A DNA stretch of 64,000 nucleotides from Coffea arabica. Taxonomy: Eukaryota; Streptophyta; Magnoliopsida; Gentianales; Rubiaceae. The stretch covers positions 24,756,001 through 24,820,000 of the forward strand of contig NC_092312.1 of NCBI RefSeq assembly GCF_036785885.1. Direction: 5' to 3'. The notes under the pieces were generated by a model. The model worked only from the letters and a program-made list of their open reading frames with translations, had not been told where the DNA came from and did not search any database. The translations under genes and the position numbers were made by a program. This document shows, piece by piece, positions 1 to 64,000 of this stretch (position 1 is the stretch's first letter; every line of letters begins with the position of its first letter).

Positions 1-10
1 ATATCCCCCC

Positions 11-3000
11 TCAAATTGATGCTGGCTGATCAACAAGCATCAATTTGTCAACAAGAAAGTGATGACGATTTTTGGAGAGAGCTTTAGTAAACACATCCGC
101 AATCTGGAGATCAGTGGGGATATGCGGAAGAAAGATGACCTGAGCATCATATGATTCACGAATAGAGTGACAATCCACTTCAATGTGTTTGGTACGCTCG
201 TGAAATACTGGATTAGCAGCAATTTGAATTGCACTAGTGTTGTCGGCATGGAGCGGTGTAGACCCTTTTTGAGGAAACCTGAGCTCACCTAACAATCCAC
301 GGAGCCAAACAATTTCAGAGCATGCAGAAGACATAGCACGATACTCAGACTCCGTAGAAGACTTAGACACCCTGTCTTGCTTCTTGCTTTTCCAGGAAAC
401 GAGAGAAGTACCAAGGAATATGCACCAACCAGTAACTGAACGTCTAGTATCAGAACAACCAGCCCAATCAGCATCACTATATGCAATCAGGCGAATAGGA
501 GAGTTTGCTGGAAAGAAAAGACCAAGAGAAGAAGTGCTTTTCAAATAGCGAACAATGCGGCGAACAGCTGCCAAATGAAGGTGCCGAGGTGCTTGCATAA
601 ACTGACTAACTTGTTGAACAGTAAAAGAGATATCAGGGCGAGTAATAGTCAGGTAGTTTAGACTACCCACCAGCTGTCGATATAAAGACGGATCAGAGAT
701 AAGATCACCTTCATCATGACGATATTTAACATTCACTTCCAAAGGGATATCAACGGATCGACCATCTTAAAGACCAGCCAAAGCAATTAACTCCCGAATG
801 TATTTGTGCTGGTGTAAGAAAATACCGGTGGAATTAGAATATACCTCAAGACCTAAAAAATACTGTAAAGAACCCAGATCTTTCATATGGAAACAACGTT
901 GAAGATGGTCTTGAAGTTGAGAAATCAATGCAGAATCAGTCCCGATAATAACAATATCATCAACATATACAAGAAGTATGACAATGCCTTTAGATGTCTT
1001 GCAAAGAAACAAAGAGGAATCATACTGGCTTTGGACAAAGGAGAAACCAAGAAGTGCGGAACGAAATTTATCAAACCAAGCACGTGGAGCTTGTTTCAAA
1101 CCATAGAGTGATCGTTTCAACTTACAAACATCACCTGAAGGTGTGGAGAATAACCCTGGTGGTGGAGTCATATAAATGTCTTCTTTCAGATCTCCATGTA
1201 AAAAGGCATTCTTAACGTCCATCTGTCGCAGTGACCATCCCTTAGAAGCAGCAATGGCAAGAACAAGTCGTACCGTAGTCATCTTTGCTACAGGAGCAAA
1301 TGTCTCCTCATAATTGATTCTATATTCCTGTCGATTACCAAAGGCCACCAATCTCGCTTTATGTCTATCAAGCGTTCCATCGGACCGTAATTTAATGGAA
1401 TAGACCCATTTACAGCCAATGGATTTTACACCAGTAGGACAAGGTACGATGTCCCAAGTATGATTCTCCAAAAGAGCTTGAAGTTCTTCGTCCATAGCTT
1501 TTACCCAACATGCATGTTTAATTGCTTGAGAATAAGAGGAAGGTACTGCAGTGTCAACTAAAGCGGCAGAGAAACCATACCTATCAGGAGGCTTGCTGAT
1601 ACGGGAAGATCGTCGTAGAGTCACAGAATCCTCAGAAGTGGTAGGCAGTGGAGCAGGATCGGGAAGGATTTCTAATGATGGAAGTCGTCGACGTTGATAG
1701 ACAATGCCAGGTCTAAATCGTTGAATTGGTGGAGAGATATCATCAAAGCTAGGAAGAACAACATTGTTGGAAGAAAAAGTGTGCTGCTGAAAATAGTACT
1801 CATGCTCAAAGAAAATGACATGTCGAGAGACACGCAAACGATTAGCAACAGCATCATAACATAAGAATCCTTTTTGAGTGGTGCTATAGCCCATAAAGGC
1901 ACACCGAACTGACTGAGCTGCAAGCTTGTAGCGCTCATGAGGTGGTAGGTGAACAAAACAAACACAACCAAATGTGTGTAGCATGTGATAATTAGGATGT
2001 ACACCAAAAAGATGATAATAAGGAGAATCAAAATCCAATTGTTGAGAAGGCAATCGATTAATCAAATACACAGCAGTTGACAAAGCTTCAACCCAAAATC
2101 TAGGGGGTACAGAAGATTGCAAGAGTAATGTTCGAACCATATCCAACAAATGGCGGTTTTTGCGTTCAGCCACCCCATTTTGTTGAGGGGTATAAGGACA
2201 TGATCTCTGAGATATGATCCCTTTGCGTTGCAAGTAGGCTTGGAAGTCATGTGACACATATTCCCTACCATTATCAGACCGTAAGATCTTAATACAAGTG
2301 GAAGATTGTGTCTCAATGTAAGCCACAAAGGTTTGAAAAACAGTAAACACCTCAGCTTTAGTGCGCAGAAAATATATCCATGTGAACCGACTATAGTCAT
2401 CAATGAATGTCACAAAGTATTTATACTGCGCATGTGAAATGACAGGAGTAATATCCCAAACACCACTATGTATTATCTCAAAGCATGCACTAGCACAACC
2501 AACAGAAGTAGGAAAAGGTAACATCTTACTCTTTCCCAATTTACACACAGAACAATCAAGAGATGATGCATGAGTAAAACCTTGATTTTTAGCACCAAGA
2601 AAACCACGCTTTATTAAATCAGATAAAATGACATTATTTGGATGGCCCAATCGTCTATGCCAAATTTCAGCCTTATTTTCAACAATCATAGAGGCTAAAG
2701 ATAAAGTTCTAGGAACAGTAAATTGCAATGGAAATAATCTTCCCACTCTGGGCCCCTTCGCGATTACCTTCCCCGACATCTGGTCCTGCACAAGACAACC
2801 ACCACGAGAGAAATGTACATCACAATGATTCTCCACTAGCTGTCCAACAGAGATTAAATTAGTAGACAACTTAGGAGCAACAAATACATGGCGAAAAGAA
2901 TGTCCAATATCACCAATAGTTGTAATTGGAAGATTACTACCATTAGCAATCTGAATATTTTGGCGACCAGTATATGGCCGCAAATTTTGTAAAAAATCAG

Positions 3001-4036
3001 ATGAACCAGTCATATGATTGGTGGCTCCTAAGTCGATAAACCAAGTAGATGAAGCTGGCTTACCTTGACCTTGAAGACCAAGGGCAGAAAATGCAGTAAG
3101 AATCATCTGCTGGACCATTTCTGGGGTCATAACAGTCTGGCTGGTTGTAGATGTAGGACCAATAACAGGAGCATCTGGAACAGTAGCTTGAAAAGCTTGG
3201 GCTCGCCTGTTTTCCGGACGTGTAGGACATTCCTTGAGAATATGTCCACTTTGCTTACAGTAATTGCAGAATTTCTTACCACAATTGCGAGCAATATGGC
3301 CAAACTCCTTGCAGCTGTAGCACTGCATTTGTCCCTTTCCTCTATTCCTTCCTTGTGCAGCATAAGCAACATTGACAACCTCTGATGTCCCACCAGCTGC
3401 ACTTAGAATTGACTGTGTAGCCAATCTTTGTTCTTCCCGTAACAATTCACCAACACACACATCCAAAGAAGGAACTGGATTTCGATTCAGCAATCCACCC
3501 CGAGCAGTCTCAAATTCTGGCCTCAGTTTCATCAAAAACTGATCACGCATGCTAACTTGATGAACTTTTTGAAAGCTTGCTAAGGCCTCCTTAGGTATCT
3601 CAGAGTAGATGATATCAGAATATTCACCCCACAGATTTAGAAATTCAAAATAATATTGCTCAATAGAGAGATTACCTTGACTGAACTTACTGATATCAAG
3701 TTCAAGCTGAAATCGTCTTGCAGTGTTGTGTTGATGATATATGCGTTTCAGAAAATTCCATATCTCCTTTGCAGTATTAAATGAACGTAAGCTGTTCACC
3801 ATATGAGGTTCAATGGATGCTAAAATCCATGAAATAATTCGTGAATCATTTGTCTCCCATTGACTTATTTCTTTCTCAGTTCCAGAAGTAGTAGAAGACC
3901 CATCAATGTGACCCCAAAGCTCCTTCCCTTTCAGAAACATTCTAAACTGAAATTCCCATGTTGTATAATTCTTCCCTGTAAGTCTGATACCCAAAGTCTC
4001 TGCAGATTGTCTTCCAAAAGAATTCTCAGCAGCCAT
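11..4036 (-). pseudogene. Copia gag-pol polyprotein, interrupted and with damaged active sites
   Basis: One frame runs from an ATG at 4036 to a stop at 11-13, broken by a single in-frame TAA at 767-769 between reverse transcriptase and RNase H. Domains in order: copia-type Gag with two CCHC zinc knuckles (about 3240-3325), aspartic protease near 3030, zinc-binding integrase head (HRRLGH and CxxC), integrase core, reverse transcriptase with the YVDD box, then RNase H with the STESEY and ADxFTK motifs. Two further lesions are visible: the protease active site reads DLG (codons 3026-3034) where the family has DSG or DTG, and the first aspartate of the integrase D-D-E triad is glycine (codon 2462-2464). 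The other two triad positions (SDNGREY and GVAERKN) are present. The rest of the frame is open, so decay is recent or selection against the remainder is weak. Confidence 0.93.
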
Positions 4037-4175
4037 TCTTAACAAAACTCAAATGCAAATCCGAAATCACAGATTGATAAACTAAGAAATATCAAAATCA
4101 GAATGTTGAATAGAAATCAACCCAAAAAGCTATAGAAAAAAAAACACTCAAAATATCTTATAGATTCAAAAGGTA

Positions 4176-4188
4176 GGCTCTGATACCA
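4176..4188 (-). other. Primer binding site of the copia element
   Basis: The minus strand reads TGGTATCAGAGCC, complementary to the 3' end of plant initiator tRNA-Met. It directly abuts the CA that ends the 5' LTR and lies about 140 bases upstream of the gag ATG. Confidence 0.9.
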
Positions 4189-4473
4189 TGTCAAAATTTG
4201 AGTAAATTGACTGGAATCGGCCCCTTTCCTCTTCCTGGTCCTTTCTATTAAATAAGAATTCCTGTACAATCTATTTTTGGTAAACCCCTATATACACTTG
4301 ATTGATTGATCTAATATACAGCTATTGTAACTGATTTTCTATTCTAGGTAAGAAATATATACAGATTTTAGCCATAATGTCTGTCATAATCTGCCATAAT
4401 CTTTCCCATAATATCTGCCACAATCTTTCCCATAACCTCTGCCACAATCTCTGCCATTGATACCATTGATACA
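4189..4473 (-). repeat. 5' LTR of the copia element (outer boundary approximate)
   Basis: The inner end is fixed by the primer binding site; on the minus strand the LTR ends in TTGACA. A likely TATA box (GTGTATATAGG) lies near 4290. The U3 part (about 4375-4465) is built of short imperfect repeats of a motif like GGCAGATATTATGGGAAAGATT, typical of duplicated U3 enhancer blocks. The outer end was placed at TGTATC (4468-4473) because it resembles the inverse of the inner end, but without the partner LTR this is a guess. Confidence 0.6.
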
Positions 4474-4499
4474 ATTGAGCACTTATTCTTTTTTTGCAG

Positions 4500-5289
4500 G
4501 AATGTCCAGGATAGCTGGAGGCTATTCCCAATTCAGTGGGATGGATGCCTCGAGCACCAGTGGAACTTCGAAAGATAGTGGGGCAAATTACAAGAGGCTA
4601 CTCACAGGAACCAGGGATCAGGTCATATTGCCCAGACAGCAAACTTCCTGTGGCACTTATGGAAGAGCAGGAACAAAGTCTGTTTCAATTCAAAGGTTCA
4701 AGAAAGCCACCTGATAGTCACCAGGGCTCAACAAGAATGGCTTGAATATGAAGAGATAGGGAAAGAAGAAAGGAGTCAAATCTTGGATTCAAGCCCCACA
4801 AGTTTAACCAGGCTACCCACGGTGGAAGTCCCAGGAGCAATGTGTGTGGCCACCTGTGGAGCTGTAGATAGAACAAGGAAAAAGGCAGGAATAGGAATAG
4901 TAGTCAGAGATAACAGTAGGAAGCTAACAGCAACAAAGGCGATCCCTTTAACTTTCAGCGGAGATAGGATCTTAACAGATGCTCTAGCAATTCGTACAGG
5001 ATTGTTATTTGCAATGGAACAACAGTGGGCTTCTTTAGAGATCCAATCTGAATGTAAAGCCTTGATAGTTAGGCTAAATGAAGAAGCTGAAGATGAATCC
5101 TAGCTTGCAGTCATCATCAGAGATATAAAGCAACTAAAAGCATCCTTTTGGAAGTGTAATTTCTACTTAGTTAGTCAGCATGAAGATAGAGTTAGTTTTA
5201 AGCTTGCAAAATTTTCAACCAAACTGATACATGATGTTAAGTGGGAAAGATCTTTCCCTCTGTGGCTCAAACGACCATCACAGTCCTGA
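4500..5289 (+). pseudogene. RNase H-like (RVT_3) C-terminal domain, LINE- or host-derived relic
   Basis: Translation from about 4500 gives an N-terminal stretch with a WHLWKSRNK segment and then, from about 4830, a plant-type RNase H fold (CGAVDRTRKKAGIGIVVRD, then DALAIRTGL). A TAG at 5101-5103 interrupts it, but the same frame resumes after the stop with LAKFSTKLIHDVKWERSFP, the usual end of this family, up to TGA at 5287-5289. At the first catalytic position the family has aspartate (DGA) whereas here it is CGA. The 5' part needs a frame change. Such domains occur at the C-terminus of plant LINE ORF2 and in small host genes; I cannot tell which from this piece. A good 3' splice site (TTTTTTTGCAG) precedes it at 4489-4499. 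Confidence 0.75.
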
Positions 5290-5305
5290 TGGAGCAGTTG
5301 CTCCC

Positions 5306-5450
5306 TTTTGTACAATTTTTTTTTTTTTGTCGACACAGGGGTGTTTGGGTCAATCCTTACGGGGTCCGACTAATCCCCTGTGGCCCAGATTTGGTGACCC
5401 AACCTGACCCGAACGCGATAAGTGCGCGGAGGATGCTTCATTTTGTACAA
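5306..5450 (-). mobile_element. Short interspersed element (SINE), reverse orientation
   Basis: A 125-base body (5316-5440) starts with a run of T (poly-A on the minus strand) and is flanked by a perfect 10-bp direct repeat TTTTGTACAA (5306-5315 and 5441-5450). On the minus strand the body contains a box-B-like GTTCGGGTCAGG and a GGATTAGTCGG...CGTAAGG segment of the kind seen in the 3' part of Au-type plant SINEs. The flanking repeat and A-tail support target-primed retroposition. Confidence 0.75.
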
Positions 5451-5764
5451 TGCTGTATAGGCACAAAATTAATTAATATTAAAGCTAGTGACATTTTGAC
5501 AAAAAAAAACTATCACTGATTTCAGAAATCAACGGCTTAGATTGCACTACCTCCTTAGAAAGATGGAAGTCATCAACATTGTGTGAGGGTTAAGATTTAC
5601 CATTCTCACCCGGTGCTTGCTTTTGCCTTTGCTTTTAAAAAAATTTTTTTTTTCTTTATCCTGTCGCGCTTCGTCAATACGACATGTATAGTTTAGTTCA
5701 CAAACTTTGTCAGAGCAATAATTGGCCGGCTTTTTTTCTTCTAGCTATAATCTAAGGAATTAAC
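5441..5764. other. No gene seen
   Basis: AT-rich sequence between the SINE and the start of the duplicated block. No reading frame or structural RNA was recognised. Confidence 0.5.
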
Positions 5765-8390
5765 CCTGCATTTTAGCACTAGGCTACTAGCATTGTTTTC
5801 ATATATTTAGTACATTTTATTTTTTTCTCTACCACTAGTCTAATTTGTAATTCTTGGATCCTTCCTTCTCAACTTGAAATATTGCCTCCAAATGTAGCCT
5901 TTAGTATGTTTCCAAAGATTTCATTGCCAGCCAAGTGCTTTTGATCTACCATATTTTTTCTTTTGGTATTCCATTTTTATTTCACTAGGTAAAAGGTTGA
6001 ATGAACATATTGATGTGAACTAAAATAAAAATGATATGTGCAACCACCCTTTCAAATAAAGTCCCCAAATAGCTTATAATTGCAACCAATTGTTTAACTG
6101 TGTTTTGGACAAACATGTGGGCTGGTTGGCTGCCATATCTTCTAGCATGAACAAAACGAGTAGTATTTACAGTATGGGAACTCTTGGCAAAATCCTTAGC
6201 AAGATGAATCAGATGACCAAATGCCTAACCTCTATGATAACACTCCAAAAAAAAAAGGAAGTGTGTACCAAAAATCCTGAACACCGAGTTCCCAACCCGC
6301 TCTTTTTACTCCTTCCAAATAAATTAAGGGTTAATTATATTTATCTCCCCTGAGGTTTGACCATATTACCAATCAATCCCTATAATTTGTTTAAATAACG
6401 GTCTCACCCTTTGAATGATCAAACATTTAACAAAAACCCCCCTTAATGCCGAAAATGCCCTTTTTGAGGCCATGTTGCATTAAAAAAAGAACATATTTTT
6501 ATTTATTAACCTTCAAATAATCCAAAAAAATAGAAAAAAGTTTTTGCTTATTATTTTATAAAAATCATATCTTTGCTTCCATAAATAGTTTTGAATCAAT
6601 AATTATTTTAAATCTTAAAAATGAATATTAAAAATTAGGTAAATTGAAAGAAAAATAAAAAAGAAGCAATTATTTTAAATCCTCAAGTATGGTTCGAATT
6701 TGTGGTTCAAGGCATGTTGCGGAGAACACAAGGCATGTTTTCCTCAATTTGAACCATACTTCAGGAATTAAAATTATTTTTTCTTTTTTTTTATTTTTCT
6801 TTCAATTTATCTAATTTTTAATATTCATTTTTAAGATTTAAAATAATTATTGATTCAAAACTATTTATGGAAGCAAAGATATGGTTTTTATAAAATAATA
6901 AGCAAAAACATTTTTCTATTTTTTTGGATTGCTTCAGGGTTAATAAAATAAAAATATGTTCTTTTTTTAATGCAACATGGCCTCAATAAGGGCATTTTCG
7001 GCATTAAGGGGGTTTTTGTTAAATGTTTGATTATTCAAAAGGTGAGACCGTTATTTGGACAAATTACAGGGATTGATTGGTAATATGATCAAACCTCAAG
7101 GGAGGTAAATGTAATTAACCCATAAATTAAATATAGTACAGTACCATTTAAATCTATCCTTATTTTATCCTTACATTTTAGATATATCCACCCTAAAAAG
7201 TGAACATTTTCTCAATTTTTTAAAATCTTAAAACTTTACGTTGTGTTTGTAATTTTGAAATCACATCGTAGTTTTCATCCAACGATTGTTGCATGTAGAC
7301 ATTTCTTCGCAAAGATTTTGTGATTAATTGATAGTTGTAACTTGTCCCCTTAACTCAGGAATCATGGTTAAAATTTTTGTTCGGAAAACCATTTTTCATC
7401 AACAATTTTCTACGTTTTCCGTGAACATATTTTTTAATCACTTTTTTACATTTTTTTGATCATTTTTCACTTATCTACTCCTACTCTAATCGAATCTAGG
7501 AAGGAGGCGTAGATGAGCCTACAGGAGAATTGACTGGGATTAAATCACCATCAGACTAGACGGGTGCACTACATATTCATATGAATTTGAGCAAACTATA
7601 TATTGTGGCAAGTTAAGGGATGCAAGATTTGAACCCTTGATTTCTCACCCCATCAAGATTTAAAGTTTTTTATGGTGGCTAAAGATTCAATTACTTTTTT
7701 ACCTCATATATATATAATCGTTATAGTACATTTTCTATAAAAACTTCAAAAAAAATTGCAATCCAAGCAGGACAAGTCCAAAAACACTAGCAGAAGCTGC
7801 TTTAGATTGTAATTTTAAGTAGAAAAATTTTTATATTTTTTGCAAACACATTTTTCAATCATTTTTTTTACCTTACATACATCAAATCACCACAATATAT
7901 ATATATATATATTTTTTATAAAACTCTTAAAAATAGCAATCCAAACAGAAGTAACAAGAACTTTTCAATCCACACTTGACAATGATACATATTCTCAGAT
8001 TTGCTTAATAAAGAATATTTAAAAAAAAAAAGAAATAGAAAAGGCAGATAGGACATCCATCAAAACTCCACCTAGTTTGTATTTTACTAGCCCATAACAA
8101 CAAAACCAAAAAAGCCAGTCTCCCAATTTCAATCCCAAAGCCCAAAGGCCTAGCCTCTCAAGTTTGAGGAAAGGATAAAAATTTTTTCTATTTTACAACT
8201 GTGCCCCCATTTGCCAAAAACCCTAAACTCTAACTCCACCTTTTTCCACTCTTCCCCCCCCCATCTAGCCATTTCTAGCCTCCTCAGCCGTCCTTTGTTT
8301 AGTCACACAAAATTTCCACTCTTCACTGGCTCTTTCTTCATCTCCATAAAAAACCCACCTCCCAAACCATGACAGAAGAAGAACAAAAAA
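5765..8390. repeat. Left copy of a tandem duplication containing the dyskerin 5' region
   Basis: From the sequence ATTTTAGCACTAGGCTACTAGC to just past an ATGACAGAA start, this block is colinear with 9245-15000 once the later insertions are removed. Shared landmarks: 5765/9250, the TGAACAAA.CGAGTAGTATTTACAGTATG block at 6148/11906, the AAGTGAACATTTT block at 7199/12121, the AAAGCCCAAAGGCCTAGC block at 8140/13722, and the CCTAAAC...CATTTCTAGCC leader at 8220/14850. A foldback MITE (6328-7121) is present only in this copy. The copy ends shortly after the dyskerin start codon, so the rest of the gene was never copied or has been lost. Confidence 0.8.
6319..7130. mobile_element. Mutator-type foldback MITE with 9-bp target duplication
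   Basis: The element (6328-7121, 794 bp) is almost entirely an inverted repeat: two arms of roughly 380 bases starting GGGTTAATTA and ending TAATTAACCC, joined by a short loop near 6710-6750. It is flanked by a perfect 9-bp direct repeat ATAAATTAA (6319-6327 and 7122-7130); 9 bp is the usual Mutator target size. The equivalent site in the other copy of the duplication (about 12050) lacks it. It has no coding capacity. A relative lies at 22896-23375. Confidence 0.87.
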
Positions 8391-8452
8391 TAAGTTTTGT
8401 GCCTTTTTTTGGCGGGAGGATTGGTTATATATATAAAAAAAAAGTGAAGTAG
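8369..8452 (+). pseudogene. Truncated dyskerin 5' remnant
   Basis: After a leader closely related to that of the dyskerin gene at 14988, the context CCAAACCATGACAGAAG recurs here. The frame then diverges (MTEEEQKIS...) and stops after 27 codons, with none of the conserved dyskerin domains. It is the broken 5' end of the left copy of the tandem duplication. Whether it is still transcribed from its copied telo-box leader cannot be seen. Confidence 0.6.
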
Positions 8453-8465
8453 TTTTGGATTGAAA

Positions 8466-8657
8466 AGTGCCAGTAGGGGTGGGCAAAATTATTCGCTAAC
8501 CCGAAAATCCGTCATATCCGATCCGATCCGATCCGAAAATTAGGATATCCGATTTTTATTATTTGATCGGGTCAAAAGAGGGTCGGGTATCCGCTAAGAT
8601 GCGGGGCGGGTTAGGGTCACATAATTAAAAACCCGCGGATACCCGATCCGCCCCGCA

Positions 8658-8688
<31 letters not shown>

Positions 8689-9227
8689 TATTTTTATTTT
8701 TATTTTTATACACACACTATAAAATAATAAGTTAGAACTAAATAAGTAATTTTATTGAATAAATTGCATTACAAAATATGAGAGACTATAGTTTATTTAC
8801 AAGATTCATTTGTAAAGGCCATGATCTTATATTTTATAGAAAAAAGTTTAATTAATGTGGAATATATATATTAAAAATTGTGCTACTCATTTCAAATTTT
8901 TATTGATTTTGAATTCTTTTAATTTTTTTCCTTTATCTTATATTCTCTTCATATGCTTGTTTCTTGGTGGGAAACCTTTTTTTAGAAAAAAAATTATTAA
9001 ATCTTAGATGAATGTGTAAAATATAAAATTAAATTGATATAAATAATTTTTTTAAAAAAATTAAATGATAAACGGGACGGGACGGGTACCGGCTGATCCG
9101 ACCCGGGTACCCGCTGATATTCGGGGCGAGTAAGGGTCAGAAAATGGCTGATCCGCAAGGTGCGGATCGGGTCAGCCAAATGGTGAATGGGGCGGGTACC
9201 CGACCCGCGCCCACCCCTAAGTGCCAG
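8466..9227. mobile_element. Non-autonomous hAT-type element, 8-bp target duplication
   Basis: The element (8474-9219, 746 bp) starts TAGGGGTGGGC and ends GCCCACCCCTA, and is flanked by a perfect 8-bp repeat AGTGCCAG (8466-8473 and 9220-9227). Short terminal repeats with 8-bp duplications are the hAT signature. The subterminal regions are packed with GATCCG and CGGGTACCCG repeats, probable transposase-binding sites, around an AT-rich core that holds an (AT)n tract. There is no transposase. It sits exactly at the junction between the two copies of the tandem duplication. Confidence 0.9.
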
Positions 9228-9514
9228 GAATCAAGATCAAGCCTTGCTCTACATTTTAGTACTAGGCTACTAGCAAGTTTTCATCTATTCAATATATGTT
9301 ATTTTTTTTTCTTAGTAAAGTAAAGTAATTCTTGTACCCTTCTTTCTCAACTTGAAATAATCCCTCCAAATGCAGCCTATAATATGTTTCCAAAGATTTC
9401 ATTGCTAGCCAAGTGCTTTTGATCCACCATATGTTTTTCTTTTGAAATTCCTTTTTTGTTTCACTAGATAACAGTTGAATGAACATATCGATGTGAGCTA
9501 AAATTAAAATGATA

Positions 9515-11803
9515 GGTACAACCATGGTTGTCAAAATCACGATCAGGATTGTAGAATCGTATGATCCTATGATCTGGATTAGCAAAATCAATTCGGATCA
9601 TGCATAGAATAAAAAATTGTCTTACTATGCATAGGATCATTAGAATCCTTTGTGGGATGGTAGGATCGTACGATTGTACGATTGTGTTGCGCTATGGATT
9701 TTTGAAAATTTTGTAAATGTGGGTTAAATTTTGAAATAAAATGGAAACATTTGGAATAGGTTTGTAACTTATGAAAGAATTAGATCCTTGAATCATAATT
9801 TTCCAACAATCAACAAAGGAGGAAGAGAGAGAAAGCTTCTTCGGTTCTTTCCTATCTCTATTCCAAACTTCTTCTCCATCTAGATTCCAATAAAATTTTA
9901 CAAAATTTTGCCAATCTCCCATCTCTAATTTTCTATTGTCGTTGTATCCTTGTCCAAACTCAAGAAATATTTGGTAGAAGAAGTCACCCAACAAAAACAA
10001 TCACGAGTACCCGTAACCCCTAATTTGATTGTTTCTTTTAATTATGTCTATTAGATATATATGTGTACTAAATGCTTTTATTATTAAGTTTTAAGATAGG
10101 TTTTATTCTTATTTCTGATTGGGTAAGACACCTGGGCCTTTTCTTTTCATTTTGGGGTTCCGTTGGTTTTCTTTCTTTTTTTTTTGTAGTTATTTTGTGA
10201 TATGGAAATATATAGCTATGGATTTCATTGGCGTTCTGTTTCTTTTTTTTTTTTTTGGTTATTTTGTGACATTGAAATATATATAGTTGTGGATTTTGTT
10301 CTAGTGTTTGTTTCTAATATTTGTCGTCCTTGTACTACTTAATATTCTTGTGAATTGCATCTAAAGTTGTGTCAATGGTGTTTATTTTTCTATGTTGGTT
10401 TGGGGCTGTACTAATAATCTATTAATAGTGTTTATTCTTCTATGTTGGTTTGGGTTTTACTAGAAATAAAAAAGGGTCTAAAAATAATTGAAATATGTAA
10501 ATAATTAATCTAGTTTCTTGAAAAAATTTGAGGTATTTTAAGAGAATGATATCTTAAAAAGTTTTGCTAGTTGTAGCCAACTACATAGCTGAATTGCTAA
10601 AAGAATGAAAGCAAATAATTAGAAAATCATGCGAGGTACATGAATGGAGAAAAACAAATGTGCCATTTTAATAGATGACATTTTACTAGTTAATTTTAAT
10701 GTTGGAGACCTTGGATTTGGAAGTTATGACCTTGGTGGAGATTGATGATTATCTTAGATTTGAAATTATTATTGTGTAAACAGTAAAACATTTGGTTTTA
10801 AGACTTGTAATCATTGGCTCCGTTTGGATTAGTTGTTTTTTAAGGTGTTTTTGAAATATTTTACTATATCAATGTATATGCAAAACTTTTATTGTACATG
10901 TTTTTAGTGGTGTTTTTGGAGGTATTTTTGTGATATATTTTAGGGAATTTGTAAAGTTTAAAAATTTTTAGAATAATTTTTAAAATTTAGCACTCCACTC
11001 ACCACCACTACCCACCACCGCCACCATCCCCTTTCTCCTTCCTTTCTTCTTCCCGTTCCTCTTCCTCCTCCCTCTCTCCCCCCTACCACTCTTCCCTTTC
11101 CCTCCCCTTTCTCGCCATACTTTGCCTCTCCCCATCCTTCCCCTCTCCGATTTGGGACCAAAGGCCTCAATTTGGTTGAGGCTAGAGGGGAGTAAGTGGG
11201 GTGTAGCGAGGAAAAGGAGGGGAAGGGGAAGGGAAGGAGGAAGGAGGAAAAAGAGGGAGATGGAAGAGGAAGGGAGAGGAATGAGGAGGAAAAAGAGGGA
11301 GGGGGAAGAGGGAATGAGAGGAAAGAGGAAACAAGAGAAGGAGGAGGAAGATGGTGGGTTGGGTGATGGTAGTGGTAATAGATGGAAGATGAAGATAGTG
11401 TAAATTTTATTTTTAAATTTTTTTGGTATACTTGGAGTTGTTTTTGATATATTGAATGGATATAGTATTTTTTGAGTTATTTTTATTTGTGTATTACTGT
11501 AATATTGTATATACAAAACTTGTTTTTCAAAAAAAAAAAATGAAACCAAACAGAGCCTATTTATAACTGTTTATATTCTTCTTCTTTATTTCTTGTCAAG
11601 CTATAGGTAAAAATGCTATATGTTTATAAATAATTTACTTATTTGATATCTTTTAGGTTGTACAAAACTGTATATGAATTTCAAATTAATTAATTTAGTT
11701 AATTTGGGAGCTTTTGGTGGGATCTTACGATCCTACGATCTAATCCTGTGAAACTAAAATCAATCCTACATAGAATCCCAATTTTGCAAACCTTAGGTAC
11801 AAC
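9515..11803. mobile_element. Non-autonomous hAT-type element, 2.27 kb
   Basis: The element (9523-11795) is flanked by a perfect 8-bp repeat GGTACAAC (9515-9522, 11796-11803). The ends are imperfect inverted repeats (CATGGTTGTCAAAAT against TAAGGTTTGCAAAAT). Both subterminal regions carry many copies of a GATCGTA/TACGATC motif, probable transposase-binding sites. No transposase frame was found; the interior holds AT-rich DNA and a nested foldback element. The paralogous empty site is near 6040 (GTGCAACCACCC). Confidence 0.88.
10816..11557. mobile_element. Foldback MITE nested in the hAT-type element
   Basis: The left end reads GGCTCCGTTTGGATTAG and the right end AAACCAAACAGAGCC, with further pairing inward (TATGCAAAAC near 10878 against GTATATACAAAAC near 11506). 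The centre is a long pyrimidine/purine palindrome: a CT-rich strand (10990-11150) followed by a GA-rich strand (11180-11370) that can fold back on it. Several frames are open here only because of this low complexity. No clear target duplication was seen. Elements with a GTTTGGATT end recur near 40112, 42626 and 48001. Confidence 0.65.
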
Positions 11804-12168
11804 TGCCCTTTTAAATACAGACACCAGAAAACTCATAGTTGCAGGCAATTGTTTAACTGTGTTCTGGACAACCTTGTAGACTGCTTGGCTGCCAACTCTT
11901 CTAGCATGAACAAAGCGAGTAGTATTTACAGTATGACAACTCTGGGCAAAATCCTTAGCAAGATGAATCAGATGACCAAATGCCTAGCCCTCTATGATAA
12001 CACTCAAAAAAAAAATATTCTGTACCAAAAATCCTGAACACCAAGTCCTTAACATTAAATATAGTACCATTTAAATCTGTCCTTCTTTTATCCTTTAGTT
12101 TTAGATTTATCCACATTGAAAAGTGAACATTTTTTTTAAAACTTTAAAATGTTACGTTATGTTTGTAA

Positions 12169-13265
12169 TTTTGAAACAATGTTTTAAAAACCGGACCGTT
12201 AATCGAACCGGTGAAGTGAAAGGGTCGAGGTTCAACCGGTCGGACCGGTTCAACCTCGGTTCAATGAATTTTTTTAAAAATAATTTATATAAATATATAT
12301 GTGCACAAAATAAGACATGTAATGGATAATTTAATACTTTATATGATGAAAAGTTTACTATTTTTGAATAACTTGGATTTTTAAAAATAAATTTTTAAAA
12401 TTATAAGTTAAAACAAATAAATTTCATCTCAATTTCAATTATATCTACCAAAAAAATCTTAAATATAATCCAAAAATATCACAATATTTGAAATTATACA
12501 AAATTCACGTCTATGAGAATTTAGACATTGTGAACTTAAATTTTAATTTACATTTTGGAATTTAAATTTACAATTTAAAAAAGAAAGTTTGGAGTTCGAA
12601 GAAAATCAAGAGAATTGAAAATAGAAATGCAAATTTGATAAGAAACAAAAAATTAGATAAAAGTGAGTGGTTGTGGTATTAAATAAATTGGGTTAAAGAA
12701 AAATAATTCTTTTTTAACTTTTTTAAATTTAATGGACAAAAACAAAATTAAAATATGGAAGAAAACATCAATAAATTAAAAATAAAGAGGTTTGATTAAA
12801 AAATGAGTGGCAAAAGAAAAGATGATAGAGAGAGAGAGAGTGTGTGTGTGTGTGTGTGTGTGTGTTGAAGATTAAAAAGAAAGAGTCATGAAAGGATGAT
12901 ATTTTGTGAAAAAAATGGAACAAAAGAAATATGAGTGTTTGTTTTATATAAATAAGTTATCAAAAAAAACTAATAAGATGTGATAGTGCAACGGTTACTA
13001 CATTGGTCTTCTATTACAAAGGTCTTGAGTTCGAATCTTGATAACTACATTTTGCAAAAAAAAAAAAAAAAAAAAAAAAGGAAACTCAAAAACCGGAAAT
13101 AACCGGTTCAAATCCGGTTCAGCGGTTTAGCGGTCCGACCGGTTTTTGACCGGTTTCTTGACAAAGTCAAACCTGGCATTGAACCGGACCGGAGCCATGG
13201 CCGGTTCGCGGTTCAACCGGTCGAACCGGCCGGTCCGGTCCGGTTTTCAAAACACTGTTTTGAAA
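12169..13265. mobile_element. Non-autonomous hAT-type element with CCGG-rich ends
   Basis: The element (12177-13257, 1081 bp) is flanked by a perfect 8-bp repeat TTTTGAAA (12169-12176, 13258-13265). The terminal inverted repeats are CAATGTTTTAAAAACCGGAC and CAGTGTTTTGAAAACCGGAC. The subterminal regions are dense in CCGGTT/AACCGG. The interior holds an (AG)n(TG)n microsatellite at 12828-12866, a tRNA-like block at 12984-13038 and an A-run at 13056-13079. The left copy of the tandem duplication has the empty site at 7253-7260. Confidence 0.92.
12984..13038 (+). other. tRNA-like internal promoter block inside the hAT-type element
   Basis: TAGTGCAACGG (12984-12994) fits the pol III box A consensus, and AGTTCGAATCT (13028-13038) fits box B at 9 of 11 positions, with tRNA-like spacing between them. 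An A-run follows at 13056. The block looks tRNA-derived, either a SINE absorbed by the transposon or a captured tRNA. No cloverleaf with intact acceptor stem was found, so it is not called a tRNA gene. Confidence 0.55.
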
Positions 13266-13789
13266 TCACATTGTAGTTCTCATCCAATTATTGCCGCATT
13301 TAGAAATTTCTTTGTAGAGATTTTGTGATCAATTGGAAGTTGTAACTTATCCCCTTAGATTTTGGAATGTGATTTTTTGTAGAATTTAAAACTTTAATGT
13401 GATTTTGGATTGTGATTTTTTGCAGAAAAATTTCAATCACCTTTTCACCTCACATATATTAAATCGTTACAATATATTTTTGTACAAAACTCTTAAAAAT
13501 TGCAATCCAAATGGAAACAACAAGAACTTTTCAATCCACACTTGACAATGACTATGACCAAACATATTCTCGGATTTGCTTAATAAAGAATTTTTTTTGA
13601 AAAAAAAAGGAAAGAGAAAAAGAAGACAAGACATCCGTCAAAGATTCAAAACTCTACCTGGTCTGTATCTTGCTAGCCCATAACAATAAAACCAAAAAAG
13701 TTAGTCTTCCTAATTTCAACCCAAAGCCCAAAGGCCTAGCATCTCAACCCTCGACTTTTTCTATTTACCATTTTGACCCCATCTACCAA
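13266..13789. other. Ancestral distal promoter region of dyskerin, no gene
   Basis: This stretch corresponds to 7261-8215 in the left copy. Near 13722-13740 it holds AAAGCCCAAAGGCCTAG, which resembles the GGCCCA-type (site II) elements of ribosome-biogenesis promoters. It is now separated from the gene by the MITE at 13799-14847. Confidence 0.5.
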
Positions 13790-14856
13790 ATACCCTAAGG
13801 GATAATTTCAGAAACCTCCCCTGAGGTTTCTGACACTTGCACTGACACCCCTTGAGATTTTAAACATTTCACCACCCTTACTTTTGAGATTTTTGTAATA
13901 ATTTAGTCCAAATAGGATTAAAATATTATTGCCACGAGTGAGATGAGATTTTTATTTTATGAATGCCCTTTTGGTCCCTGTATTAGTAGAAGATTTGCAC
14001 AAGTAGTGATAATAAAAAAAAGTCCATGTTTGATCCATTAAAATTTTAAACCGTACACAACAAACTTTAATACAAACTAGAAATCATAGCTACCAACTCA
14101 ATAATGAAATACAACTTTTACTTAACATAAGATTCATAACAACACACCAATGTTTACTTCAACATTTAATAACTTTCTATTATCCCTTCCTCACTATACA
14201 AATTTACACATAACAGCAGGATATATGACGTACAGGAATTCAGTTTTACTATCAACTCAAAAATCTACTGATCAAGAAAATATTTACTAAATAACATACT
14301 AGTTTTCTTGAAACTGATTCAACAGAACATTTGTTGTAGGAGGTTGAGATGAAAAGGAAATTCGTACCTTGATTTCTGCTTTTAATCACATTCAGTTCCA
14401 ACAAATGAACAATATCTTCACTTGGTCTCCATTTTCTTCTTCTTTCTCCTTTGTTTTTTTCCTTCTCTATTTCTTGCCTACTAGTTATATTGCTACAATA
14501 TTAGAAACTTGTTCAAACATCCTTGTCAAATCATACCAGTCACAAAAATGGTGCCAAATTCTTCCTCAATTGCCGACTTTCTGTAATGGACTTTTAATCG
14601 GGTTAATTAGACATTAGATTCTATTATTCTAGTTAAATGTAATTTAACTAATTCAGATGCATTTGTTTCCCAAATTTACGTTAGTCATTAGCCCCAACTT
14701 CATAGGATCAAGTGGTAATTTCAGTTATCATGATGTAAGCGAAAGGGCCCCAAATCTCTGCCAAAGGAGGTGAGTGAAATTTTTAAAACCTTAAGGGGTA
14801 TCAGTGCAAGTGGTAAAAACCTGAGAGGAGGTTTGTGAAATTATCCCAAACCCTAA
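13790..14856. mobile_element. Mutator-type MITE in the dyskerin promoter
   Basis: The element (13799-14847, 1049 bp) begins GGGATAATTTCAGAAACCTC and its other end is the inverse (GGGATAATTTCACAAACCTC), followed by further matching TTGCACTGACACCCCTT segments. The flanking 9-bp repeats are ATACCCTAA (13790-13798) and AAACCCTAA (14848-14856), one mismatch, fitting a Mutator-type target. The left copy of the duplication (CCAAAAACCCTAAAC, about 8214-8228) is the empty site. There is no coding capacity; the frame open through its right end uses GTG and is not a plant start. Confidence 0.82.
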
Positions 14857-14868
14857 ACCCTAAACCCC
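14848..14868 (+). promoter_or_regulatory. Telo-box cluster upstream of dyskerin
   Basis: Tandem AAACCCTAA units lie about 120-140 bases before the dyskerin ATG. The telo-box is an established element near the transcription start of plant ribosomal-protein and ribosome-biogenesis genes, which fits this gene. The first unit doubles as the target duplication of the adjoining MITE. The MITE itself ends with a GGGCCCC-containing stretch (about 14744), which could partly replace the displaced upstream elements. Confidence 0.6.
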
Positions 14869-14987
14869 AGCCTTCTTCTACCCTCCCATTTCTAGCCATA
14901 GCCTCCCCGTCACCTGTTTACTCACGTAGAAAAACTAACCCTAAACCAAAATTTCCACTCTTCTTCACTCGCTCTTTCTCCCAAACC

Positions 14988-16784
14988 ATGACAGAAATCG
15001 AGCTCTCCCGCTCAGACAAGAAAAAGAAGAAGAACAAACACTCCAAAACCGAACAAGAACCCGAAGAGATCCAGAAAACCCAACAACCTGACGAAAATGC
15101 CGACGATTTCTCAATCAAACCCCAGAAATTCACCCCAACAATCGACACCTCCGAGTGGCCAATCCTCTTGAAGAACTACGACCGCCTCAACATCCGAACT
15201 GGCCATTACACCCCCATTTCCTCCGGTTTCTCGCCGCTGAAACGCCCCCTGCTGGAGTATATCCGCTACGGAATCTTGAATCTTGACAAACCGGCGAACC
15301 CTTCCTCCCATGAGGTCGTGGCGTGGATCAAGCGGATTCTCCGGGTCGAGAAAACTGGTCATTCGGGTACTCTGGATCCCAAAGTTACTGGTAATTTGAT
15401 TGTTTGTATTGACCGGGCCACCCGGCTGGTTAAATCCCAGCAGGGTGCCGGGAAAGAGTATGTTTGTATTGCTAGATTGCATTCTGCAGTGCCCGATGCT
15501 GCCAAGGTGGGAAGGGCACTGGAGACTTTAACTGGGGCTGTTTTTCAACGGCCCCCTTTAATTTCTGCTGTTAAGAGGCAGCTCAGGATAAGGACTATTT
15601 ATGAAAGTAAGTTATTGGAGTATGATGCTAGTAGACATTTGGTTGTTTTCTGGATTTCGTGCGAGGCGGGGACTTACGTGAGGACCTTGTGTGTTCACTT
15701 GGGGCTGTTGTTGGGTGTGGGTGGGCATATGCAGGAGTTGAGGAGGGTGCGGTCGGGGATTTTAGGGGAGAAGGATAATATGGTGACTATGCATGATGTG
15801 ATGGATGCTCAATGGGTTTATGATAACTATAGGGATGAAAGCTATTTGAGGAGGGTGATTATGCCGTTGGAGGTTGTTTTGACTAGTTACAAGAGGCTTG
15901 TGGTGAAGGATTCCGCTGTTAATGCAATTTGTTATGGTGCCAAATTGATGATTCCGGGGTTGTTGAGGTTTGAGAATGATATTGAGGTTGGGGAGGAGGT
16001 GGTTTTGATGACTACGAAAGGGGAGGCAATTGCGTTGGGGATTGCTGAGATGACTACTGCAGTTATGGCTACTTGTGATCATGGGGTGGTTGCGAAGATT
16101 AAGAGGGTTGTGATGGATAGGGATACCTATCCCAGGAAATGGGGGTTGGGGCCGAGGGCTTCAATGAAGAAAAAGTTGATTGCTGAAGGGAAGTTGGATA
16201 AGCATGGAAAACCGACTGAAAATACTCCTGCTGAGTGGTTGAGGAACGTGGTTCTGCCTCCAGGAGGGGATTCTATCGTTGCTGGCCTTGCTGCTGTTGC
16301 TTCTGCTGAGCAGCCAGGTGCATTGAATGCTGAGACTGCTGTGGTTGAGGTTGAAAAGAAAAAGAAAAAGAAACATAAGGAGAAGGAAGGTGCTGATGGA
16401 GGGGATGATCGCAAACGCAAACATCATGAGGTTGATGATAGCCCTGCCCCTGATGCTGCCAAGAAGATGAAAGTTGAGGGAGCTGAGGAAGTTGAGGAAA
16501 AAGAGAAGAAGAAGAAAAAGAAAAAGGATGATGATGATGTTGTATCTGCTGATGGAGAGAAATCAAAGGAAAAGAAGAAAAAGAAAGACAAACAGAAGGA
16601 GGATGCTGCATCATCAGATGAGGACAAGTCTGAGAAGAAGAAAAAGAAGAAGAAGCACAAAGATGCAGAGAATGGTGATTCTGTTTTGCCTGTGGCTAAT
16701 GCAGGAAATGATGACGATACAGAAAAGAGCGAGAAGAAAAAGGAAAAGAAGAAAAAGAAGAATAAGGATGCAGAGCAGGCCTAG
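14988..16784 (+). CDS. NAP57: Dyskerin / CBF5 / NAP57, H/ACA RNP pseudouridine synthase
   Basis: A single-exon gene of 598 codons. Dyskerin is the catalytic subunit of H/ACA snoRNPs; it converts uridine to pseudouridine in rRNA and snRNA in the nucleolus and Cajal bodies and takes part in telomerase RNP assembly. Visible parts: DKCLD-type N-terminal region ([20 protein letters not shown]), TruB catalytic domain with HSGTLDPK (catalytic Asp about residue 130), [12 protein letters not shown], and a PUA domain (about 290-370) followed by [17 protein letters not shown]. From about residue 448 to the end it is a K/E/D-rich tail with many KKKKK clusters, a nucleolar-localisation type tail. The ATG at 14988 gives the family N-terminus; the frame is open upstream to 14835 but that begins with GTG inside a MITE. 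The gene appears intact. Telo-boxes lie upstream and a 71-bp tandem duplication covers the stop codon. Confidence 0.97.
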
Positions 16785-16916
16785 CTTGGAAGATCCGGAT
16801 CGTAGCCCTGAATGAAGTTCAGCTGTGAGATTAGATTATATCTTAGCAGGCTTAGCTTGGAAGATCCCGATCTTAGCCCTGAATGAAGTTGAGCTGTATG
16901 ATTAGATTATATCTTA
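16775..16916 (+). repeat. 71-bp tandem duplication across the dyskerin stop codon
   Basis: The unit GCAGGCCTAGCTTGGAAGAT... starts at 16775 and recurs at 16846 with about six differences, each copy ending in ATTAGATTATATCTTA. The first copy contains the functional TAG; in the second copy the same place reads TTA. The duplication therefore lengthens the 3' UTR and does not alter the protein. Confidence 0.9.
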
Positions 16917-17317
16917 TCTGCAATTATGTGTATGATTTAGGGATTCTCTTATCTGTTTTCCAGATGTTCAACCTTTAGTATCTTAGTTTGATCTTTGTAA
17001 TTTTTTTCCTTTTACATGTTTATGTTTATTCAGAGCTTAAATGCTTGAGAACTGGACTGTTTTTGCGGATGAAATTTCAAAAAGCTTTACATAGATTTAG
17101 AGTATGCTTATCCTTTTTAATATTTCAGTTTAGCTGACTTTAGATATATGTATGCTACATGGTTCTATTAATGATTGCCTTGTTTTCCCTTGCTGAAATC
17201 TTCTGTATTTTTGTTGCTTCTAGTCATCATCTTCCAACAGTTTACATCCTCGTGTAAGCTTGCTCTATTCTGATTATATCATGGATACTGATGCATGTTT
17301 CTTCTCAAGTTTGTCTA

Positions 17318-17515
17318 GTTTATGCTAGGGATGGCGGGCAACCGTCCTGCAGGGGTAGAAATGGGGTCCTGCAGGGGTAGAAATGGGCCGGGGCGGGGAC
17401 GGGGACGGGGGCGGGGGCAAAATATTTACCCCCGCCTTAAAACGGGGCGGGGGATGGGGCAACATACACCCGCCCCATCGCCCGCCCCGTCCCCCGCATA
17501 AAAAAAAATAAATAT

Positions 17516-17566
<51 letters not shown>

Positions 17567-18235
17567 CAAAAGTAACAATACCCCTTATTATCCCCCTCAG
17601 TTCCTCCTTCGTTCCCTCCTTCACAGCCACCGCCGTCGCCTTCCATTCCCCTCAGTTCTAATCAATACTCAATTAATCGCAGGCGCAAAGGAGAGATGTG
17701 AACTGGAAGGACGCGTGATTACATTACTTAAGGGCATAAAAAAAGTCAGGTGTGCCCATTTCTTTTTGGTGCATTTGAAGTAAGTCGTCTACTATGGCTT
17801 AACTTGTTGTAACAGCATTGCTGGCAATGTCATTGTTTTTATTGATGAGGTCCACACACTTATTGGTTCTGGGATAGTAGGACGAGGCAATAAGGGATCT
17901 GGTCTTGACATTGCCAATTTATTGAAGCCATCACTTGGACGGAGTGAGTTATAGGTAATATTTCTTCCTTGTTACATGCTTTAGTGTGCATTATGTTACT
18001 GGATACTCATTGGTATCCGGACAAGAAATCATGTTACACTGGTATGATCATGGATATTGTAAGCTCATGTTTCTAATCTTAGCTTGGAATTAGTAGCCGA
18101 AAGTTTGTAATCTTTCCTCGCGGGGGACCGCGGGGAAAACGGGGCAGGGGAGGGACGGGGGAAGTTATTTGACAACGGGGCAGGCGAAGGATCCTCCGCC
18201 CCACCACCCGCCCCATTGCCGCCCCTAGTTTATGC
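17318..18235. mobile_element. Gene-capturing non-autonomous hAT-type element
   Basis: The element (17326-18227, 902 bp) starts TAGGGATGGCGGGC, ends GCCGCCCCTA and is flanked by a perfect 8-bp repeat GTTTATGC (17318-17325, 18228-18235). The subterminal parts are G/C-rich repeats (GGGGCGGGG and its complement). A direct repeat GTCCTGCAGGGGTAGAAATGGG occurs near the left end. The interior carries an (AT)n tract (about 17523-17570) and a genomic piece of ClpD with two exons and the intron between them. There is no transposase. Confidence 0.93.
17679..17954 (+). pseudogene. CLPD: Captured ClpD (ERD1) exon pair inside the hAT-type element
   Basis: Exon 1 (about 17683-17749) follows an AATTAATCGCAG acceptor and reads GAKERCELEGRVITLLKGIKK, the region before Walker B of the first AAA+ domain of Hsp100/Clp chaperones. 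A 66-bp GT-AG intron (17750-17815) follows. Exon 2 (17816-17954) reads [17 protein letters not shown], the Walker B segment, then [20 protein letters not shown], which resembles plastid ClpD more than ClpC or ClpB. The last codon before the donor GTAATA is a TAG. The start, ATP-binding loop and everything downstream are missing. The fragment was copied as genomic DNA, since intron and splice sites are kept. The parent gene is not in the window. Confidence 0.88.
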
Positions 18236-19560
18236 TTTGATATGCCTTTTGAGAGAGCAGGTTTGTACAATTAGTTGTTTCATGTAGCAAATCTCGAATG
18301 ATGTTTGAATATCCGTTTTGAGGCAAAATCTCACATTGATTTTTTCAAAGCTTGGACTATACATTCTTGGATTAGGTTGGTTAACGGATCGATTATACGC
18401 ATCTGGACTAATTTGATATGCTGCGTACTTGATTGTCATTAGTTATTGTCTTTTTAGCATCTTTCTTGGATTTAGACATGCACATTCAAGCCATATATAT
18501 GTATACAGCAATTTTCAAATGGGAATGATCCTTGTGATATTGTTGAGAGAATAAGCTTGTCTGATCATATTCTGTCTTGGAAATACTGTCTGTGACTTGA
18601 GTTCTAAACTTGTTTGATTGGTGAAAAGGGTTCTTCTGCAAATGCTTTTTTTTAACATAATTGCTATCTGTTAAAGACAATTTCTTTGAAGTTATTGTCA
18701 TTACTTCATACTAGCATGAGGTGATTATGTCATCTTTAATACTTATTGCAGGATATGTGAAGCCTCTCAAGCAATCTGCATTTCTCAATTTCTTCTTCTT
18801 TGTTATTGCCTTGAAAGAATAGTTGAACTTGTTTTTCTTTTCAGGTCCAATCGATTTTTCATTCTGTAATTTCTTTTTCTTTCTTTCGGTAGGCCATTTG
18901 GTGTTCTCAGAAAAAGGTGATTGTCGATGCAAATACTTTCAGGCCTCAGACTCCGAATATCTTACCGAACCTCTTGGGCTCATTACTTGGGCCCACCCAT
19001 TGAGGAATAATCAATTTTTGGTTTCTGATTTCTTGAAGGGCCCAAACAGAATAAAGTACGTCTTTTTAAGAAGGAAACGAGGAAAGCCAAAAAAAAAAAA
19101 AAAAAAAAAAAAAATTATTAATCTCGTCAAGTGACAATTCTTTTTATTTTACATGTGAGTTGAATTAGTGAAATCCACATGACAGTGTCTCATTTAGGTG
19201 ACCGAATTGGGATTGAAAACTTCCGCAAGTGAGGATTTGAAGCCGGATTGGAAGGGTAGGGGATTTTGGGGGGTGGGGAGGAGACAATTTTCATCTTGTA
19301 ATCAATAGAGTTGATTAGGTTACCTGTAATCAAGTTAAGAAAGGTGAAGTTTTTTTTCTCCCTATAAAACGACATCTATATTTAATTTAGATACATCTCA
19401 TACTTTTCTTAAAAGTAATTATCTCAAAATTCTTACATAGAGGACAGAATTTAATATATTTAAATAAGGAAAATGGAGTAAAGGTGTGAACTTTGTAAAG
19501 TTAAAGGTGTCAATTTGAAGAATTTTATAAAATTATGGGGAGAGAAAGGAATAAGAGTGA

Positions 19561-19701
19561 ATTTTATATACACTGTCAGTGTATATATTATCACAGTTAG
19601 ATGGATGACACAGAAACAAATTTTGAATTTCAAATTTAAATTTTACACATATGTCATATATCTAATGGTGATAGTGTATACACTAACAGTGTATATAAAA
19701 T
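19561..19701. mobile_element. Small palindromic MITE
   Basis: The ends are ATTTTATATACACTGTCAGT and its inverse (rc of the right end reads ATTTTATATACACTGTTAGT). The body is AT-rich. A diverged relative with the same TACACTGACAGTGTATATATTATCAC core lies at 42494-42623. No target duplication beyond A/T could be fixed. Confidence 0.6.
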
Positions 19702-19830
19702 TAATTTAAGGAATGAACAAGACGCTTTTACAGAATCAAGAGCGGGGCAAGTAAAGTAAAAGTTTGAAAATGTTGCAAACTTTTATGTCTTTAATGAAAC
19801 TTTGTAAAACTTGATTTGGAGGTGGGAAGA

Positions 19831-19881
19831 AGGTGGAGGTGGAGGTGGAGGTGGAGGTGGAGGTGGAGGTGGAGGTGGAGG
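19831..19881. repeat. (AGGTGG)n microsatellite
   Basis: About eight and a half uninterrupted copies of a 6-base purine-rich unit, followed by a GAGGGGAGGGGGC tail. The G-rich strand could form quadruplexes. No gene context. Confidence 0.9.
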
Positions 19882-20114
19882 AGAGGGGAGGGGGCAGGCG
19901 AACAATTGCCCATCCTCAAGTGTATGTGGCTTCGCCACTAACATTGCCTTTTTCTTTTCTTCCCTTCTTTTAGCACTCCAATGATAAACAATTTATTAGT
20001 TTGTTCAACAATACAAATTATCCATTTTGCAGGTTTTTTAGTCTATAGGTGGCAATTAAATTGATAAATCATTTAACATTTTTCATGTTTCGTTTCTTTT
20101 AGATGTTTTTGGAA

Positions 20115-20936
20115 GTCCTACCCATAGTTATTAAACCCAACCCGGGAAGGAACCCGGCGAAGGAGGTGGGTCAACGGGTTACTGGTTGAACCGGTGGGTG
20201 AGTGGTTGAACCGGTGGGTCACTACATATATTTAAATATTATATTTTATAATTATTTATATAAGATATATGATATAAATTGTAATAAATAATGCCATAAC
20301 AAAAGCTCATTTAATTTAATTTGTTATAAAATAATTAATTCATATAAGAATCAATCAAATATAAAGTTATTTATTAATATACCAAACTTCAAGTGTAAAA
20401 TTTTATCTATATTTAGTGTAATTATCTAGCTTATTTATGAATTTTAAGTGTAAAAATTTATTAAAAATAATATTTGTCTTTAAATGAATTATGTAATATG
20501 TTATTTTTGGAATCCATTTTATAACTTATAGAGTTTGGAGGGTAATAAATTTTTATTAAAAGATTCCAAATAAATTTGTTTTAGAGAAAAAAAGATAGAA
20601 TTGAAAAAACATTTATATATCATACTAAAGCTACTATATTAACATATTTGGAAGTAGTTTGGTGGTAAGCAAGCGGTAGTGTGAGAGCAGAGGTCGGAAG
20701 TTTGAGTTCCAACAATAGCAATATAATTTTTCCACAAAATCCGATTAGTGACAAAACCGGCCAAAACCGGCCGGGTTTCCGGTTTAACCCGGTTCGACCG
20801 CCGGGTCATTGACAAAGTCAACGGTCTCTTTGCACAAACGATCTGATTCCAAACCCCGCCCGGTCCAATGACCGGTCCACCGGTTTGACCGGTTCGACCG
20901 CCGGGCCGGGCCGGGTTTAATAACTATGGTCCTACC
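20115..20936. mobile_element. Non-autonomous hAT-type element with CCGGG-rich ends
   Basis: The element (20123-20928, 806 bp) is flanked by a perfect 8-bp repeat GTCCTACC (20115-20122, 20929-20936). The inverted ends read CATAGTTATTAAACCCAACC and CATAGTTATTAAACCCGGCC. The subterminal regions are rich in AACCGG and CCGGGT. The core is AT-rich and carries a tRNA-like block (20655-20710) and a TTGACAAAGTCAA palindrome (20809-20821); both features also occur in the element at 12177-13257. No transposase. Confidence 0.92.
20655..20710 (+). other. tRNA-like block inside the hAT-type element
   Basis: TAGTTTGGTGG (20655-20665) resembles box A with one mismatch at the invariant A, and AGTTTGAGTTCC (20699-20710) resembles box B. 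The distance from box B to the element end is 218 bases, against 219 in the element at 12177-13257. Confidence 0.4.
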
Positions 20937-21605
20937 TCTCATTGCTTAAAAATAAATAAATAAATAACAAGGCTTTTTAGACAAATTGATATATAACAAA
21001 ATATTGCATGATAATCAGATATTAAGAATACAAAAAAGGCAAAGTAGTGAAAAAAAAAAAAAGAAGAGAAACTCCAAATTACCATTAAATCAATTGGGGA
21101 GAAGAGAAAGGGGGAAAGAAACGAAAAGAAAAGGAAGGATTCACAGAATGGCATGACTGACTTAATCATAGTGAGTTAATTATGTACAGAACATATTATA
21201 AAATTGCTCTGCATTGCCAGTTCATCTTGTGAACAAATAGGGAAATTTGACAGTAAATTTGCTCTCAAATGGTCGTTGTTGAATTGATAAGAAACCTAAA
21301 CTGGTCCTTCATTTATAATTGAACCAAGAAGGAAAAGTTAGGCACTGAAGAAAGAAGAGATGCATGCCAACATTAAAGGCAAGTAGAAGATGAGAATTTT
21401 CACAGGTTGAATGTCTCCATTTTATAGATACATTCATTAACTAACTTCATTACCAATTCATTTTCCTTTTACCAAAAAAGAAAGAAATTTAAACAGTCGT
21501 CAAGAATTGTTGACTCTGCATCCCCTCTATATGTACTTTTCATTTTGTTAACTTCGCTTCACAAATAGATTTCTCCCTTGACTGATTAATCATAAAAAAA
21601 AAAAA
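20937..21605. other. Intergenic, upstream of the protease cluster
   Basis: AT-rich DNA. TCTATATGTACTTT near 21527 could be a remnant TATA region for the protease pseudogene at 21606. Nothing else recognised. Confidence 0.4.
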
Positions 21606-22866
21606 ATGACTAGTAATTTCTCCATTGTTTTGCTGGCCATAGTGCTTATTGTTTCCAGCAATTCATCCCTTCTCACAGAAGCTAAAAATGGTGGTGTTAC
21701 ATTTGATCTCATTCGCGGTGATTCACCCTTGTACAATCATCCCCTTTTGGATCATTTTCAAAGGTCACAGGTTCTTGCCAATCAGTTTCCATCAACAAAA
21801 TTATTGGGCAGTTCTACTAACTCATCATATCTTGTCAATGTATCATATGGTACACCACCACTTGAATCCAAAAGCCGTTTTTGACATTAGTAGCGACCTT
21901 AGTTGGACCCAGTTATGCCAACCTTGTACTAATTGTCTCCAGCAGAAGTCTTCAACATTTAAGCCTATTCCTTGCAATACAAAAACCTGTCAAGATTCTC
22001 CAGGAGCCAAATGTGCAAAACCTTCAAATTCTTGGGAGTATTAGAGCAGCGTATGCTGATGATGAATCTTACACAATCGGTGAGCTTGCAAGTTGCAACA
22101 GACACTACTATCACCTTGAGTGGAACTGATGATGGTAAAAAAATCGCATCATTTTGTTTTTGGATGTGGACATGACAATGGTGATGAATGTGGCCCAAAG
22201 AGAAAGAGGGGTCTGGCTTGGTTGGATTTGGATCTGGAAAGGTCTCATTGTTTACACGAATGAGTTCTTCAATTCATGGGAAATTTTCGTATTGTTTCAG
22301 GGCAAATACTGGTAAACTCAATCTTGGAGACGAGGTTTCAGTTTCAGGTGCTGGGGTGGTTTCAACACCCCTAATTTTACATCCTCGATCATTACACCTT
22401 GACACTGGATGCAATTAGTGTTGATGAGACGAGGTTGGAGTATCCTAAAAATGGTTCTCTCCCTTCAACCAACCATATATTATGATTGCTTCAAAGCCAG
22501 GCATTTCTCTTTTCCCAACAGATTTCTATCAAGACTTTAATTTGCGTCAGCTGTGGAGACAAAAAAATAAATTCGAAAACCTTTCCTGATCCACTGACAC
22601 TCTTTACTTTGTGCTGCCCTTCTTTAGAAGGTCTTAGAATCCCCAACATCACCTTACACTTCAGGGATGCAGACTTGGAGTTAAAGACATGGAACCCTTT
22701 GTGGTTACCATTAGTTATAGCTATGCCTCTTTTTTGTCTAGCTTTTCGCCCTCATAATGAAGTGAACGTACTAGGCAATGTGCAACAAATTGGTTTTTGG
22801 GTAGGACATGACGTTGAAAACAGGAAGATTGTTTCCCATAAGCCTGCGGATTGTGAGGCTGCATGA
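21606..22866 (+). pseudogene. CDR1-like aspartic protease, frameshifted pseudogene
   Basis: The frame starts with a signal-peptide-like N-terminus (SIVLLAIVLIVSS) and the family opening (GVTFDLIRGDSPLYNHP...SYGTPP), then breaks near 21868 by a frameshift. In the next frame the first active-site region reads DISSDLSW where the family has DTGSD.xW. Further shifts follow around 22044 and 22130. Later pieces include FGSGKVSLFTRMSSSIHGKFSYCF, the second active-site region MIASKPGISLFPTDFY (ASK instead of DSG, 22488-22496) and the C-terminal ITLHFRDADLELK...GNVQQIGFWVGHD. Both catalytic aspartate motifs are therefore degenerate, besides the frameshifts. CDR1-type enzymes are secreted, intronless nepenthesin-like proteases linked to defence signalling. 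A foldback MITE begins 30 bases after its stop. Confidence 0.9.
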
Positions 22867-22895
22867 CTTGTTCGACGTGGAAATCAATAATCTTA

Positions 22896-23375
22896 GGGTT
22901 AATTACATTTACCTCCCCTGAGGTTTGACCATATTACCAATCAATCCCTGTAATTTGTCCAAATAACGGTCTCACCCTTTGAATGATCAAACATTTAACA
23001 AAAACCCCCTTAATGCCGAAAATGCCCTTATTGAGGCCATGTTGCATTAAAAAAAGAACATATTTTTATTTCATTAATCCTGAAGCAATCCAAAAATTTA
23101 GAAAAAAATTTTTGCTTATTATTTTATAAAAACCATATCTTTGCTTCCATAAATAGTTTTGAATCAATAATTATTTTAAATCTTAAAAATGAATATTAAA
23201 AATTAGATAAATTGAAAGAAAAATAAAAAAGAAGCAATTATTTTAAATCCACAAGTATGGTTCGAATTTGTGATTTAAGGCATGTTGCGGAGAGCACAAG
23301 GCATGTTTCCCTCGATTTGAATCATACTTCAGGAATTAAAATAATTTCTTCTTCTTTTTTTTTTTTATTTTTCTT
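22896..23375. mobile_element. Truncated Mutator-type foldback MITE
   Basis: This matches the left arm, loop and beginning of the right arm of the element at 6328-7121 (GGGTTAATTACATTTACCTC start, same ATGGTTCGAATTTGTG...CATGTTGCGGAGA loop). The right arm stops abruptly at about 23375, where protease coding sequence begins. The missing arm and the missing N-terminal two thirds of the next protease gene appear to have gone in one deletion. Confidence 0.85.
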
Positions 23376-23583
23376 GGATAGACTCGGGAACAACATACAC
23401 GCTTCTTCCAACACAACTCTATTTCAGAGAACCTCACCTACTTCAGTCTGCCTGGGATTTTTCCCCAGCGACAGTGTTGCCTTGTTTGGCAACTTGGCAC
23501 AGGCCAACTTTTGGGTGGAATACGACTTGAAAAACAAAATTCTTTCATTTCAACGTGCTGATTGCATGTTGCCGTTGGATTAA
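23376..23583 (+). pseudogene. C-terminal fragment of a second CDR1-like aspartic protease
   Basis: It begins inside the second catalytic motif (DSGTTYTLLPTQLYF), which is intact here, then jumps after an internal deletion of perhaps 70 residues and a frame change to FQRTSPTSVCLGFFPSDS...LFGNLAQANFWVEYDLKNKILSFQRADC, the normal C-terminus. It has no start, signal peptide or first catalytic motif. It is a remnant of a further tandem copy lying between the pseudogene at 21606 and the intact gene at 25433. Confidence 0.88.
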
Positions 23584-25432
23584 AAAAAAAAAAAAAACGT
23601 GCTGATTGCGCTAGTCAATGATGCTTTCAGTAGTTAATATAGAGATGGTTGTATTAGTTTTTTTTTTTTTTTTTTTGTTAAAAACATGTTTATTTAACTA
23701 GAAGTAATGAATAATTTCTAACAACGATCCTTGAATTATACCTCGATTCTCAATTTGATCTCTAAAGTCCTTTCTTTGATCTAATTTCATGATTTTTTTG
23801 GGTTATTCTTTAATGTTTTTTGCTGCTTACTTGAGTAGTATTATATTAGTTTTGGGTATTGCATTAGTAATTGTCTTTCAAGTGGGACGATTTTTATAGT
23901 ATGGGGACCAAAGTGTCCCAATTTATAATTTAGGGACCAAATTTAGAATTTGAGGTACTATTAAGGGACGCAAAATGAATTATTCCTTCCCCCTATCTAC
24001 TCAGTGTTTTAGGTAATACATTTTGCAATCTTCAAAATCCCACGTGGTACAGATAAGAAAAGACTGAAAGAGTTTTAGTATGTTTGTGAAGTTACAATGT
24101 CAGCTATACTACCAATAAGTGTAAAAAAGAAAAGAATTAAAAATACAATTAAAAGGTAAGTATTATTACTTAGGATTAATCCATATTTGTTTGAGACCAA
24201 ATGGGACATGTACGGAAGGGAGAAACTGAAACTTTCACGCACTGCTACATGGCAATAATTTAAGAGGGACATCAAGTGTTAATTTTTTTTAGATTAGAAA
24301 AATATGTAGTTAATTCAAGAAAATGTCGCAATTTAGGGGTGCAATAAATGTAAATGTGTGTATTCACACGCTAATTTAAGTTTACGTCATTGTCCTAATT
24401 GTAGATCAAACATACACTAGAAATAACGGATATGTAATTAACAATAGATACAATATATCTGAATCATTTTGAATAGTTATGAAAAATACAATAAATTTTC
24501 AAATTGTCTTTTGGTTCATGTAGCAGCTTGACTTGGCACACATTTAAGGACATCTCTATGTTTAATGAGGATGCGCTTTTTCGTATAATGAAGCATCCGA
24601 TGTTTTAGACTAGGCTAGAGTCGGCTTCCCCTTAGACTAGGTTAGAATAGATTATACAAATGTTATCGTTGCGATAAAAAAAAAGTTACCCGATTCTTGT
24701 GCTTATATCTTATGCACTTTTATCTGCAATGTTCTTCATCCTTTCCTGATTATTTCATCTTTTACAAATTCCAGAACAGAGATTAGATAGAGACCATTCA
24801 TATGATTCTAAGTTTGTCTGCTACTACCCACTTGGGCTTAACAGTTTTCTGCTAGAATATTTTGAATTGATACACGAGAAGTCCTTGCAATTCCTGTAGT
24901 GCATATAATATTTCTTGCACCTTGGGCTAAATTGTTCCCAAGACTAGTCCAGGCTACAAGAAGTTGATGAAACAAATAGAATAACCTGTATGTTCCCTGC
25001 CACTCTCTTCCTAAACACGTTGAGCATGGAGCTGCCAAGCCTGGCACAGAAAAAACTGATCTGTTCTTGATTGGCAGAGTACTTCGACATTTGTAAAGGG
25101 CGAATTAACTACACAGTGCAGATCCAAGAATGAACAAAAAATTGTGGTCTAGGCGATTGGGTTCCCAGTCGTGCAACGGACAACTGAAGGATAATTTTAG
25201 TTCCAAAACTCATGCCAAGACAGGATAGTAGCTCAATTTGTCTGTTTTTGGAAGATTGGTAAACTCATGCCAAGACAGGATACATTTTGTTAGGACAATG
25301 CACGCTCTTTGCAACAAAAGCTAAACTAGTTAAAAGTATGTAATCGCTAATATAAAATGTCAAGATGTCCTCTTAGCTTCTCTGAGTATAGAGCTTCTTC
25401 TTTAAGAAAAATCACACCTGAGTAGTTTCAAT
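23584..25432. other. Spacer between protease copies, no gene seen
   Basis: AT-rich DNA with poly-A and poly-T runs near 23583-23680. A short direct repeat AAACTCATGCCAAGACAGGATA occurs at about 25206 and 25260. A 69-codon minus-strand frame at 24838-25047 shows no family features. The last 60 bases are the likely 5' UTR of the next gene. Confidence 0.4.
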
Positions 25433-26710
25433 ATGAGATCCCCCCACATTATCTCGACTGTGTTAGTGGTAGTAACAACACTTATTGTATCTTGTTCTAC
25501 ATCCGTGTTTGTCCAAGCCAACAATTATGGTGGCTTTACCGCCGATCTCATCCACCGAGATGCACCGAAATCACCCTTCTATGATCCTCTCTTAACCCCT
25601 TCTCAACGGCTAATGAACACTTTTCGTCGTTCATTAGACCGTGCGAATCAGTTCGCATCAGCAAGTGTAATCGTTAGTGGTGGTGAATATCTGATGAAGA
25701 TATCTTATGGGACGCCACCATTTGAAACACAGGCAGTTGTTAACACTGCTGATGCTTCTACATGGACCCAATGCCTACCTTGCACTCAATGTTCCCAGGA
25801 AAAGTTCCCTCGTTTTGATCCACAAAATTCTTCCACATACGAGTCTGTTTCTTGTCATTCAAGAACATGTGACCAATTTTCAAGTTCCATGTGCACGCAG
25901 GACAGTTCAGCTTGTGCTTTCTTTGTACTTTATGGAGATGATTCTAACGTTTATGGCGAACTTGCAAGAGAAACTATAACTTTGGAAGGATCTGCTGGGG
26001 ATAGGGTGTCTTTCCCTGACTTTATTTTCGGATGTGGACAAGGTGGTGACTTTCCTAAGGAGGGATCTGGCATTGTTGGCCTAGGATTCCAGCACCAATC
26101 ACTGATCTCGCAATTAAATTCCTCGCTAAATGGGAAATTTTCCTATTGTTTTGGTCCATCCAATGATGTCTCCAAGCCTGGAAAAATCGGATTCGGTGAC
26201 AATCCTGAACTCTTGGGAAGAGAAGGGGTGGTCTCAACGCCGCTACATTTTGATTTCACATACAGCCTGAGACTAGAAGCCATTAGTGTTGCAGATACAA
26301 GATTGGAGTATCATTATGATACACCCTCTTCAACATCAGGCAACATTTTCATAGACTCTGGGACACCTTATACTTTTCTTCCACAAGAACTCTACAGTGA
26401 TTTTAAAGCTGCCATACAACGTGAAATTGGGTCACAGAATATAGTGGTCGACCAAGAACATGACTTTACATTGTGTTACTCATCTCTGCTTGACAGTAAT
26501 ATTCCCAATGTCACGTTACATTTTACAGGTGCAGATTTGAAGTTGAACCCAGAAAACATCTTTGATAGGACCTCATCTTCTCCAGTGTGCCTAGGATTTG
26601 CCCCAAATGACATTGGCATACTTGGAAATATAGCACAGGCTAACTCTTGGGTACAATATGACTTGGGAAACAAAATTATCTCCTTTAAGCCAGCTGATTG
26701 CACCAAATGA
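25433..26710 (+). CDS. CDR1-like (nepenthesin-type) aspartic protease homologue lacking the first catalytic Asp
   Basis: An intact, intronless frame of 425 residues, normal for the CDR1 family. Parts in order: signal peptide (about 1-28, ending FVQA), prosegment with LIHRDAPKSPFYDP, first lobe from SYGTPPFE, the nepenthesin-specific cysteine-rich insert (CLPCTQC...CHSRTC...CTQDSSAC), the flap YGDD, GCGQGGDF, FSYCF, then the second lobe with IDSGTPYTFLP (catalytic Asp about residue 308 present) and the C-terminal CLGFAPND...GILGNIAQANSW. The first active-site motif, DTGSD.xW in the family, reads NTADASTW (residue 104 is Asn). All disulfide cysteines remain. Two-lobed aspartic proteases need both aspartates, so this protein is expected to be inactive or very weak. 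It could be a secreted pseudoenzyme or a gene at the start of decay. Confidence 0.93.
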   Translation: MRSPHIISTVLVVVTTLIVSCSTSVFVQANNYGGFTADLIHRDAPKSPFYDPLLTPSQRLMNTFRRSLDRANQFASASVIVSGGEYLMKISYGTPPFETQAVVNTADASTWTQCLPCTQCSQEKFPRFDPQNSSTYESVSCHSRTCDQFSSSMCTQDSSACAFFVLYGDDSNVYGELARETITLEGSAGDRVSFPDFIFGCGQGGDFPKEGSGIVGLGFQHQSLISQLNSSLNGKFSYCFGPSNDVSKPGKIGFGDNPELLGREGVVSTPLHFDFTYSLRLEAISVADTRLEYHYDTPSSTSGNIFIDSGTPYTFLPQELYSDFKAAIQREIGSQNIVVDQEHDFTLCYSSLLDSNIPNVTLHFTGADLKLNPENIFDRTSSSPVCLGFAPNDIGILGNIAQANSWVQYDLGNKIISFKPADCTK

Positions 26711-27828
26711 GTCACAATCTACAGAAATTTGGGTACAATATGCTTGGGTTTGATCTGACGGAAAGTATGAATAAGCACCAGTCACGGGTCATGTCCTAAA
26801 ACATTAGAGGAATCTTGAAATCTGTTTCACTTGTCCAATTTTTCAACGACAATCAAACCCTTTTGAATTAAATGTTCTATGTTAGCATGAGAGGACGATT
26901 TTCCTTCTACTTTTCTTCTCTCTCATACTCTAGTACAAGTTCCTTCCTGAACTAGTTCAGATTGTTCTCCAAGGACAGACTTGGTATGAATTGAAAACGT
27001 ATCATCTAAATTAACAAGAAACCGAGCACACTAAAAAATAAACCGCACAAAAGCGGAGACAGGTAGAACCTTTTGAAGCAAATTGAACATCAAACCTGGT
27101 GTGGTGTCATACCTTTGCCTTGACTGATGCAAATATCAAATTCTACAATATAATCAAATTGGAATTGTTCTTATGCTTTTGTTAATTAATCATGACACAA
27201 GAGTTGATGAAATCATATAGCAGCTGAATTTCACAAACAGGAGGGTCATGCACTTTACTATGGTTAAAACGATGCACTTTTGACTAAGATTTGAACAACT
27301 GCTATCCAACCATATTTTTTTGTAGCATTATCTTTTTAATACTCTGTTCCACATGATATTTTAGTTTCTTCTTCCTCTTAATGGAATTTAATTTTGTTGA
27401 AACAATTTCCCCACAATGGAGTTAGTAAATATTCATTGAGTAAAAGACAAGATTATGAGTTTTATGCTACTAGCAATTAGTGTTCGAGTACCTTCGCTGA
27501 CAACTATAGACTTCAACAAGATAATGGACTACTAGACACTATGACTTTGGTAAGGAAAATATGCTAGCAATTAAGATTGTGAGTTGTCCATTACAATCTT
27601 GATTACAATTTAGATGATGGCACAAAACTTCGGCATACCCAGGACAGCTTTCTAGTTCAGCTTGAGATTGGATTTAGCCAAACCTATCCATGCTGGATTG
27701 CAAGTACTTGAAAATGTAAATGAAACTAGATTGATTATGTACACCATGTCAAATTGTTACATAATTCAGAAGTAATACAAGGATGATCCATTAGTTCATG
27801 AAACGTAAATGAGCATCAAAAACACATA
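26711..27828. other. Intergenic, no gene seen
   Basis: Between the protease gene and the convergent DUF1005 gene. It should hold both 3' UTRs. No frame, RNA or repeat was recognised. Confidence 0.4.
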
Positions 27829-29363
27829 TCACCAAGAATGGCGATTACCTCTTCTTACCTTTCTTCGGAAAGGCCTGCAAGCCTCAATGCTGAGATCAAC
27901 AGCAGCGGCAAGAGCCATAAAAATGGCTGCATCCTCCACACAAGTCACATATCGCATGGCTAGTTGCACCAGGGGCTTGCAACGTTTCCCTTCTCCTTGT
28001 ACCCTAGAGCTCATAACAAACCCACCATGGACAGGACTTAGTGCAGCAAAATCACCACTGCTTTGTGGACTTGGAACTGGAGTTGCTGCAGCTTTCACCT
28101 GTCTATCTGTATCTATGAAGAACTCGCCACCCTTTTCAGCATTAATCAATATCTCTGACATGAGGATCTCCCCACCCTCCTGTCCTTCAGATAAAAGGTG
28201 GAAGCGACAGCAGATGGAGTCTCTGATGCCACGTTCACGCCATGCTTCAAGCTTTCCCCATGGCTGCCAGCTCTCAGGCCTGCAAGCATCAGGCCGAACA
28301 ATCAACCAAGCTCCTGGGTTGGATTTTGCTACCCAGTCACAGCCTGATGAAGGCACAAATGGAGTAGTTATGAAGGCTGCTGCAACAGCTGAGCCAGAGA
28401 GATCGTGAATTTTCACCTTCCATCCCTTCCTCTCTCTTCTTTCTACATCCTGATCAGAACTGTCAACTGAATGTGACCAGAAGTTGCTCAGCGGATCTAA
28501 CTGGGTTACCCTATAAATTCATAACAATTTTCACACATCAAAATATGGGAGAACTAAAATTGCTGTTGTCTGCATTGTCAACTTGTAAAATGATGTCAGA
28601 ACCACTGAAGTCAAGCAACTGAAGAGTTAAGAGTTCAAACACAGATGACAAGAAAGTCAGCCTTATTGACATGGAATCAATGGTCAATTCTAAACAGAAA
28701 AATCCACCATAAAAGATTTGACAGAAACCTGAAAATGTTAGAAAATCGATATTACCTGTCTTGATTAAACTTGCAACTGAAAATACGCTGCTTAAATGTA
28801 CCCTGAAGCTGAACTATCTGGGGACTTGATCTGGTCTCATCTTCAAACTGAAACACATATCTTGGATCAGGATCTAGCTTCACTCTTAAATGAAGCTCTG
28901 CTCCAGGTTTCGCACTACCCTGCTTGCTCTTGCCAATACCTATCCATCCATTGAAAAGTATAATCGGTTTTCCTTCTCCCCATTCAGGACCAACTTCCAA
29001 CTTAAAAGTTCCAATCTGTTGCCTTTTAATACCAACACCACAATGTGTACCTTTGCGCCCTCTAAAAACAACTATTTCCAGACATGCATGAGATGCGTAG
29101 AAACAGCCTGGGGCCAGCAATGCTTTGAGATCAGATTCTTCTAGGTAAAAGCTGGAGGCAACACTCTGAGCATCTGGGGTAACTTCAGGAGAGGATAGAA
29201 AGGGAATAGAGGAGGTCTGCACAGGAAAACCACGTAAGCGAATCTCACACACACATGGAGAAGAGAGAGCATTAATTCCAGACTTAGAAGAATTCAGTTC
29301 TGTCCCAGGAAGTCGCAAACCCAGTGAACCTATTGACAACCTTATGAAAGCTTGAGGATCCAT
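27829..29363 (-). CDS. DUF1005 family protein
   Basis: Two coding exons: 29363-28756 and 28510-27829, joined across a GT-AG intron that splits an Arg codon; 429 residues. The N-terminus MDPQAFIRLSIGSLGLRLPG is the hallmark of the plant DUF1005 family. Exon 1 contains CVCEIRLRGFPVQT and a C2-like beta-rich stretch (VVFRGRKGTHCGVGIKRQQIGTFKLEV). Exon 2 has GWKVKIHDLSGSAVAAAFITTPFVPS and SNPGAWLIVRP. There is no signal peptide or membrane segment. The biochemical function of the family is unknown. The ATG at 29363 was chosen because it gives the conserved MDPQAF start; an in-frame extension upstream (MSNGEGLVTK) is not conserved as far as I know. Confidence 0.93.
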
Positions 29364-31700
29364 TTTTGTCACAAGTCCTTCTCCATTGGACAATTCTGTA
29401 GCACTGTAGCAGAAAAAACCTGTTATGACAACAAGTATCAGCTAATGATAAGTAGATTGAAGGGCATAAACTAGCTAAATCAACATAGATTACTATGTAT
29501 TTCGCTTCTTTGCAATAAACCTCATGTTTTAGAGTATTAGTTGTGAACGCTATAATGCTCTTGCGCACCATGAGTGGAAAGGATCTGCTGCAGTTTGTGC
29601 CAATTATAAATTGAATTCCAGATTAAATTCCAAAAATTAATAAGTAACTGGATCAAAGAGGAATTCTGCCATAGAATGAGAAGATGCAAGCTTCACATAT
29701 GATGGGAAATTATAAATTAAATGTTATTTTTTTCAGTAGGTCTAATATAGACCTAGACACCATATTAACATATAGTAAATAATAGACATGAATGAACACG
29801 TATCCTCAACTGTGAAGGATTTTGTGTGCGCATGGATTCACAGTATGTCAAAAATACTTTTGGTACTTTTGAGTACTAGCCACAAGGCACATGGTTAGAC
29901 AAAGGACTTACCGCACATTTATGATACATTAAGCAAAGTAATCAGCTAACAAGAAAAAAAGAATGAGTAGGCTAGAGCCAATTCAGTAATCCTCATTTTG
30001 TTTGAAACAAGGAACAATGATATGATTTAGAGATAGAGAGAGAAAGGGGGGAAAGTAAAGTAATCGCTAATACTTAGTGTCAGTAGGGGCCTCAAACCAA
30101 ACTGTATTTATTTTGTATAGGATATGCCTTTATTCCATTAAGTAACATAGATCAATGGTCTACTGAATTCCAATTTTCATACCCTTCTCAATTGAGCATG
30201 ACCATGTCTCCCAACCATAACCAACTTAACAATGTGAAATTAAGGGACAGAAAATAAATTGTGGTATCTCAACATTGATCAAGGACTATTAACAATATCA
30301 ATGGCCATTGTAGCTGAGGCTTTTTGGTTGCCTGACATAAAGGAAAATAAGGTTCTAATATTTGCAGCTTCTGTCTGATCATAGCATAGCAAATAATGAC
30401 CAAAAATCCAGATCAACAGAAACATCATCAGGAGCAAAAAGCAGAGTTAACCAGCTTTTCAAAACTTAGAACTTTCCAGCACCTGATCTACTGTAAAAGA
30501 ATGGAAAAATCCTTTCCCGTGAAGAAATTCTCTCCCATCTCACGAAACTATTTCTTTCTACCGGAAGAATAAGGAAAATTTACTCTAAGCAAGATATATG
30601 GTATCTTAAACTCAATCATGATCTTGGATATAAGCACTCAATGCTAAATCAAACAAAAAGGGATGAAGGTAAAACCCAAAAAATGCTGATTTTCAGCTCA
30701 AAATTAGTAGCCTAGAAAGTCAAACAGTAGCCTAAATTTCTTCACCATTAAATTGCCAGATATAGGATTTGTTCATAAAGTATACATCAGGTGAAAAATT
30801 GGTCAGAATTCTGATCCAGTCAATAGAAGAACTCCTGAAAATTCCTCAACTAAAGCAATTCCTATCAGATTGATATCACCTTTATTTCCCGTTTGTGTGA
30901 CTTTGTTCACAATTAATTAATCCCAGAACTGCCTAATTACTTAATTTCCCTTTACCTCTTTCACATTCCAAATAAATGAACTTAAGAAGTGCATAGCCTT
31001 TAGCTTTAATTTACCTAAAAATCAGAAACCCATACAAATGTACCAACTGACAACATCAGTTGTCAACAATGAACTTAAGCCATTAATCAACCATACTAGT
31101 CAATACACAAAATCATCCATAAAAGACAAGTCAAAGCCACTTAAAAAAGCAAAATTTGAGGAAAGAACAAAAGAAATATGAAACGAACCTTTGCTATGAT
31201 GCTTTATCTATCTGCAAAGCAAAACCAAAGCCACTTTTGAAGCTAAGTCCACTGAAAATAGCCCAGAAAGCTGAGAAAATCCTCATAACTTTGTCATTCA
31301 ATTTTCCAAGAAAATAACCAAAAAGATTGAAACTTTGACACTTATATCACCAAAACGGACTGTATATCCAAAAGGGTCGCTCCCAAGATCCAATTACAAT
31401 ATGAATCAATGATCAAAAGGGTCCTTTAATAGCAATAGCTGCCACCAAAAACTACAGCCTCCTCCAAGCATATCACGTAGACAATGCACAGATCACGAGG
31501 AAAGATATACCTATATAAACTACGTACGTATATATACTTTGGAGATTAGCTGTAGCTCTTGACAAACGTTGGTTTCTTTTTCACTGTTCTGCTGCACATA
31601 TACACACAGTGACGTACACTGTAAATGTGTGTATTTTAAGTGTTTCCTGACAAAGGATTTGGAGAGAAAATGGAGAGCCATTGTTTAAAACGCCACAGGC
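29364..31700 (-). other. Upstream region of the DUF1005 gene, probable leader intron
   Basis: No coding frame in 2.3 kb. Just before the start codon the minus strand reads TTTTTTCTGCTACAG, a good 3' splice site (about 29405-29420), and TATA-like sequences lie near 31515-31540, so a 5' UTR intron of roughly 1.8 kb is likely. A candidate donor is near 31187. This is inferred from splice-like signals only. Confidence 0.4.
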
Positions 31701-32590
31701 GGAGAAAGTAAAGGAGTATTATTGATTTTTTAATAATCGGAATATGAAAATGTTATTTTCATATATTTTTAAATCTATAAAGCTCCCAAGAATACTAGTG
31801 CTTTTTAAAATTATTTTATTTCTATAATGGCCAAGTAATGTTTTTGGACTAATTTACTTTTACCTCACAATATAATCCCCACTTTCTCCAACTGATAGGA
31901 AAGAATATCAATCATGAACCAATCAAAAGAATGCAATTCCCCCCCCCCCCCCCCTGAAAAGGGTACCACAAAATTAGAGGTAAAGGTATAGTATATTCTT
32001 GGGTGTTCTTATTACTATTTTTTTCCACGTTAATCAATAAGGGGTCTAAATATTGTGGAGTTGTGAATAAATCACAGTTGAAGAAATTAGAATATTGCGA
32101 GCTTGTAAATAATGTGTTAGGACTATGCAAATAACTAAAAATTTGTATGATTTGTGTTTTTTTTTTCAATTAATTTGGACTATACTACTTTATTAGTAGA
32201 GTACAAAAGGAAGTAATATTGTCCATCTTAGGATGATAACAAGCAAGAATCTCCTTTAAAAAAAAAGAAAAAAAAATTGGAAGAGGAATATGAGAATAAG
32301 TGAATTAGTTGTTAATTACAAACATTCTTTTTAATTATGATATGATATGATGGGATAATAATTTGTTGTTGTGTGTGGAGAAAAGTAATAGGGGATAATG
32401 TATATAAATGAGTTAATGTGGGACAGCGATGGGGAAAATTGGATACAGCTGTAACCAACGATTTGTTCACAATGACTCAATGGGAGAAATGAGAATCGTT
32501 CTGTAGACCCGCTTGTTGGGGTTGGAACTTGGAAGGATGAGGGCTGACTCCATCAACGCAACTGCCTATTTATTTTATTACAATTTACAA

Positions 32591-33071
32591 ATAAAATTTG
32601 GATAAATTACAAATAACCATCTTGTAATTTCATTTATTATCAAAGGACCCTCTTAATGTTTTAAAACATTCACTTCACCGTGCTATGATTTTATGTAAAA
32701 TAAAAATCTGGCGAAAAACAGCTTATGTACTGTCGTTAGCTGAAGCACCAGTACAGTAGCGTCCTTACTTAAATACTAAATCAAGCAACGAGTTAATCAC
32801 TTTATATAAAATCACAAGGGGATTACGTGGATAAATACAAAAATTAGAAGGATATAGTGGATATTTATATAAAATTATAAGGGGATTAAGTAGATATTAT
32901 AATTTCATCACACGCGCACTTTTGGAGTGCGTCTCATATAATTCTCATAACTGATCATGCATTCCGTTCATTTTCCACTCTATACAAAAGCAGAGAAAGG
33001 TCATATGGCAAGAGTTATCTAGCATTATGCAAAATCAAAGGGGGATTATATATAATTTATCCATAAAATTA
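32591..33071. mobile_element. Mutator-type MITE
   Basis: The element (32600-33062, 463 bp) has inverted ends GGATAAATTACAAATAACCA and GGATAAATTATATATAATCC, with a 9-bp flanking repeat ATAAAATTT / ATAAAATTA (one mismatch). It contains no coding sequence and internal short repeats (ATAAAATTATAAGGGGATTA-like). Confidence 0.7.
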
Positions 33072-33712
33072 TATTAATAAATGGGAAAAATAATTCGAAC
33101 AATTTTTAGTAATATATAGCTATTTATTTATTTTTTTTTGTAATGCTGTTTATTGGAATGTCAACGCCTCAATCTGTGGGGATGGCTACAAGTCCAGCAT
33201 TCTTCCAAATTTTGTCTATGCCAAATTCATTATTTACCTAACTTTTAGAGCGTATTTACCAAACCTGTGATCCATTTTTCCCCCCTAAACTCTACTCAGG
33301 TTTTGAAACAAAGAATTATGTGTTAGACAAATATATATATCGCTCTTTTTATTTTAGTATTCAAATCCCATTTATGCCTACAAAATTATTGATGGAAACC
33401 TAATATACGTGAAAAACGTTTGTCGGCTTTCACGCACTGGAATCCTATAGATCACTTGAAAAACGATGGATTTTGAGTGTCTTATTTTATTTTATTTTAT
33501 TTCTGTGGCTATAAATAGGGGAAAACAAGTAACCATAGATATACCAGCATCTAGATTGGTATCTTTTTTTTCATTTGACCTTCCACGAATTCAAAAAGTT
33601 GAAGAATATTTTCATATGTTTGGTTGTAGAGTAATTATTTTGCTCATTATTGGATAGATCGATTACTTAATACTCGGAATTTTGTTTTCTTATATCAGGT
33701 TTCGGGTTTTGG

Positions 33713-33749
<37 letters not shown>
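33713..33749. repeat. (AT)n(GT)n compound microsatellite
   Basis: About ten AT units followed by about nine GT units, uninterrupted. Confidence 0.9.
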
Positions 33750-35440
33750 CCTCTTACCAAATTATACCGAATTACTTATGCGTAATTAGGAATTACCAAA
33801 TTCTAATAAATTATTCATCACTCACTTAACCGAATCTTAAGATTGTCATACTTCCCTAGGTTTGTTATACTAAATACATTGTTCACTTATGCATCATTTA
33901 TGTCTTTTATTTTTTTGTTTGTGATACTAAGGGCTTGCTTGATAGCTCTACTTAATGTTGAAAATTAATTCATTCTGAACTTACTTCCTAATTTTGGCAT
34001 GTTTGATAACATACATGCCTTACACTTAATGTATTAAACACTGATTAGTTTGTGTATACATTTTTAAGTGAAAATTTTTCATTGTATTTTTTTGAGTTGA
34101 CTGCGTATGCTGTAATTCTCATACATATTCTCGCATAAAATACACAGTTGTTCTCTTTCTTTTTACATACGCACACACGCATGCAAATATACACTCTCTC
34201 GCAGAATATGCACATTTAAACACCGCTTTTAAATTGTTTCATTATTTTTTATCTCTCTCAAACACACATATACACACTTTTCTTTCTCTCTAAATACACA
34301 AATAAAGGCCATTTTTTTTACAGATAAAAAAATAATATTCCTGTAATATTTCAATTCAGCACTATAATTCAATTAGTTATCGAATAAATATAACTTAATA
34401 ATATTTTCAACACTTAATTTTCAGACTTTAAAATTTAGATTTCAGACTTCAGTATTATCAAAATAAGCCATAAAGAATCCATTGTTGTCTCTAAGTGTAT
34501 TTTTCTTCAGAATTTGGAGAAGTATACACACTTTAACAAAAGATGTCATCAAAACCTTCTGCGTGTATTACTTTACTGGCCGTCAATAGAATACCGGGGT
34601 ATTCTGGTGTCATAATTGCCTTGCCTGGTCAAAAGAGAATCTTGAAATCAATTGCATTTGATTCTCCAATGAAATTACCGTACTAGTACAATGTTTGAAT
34701 ATCAATAATCTGTTTGATTTTTTTTTTTGAATTTGTGAAGCTTTGCTCAATGATATATTCCACACAAAGTCGAGTTTTGTCAATATAGTTGAAGGCAGAG
34801 ACTTTGAATTCAAGAAAGAGCATAAAGAAAAGCGTGCAACTTTCTTGCCTTTGGGTAGAAAAAATACAAGAAGGAAAAGTCAGAAAGTGTGGGTTTTGTG
34901 GAGAACAATCAATAATGTCACTTGAATCATTGAATCGAATAATAATGTTGATTCACTGTGAGTGACGACGTCTTTATGTGCTTTTTCAACTGGTGTACAA
35001 TCATGTGAATGCTGCTAATGAGGATTGATGATTAAACGATTTTTAATTCCAATCAACGCAGCTTCTTGGTGTACTGTATGCAGTTTCATCTGATCTTGCG
35101 ATCAAAGCAACCGGAGAGTTTTTAAAGTTGACCAGATCTCTAACAACTGATGGAAATCATCAGTATAATGATGCATATGAGTGGCTTTGTTCTTGTTCCA
35201 TAATCATTGGACAGTTCATCTGAAACAATATATACATTTAACAACTAAACTTCGATGAGATGAGAAAGAGGGTACCTACCAGGTTGATGACTTGAGTGAG
35301 TGCACATGTTGGTAATGATAATGACCCATCTCTTAGCTCTAGTAGTGATTAAACAACAATCATGAAATGGAGAGATTTAAGTTGGACAGCTCATGAGCTT
35401 CACAATGACATGGAACAAAAGAAAATAAGTGATTGAGCTA

Positions 35441-36015
35441 TTAAGAATTAGGGTTGTAATCGATCCAAGTCAAGCTCGAGTATTGTTATACTCGAACTCA
35501 ACTCGACTCATATATATTTAGGCTCGAACTCGATTCGAGCTTGACCGAGTACAAAAAATCGATATTCGAACCTTGATTCGAGGAATTCGCTTTAAGCTCG
35601 AGACTCGACTCGATAAGGCTCGACGTTTAGTCAAGCCTTATCAAGTCGAGCCTAATCAAGTTTTTTGACTAGACTCGACCTTTAGTCTTCCCTTTTTTAG
35701 ACATTTTTTCTTTTTAGGTCTTTTTACAATTACATTATTACTTTTTTGCCATTATGAAATTTTATTATAAAGAAGAGTTTATTGTAAATTCCGTAAAACT
35801 TATACCTATAATGATTATTTTATAATTATAATACATATATATTATTTAAATACCCCAGGCTCGATGAGTAGCTAGACAAGTTTCAAGGCTCAAAATATTG
35901 GCTCGAAACTCGACTCGAATGACAATCGAGTAGCTCGAGACTCGGCTTGAACTCGGTTAGCCGTTGACCGAACTACTCGATTATGACTCGGCTCGCGTAC
36001 ATCCCTGTTAAGAAT
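35441..36015. mobile_element. Non-autonomous hAT-type element with CTCGA-rich ends
   Basis: The element (35449-36007, 559 bp) starts TAGGGTTGTAATCGAT, ends ATCGGCTCGCGTACATCCCTG-like (inverse CAGGGATGTACGCGAG) and is flanked by a perfect 8-bp repeat TTAAGAAT (35441-35448, 36008-36015). The subterminal arms are dense in ACTCGA and GCTCGA repeats around an AT-rich core. Confidence 0.88.
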
Positions 36016-36693
36016 TAGAAGTTCTGGATTCAAGTCCTCCTTCTCGTTTCCCGCTTCTTAAATAATTAAAAATTGAAAATTTATGGCTTAAATAACATCA
36101 AAAGGATAGTTTGAGATCGCGTTTTACTTGATATTAGTTGGTTGGCTCTAGCTTTACTAAATCAAATACTTATTTCCACCTAATGTCCTTCATAGGGTTT
36201 CATACATATTTTTAACTTATTCAAGTGATTGTGTAATGACGTAAGTAGTATGTCAGTTATCTAAAAAAAGTCTTTACGGAAGGTCAAGAAGAAATTGATA
36301 ATCCAAAACAAATTATTTGGTCAATATTGATTATCTTAAAATGGAGACCAACTTGGCAGACGGCAGCCTCAAGAAAGGGAAAAAAATTTTCCCCCTTTTT
36401 TGGCTTCCATCCTAGTGTTGACTGTTTGTTCGCAAAACATTTGGGAGACAGCAATTGGCAACATCGTTTTCAACATCTCCTCCATCAACAATACAACCAA
36501 GGAATATAACAGATGCACAAATAGCATTTTAATCTATTTCTTAATAATATTCCTACGTGTGAAGAAGATATAGGTCAAACCCTCTTCTTTTCTAAAATTT
36601 TCAAGCCGTTGATTGGATTGAATGTGGCATATGCAAACATGTTTAGTAAATAAAATAAAGACAATTAAACGTCATGACAACAAACTAAAACAA
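36016..36693. other. Intergenic, no gene seen
   Basis: AT-rich DNA between two transposable elements; nothing recognised. Confidence 0.4.
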
Positions 36694-37766
36694 AGAAATT
36701 AAGGGTTATTATCACTTTACCCCCTTAAACTATATCACTACTATCAGTTTACCCCCTAACGTTATCTTTTAGTCACTTTACCCCCATAAATAATTTAACT
36801 CAACATGTTAAGAAATTTTGGACAATAATACCCTTTTATTTTATAGCATTACTACGTTGTTATTACCACTTTATTCGTTTAGATTATAGTGATACAATCA
36901 CTTTGGTTCATAATATTATTTTCTAGACGTTTTACCTCATCGTTAATCTCACTAGTATGGTAAAATTTTTTTAAATATATTTACCTTTTTTATATATAAT
37001 TAAAAATAAAAAAAAGTTGGAATGATTTTGCTTCCTTTTTTTCACTTTAAGAGATCAAAAATTATAAAAATAAAAGGATTTTCTCAAATTTCTAATTTTC
37101 GCATTTATTAATACTAGGAAAAGAAAAGAGATAGGAAAGAAGGAGACAAAAAATTAGATTTTACAAAAAAAAAAAAGAAAGTAAAGAAAAGTCTAACATT
37201 ATCGTATTACTTTAAGGTTGTCGAGATTAGCATTGGAATTTGGTGGTAAACAAAAAAGTGAAATAATTTTAAAATAATAAAAATATTTAATTTTTTTATT
37301 TGTAATTTTTAAAAAAAGATTTGAGCTCTCTCTCTCCCCCTCTTCCTCCCCCTCCCCCTCTCCATCTTTCTATTTTTTTTCAATATTAATAAAATTGCCA
37401 AGAAGAAAGAAATTAATATTTTGACTTTTTGTCTTGATACTAAAAAGGAGAAGAGTCACTTTAAATTTTTTATTATTTTTATTATGCAAAAAGGAGGGTA
37501 TTTTTTTCTAAAATTTTTTAACTTGCTAAATTGGTTTAATGGAAGGATAAATTGCTTAAAAAAATAACTCTGGTTGATAATGAGACTATATTTTATGGCG
37601 GTAAAGTGATAATAATTTTAATGGTTAAACATATTTTTTCACTTTAATTAACAAACTCCGTTAAATTTGACCGTTAGTTTTGAGGGTAAAGTGACTAAAA
37701 GATAACGTAAAGGGGGAAATTGATAGTAACATTAAACGTTAACGGGGATAATAACCTAGAAATTAA
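36694..37766. mobile_element. Mutator-type MITE, 1.06 kb
   Basis: The element (36703-37757) has inverted ends starting GGGTTATTATCACTTTACCC (the other end inverts to AGGTTATTATCCCC) and a perfect 9-bp flanking repeat AGAAATTAA (36694-36702, 37758-37766). Inward pairing continues (ACGTTATCTTTTAGTCACTTTACC near 36757 against GGTAAAGTGACTAAAAGATAACG near 37684). The centre is AT-rich with a short CT-rich stretch at 37326-37372. No coding capacity. Confidence 0.88.
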
Positions 37767-39195
37767 TAAAAACAAAGGGAAAAAAACAAGTGAGACATAA
37801 AAAAAAAAAAAGAACTTGGATTTTGACTTATTTCTTTCTGTAGTGTTATTAGATTTGTATCTTTTGACCACCACTTGCAATGTGGTAGATGACATTTAGA
37901 CAATAGGACATCACTAACTCCATTTGAGCCGACCAGAAAGAAGCAATCCTCCCAAGGATTTAGCAATTTTTCATTGACGTCATTTTGAAAAAACCTCTAC
38001 CTTTTTTTTTTTTTATTTCCAAAAGGATTTAGCAAATTTTTAGTAACATTAAAAGCTACCACAATTAGAGCTTGCCAACCAATCTTTTAAGAAGATGCTT
38101 AGAACCTAATTCAATTGGCAATTTAATACTAAGTTTTAACAAAGCAAGTTCCTACCTTCATTACGAGGGCAAACTCTGCGTGTCTCCTTGATCTACATTA
38201 AGTTAGAAAAATGATCCTCACAAAATGCATTGGAAACTTTAAAAAAAGCTTTAGAAATTTTTATATGGAGCACATCTTTCGTGTCACTACATATGTATTC
38301 TTCACAGTTACTAACCAAAACAAGAAAAAAGATTTGAGGTTTGGAAATTCATTGTTTTGGGCAATTCAAGAATTTTGTTGCCTATTATATTACCATCAAT
38401 ATAGTAAATTTTTAATACTAACAAATGTGGATGTATGTCACTTACGCAAAAAGTGAATTTCAAATCTATAATTAGATTATGCAGTGTGCATCTACGCCTG
38501 ATCATGTATATATTAATAATACAAAAAAAAAAAATACTCAGTACTCATTTACATATCATTCTTCCTGTGTCCTTTCTGGAATATTTCACATAGAAAAATT
38601 GACAAATACATGACATTCGATTTACCTTCAAATGATGTGGAAATTAGTTAATTGTATTTATATTTTCTATTTTGCAAGAATATATATATTTATATATATT
38701 TGTATTTGTACCGTAGATTTGTACGTAGTACTTGGATTGTTGATTCTTCTTCATAGTTCATACCCGTGGCGGCCGTCAAAATAAATAAATGAGACTCTGC
38801 TTAGAGGTAGAGGTAGAGAGACGACTAAGTAATACAGATAGAAAGACAGGTCAGGCGCATGTGAGGTTGGCGGCGGCGTGGGACCAATTGGAGCGACTTT
38901 GCGGCCAAGCAGCACATGACACATTAATATATGCCAAAAAGAGCAGTTAACCAAATACTACTACTAGTTTACATTTTCAGACTTTGATGCCAACTACCCC
39001 CCCTTCACCACCATGTGTATATATATGGACTCAAATCTTTGGTCCTTTTTTTTTTCTTCTTTAATTGTATTTTTTTTTTTTTTTATCAAATGTCTTCCTG
39101 CAGTTCAGATTTTGAAAATTTAAAGCCTTGTTTGGATGGTCATTATTCTTCCAAAAAAAATTTTATGTTTTCTATGAATGTATTTTCTAATCACC
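37767..39195. other. Intergenic, no gene seen
   Basis: AT-rich DNA with several A- and T-runs. A GC-richer patch at 38765-38900 (CGTGGCGGCCGTC, GGCGGCGTGGGACC) shows no supported frame. Confidence 0.4.
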
Positions 39196-39525
39196 TACTC
39201 CCTCCGTCCCACTTTGATAATCCCGTTTTCCTTTTTCGTCTGTCCTAAATTGTAGTCCACTTTCCAATTGAAGAATGTAGTTGTATTTTAATTTTCCTAA
39301 AATATCCTTATTCAATGTAAGTTGTTGTTATGATAAACCTACCCCATTTAATGAGAGTTGATTCTTTTTTTACTATCAATTCAAGTTCCCATAAAGTTGT
39401 ACCATATTTAATGTGAGGGTATTTTAGGAAAATAGCAATTTAAATTTACTTTTCTAACAAAATTAACTATTTTTTCTTAAACTGTGTGAAAAAAATGGGA
39501 CTATCAAAGTGGGAAGGCGGGAGTA
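39196..39525. mobile_element. Stowaway-type (Tc1/mariner) MITE
   Basis: The element (39198-39523) starts CTCCCTCCGTCCCACTTTGA and ends with the inverse (TCAAAGTGGGAAGGCGGGAG), flanked by TA dinucleotides. This is the classical plant Stowaway terminal sequence. A second member is at 43739-44070. Confidence 0.92.
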
Positions 39526-40111
39526 TTTTATATCATATACATTACATTACTACAGTAAACAGTAATCTAGACGAGCTTAATTTGTACTCAAGCAAAAGTT
39601 TCTGCTACTCCAAAAATTAGCATGCTTGTAGCAGATTATATGAAAATTTTTTTGGAATTATACCATAGCAATTTTTGTATAATAAAAATGTGATTAAAAA
39701 ATATGTTTATGATATAAAGAAAATAGATATTTGCAGGAAATTGTCCAAACACCCTTGCCACTTGCTACTCAAACTCAAAGCTTTTTTTTTTTTTTTTCTC
39801 TAAATACTTGCTCAAGAAAATAAAACTCAATAATCAAGAATTATTAAGTAAGTTTTTTCTTTTTAAAATTTATCCTTCCATATCTCGGATTACGCATACT
39901 GAGATGCTCCTTGATATTGTGGGTCTGAGAATCTAATTCAATTTTTGTGTAAAAGCAATATTAAATGTTAGTAATAGAGAGCCACTGCCATCACCGAGCT
40001 TCGACAAAGGGCGCCACTAAACAAGCTTTCTTTGTTGTATGCCCATTTGAATTGCCATTTTTAAAAATATTTGTAAAAAATTATATTGTAACAATTTGAC
40101 TTATATGAGTT
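39526..40111. other. Intergenic, no gene seen
   Basis: AT-rich sequence between MITEs; no frame or RNA recognised. Confidence 0.4.
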
Positions 40112-40142
40112 AGGCCTCATTTCGGATTGCGGTGCTTTTGGT

Positions 40143-40180
<38 letters not shown>

Positions 40181-40579
40181 GGTGTTAAAAGTACTTTTAA
40201 AACGTTTGGTGAATATCATTTCACAAAATTGGGAGTGGTATTTTTGGTGTTTGGAACACTTTTAGCAAAAGTTCAAATTTGGTGCTTTTAAAGTAGATTT
40301 GCAATTCAAAAAAATAAAATATTAAATATAATTATTTTATCCTATATTATAAACTAAATAAAGATATAAATGCATTCAAAAATTTTCAAATCACACGTTA
40401 TCCAATACAATAAATACTTATTAAACTACATCTCCAAACAGTATATTTAAAAGTACTTAAACATTTAATAAGCGCTTTTATTAAAAATTCAATTGGAGAA
40501 ATATTTTTCAATAAGCCACCGCAACTCCAAACAGGACTTTATTGAAAAATGCAGAAACAATCACAATCCAAACGAGGCT
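40112..40579. mobile_element. MITE-like inverted-repeat element with GTTTGGATT-class ends
   Basis: The left end reads AGGCCTCATTTCGGATTGCGG and the right end inverts to TAGCCTCGTTTGGATTGTG. The interior contains (AT)n at 40146-40177 and a second inner pair (GGTGTTAAAAGTACTTTTAAAACG against AAAAGTACTTAAACATTTAATAAGCG). No clear target duplication, so the class is uncertain. Confidence 0.55.
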
Positions 40580-40700
40580 ACGTCACAAACTCAAATAATT
40601 TCATCTGAACAAGAAACTAAGGGGAGATGCCTTTGCCGTAATATTTGGCAAGCCGTTATATGCGGACAAAGAAAAGATGACGAAGAAGAGGCTTGCAGGT

Positions 40701-41168
40701 GTGAGTACTAGGGGTGCTAGCAAGTCAAGCTGCTCGCGAGCTATTCGCGCTCGCGAGCAGCTTGATTAAAAGCTTGACTCGAGCTCGGTAAAATCGAGCT
40801 CGAGCTACTCGTTAAATTGAACGAGTCGAATTCGAGCTCAAAAAATAAATACTCGAGTGCTCGTCGAGTTTAATCGAGTTTTCATATTTTATTTATATTA
40901 TATATTTATATTATATTATATATTATATATTTTAAAAAAAATTATAGATTTATTTCAAAACTCGAGCTCGAGCTCGAGTAGCTCGGGCTTGTATTTTACT
41001 CGAGCTCAAACGAGTCGAGGTCAAATTTAGTTTTATTTCATCGAGTCGAGCTCGAGTCCAAATTTTTTTACTCGATCGAGCTCGAGTAGCACAAATTTTG
41101 ATCGAGCTCGAGCTCGAGTATGGTGCTACTCGAGCTCGACTCGGCTCGATAGCACTTCTAGTGAGTAC
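40701..41168. mobile_element. Non-autonomous hAT-type element built of GAGCTCGAG repeats
   Basis: The element (40709-41160, 452 bp) starts TAGGGGTGCTAGCAAG and ends ATAGCACTTCTA, flanked by a perfect 8-bp repeat GTGAGTAC (40701-40708, 41161-41168). Both arms are arrays of self-complementary GAGCTCGAGCTCG and CGAGTAGCTCG units around a short TATATT core. No coding capacity. Confidence 0.92.
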
Positions 41169-42008
41169 AGAAGCGAAGTGTTGTTTAGTTTCGTCCATCA
41201 ATTCATAATACAGTACTTAAGCAGTGCCAGAAGCATTTTTTGAGAAAGCGAATGTGATTTGCAAAAAAAAATTTTTTTTTTTTGTACATATTATCCCATT
41301 CTTTTAACATGCATGTGAACAAAATTTATTGTTTGACAAAATTTTAGTCCAAACGATAAATAATGTAGATTCTAGTTAAATTTGTACCCAAGGCTTGAGA
41401 AGTCAATTAAAGCCCATGTCTTAGTGGTCAGAGTGAGTGAGGGTTCTTAAAGTCTTGTGTATTAGTTCTAATTTTTGAATCCTACGTTTGATAATTGAGG
41501 TGGGACGACGAACATAAGGACTGAAAACGGCTGGGCAGGGCTCCTACTAGATGCTTAGAAAATGCATCTGGTCATGGTTTTGTTCTTCTCGGGGTCCAAA
41601 AAAATCATCATCTAGATGATCAGTGCCAAGATTACAGCCGGGATTTTATCATCTAACCTCCTCCTCTTTGACCGCAAAGCCGAATCCAAGAAAGAATCGA
41701 CAACAGGGGAGATAGTAATGCAGATATTGCATTACCTAGCCAGGATATGTCCGTACATCATTGTGAAATAAATTATAGCCCGTTTCGATTGCTATGTTTT
41801 GGATATGTCTTGTCAGAAAAATATAACGTAGCGATTTGATGTATATGAGGTAAAAAAAGCGAGCGGCAAATGTGTTCATAAAAAACGTAAAAATTTTCTT
41901 TAAAAAAAAAAATTGCAATCCATGCTTAAGTATGCTTTCACTCCTGCGAAATTATCATATATGTCAACAGAATAACACAATCTTGCACGAATTGCCAATT
42001 TCCCAGTT

Positions 42009-42152
42009 ATGATTTCTTCTGAGCTCTCGGAACCTCTTAGAATCGTCTTGATTTGCATTTTCTTGTGGGCACCTGTTCTCTTGCCTAAACCAGAGGCAAC
42101 CAATGCAGATGAGGTTCAAAAGTGTGAAAAGGTGACCTTGCTAAGTACCTAA
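42009..42152 (+). CDS. Possible small secreted peptide (47 codons), uncertain
   Basis: ATG at 42009, stop at 42150-42152. The peptide has a polar start, a hydrophobic stretch (RIVLICIFLWAPVLLP) that could be a signal or anchor segment, then a charged tail with one cysteine (ADEVQKCEKV). It matches no family I recognise. A frame this short can arise by chance; the hydrophobic core and the absence of low complexity are the only support. Confidence 0.2.
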   Translation: MISSELSEPLRIVLICIFLWAPVLLPKPEATNADEVQKCEKVTLLST

Positions 42153-42493
42153 GATCTCAAATGGCGCAATGACAACTGATGACAAAAAGGAAAAATGACC
42201 ATATGCATGCAACATGAGAAAAAAAGATCGATGGTGGGATCGTGCACGAAACACGAAAGACTCCATGATTGCTACATAACCTTTCTGCTGTACATACATA
42301 CATGCATTTCTCATTGGCTCCTGGTTAGGTGAAAAAACACAAAATGCAAAACGGGTTATCCGAGACAGTCTAAGGCTCAATACATTCATCATTTGTTGGA
42401 GTAATCTAATCAATGTAAAGGCATGCAAAAGCGGTACTGTAAGCATAAGCCAAGAACTGTAACAATCACAAAGTTCAAAGCTGAGCACGAGTA

Positions 42494-42623
42494 AATCTTA
42501 TACACACTGACTGACAGTGTATATATTATCACTATTAGATTTATGATATGTGTGTAAAAGTTGAATTTCAAAATTAAATTTTATACAATTGTCATTTATC
42601 TAGTGCTGATTGTGTACACACTA
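42494..42623. mobile_element. Small palindromic MITE, relative of 19561-19701
   Basis: It shares the GACAGTGTATATATTATCAC core and AAATTTTATACA segments with 19561-19701 but is more diverged. The ends TTATACACACTGACTG and its partner TAGTGTGTACACAATC pair imperfectly. Confidence 0.5.
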
Positions 42624-42625
42624 GT

Positions 42626-42845
42626 GTCCTTGTTTGGAAGCCAAGTTTTTTGCCAAGTTTGTCTGCTACAAGTTTTTTTTAAAAAATTTAGTTACAGTAA
42701 CCTCAAAAAACTTTTCAAAAAATTTAAACTATACACTTCAAAATATTAAAAAAAAAAAACTTCAAAAATTTTTTTAAAAACTTCTGCAGTAAGTTACAGT
42801 AAAATTTTAGACAAACACTCAAAAAACTCACCTTCCAAACGTGGC
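42626..42845. mobile_element. Short inverted-repeat MITE with GTTTGGAAG ends
   Basis: The left end reads CCTTGTTTGGAAGCCAAGTT and the right end inverts to CCACGTTTGGAAGGTGAGTT. The A- and T-rich interior can fold back. No reliable target duplication. Confidence 0.55.
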
Positions 42846-43736
42846 GTAATTCATGCTAATATACTATCTAATCTTTGTGTCATTTCAGAAAAGAAAAGCA
42901 AAAAAAGGAAAAACTATCTAATCTTTGTGTCCTTTCACAAAGGCCCACAACAAACTTGCCATGTTTGTCTGTCTCCATGGACTGAGACTCTTCCTTCCCA
43001 CAAGGAATGTGGGTCTAAATAGGGGAAGTCCTTAATTTCGACGACTTTTTAGTGGGAGTGACTCCGAAAAATTCAGGCCCGGAGACAATTAATTGCTGGA
43101 AATTCAAAATGTTAGATAAGTCCAAGAAGAGACAGGCAAAGTCAGATTTTTAAAACCAAAAGCATAAAATCACTTCTACCCTTTTCCTGAAGGTACAAAA
43201 AATTCTTTTCTTTTATTTTTTCTTGGTTGATATGGATTGGAAGAAAGAAAAACCATTTCACATCACATTCTTGTGAGTTCAGTTCACCTATCATCTACCT
43301 CCTTCATTAGTTCCTTTTTTTCTCGAGTATCCCTTGGCTTAGTAGTGTATGCGGATAGGCAACTTTTATGATCTTGACACTGATCGCCAAATTGCCAAAA
43401 AGCAGATGAGGGAGGCACACATGGGCAAGGAATGAGGACCATTACACAATTCTCCTATCAGGGGGGTCGAGATTGCTCTTGCATTTGACACTGAATAAGA
43501 AGAGAAGAGAAAGTTCTTCTGTCATTTCCTGCTTTAAATTTGTGGATTGATTGCATGAGCTACTCCTGGAAGAAATTTCATCTGGAAAGTTGGGAGCAGT
43601 AGCTTTAAAAAAAAAAAGTGCCCAACAACAACATGAACTTGATCACGTCCCCATTCAATTGGACTTGTTCTCCCAATGCCTAGGCTTTTTTGACATCAGG
43701 AGACAACAGCACATGCAGAGTCGGATAGAATGATAC

Positions 43737-44072
43737 TACTCCCTTCGTCCCATTTTGTTAGTCTTGTTTTCCTTTTTCGTCCGTCCCAAATTGTAGTCCA
43801 CTTTCCCATTAAGAAATGTAGTAATCTTTCAAATTGTCTAAAATACCCTTATTAAATATCTTGTTATTAATACATTGTTATTAAATACTAACCCACTACA
43901 TTGAATACATTGAGCTTTTCCAATACATTGAATACATTGACTACATTGATTAGCATAAGGGTATTTTAGGAAATTATTAATCTAAATTTATGTTTCCAAC
44001 CAAATTAATTACACTTTCTTAATCTGTGTGAAAAAAAAAAACCAAGACTAACAAAACGGGACGGAGGGAGTA
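43737..44072. mobile_element. Stowaway-type (Tc1/mariner) MITE
   Basis: The element (43739-44070) starts CTCCCTTCGTCCCATTTTGT and ends with the inverse (ACAAAACGGGACGGAGGGAG), flanked by TA. It is internally similar to the member at 39198-39523 (TTTTCCTTTTTCGTC..TCC then AATTGTAGTCCACTTTCC). Confidence 0.93.
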
Positions 44073-45005
44073 TAAGACATCCCAATTCCCAACCTTAAAG
44101 CGGCAGATCCTGTGGCCTTTAAAGATGAGAGAGTGACCTGACCTCTGATATATTGAATCATTAATGCTGCTTAATATCAACCCTGAAATTGAAGAAGAAA
44201 TAAATGTGCTCCAAGTCAACAAGATAAGGCCTGCTACTTACCAAGCAGAGGGGTCATTTCCAAGGTAAGTGAGCTTTACATTTTTAGTACATTTGCCCGT
44301 ATTCTTTGAAATTTAGCCCCTTGATTTGTTAAGCTTCTTTTTTTTTTTTTTTTTTGTCTGAAGAAAAAAGCAAGATTGAGGCCTGAAACAACCAAGTTAA
44401 TCTGCCTTTTCATGCTAGGTAATCTAGCTAATCCTTAGAGAAAATCAAAAGCTTAATCCAATCTGTTAGGGAAGGATCAAATACTGGGCATTTAACCCTC
44501 AGTGGAACAGAAACCACACATCTCAGGACATAATGGCCTTTTGTTTTGTCCTCCTAACGAGAATAGAACCTACAAAAACAGATAACCAGTGTATGTAAAA
44601 TCCTCTAAATCACAGCAGTTAGCAGCCAACATCCAATCACAGCTAATAAGGAACCATGTACCCCTGATTTAGGCAACTTGATCTAACATGTAAAGTAGGC
44701 AAGAAGTCTCTGGTTATTATTGTTCTCATGAGGGAGATCAGGAATACTAACACAAGGATAGTGTTACTAACATCTGTAAGTACCAAAAACCAAATCTGCA
44801 TAAACAAGCTAGGTGACAGCAAAGTGACAAAAATCTTAAACTATATAGAGAAAAATGCACGCTGAAATCTAGCTATGTATTTATATACACGCTGAATTTA
44901 GTTCCCAAATTATTCAAAAAATTCTTCAACCAAACCAATAAAACACAGTGATCCTGGAGAAAGCAGCAACACAGAATGGAAGAAACAAATCCCAAGACAC
45001 GCCAA
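44073..45005. other. Intergenic and 3' UTR of the glycine-rich protein gene
   Basis: No gene frame. The last 150 bases or so are the probable 3' UTR of the minus-strand gene ending at 45006. Confidence 0.4.
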
Positions 45006-46465
45006 TCACTTCCATCTCTTGAACCCCATGAACTTGTGCTTGTGCTTTCCAAAGAAGCCGTGCTTGTGCCTTCCATAGAATCCATGCTTGCCAAATTTCC
45101 CATGCTTAAACTTCCCATGATGATGACCATAATATCCACCATGACCAGAATGGTGTGCACCATGTGCCAGATGGTGAGCCCCATATGCAGCAGCCGCTGC
45201 TGCAGCACCACCAGCTAGTAATGCACCCATTGGAGGTCCATGCCCTGCATAAAGTGGACGTTTCCAGCCAGATGAAATCAATGAAATGACTCGAGAAAGT
45301 TGCACTCTTTGGAGTGTCACTTGGTAAAGCAAGGTTAAAAATTGATAGCATACTAGACAGCAACAATAATTTGCAAATCAGGAAATAGGGAAAGGGCCAC
45401 AACAGCTAGCCCATACACGAGGAATAATAATTGATGATCACAAGTAGACTATCAAATCTCTGCCTTTCAGATCGGGTCCTCAGTGTTATCCAACTTGCAT
45501 CTTTAGTGAAACATTGAATCCCTCCGGCAGGCTCAAAGTCCAAAAATCAGATAAAGGGAAAACAGAAAAAGAACAAGAGAAAGGAACCCCTAGCGAAGCA
45601 ACAAACAATCAGAATGATATTTCCACCAAAAGATGTCTCATCGGCCACAATAAGTAAGGTTGCTGCAATACTACTACACTGGTACCAAGTATCAATAATG
45701 GCAAGAAAAATGTCAATTTCCTCATCAAGAACTGAGTAGGTCGTGGTGGACACATGATTCAGGATTTGGAAGTGAGCCTCACGAGACGTGAAAGTTAACA
45801 GCCATGTGCGTAGAGAAACCAAGAGGAAATAACTTCTTAAAATGTTACCAAGTTGACACAGAAATATACATCATTCTCAATTTGTGGAGTAAATGGATAT
45901 TTATGTCTTGAAAGTTCATTTAATTATGCTAACCCATAGTATTTCATACTATGGCAGGTACGAAGGAATGCATAGCAACAGGGTACCCAATTAAGAATAT
46001 TATTAGATAGATAAGCAAGGCATTTCAAAGTGGCTAATAAAAACAATTAGGAGAGCAGGACAGGCTGAAAAAGGCATACAAACATGCAACTGCATCATGT
46101 CAACACTTGATACAGAATGACATCCACTAACAATAATGCTGAGAACACACAAAATATTTACCCGAGTGATGGTGAGCTGAGGGACCAGGATAACCAGCAG
46201 GAGGATATCCACCATGTGGTGGATATCCTGGTGGCGGTGCCGGTGGGTATCCAGCTGGAGAAGGATACCCAGAGGGAGGATATCCACCAGGAGGAGGATA
46301 CCCAGATGGTGGATATCCGCCAGGAGGAGGATAACCTGCAGGAGGATATGCACCTTGAGGAGGAGGATAAGGGTATGCCCCATGTGGCCGTGGATAGTGT
46401 CCAGCAGCATATCCAGCAAGATGTGAAAATAACCCTTTGTCCCGATTATCATCATTGTCTCCCAT
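45006..46465 (-). CDS. Glycine-rich protein A3-type (PYPPP / GYPP repeat protein)
   Basis: Two coding exons, 46465-46162 and 45244-45006, joined at a GT-AG intron of 917 bases that splits a Gly codon; 180 residues. Exon 1 starts MGDNDDNRDKGLFSHLAGY and then has about ten GYPP-type repeats (GYPPPGGYPPSGYPP). Exon 2 gives HGPPMGALLAGGAAAAAAAYGAHH, an Ala-rich hydrophobic segment, then His/Gly/Lys-rich repeats (GKFKHGKFGKHGFYGRHKHG) ending FMGFKRWK. This order of parts matches plant glycine-rich protein A3 and related XYPPX-repeat proteins. The molecular role of the family is not firmly known. An in-frame extension to 46498 is possible, but the MGDNDDN start fits the family. Confidence 0.93.
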
Positions 46466-47880
46466 TGTTATTAACCTTGGATTGTTAAGCGCACTCACAA
46501 ACTAACTGCCAAAGACAGGGCACTCAGATAAGCTTATACAATGGAATATTTTGCTTCAAGACAAATAATTGGCAATATGATTCTCTAAGAATTTTCCTCA
46601 CACATTTGATCCTAATAATTCAGGGAAGATCCTTTATTGACAGGAAATTACACATTTGCACCATGAAAAGTTCAGGCAAAAATGAAGATATAAGAATTTG
46701 AAATCCTTGTATGAACAGAGGATGCATCCTGTGCATCATAGATTAGCGACAATTGAGATTGTAATATTAATCTACACAATAATTGATTAGGATAATCAAG
46801 ATTGTAATATTAATCTACACAATACAAACCTAAATTCACGTGATATCTAGAAATCTAACTCCAACTTATGAGTAATTCTAGTTGATATCATCAAGTACAG
46901 CCCTTGAAGAATATTGGGAACAGAGTCTTTCACATAATAAAACAATATCCAAATTAATGACTTTCTCCGATAAAGAGCATTACCAGAAAATAAAGATAGC
47001 CTGTCAGTTATCAACGATTAGAGAAACTACCAACCTTACTTTCCAATGAACAACTTAAAACACCCCCCCCCCCCTTCTTTCCTTCGCCCAAGAATCACTC
47101 TTTCCTGATCGCCATCCTTCCTTTAAAAAGTTTAAATACAAAAGAAATATATAAAACTTTCCTGTCGGACATGCAAGTTACAACTTCAAAAACTCAAGAA
47201 TCACTCTCAAAGGACTTGATTCTTAAAAAATACACGTCCAAAACAAGAAAGCCAATTCCATACACTTCCCCCCCCCCCCTCCTCCTTTTCTCTCGCAAGG
47301 ATACAAAAACCAAAACCTCACAGAAGAAAGCAAAACTCAATTGGAATAACCAATCAGCTTCTGCTGAAACACAAATTAACCACCACAGCAATTATAATAA
47401 ACATGTACCAAGCAATCAGCTTTATTACCAAATAAGTAAAAATCCAACAAATAGATAAGAACAGGACTATACAAGACTTGGTGATTAATTACTAGCACAC
47501 ATGCAAACATGTACAAAGATGACATAATCCTCCTTCCAAAGAAACACAGCCATCTTGGACATGCAATCCCACAAAAGACAGCCCAAATAAATAAATAAAA
47601 CACAAGAAGCAATAAAGTAAGAAACCCGTTTCCAATTAGCCCAAGCCACCTCGCACTAGTATAATCACAAACAGCTTGAATTCAATCAAGATTTTTCATG
47701 TATAGCAGGAATATATGCATGTAGGATGTGAAAAAAGAGGAGAGAGAGAGAGAGGAGATATTACCTGATTCGGCAACTTGGTAGGAAATGGATTGATTGA
47801 AATTTGAGAGAAAAAAAGTAGCAGAAGTAGCTTTACCAAATATTTATTGTTGCCATAAAGGAATTGGTTATGCTTTGGGG
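46466..47880 (-). promoter_or_regulatory. Leader intron and 5' UTR exon of the glycine-rich protein gene
   Basis: On the minus strand a probable 5' UTR exon (about 47880-47765) ends CGAATCAG before GTAATATC, followed at once by a (CT)n tract (47741-47757) in the intron. A 3' splice site lies shortly before the ATG, in the sequence around 46480-46500. CT-repeat-rich first introns often raise expression in plants. No coding frame is present in the region. Confidence 0.5.
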
Positions 47881-48000
47881 CATGGCTGTTTGCACACGCG
47901 ATGTTTATCTTGTTTGTTTTCGAACGCGGTTGCTTCAATGCCGGTTTATCATACGTGGTTACACGAGGAAGGGAGGAAGGCGGGACAAAGGAGTGTGACA

Positions 48001-48190
48001 GCTCCGTTTGGGTTTGCCGTTATTTTAAAAATAAAATTTTCAAATATAATATTATAATAATATATGATAACTCAAAAAATATTTTATCTATACAATATAT
48101 CAAATATTTCAAAATAAAATTTTTTTATATACATTATTACAGTAAAATTTTTCAAAAATACCCCCAAAAACAGCTAATCCAAATCGAGGC
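48001..48190. mobile_element. Short MITE with GTTTGGATT-class ends
   Basis: The left end reads GCTCCGTTTGGGTTTGCCG and the right end inverts to GCCTCGATTTGGATTAG. The AT-rich centre folds back. It lies about 120 bases upstream of the likely transcription start of the glycine-rich protein gene. Confidence 0.6.
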
Positions 48191-50680
48191 CGCCAGTTCT
48201 CACGCTTTTCAATTTGCAAATAAGAAATCTTGTAACGAGTGTTTATATCTAAATTATACCTAACTTATTGCATGTAAATGCACATACTTATATTTATTGT
48301 TCCTATATATTTTCGAATTAGTTTCTGACTGCGTCAAAAATTAACATTGGAAACTATCTTATTAGCTAAACTCATTATTTTAAGATATTCCCAAATCAGG
48401 TATTGAGGGAGGTTTCTTTCTTTTTTTTGTGAAAGGATGGGAGAGCATTATTGATTCTTGATACTTTTAGTTCTAGGTTAAACCAGCATTTGCAAAATCA
48501 GCCTTGGTAAGAATTGTGATAAATTAGTAGAACGTGCATTTGTACACCTAAAAATAATTCTCGAATTGTCAATTCATGTGTAATCGGATAGTATATTATT
48601 TGGGATAATTTTAAAAAAAAAAGATACTGTAACATTTTTTTGATGATATGATATATATATATATATATATATATATAATAAAAAGGAACGATTAAAAATA
48701 TATTAACAACACAAAAAAAAAAAAATTTGACAAATAAAATAATCTCTATGCAAACAAAAGTTATTAATATCGATTTGGGGCGGGTGAGTGAATGAAGAAT
48801 TAGCGCAACAATTTCGCTTCTCGTCTCTTTTCTGCGAGTAAAAGAGAATACGTGTCGTGACCGACTGATATAATGAAACAAGGCACAGCTGATTATTGCT
48901 CGAGAGCAAGATGACGAACAAGGGACTTTTCAAGGGACTTTACGGTGCTCTGTACCAATCACGACTCGACTCGTCAATTAGTTTAACAACTTACGGGTTA
49001 TTTCCTGTTTCTCCTATTTGGGCTTTAAAAAATCAAATTTGATGTAATAATAATCATCGAACTCAATCCAATACGTAATTCGCTTGAGCTTCAAGAGAAA
49101 ACTTTGACCATTACCGCGAGTGAGGAAGAAACTTTCCCAGAACAATAAGGACATCTGTGCAGGCTTTATATATACTTGAAATTTCTGCATCTTTTGGTAT
49201 GATGTTCATGCATCAAGCTAATTGTATATTCATTCCAAAAATGCAGACAGAAATTTCGAGCAAAGCCGAGTGACGTCGTTTCTGTCGAAAATTTTTTTCC
49301 TAACCCAGGACAGACCATAAATGTCCAAGAATATCCTCATCCTCATATAAAAGTATATATAGCTTTTGAGTATTTTTCTGTAGTGGCCTTTTATTGACTC
49401 GTTGAAAAAGGAGGAGCACTCAATAAAAGTGAAGACGACTCCCAATTCCACCATAGTCATCTGCTGGGAATCCATGAAAATGCCTATTATGGACTATTAC
49501 AGCGCATTGCGTTTTGCAATTTCGTTGCATTAAACACCAGCATGACAAGAAAGAAGGTCTTGCAAAGGCAACTTAACCGAAGGTTGAGAGTTTTTGTAGA
49601 AAAATATACTGTATCGATTATGTCCTCAACTTTCTCTTACTCCATGATATGATATCCCCTTGTATTCTTTTCTCCCTTTTAGATTAGACAAGTGCATTAG
49701 CAGCCATTGACATGACATGCATATTCTTCTATTCAACAGGACATTTACCATCCCCCCAATGCAAGAAATTGTATCCATACATTGCTTGCTTTTCTGAAGT
49801 ATGCTTCAATCTCCAAAACTTTCACGTTTGTTACTGCTAGATTCAATCCGTATACGCACTAAAACTCACAAATGGAATATGACAAGGCCAAGCACCTAAA
49901 CCTTAATTTGGTGATAAGGAAATTTTATAGGAATTTAAACAACGTTTTATTGGATTGTTACATGAGAACATGTTGAGGCAACAAATGATTATAGCATGAG
50001 CCATGAAATAGATAAACAGGCATCAATTCTAGTGGCCATAGGAGTAAGAGAAAAGATTTGCACATTCGCTCTGCCCACTTAAATTCCCAATCCAGCAAAT
50101 AAGTTTCAATACTTCAGTTTTCAATGTAATGTAGTTGTTGGATTTCTTTATCTTGTGGTAAAGGAATTTGCAGAATACATGTAATGTACAATCTTGCTAT
50201 TATGTAATAATTTACTCTAGGTTAGCTTACTAAATGCACTGCTGCCTGTCTGACTAATTTTAAAAGGTCTATCTAACTAGCGTCCAGTGAGCAATCATTA
50301 AGATGCAAACAAAATGTTACATTTTTGAAAAAAAAAAGTTAATTAGAAAAAAAATATACAAATATAAAAGAGAATAATAATTATTAGTATGTGCATTCAC
50401 GTAGTAAATTAGGTATGATTTAAGTGTGTTAACGAGTTCGAATTTAACGCCTACTAGAAAAATCCAATTTGAAATAAAGGGTGGTACATAGAAGTGCAAA
50501 TTATAGATAATCTCCTTCTGAAACAGCTTCATTTTCAGTTTGGGGAAATAAGGCCAGATTATTGATCATTATTTGTTTTGCTCTTTTTAAGTCACTATAC
50601 TTTCTATTATTCAATCTTTTGATTTATGTAAACTCTTCTAATGCCAGTAAGAACAATAAAAGTATAAATAAGTAGAAATG
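48191..50680. other. Intergenic, no gene seen
   Basis: AT-rich DNA with an (AT)n tract at 48649-48678 and A-runs. Reading frames on both strands are short and lack family features. Confidence 0.45.
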
Positions 50681-50757
50681 TTACCTCTGCTTTTCGTTTT
50701 TCAAGTATTTATAGTGGCCTAATTGATTCCTTGCAAGGAGTTGAGACTTGAAAGGTA

Positions 50758-50940
50758 TTAAAACTCGCAAACCTTCTGCTTCCAAAGCCAGTGAATCTGC
50801 GTGTAGACGGAACAGCTCCCCTTCATACTCTCGCGAGTGGCTACCAGGGATCCAGCAACCACTGCAGCACTAAAGCGAGCTTCTTTCCTTCTCAAGGATG
50901 CAATGGCTAACCAACGCAGAGGAGCTGATGAATATACTTA
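50758..50940 (-). other. Coding-like stretch downstream of the tRNA methyltransferase
   Basis: This GC-richer stretch holds an open frame of about 59 codons (LRWLAIASLRRKEARFSAAV...) and an overlapping one that would follow a one-base shift (YEGELFRLHADSLALEAEG, reaching about 50690). Both have codon-like composition unlike the surrounding AT-rich DNA. I recognise no family. It may be the decayed end of another gene or part of the 3' UTR of the gene at 51141. Confidence 0.25.
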
Positions 50941-51140
50941 GGCCACATTCTCTTGCAATGGGGTCCAATGCCTCACGTTCAATTTCAAGCAGCTGATCTG
51001 TGTCCACTGAAAGTACTCCGAAGGGGTACAGCAAAACAGACCGGAGAGTCTGTTCACATTAAATAGAAGCAGCAGGTACCAGGCCAGGATTCTCAGAGAA
51101 GCCCTGATACCAAAATTCGGGCTTAAAAAATTACCAACTG

Positions 51141-54100
51141 TTATTCCTGATCTGCGGCACTTGGCATAGAAAGTTGGACGCATTTTTTATACATCCTCCT
51201 GTATATTCTAGCACCTTCAAATTCTGCATGGATCTCTCTCTCTGTTCTTATACCCATTGGATTACTTATCAACCATCCCTCACTGTCACATGACAAATTG
51301 GGGTCGATCTTGTCAACATGTATAAGCTTATTCGACTTTGCATCAAATTGATCTCTCATGTCTATTGCCAATTCTAGCACATCCGATTGAATAAAAACCT
51401 GCCCAAAAACAATGGTGCAGTATTAGTCCTATGAAATGTATACTTATTATAATCTCATATGCTAATGTATCATGAGCTAAGATGTGATAACAGAACTTCA
51501 AAAAGTGAAGAAAAGCCAGAACATCCTTGAATGACATCTACTTATTATGGAAAGATCGCATCCTTCGAGCAAGAAAATATCATCTCTCTCATTTCTTCTC
51601 CATGGAATAACAACAGCTTTCCTTTCTCATCTGCATTTTTCATGAGAATGACCTTCATTCCTTAGACCTCCTTTTACGTGGAATGAAGGGAAGTTGATTA
51701 GAAAGTCAGAAATAAGGCCTATGAGAAGAAGAATATTTGGCAACCATTAATTGATTTTATACAAATGCAAGCACATGCATGCCCTTTATATTTGGTTGCG
51801 TGGGCTTTTAAGAAATTCCCAATTTATTATCACATCAATGCCCAATTCAAATGTTCACAGCTAAAGGCCAGAATGTCCATTGCGAGCAGATATCAACTTG
51901 CAATTTTACTCTCTACCTGTGAACTGAAACTTTTGTTTTAGAGCTGCAAAATATGGTCCTACACCAACAGCGTATGTGAGGAGTAAAGTGTGTGTAGAGG
52001 AATTCAAATCATGAGCTCTATGGTCCCGAAATACTGTTACAACTATCTCATATAAAATGACTGCACAGGACAGAATATTATTAACAATAAATCACAGAAA
52101 AAAAAAGGACAAATTATACTTTATCCCCTTGTGGTATAGCTAATTAGAACATAACCCCCCGTATAGTTTTGAAAGTTATATATAACCTACTCATAGTTTG
52201 GATTAAAGTGTCAAAGTGACGGAAATGATCATTCGTAACGGAACCTATGAAAATGTCAAAATTGCCCTTGTTTGAAAACTACAGTGGCTGAAGTGACCAT
52301 AATATATAAACATACTATGCATTGACACTCTAACCCCATATGATTTTATATTTTATCATATAATCCCCTTATGGTTTAGCACTTTACTATATAATCTCTT
52401 TATGGTTTTTATAGTTTTCAATATATATGCATAAGCCCCCTGTGATTAATAATTAATTTTCAACTTTACATAGGGATATTTTTGACATTTTAGTTGACTC
52501 TATTATGGATTGCAAATTCCATCACTTTGACATTTTAATCCAAACTATGAGAGGATTATGTATAGCTTTTGAAATCATAGGAGGGTTATGTAAACAAACA
52601 CTAAACCCCCGGGGAGTAAAGTGTAATTTGCCCAAAAAAATGTGAAAAAAGAGAAGACTAAATGCTACTACCAATTGAGGTTTGGAATCACATGCTAAAA
52701 AACTAGTTAACATGAGACATGTACGCTTCTTAGTGGCTGGAGGATCTAAGTTTCTCGTTTTTGCATCAAAGAGAAGAAGTAAAAGAATAGGTGTTTTCAG
52801 AAATCCCACATCAATTAGGTTTTACATTAACATGGTTCTAGGTGTTGAACGACAATTGCAGTATTTAGAACTCCCTTGCAACACTTTCAAAAGCATTCAT
52901 CCTGTTGTTCTTGCTTAAGCAAACTCCCATTTCTTTCAGACAATTGCAATATTATTTTTCTAGGTAAAATTTTGTTGCAGAATGAGCCATAGGTAAACTT
53001 TTGAGCTTGCAAGCAATGTCTTTTATGATGACTATGGTTGCAAAAATCTTTAAAAAAATCTGCAGGCGCTCACAATGCATGCAGTAAGGTGAAATCACAT
53101 CATGTATCTAGCACAAATAAAACTGCTACTAACTTGATTATTAATTTTTTTCAAAAAAAAAAAAACTTGATTATAAATTTCAGTCTGAGCAAGATGAACT
53201 GTGCAGCAATATAAATGATAAAATACTACTCCAATTCTCCCAAATCTAATGAATTATTTCCTCCAGTGTAAGATGTGTGCCAAATAATATCCGTCTTCTA
53301 TATTAGGAAATTCAACTCCAAAAAATAAGTATTCCGCACACTAAATAGATAAGGGCAATTGCATTTCCCTCTTTTCCATTAAATTTGCACTGACTAACAT
53401 AATGGACCAAAACAGTTTTCAACTTTCAGTATGAAACACTACGTCTCTTAGCAACTCTTTCTCATTAGTGTGTCTACAGTCAAAAGTAAGAAATTTAAGT
53501 TGAGACAAAACAGCAATCCTATTTTGAACCTCTCTCTCTCTCTACACCATACATGAGTGGAATCATCGCCTAAAGCAAGATCGAGAACAAATATTCCATG
53601 AGTATGCAATCATGTGCCAAAAAATTTGGATACAACTATCACTTGTTCTAACTTCAAGAACACCAAAGTGGACTTGAGTAACCATCCTCTCAAGTCTTCT
53701 AATGCCATTAAGTATAACAAAAGCACAATAATATTTTATGGTAACATTGACATATACACAGTCCGTTGAAAATTTTTAAGAAAATGCAATTGTAAAGTTT
53801 TTAGGAACATACCTGCCCTCCTGGTGCTAAAATATCCACAATGGACTCCACCAAAGGCTTCTGTACAACCCTCCTTTTATGATACTTCTTCTTAAAATGT
53901 GGGTCAGGGCACTGCAAGCAAGAATGAGTAACCATATGCTTTAACCAATGCTGTTTCTAATAGTGCTATTATTAATTAGGGGAAAATACAGTAAACCCCC
54001 CTATGGTTTATCTATTGTAAATAAAACTTCCTCATTATTTAAAAACCCCCACATAGCCTCCCTATACTTTGGACTTCTTTGGAACTTGGATGAAAAGCAT

Positions 54101-57100
54101 CCAAAATAACGGAGTTTGAGATGCACTCGTGTATGTATTAAGGGAGTTTCAAGTGACATTGTCAAGGACAATTCAGTATATTGCAGTTTTTTGTGATTTC
54201 CTTTTTTATTTCCTTTCCTTTTTTTTTTTGTTTATTTTCCTTCTCCATTTCTTCCCTGCTCACAACCAAACTGGTCAATAACACCAAAATGGTCAATGAC
54301 ACCGGTGAACACCAATCATCATCAGTACCGCTACCGATCACCAGTAGCTCCACCAATCCCCAGCAACTCTACCACCAATCATCACTGATTTCAATGCTCA
54401 ATGATCCCAAAATAACACCAAAAAATTTCCAATAAGATAGAGCACAAAATAACAACAAAAATTCTCAATCTAATAGTCTCAAAATATTAACAAAAAATTC
54501 TCAATCAATGATCCCAACCTAACATCAAAAGCCTCCCATATATCAATCACATAGTGGCTCTATTATCAACTTCAAATTAATCCCAAATTCAATAGAAACA
54601 TGAATAGCAAAATTAGATCTGCCAATGGCCATTTGTCGGTGATATCAGTTGAAGGACGGATGGAAGGAAAGATAAAAGGAAGCAAAAAAAGAAAAATCAA
54701 CCGGTGGGCAAGGAGGAGAAATCGAGGTCCACTGCCTTCATGTAATTGGAGAGTGAAGACCCTCTTGGCTTGCTTGGAATACTGAGAGGACAAAGCCTCC
54801 TAATCAACTGCGATGAGGCCGAGACCTTCGAACAATTGGCGATGAAGATGCAGGGGAAAGAGCCAGTTTTGTTGCCTAAGAAAACTAATGATTCAGAGGA
54901 GAAAGAGACTAAGCAACCCAAGTCTCCAAAGAAAGTTGCTGCTTAGATTTGGGTTCTTAATTTTACAGAAGAACACATGAAAAAGACATGAATCTAGACT
55001 GGCGGTGATAGAGATGCTGTTGAAAATGAAGATGGCGAGATGGTGATAGCGAGATGATGGCAGCGACGAAAGGGTGGTGTTGGCTGGATTGATGGGGAAA
55101 GAAAAGAAAGGAAAATCAAAGAGGACAGGAAAACAGGAAAAATGTTTAAAAAAAAAGGAAGAAACAAAAGCCCAAAATGTTCTGACATTTCCTTGAAGAA
55201 GATGATACATCTTATAAAATTTCAAATGAGCCCCTTAGTTCTACCTTTGTTTCAAATGAAGGAAAGTTTTTAAAACTTTAATTGAGCCCTGAGTTAACCT
55301 TTGATTCAGTTTGGAAATAGGATTAATATAGGACATTTACATCTTTTCGTCAATTTGAATGATTTCTGTCCATTTTCCAAATTAGTCCAAAGCACAAGGA
55401 GGTTATGCGGGCGTTTTTAAACAATAAGGGAGTTTCATGTACAATAGGCAAACCACAGGAGGGTTCTATGTATTTTAGCCTATTAATTATTGTTGGGCAA
55501 CAACCAGTTTATCCAAACCAAAGACTGAATCTCTTTTTCTGCAAGTGCTTCCAATTTGTTCCTATATTTTTGACAATTACAGCATGAGAATAGTACTTAC
55601 CAAGATTGATACCAACATCAACGGCCCAGGGTATGCTGATACTAGTTGTTTGAATGACACTGTCACATTTGCAAAGACAAAATGTCTGCATTTATTTAAT
55701 AACAAATTAACTAGTTTCCCATGAGCCAGTCATAACTAAAAGACAATTAAGTTCATCAAAGGCTTACACATTATTAAGAGCCAGGTCATTTGCCCAATAA
55801 TTTGCTCGTTCAGCCAACTACACCAGGAAATTATACTTTCAGCACATAGCACAATTTTTAAAATTAGAAAATGAATGAGTAATAGTACATTCATTTACTT
55901 CATAATCAAGAAACCTCAGGAAAATGATTTCATACTTTCCGCCTTATTTCCAATCCAAGATAATTCTTGGAACTAGGATTTCTTTTGGCGAGCCACATGA
56001 GAAATCTGCCACTACCTGAGAACCCATTCACTGTGAGAATATAATAGATCATCTCTAAGCCAAATTGATTAAAGGATGATGATAAGGTAATTGACCCCAC
56101 AGAATCAGTATAAAAGGATAAAAACACAAAATAGATTCACATATCTTGAACCCAAAACCATTTGTAGTGCCAAAAATGATGTTGGAACATTAAGTTTTAC
56201 TCATAGGGAAAATCTGGACAAAGTTCTACACCTTTCTTCATAGAGCAAAAGGAAACCCAGAAGGAATGGAAAAACAAAACTTTCCCATATTTTTTCTTAA
56301 CTAAAGTTTGTTTAAGTGTCAAAGTGTTTTGCTTAGTTGAAGAATTGGACAAAACTTCCCAAAGAGCTCCACCATTGCTTTGTCCAAGATTCTTCATCTG
56401 TACTTCCCTTGAAACCAAACATAAATAGGAAAGGTTCAAAAAACTTCTCCAACCTTTCCTCCCAAATTCCTGAGTTCCAAATAACACCTAAAGCTTCTTT
56501 GCGAATGCCACAATACAAAATAAAAAAGGTCTTTCTCTTTACAAAATCTATATTTATTGTAAAAGGTGAGCACTTTTAAATTTGGACAAATAGGAATTCG
56601 CTAGAGTACTACCAAACAGTAACAATAAATACAGTATCCAAAAATAAAATGATCATTTCCCAGGCTCACTTATAGGACTGCTATTGAGGTTGGATGAAGC
56701 TCCCTAAAACGTGGACTAATAACTTTTATTAGTACTATCTTTGACAAACAGAAAGAAATGACGAAATTTAGGGGCATACCACATCCTATATCCACCATCA
56801 ATGGCAATGTGGGATCTTTGTATACCTCATTCCAATCAGGCACTTCAGCAGGCACCTGGCCAGCTCGGCAGCAAATAAACATCAATTGAAAAAAAAAAAC
56901 CCAGAAGAAAATATTCCAAAATTGAAAAGAAAAAAACAGAGAAATGGAGCAAGAAAAAGGGACATAATCATAATACCATGAAAGTAGAGCGCAAAGGGTT
57001 AACATGCTGCCGAATTCGAACATGACCCAACTCCTTCAACAACACCACCATAAACTTTATTACTTCAGAAAATCTGGACATACAAATAAATTACTACCAT

Positions 57101-57385
57101 TGATGATAAATCAAGAATTCCGACCTCGGAAAACTTGTCGGCGAGACTAAGGTCAGCGTACTCCTGTGCCACGAGTTCCGGGCTTCTGATCAGTTGAACC
57201 TCTTGCTCAACCGCGCCGGCGGAAGAAGCAGTAGCTGCTGCACGATAGCAGTGGTGGCGTGGCTGAACTGAAGAAACAAGTCTTCTTGTGGTAGGCGGCT
57301 GGCGGAGCTTGCGAAATGCAAAGTGGGTTAGGAGAATTTTTCTGCAGGCGGTGGCGGTAACGGGTGAGGCCACAGCCATGGCCAT
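51141..57385 (-). CDS. tRNA (guanine-N7-)-methyltransferase, TrmB-like, organelle-targeted
   Basis: Eight coding exons, all bounded by GT-AG: 57385-57125, 57033-56977, 56855-56780, 56015-55936, 55817-55768, 55685-55601, 53911-53813, 51398-51141. The joined frame is open and gives 321 residues. The enzyme uses S-adenosylmethionine to make m7G46 in the tRNA variable loop. Exon 1 holds an Ala/Ser/Arg-rich, acid-poor N-terminus, a likely chloroplast (or dual) transit peptide, then VAQEYADLSLADKFSE. SAM motif I is VDIGCGSGRFL (split between exons 3 and 4), then YLGLEIRRK; the TrmB signature is CPDPHFKKKYHKRRVVQ (exon 7), and the last exon has NPMGIRTEREIHAEFEGARIYR, which contacts tRNA in the family. 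It closely resembles plant plastid TrmB-like proteins and looks functional. Introns 6 and 7 are enlarged by MITEs. Confidence 0.95.
52107..52633. mobile_element. MITE in intron 7 of the tRNA methyltransferase gene
   Basis: Inverted ends: GGACAAATTATACTTTATCC and GGGCAAATTACACTTTACTC. Inward pairing continues (CATAGTTTGGATTAAAGTGTCAAAGTGA near 52192 with its inverse near 52525). It is flanked by A-runs, so the target duplication cannot be read. The element is a relative of the Mutator-type MITEs of the window by its layout. Confidence 0.72.
53970..55489. mobile_element. Mutator-type element, 1.5 kb, in intron 6 of the tRNA methyltransferase gene
   Basis: The element (53979-55480) has a perfect 9-bp flanking repeat TATTAATTA (53970-53978, 55481-55489). 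The ends are GGGGAAAATACAGTAAACCC and the inverse GGCTAAAATACATAGAACCC, with further matches (GGTTTATCTATTGTAAATAAAACT against GGTTTGCCTATTGTACATGAAACT). It contains no transposase but a GC-richer interior (54600-54950) with an open frame, see the separate entry. It lies 59 bases beyond the acceptor end of exon 7, in the same intron, without touching the splice sites. Confidence 0.87.
54746..54946 (+). other. Coding-like insert in the Mutator-type element, possible captured gene piece
   Basis: A 66-codon open frame without ATG start reads ...LLGILRGQSLLINCDEAETFEQLAMKMQ... and ends in a Lys/Glu-rich tail (KEPVLLPKK, EEKETKQPKSPKKVAA) before TAG. Its composition is protein-like and unlike the AT-rich flanks. 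I do not recognise the parent. Mutator-type elements often carry host gene pieces, so capture is a reasonable reading. Confidence 0.3.
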
Positions 57386-59252
57386 GCCTCATTAGTGTGA
57401 CTTTTCCAGGTGCAGTTGCGATCTAAAGAGATACTCTGCTAGAGAAGCTTTCGCCCAGCCAGATCAAAGCATCGCCCAATTGACAATTTTGCCCTTGAAG
57501 CACAACGGGGATGGGACGACCCTTCAAATCTTCTGTCCCAAACCCGCTGTCCCTAAAGAATGGACTGCCGCATCCTTGTTTTGTGTCAATTAATTACGTG
57601 ACTCATTTTAATGGTCATCATATCCTAATTGTAATTTTGCTAAAACACTTCCATAATCCAGACTGTGTCATATATATACAAATTAAGTTGTTTTTTTATC
57701 CCCTTGCTTATCCATAATTCTTATGGCCTCGATTTCAAGAGATACCAAGTTAATAAAGCAAACTTTTTTAGCGAAATATTTTGCTGAATATTTCCCCAAA
57801 ATTTTTTCTAGTTAGATTTAATTAGAAACTATAAATTGAGGGCAAATTTTTTTTTGTTTAACCACTAATCATACAAAGGCAGAATCCTTTGACATACAAA
57901 AGCTTGATTGATTTACCTGAGAATGTGAAGAATGGAGGAATTTTGCTTGGGTTGTGATTTCCTATATTATCTATGTTTTATTTTACATTGCAACGTGAAG
58001 GTGTACGTACTCCCTTTATTGTTCTGAAAGGAGAAAAGGAATTTGGGAATTTTTATTCTATAGTTACGTGACAGCAAATTTTCGAAGGGACAGAGAGATT
58101 TGGGGATAGAGAATTTGAAGCGTAGTAATACACATTACTTTTATGTTTGCTTTTGTATTTAAATTTTAAATTTTTTAATAGTCAAAAAAGTTAAGATCAA
58201 GAATTTGTCAAATAGGAGGTTTAGCTGATTATCCTCGATAATTAATTTATATTTAAAGTAATCGAGAGCAAGCTCTACATTATTGAATATAATATGACAA
58301 TATGATATTTGTTCACACGCCATAGTGATTGACGTGAAGAAACTTCTATCTCATATTTATATCAAATTTTAGTTTTCTAGTATTGGGTGCTCAAAAATTT
58401 TCTTCAAATGTTAATACACATTCCATTATCAAATAGGAGTTTTAATATTAAATAGCGTTCAAACAATATAAACCACTTATAATTGAATGCCACTCCTCCC
58501 ACTCTTTCGAGAAGCAAGAACTCGTTTTTATTGATTTTCCAACCTCTCATGTAATTGAAGCTCCTCAAAATTGTGCAAATTGATCTGCCCTTTTAAATGG
58601 TTTGTTATAGTTAAACTCAAAAGTTTTGGGTTAAAACTTGAGAGAGTAGTTCGTATTTAGCAGTTTGCCATATATTTTGACTTCAAATTAGCTAGCACGC
58701 ACATAGTAGATAATGCTAACGGCTTAGCTTCAAATCGTGAATCGACTTTTTCGTAATTTCAAGTAGGCTATGAAGAAGTTATCTGCCTAGATTCAAACAG
58801 AATTCTGAACTTTTTGTAGGTTAAAAGAGAGAGGAGGAGGAGGAGGAGGGGACAAAAGCCAAGTGTCAGTATACTTTAGCATGATCCAAACCAGAAAGAA
58901 TCACGAAATAAGCTGCTTGAGATCATTTATCCAGCGCTGTGGCACTAAAATTAGGTACAACTGCATATTAGCGAGCCTTCTCTTGAACAAATGAGCATCA
59001 AAATTGTAGAATTTTTACCTAAAAGATGAAGATCAGAGAATGCAACAGCCTAGCCTGTTGAGAGCAAAACTGTGTGCCCAGCAAATGCTGTACATCTGAG
59101 AACTCACAATTGAGACAGAAGAGATGTATAGCATAAACGGAATCTCTGGTAAAACCTACTTTGCACCACATCCAACTGATACCCTACAACATTTCTCCCG
59201 CCTCACTCTTCCATAAAAAGATGAAAATATAGCCTTGACGCACGGATTAGCA
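57386..59252. other. Intergenic: tRNA methyltransferase promoter and COQ5 3' UTR
   Basis: Both flanking genes read on the minus strand. The first 200 bases should contain the methyltransferase promoter and 5' UTR, and the last 300 the COQ5 3' UTR. A (GAGGAGG)-type purine run lies at 58829-58851. No other gene was seen. Confidence 0.45.
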
Positions 59253-63939
<4,687 letters not shown>

Positions 63940-64000
63940 TTAAGTAAACACAGTTGTTAAAGCATGGCCCTTAAATTAAAAATATCTAGCCTAAGCATCG

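Follow-up and report, generated by a model that had tools for sequence, protein, structure and literature searches.

The locus examined here raises the question of how exon and intron sequence resembling ClpD, a chloroplast chaperone gene, came to lie between the ends of a short transposable element of Coffea arabica, and what became of it there. The window, i.e., the whole stretch of DNA analyzed, spans 64,000 nucleotides, and the original prediction of a ClpD-carrying hAT element was made from its letters alone. The observation proved real, and the capture reading is supported by the comparisons described below. We consider it very probable (roughly 93%) that the element is a Pack-hAT, namely a derivative of a ca. 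4-kb hAT element in which the transposase region was replaced by 431 bp of ClpD, and that one capture was followed by spread mobilized in trans and by decay of the copies as noncoding DNA.

Structure of the element

The element (902 bp, window positions 17326-18227, forward strand) is non-autonomous, of the hAT type, and carries a ClpD fragment (Pack-hAT type). Its termini are TAGGGATGGC and TAGGGGCGGC (reverse complement), and the same 8-mer, GTTTATGC, is found at both 17318-17325 and 18228-18235, so that the inverted ends and the perfect 8-bp target duplication had been described correctly from the start. Short terminal inverted repeats of the TAGGG type are typical of the hAT superfamily, and these ends are of that type. 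The window contains 38 TAGGG/CCCTA pairs spaced 200-3000 bp apart. A perfect 8-bp duplication accompanies just two of them, the present element and another at 8474-9219, and both enclose sequence repeated in the genome; the probability that the ends and duplication arose by chance is therefore negligible. The element at 8474-9219 (746 bp, hAT-like ends, perfect 8-bp duplication AGTGCCAG) has at least 39 further genomic places at 86-94% identity among the best 40 of 1952 candidates.

Other classes of gene-carrying transposons did not fit. MULEs, and with them Pack-MULEs, have target duplications of 9-11 bp and long inverted repeats, and Helitrons lack a target duplication and have TC/CTRR ends. 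Both identities were rejected for the window element, given its 8-bp duplication and its short, TAGGG-type ends.

The features are as follows (C8 and C7 are the contigs with the parental genes, loci L009 and L010; L067 is a transposase-bearing relative).

14817-16784, +: neighboring host gene, open frame for a dyskerin/TruB-type pseudouridine synthase (DKCLD, TruB_N, TruB_C_2, PUA)
17318-17325, unstranded: left target-site duplication GTTTATGC, identical to 18228-18235
17326-18227, +: whole element, 902-bp non-autonomous hAT type with ClpD fragment
17326-17671, +: left hAT arm, with the terminus, a G-rich part, an AT microsatellite, and a stretch known from hAT elements without ClpD
17672-18102, +: captured ClpD segment, 431 bp (411/431 identical to C8, L009; 407/431 to C7, L010)
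17672-17749, +: 3' portion of a ClpD exon (parental reading LIAGAKERGELEGRVTTLLKDIKKS), frameshifted in the window copy by an additional base
17750-17823, +: 74-bp ClpD intron; acceptor AG changed to TG in the window copy
17824-17954, +: whole ClpD exon, 131 nt; last codon CAG in the parent, TAG here
17955-18102, +: 148 nt from the start of the following ClpD intron, with its GT donor retained
18103-18227, +: right hAT arm and terminus (element 776-817 and 797-902 align to L067 3921-3962 and 3965-4076)
18228-18235, unstranded: right target-site duplication GTTTATGC, identical to 17318-17325

The open frame of the dyskerin gene ends ca. 540 bp ahead of the element. On the other side, the window has an aspartyl-protease/TAXi-type open frame at 25406-26710 and what by eye seems to be a broken relative of it at 21582-23583.

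Extent of the captured segment

Alignment of 12 elements with both parents showed that ClpD similarity begins at 17672 and ends at 18102, stopping inside the element on both sides, and the predicted ClpD-like coding pieces do lie within it (17672-17954). The left edge falls inside an exon, in the codon run LIAGAKERGELEGRV. Two exons with their intron had been proposed as the captured content. The exon and intron DNA of ClpD is indeed there, with only the final 77 nt of the first exon, followed by the whole 131-nt exon (presumably the Walker B region of ClpD) and by 148 nt of the next intron, which the proposal had not included. The intron had also been placed wrongly. It was taken as a GT-AG intron of 66 bp, and in both parents it measures 74 bp, with the acceptor 8 nt farther on; with this length, the parental frame is open throughout the captured exons. 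The shorter version seemed in frame due to the extra exon base of the window copy, which together with the 8 nt of intron adds up to 9 nt.

Of the claim that retained splice sites indicate capture at the DNA level, the introns and the donors stood, and the acceptor did not, since it reads TG in the window copy, which also has the additional base in the first exon piece and TAG as last codon of the whole exon. The retention of the introns indicates that no RNA intermediate was involved.

Source gene

A parental gene was found in the same genome, as the original prediction had supposed, and it is present twice. Only the middle of the element matches C8:4158189-4158621 and C7:4352587-4353019, with local alignments that run through the intron at 94-95% identity, so that, as in Pack-TYPE transposons, the host-gene DNA exists elsewhere in the genome. 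At the C8 locus, eleven exon-bearing open frames extend from the N-terminal to the last exon, and all are open in the C7 counterpart, with 94-100% protein identity between the two; judged by these open exon frames, both loci look like complete genes. The first piece of the ClpD locus matches Clp_N and later ones AAA_2 (Pfam), and the piece holding the captured exon had no Pfam match when scanned alone. The best relative of solved structure was Arabidopsis AT5g51070 (5gkm, E value of 1.3e-53), which we take to be ClpD/ERD1, well ahead of ClpC1 (5gui, 3.1e-19), and the parent is thus ClpD, a chloroplast chaperone gene.

A degenerate 90-bp relic of the captured exon lies 3' of both ClpD genes (L009 1678-1767 and L010 1668-1757), ca. 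3.3 kb from the source segments of the parents.

Copies, target duplications, and empty sites

With the 434-bp captured stretch as query, the genome yielded 16 candidates, all of which were scored: 12 elements, the two parents, and the two 90-bp relics. Copy counts derived from this search are lower bounds. In the alignment, both edges of the captured segment were identical in all 12 ClpD-bearing elements. Four differences from both parents are common to the 12 copies and a fifth to 11 of them; all five are located in the second intron part, and they either predate the amplification or lie on the parental line. At the four positions that distinguish the parents, the copies side with C8; the exceptions are a single copy showing a third base and another showing a gap.

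The target duplication, 8 bp as in hAT elements, is perfect in 8 of the 12 elements (the window, L011, L013, L014, L017, L019, L020, and L021) and has one mismatch in another two (L012 and L015). Judged by eye, a 1-nt indel shifts it in L016, and L018 has no right end. In a comparison of the 11 copies fetched besides the window element, the flanks were mutually unrelated, except for one 57-bp match between L015 and L016 and for the copies on C21 and C22, whose flanks agree at 96-97% over hundreds of bases. Since the latter two share their flanks, the 12 or more elements represent at least 11 sites, a single repeated genomic cluster of the kind expected for Pack-TYPE transposons. The C21 copy (L021) has a deletion through the captured intron, and at its oriented positions 875-960, a short tandem duplication of flank and first element bases has produced a second left end, so that the 8-mer GCATTTAC accompanies both.

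Sites without the insertion were found in both cases tested (C4 and C1). The window flanks match C4:25074305-25075375 at 96-98%, and at the empty site (C4:25075234), they meet at one 8-mer, GTAAATGC, which differs from GTTTATGC at two bases, with neither element nor surplus bases; a matching site devoid of the element thus exists on the paired chromosome. The C2 copy sits in a dispersed repeat, for which an empty counterpart on C1 (C1:48380788) was found at 89-92% identity, with flank matches overlapping by 6 bases. To the right of the window element, ca. 1.27 kb (18367-19633) is missing at the paired C4 site, where matching breaks off at 18366 and picks up again at 19634; this is either a second insertion in the window or a deletion on C4.

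Common edges, common differences, and scattered sites are what one capture and later spread to at least 11 sites would leave, and this is very probably what happened.

Relatives without ClpD and origin of the arms

The pattern of the left arm, allowing up to three mismatches, had 39 matches in the genome, including the ClpD-bearing copies, and none in the backward control. Thirteen further left-arm matches were fetched, seven with a perfect 8-bp duplication, one with one mismatch, and five for which the script found no end pair. Among seven relatives devoid of ClpD (L022-L028), the duplication was perfect in four, had one mismatch in two, and was absent in one. Sister elements sharing the termini therefore occur both with and without the ClpD insert.

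One relative encodes a transposase. L067, on C1, measures 4,076 bp and is flanked by a perfect duplication, CTTGGATA; between arms matching those of the window element, it has zf-BED, hAT-like RNase-H, and Dimer_Tnp_hAT domains (PF02892, PF14372, and PF05699) in three of the four pieces scanned; its transposase frames lie in pieces. On the left side, element positions 65-160, 266-301, 299-321, and 316-346 correspond to L067 29-123, 207-239, 253-275, and 278-308, the three blocks between 266 and 346 only weakly (E values of 1e-4 to 0.01), and on the right side, the arm aligns to the last bases of L067. In the pairwise alignment, no part of the window element matched L067 between ca. 308 and 3921. 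Since the arms align to the ends of L067, the ClpD piece stands in place of ca. 3.6 kb that include the transposase gene, leaving hAT arms plus ClpD without transposase, i.e., the non-autonomous condition of Pack-TYPE transposons. A G-rich block (element 116-163) matches L067 out of order (4017-4063), presumably owing to the G-rich repeats. Elsewhere, 4 of 150 scored transposase-domain matches (from 1658 candidates) are 3-4 kb from other arm matches (C12:15919719, C8:38738462, C9:5183980, and C6:24423120).

We considered 17585-17676, which is partly non-ClpD, as a second captured gene and rejected it because it recurs in elements of the same family that lack ClpD. Copies at C14:15204648, C2:47526315, and C20:4104177 are within a few kilobases of PF05699 matches (C14:15207270, C2:47528930, and C20:4101379, respectively), parts of the stretch align weakly in L067, and we take it as hAT-own sequence.

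Two relatives have peculiar interiors. L028 (interior at C6:37358849-37359384) represents a subfamily in which the arms of the family enclose another, AT-rich interior that matches at least about 40 places (best 40 of 88 candidates). Four apparent donor places for it were fetched (C5, C4, C20, and C19), and the one on C4 is not a clean donor, given that the left arm of the family is nearby. L025 (C1:53243401-53244569) contains a second element starting with TAGGCTTGTCAACGGG, with duplication CCTGTTAG, that by eye seems to be nested in an element of the same family.

Mechanism of capture and spread

Genomic DNA with introns, fixed breakpoints, and insertion with an 8-bp duplication are the directly observed parts of the mechanism. 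The element would have arisen as an internal-deletion derivative of a hAT element of roughly 4 kb, its transposase region swapped for 431 bp of genomic ClpD. Uptake of the ClpD DNA probably took place through template switching while the gap in a broken or excised element was being repaired. With its ends kept, the product could then have been cut and pasted by the transposase of the family supplied in trans, as the ends, target duplications, and empty sites suggest.

For Pack-TYPE transposons of plants, tandem insertion followed by re-mobilization has been proposed, according to the available part of the source (PMC8903248). No element arm was found in the 10 kb surrounding either ClpD gene (C8 and C7), and this absence of arm sequence near the source genes makes us lean toward gap repair over tandem insertion and re-mobilization. 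At the capture edges, microhomology as judged by eye does not exceed 1-2 bp, a length that could arise by chance; for animal cases, the portion of the literature at hand reports 1-36 bp, with a median of 2 (PMC8277862).

Decay and timing

Measured against the majority of the copies, changes affect 68 of 2460 exon and 72 of 2586 intron positions, with 27, 22, and 19 at codon positions 1, 2, and 3, respectively. Against the C8 parent, the introns diverge more (126/2630) than the exons (72/2416; split by the edges of the 66-bp intron), and 59 of the 126 intron differences stem from the five positions common to 11 or 12 copies. Given equal change in exons and introns after amplification and no third-position excess, a coding function of the copies was rejected, and so was a protein-coding chimeric gene with a selected frame, for which the frame of the window copy is also broken. 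By this pattern, in which no selection is seen after amplification, the copies are decaying fragments without a coding role. C>T or G>A accounts for 100 of the 140 changes from the majority, the bias expected of methylated cytosines, which suggests that the copies are methylated and silent.

The tree of the captured segment is star-like, with one well-supported inner branch out of 11 (that of the two parents), and yields no order of transposition. Its resolution is low, as seen in the C21 and C22 copies, which do not group and are not each other's closest relatives. Their divergence amounts to 16 of 325 captured bases (4.9%), close to the mean of 5.2% for all 66 pairs (3.5-7.7%), and to 64 of 668 over the whole aligned element; their flanks differ by 3-4%.

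Large contigs of the assembly pair off (C1/C2, C3/C4, C7/C8, C21/C22, and others). A methyltransferase exon on C2 matches the xanthosine methyltransferase of coffee (2eg5), departing from it, by eye, at 5 of 121 residues. As far as the available text of the genome report goes, C. arabica is an allotetraploid with a 1,198-Mb HiFi assembly of 22 chromosomes, and the donor species of its subgenomes split 4-6 million years ago (PMC11018527). The contig pairs are most likely the two subgenomes. Of the listed insertions, that of C21/C22 occupies both members of a pair and ten occupy a single member, five of them on odd-numbered contigs (three on C3, and C7 and C9) and five on even-numbered ones (C2, C12, and three on C14). 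This one-sidedness was seen at the paired site in two of the ten cases and is inferred for the other eight, which rest on the lower-bound copy search. The shared C21/C22 site shows that the spread began before the members of the chromosome pair parted, and the expansion of the family seems roughly contemporaneous with the subgenome split, with activity in both lineages.

Possible effects on host genes and other origins

The copies might still act on their source. Transcripts or 24-nt small RNAs derived from them could match ClpD and dampen or methylate it in trans, since each of the 12 elements shares 106-205 exact 21-mers with the 10-kb region surrounding ClpD on C8, with longest exact runs of 52-116 nt, and methylation of the copies is suggested by their surplus of C>T and G>A changes. 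However, both ClpD genes have open exon frames and nothing points to silencing spreading to them, and we regard such an effect as improbable. The same holds, as a quite improbable extension, for the idea that a single hAT capture, spreading exon and intron DNA of ClpD around the subgenome split, left in each subgenome private, probably methylated copies whose small RNAs could adjust ClpD in a subgenome-specific way.

Exon shuffling, in which the fragment would lend exons or splice sites to neighboring genes, here 3' of the dyskerin gene, has in its favor that the first donor GT is kept in all 11 copies having it and the second in 12 of 12, and that a maize Pack-hAT supplies a splice donor to a gene, as described in the accessible part of PMC8903248. 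It is nevertheless very unlikely, as the window copy starts ca. 540 bp past the end of the dyskerin open frame, has lost its acceptor, and carries a frameshift and a stop, and as 5 of the 11 intron-bearing copies no longer have the acceptor AG (in the remaining copy, on C21, the deletion runs across it).

Despite the presence of two parental genes, independent captures or a segmental or retro-duplication of ClpD are extremely unlikely in view of the edges and substitutions common to the copies, the unrelated flanks outside the exceptions given above, and the retained introns, and a single Pack-hAT capture with later transposition remains our reading.

Comparison with known systems

Pack-MULEs likewise carry gene fragments between transposon ends; they differ in their MULE ends and longer target duplications, which the window element does not have. 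A search of the open-licence PubMed Central literature found no ClpD-bearing transposon. When the window was first read, gene capture by short non-autonomous hAT elements was considered much less described than that by Pack-MULEs and Helitrons. Elements of the hAT type with gene pieces, some of them multicopy, appear already in the available parts of three reports (PMC8903248, PMC2528002, and PMC8277862). The ClpD-bearing hAT is thus a clear and datable case of known gene shuffling, an event of a kind already known.

In grapevine, Hatvine-6 is a hAT with shared ends and variable interiors that resemble genic introns and exons, and it differs in that its members share transposase coding sequence, which is gone in the coffee element (PMC2528002, as far as the consulted portion goes). 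Pack-hAT-N8_XT of the western clawed frog is also multicopy, with captured host DNA, and absent from outgroup sites; it is an animal element, with three derived copies named in the part of the source available (PMC8277862). A further likeness is with the Pack-hAT elements of maize, already published among Pack-TYPE transposons, which in the accessible text are non-autonomous hAT elements with 8-nt target duplications, gene pieces, and clusters of related copies, in another species and with other genes (PMC8903248). Unlike that account, in its available part, the coffee family has its parent, breakpoints, empty sites, transposase-bearing relative, and paired-chromosome timing worked out. With donor gene, breakpoints, transposase-bearing relative, amplified copies, empty sites, and a paired-chromosome clock within one assembly, it provides an unusually complete natural record of hAT gene capture, in which the models of capture (gap repair versus fusion of neighboring insertions) become checkable in diploid coffee relatives.
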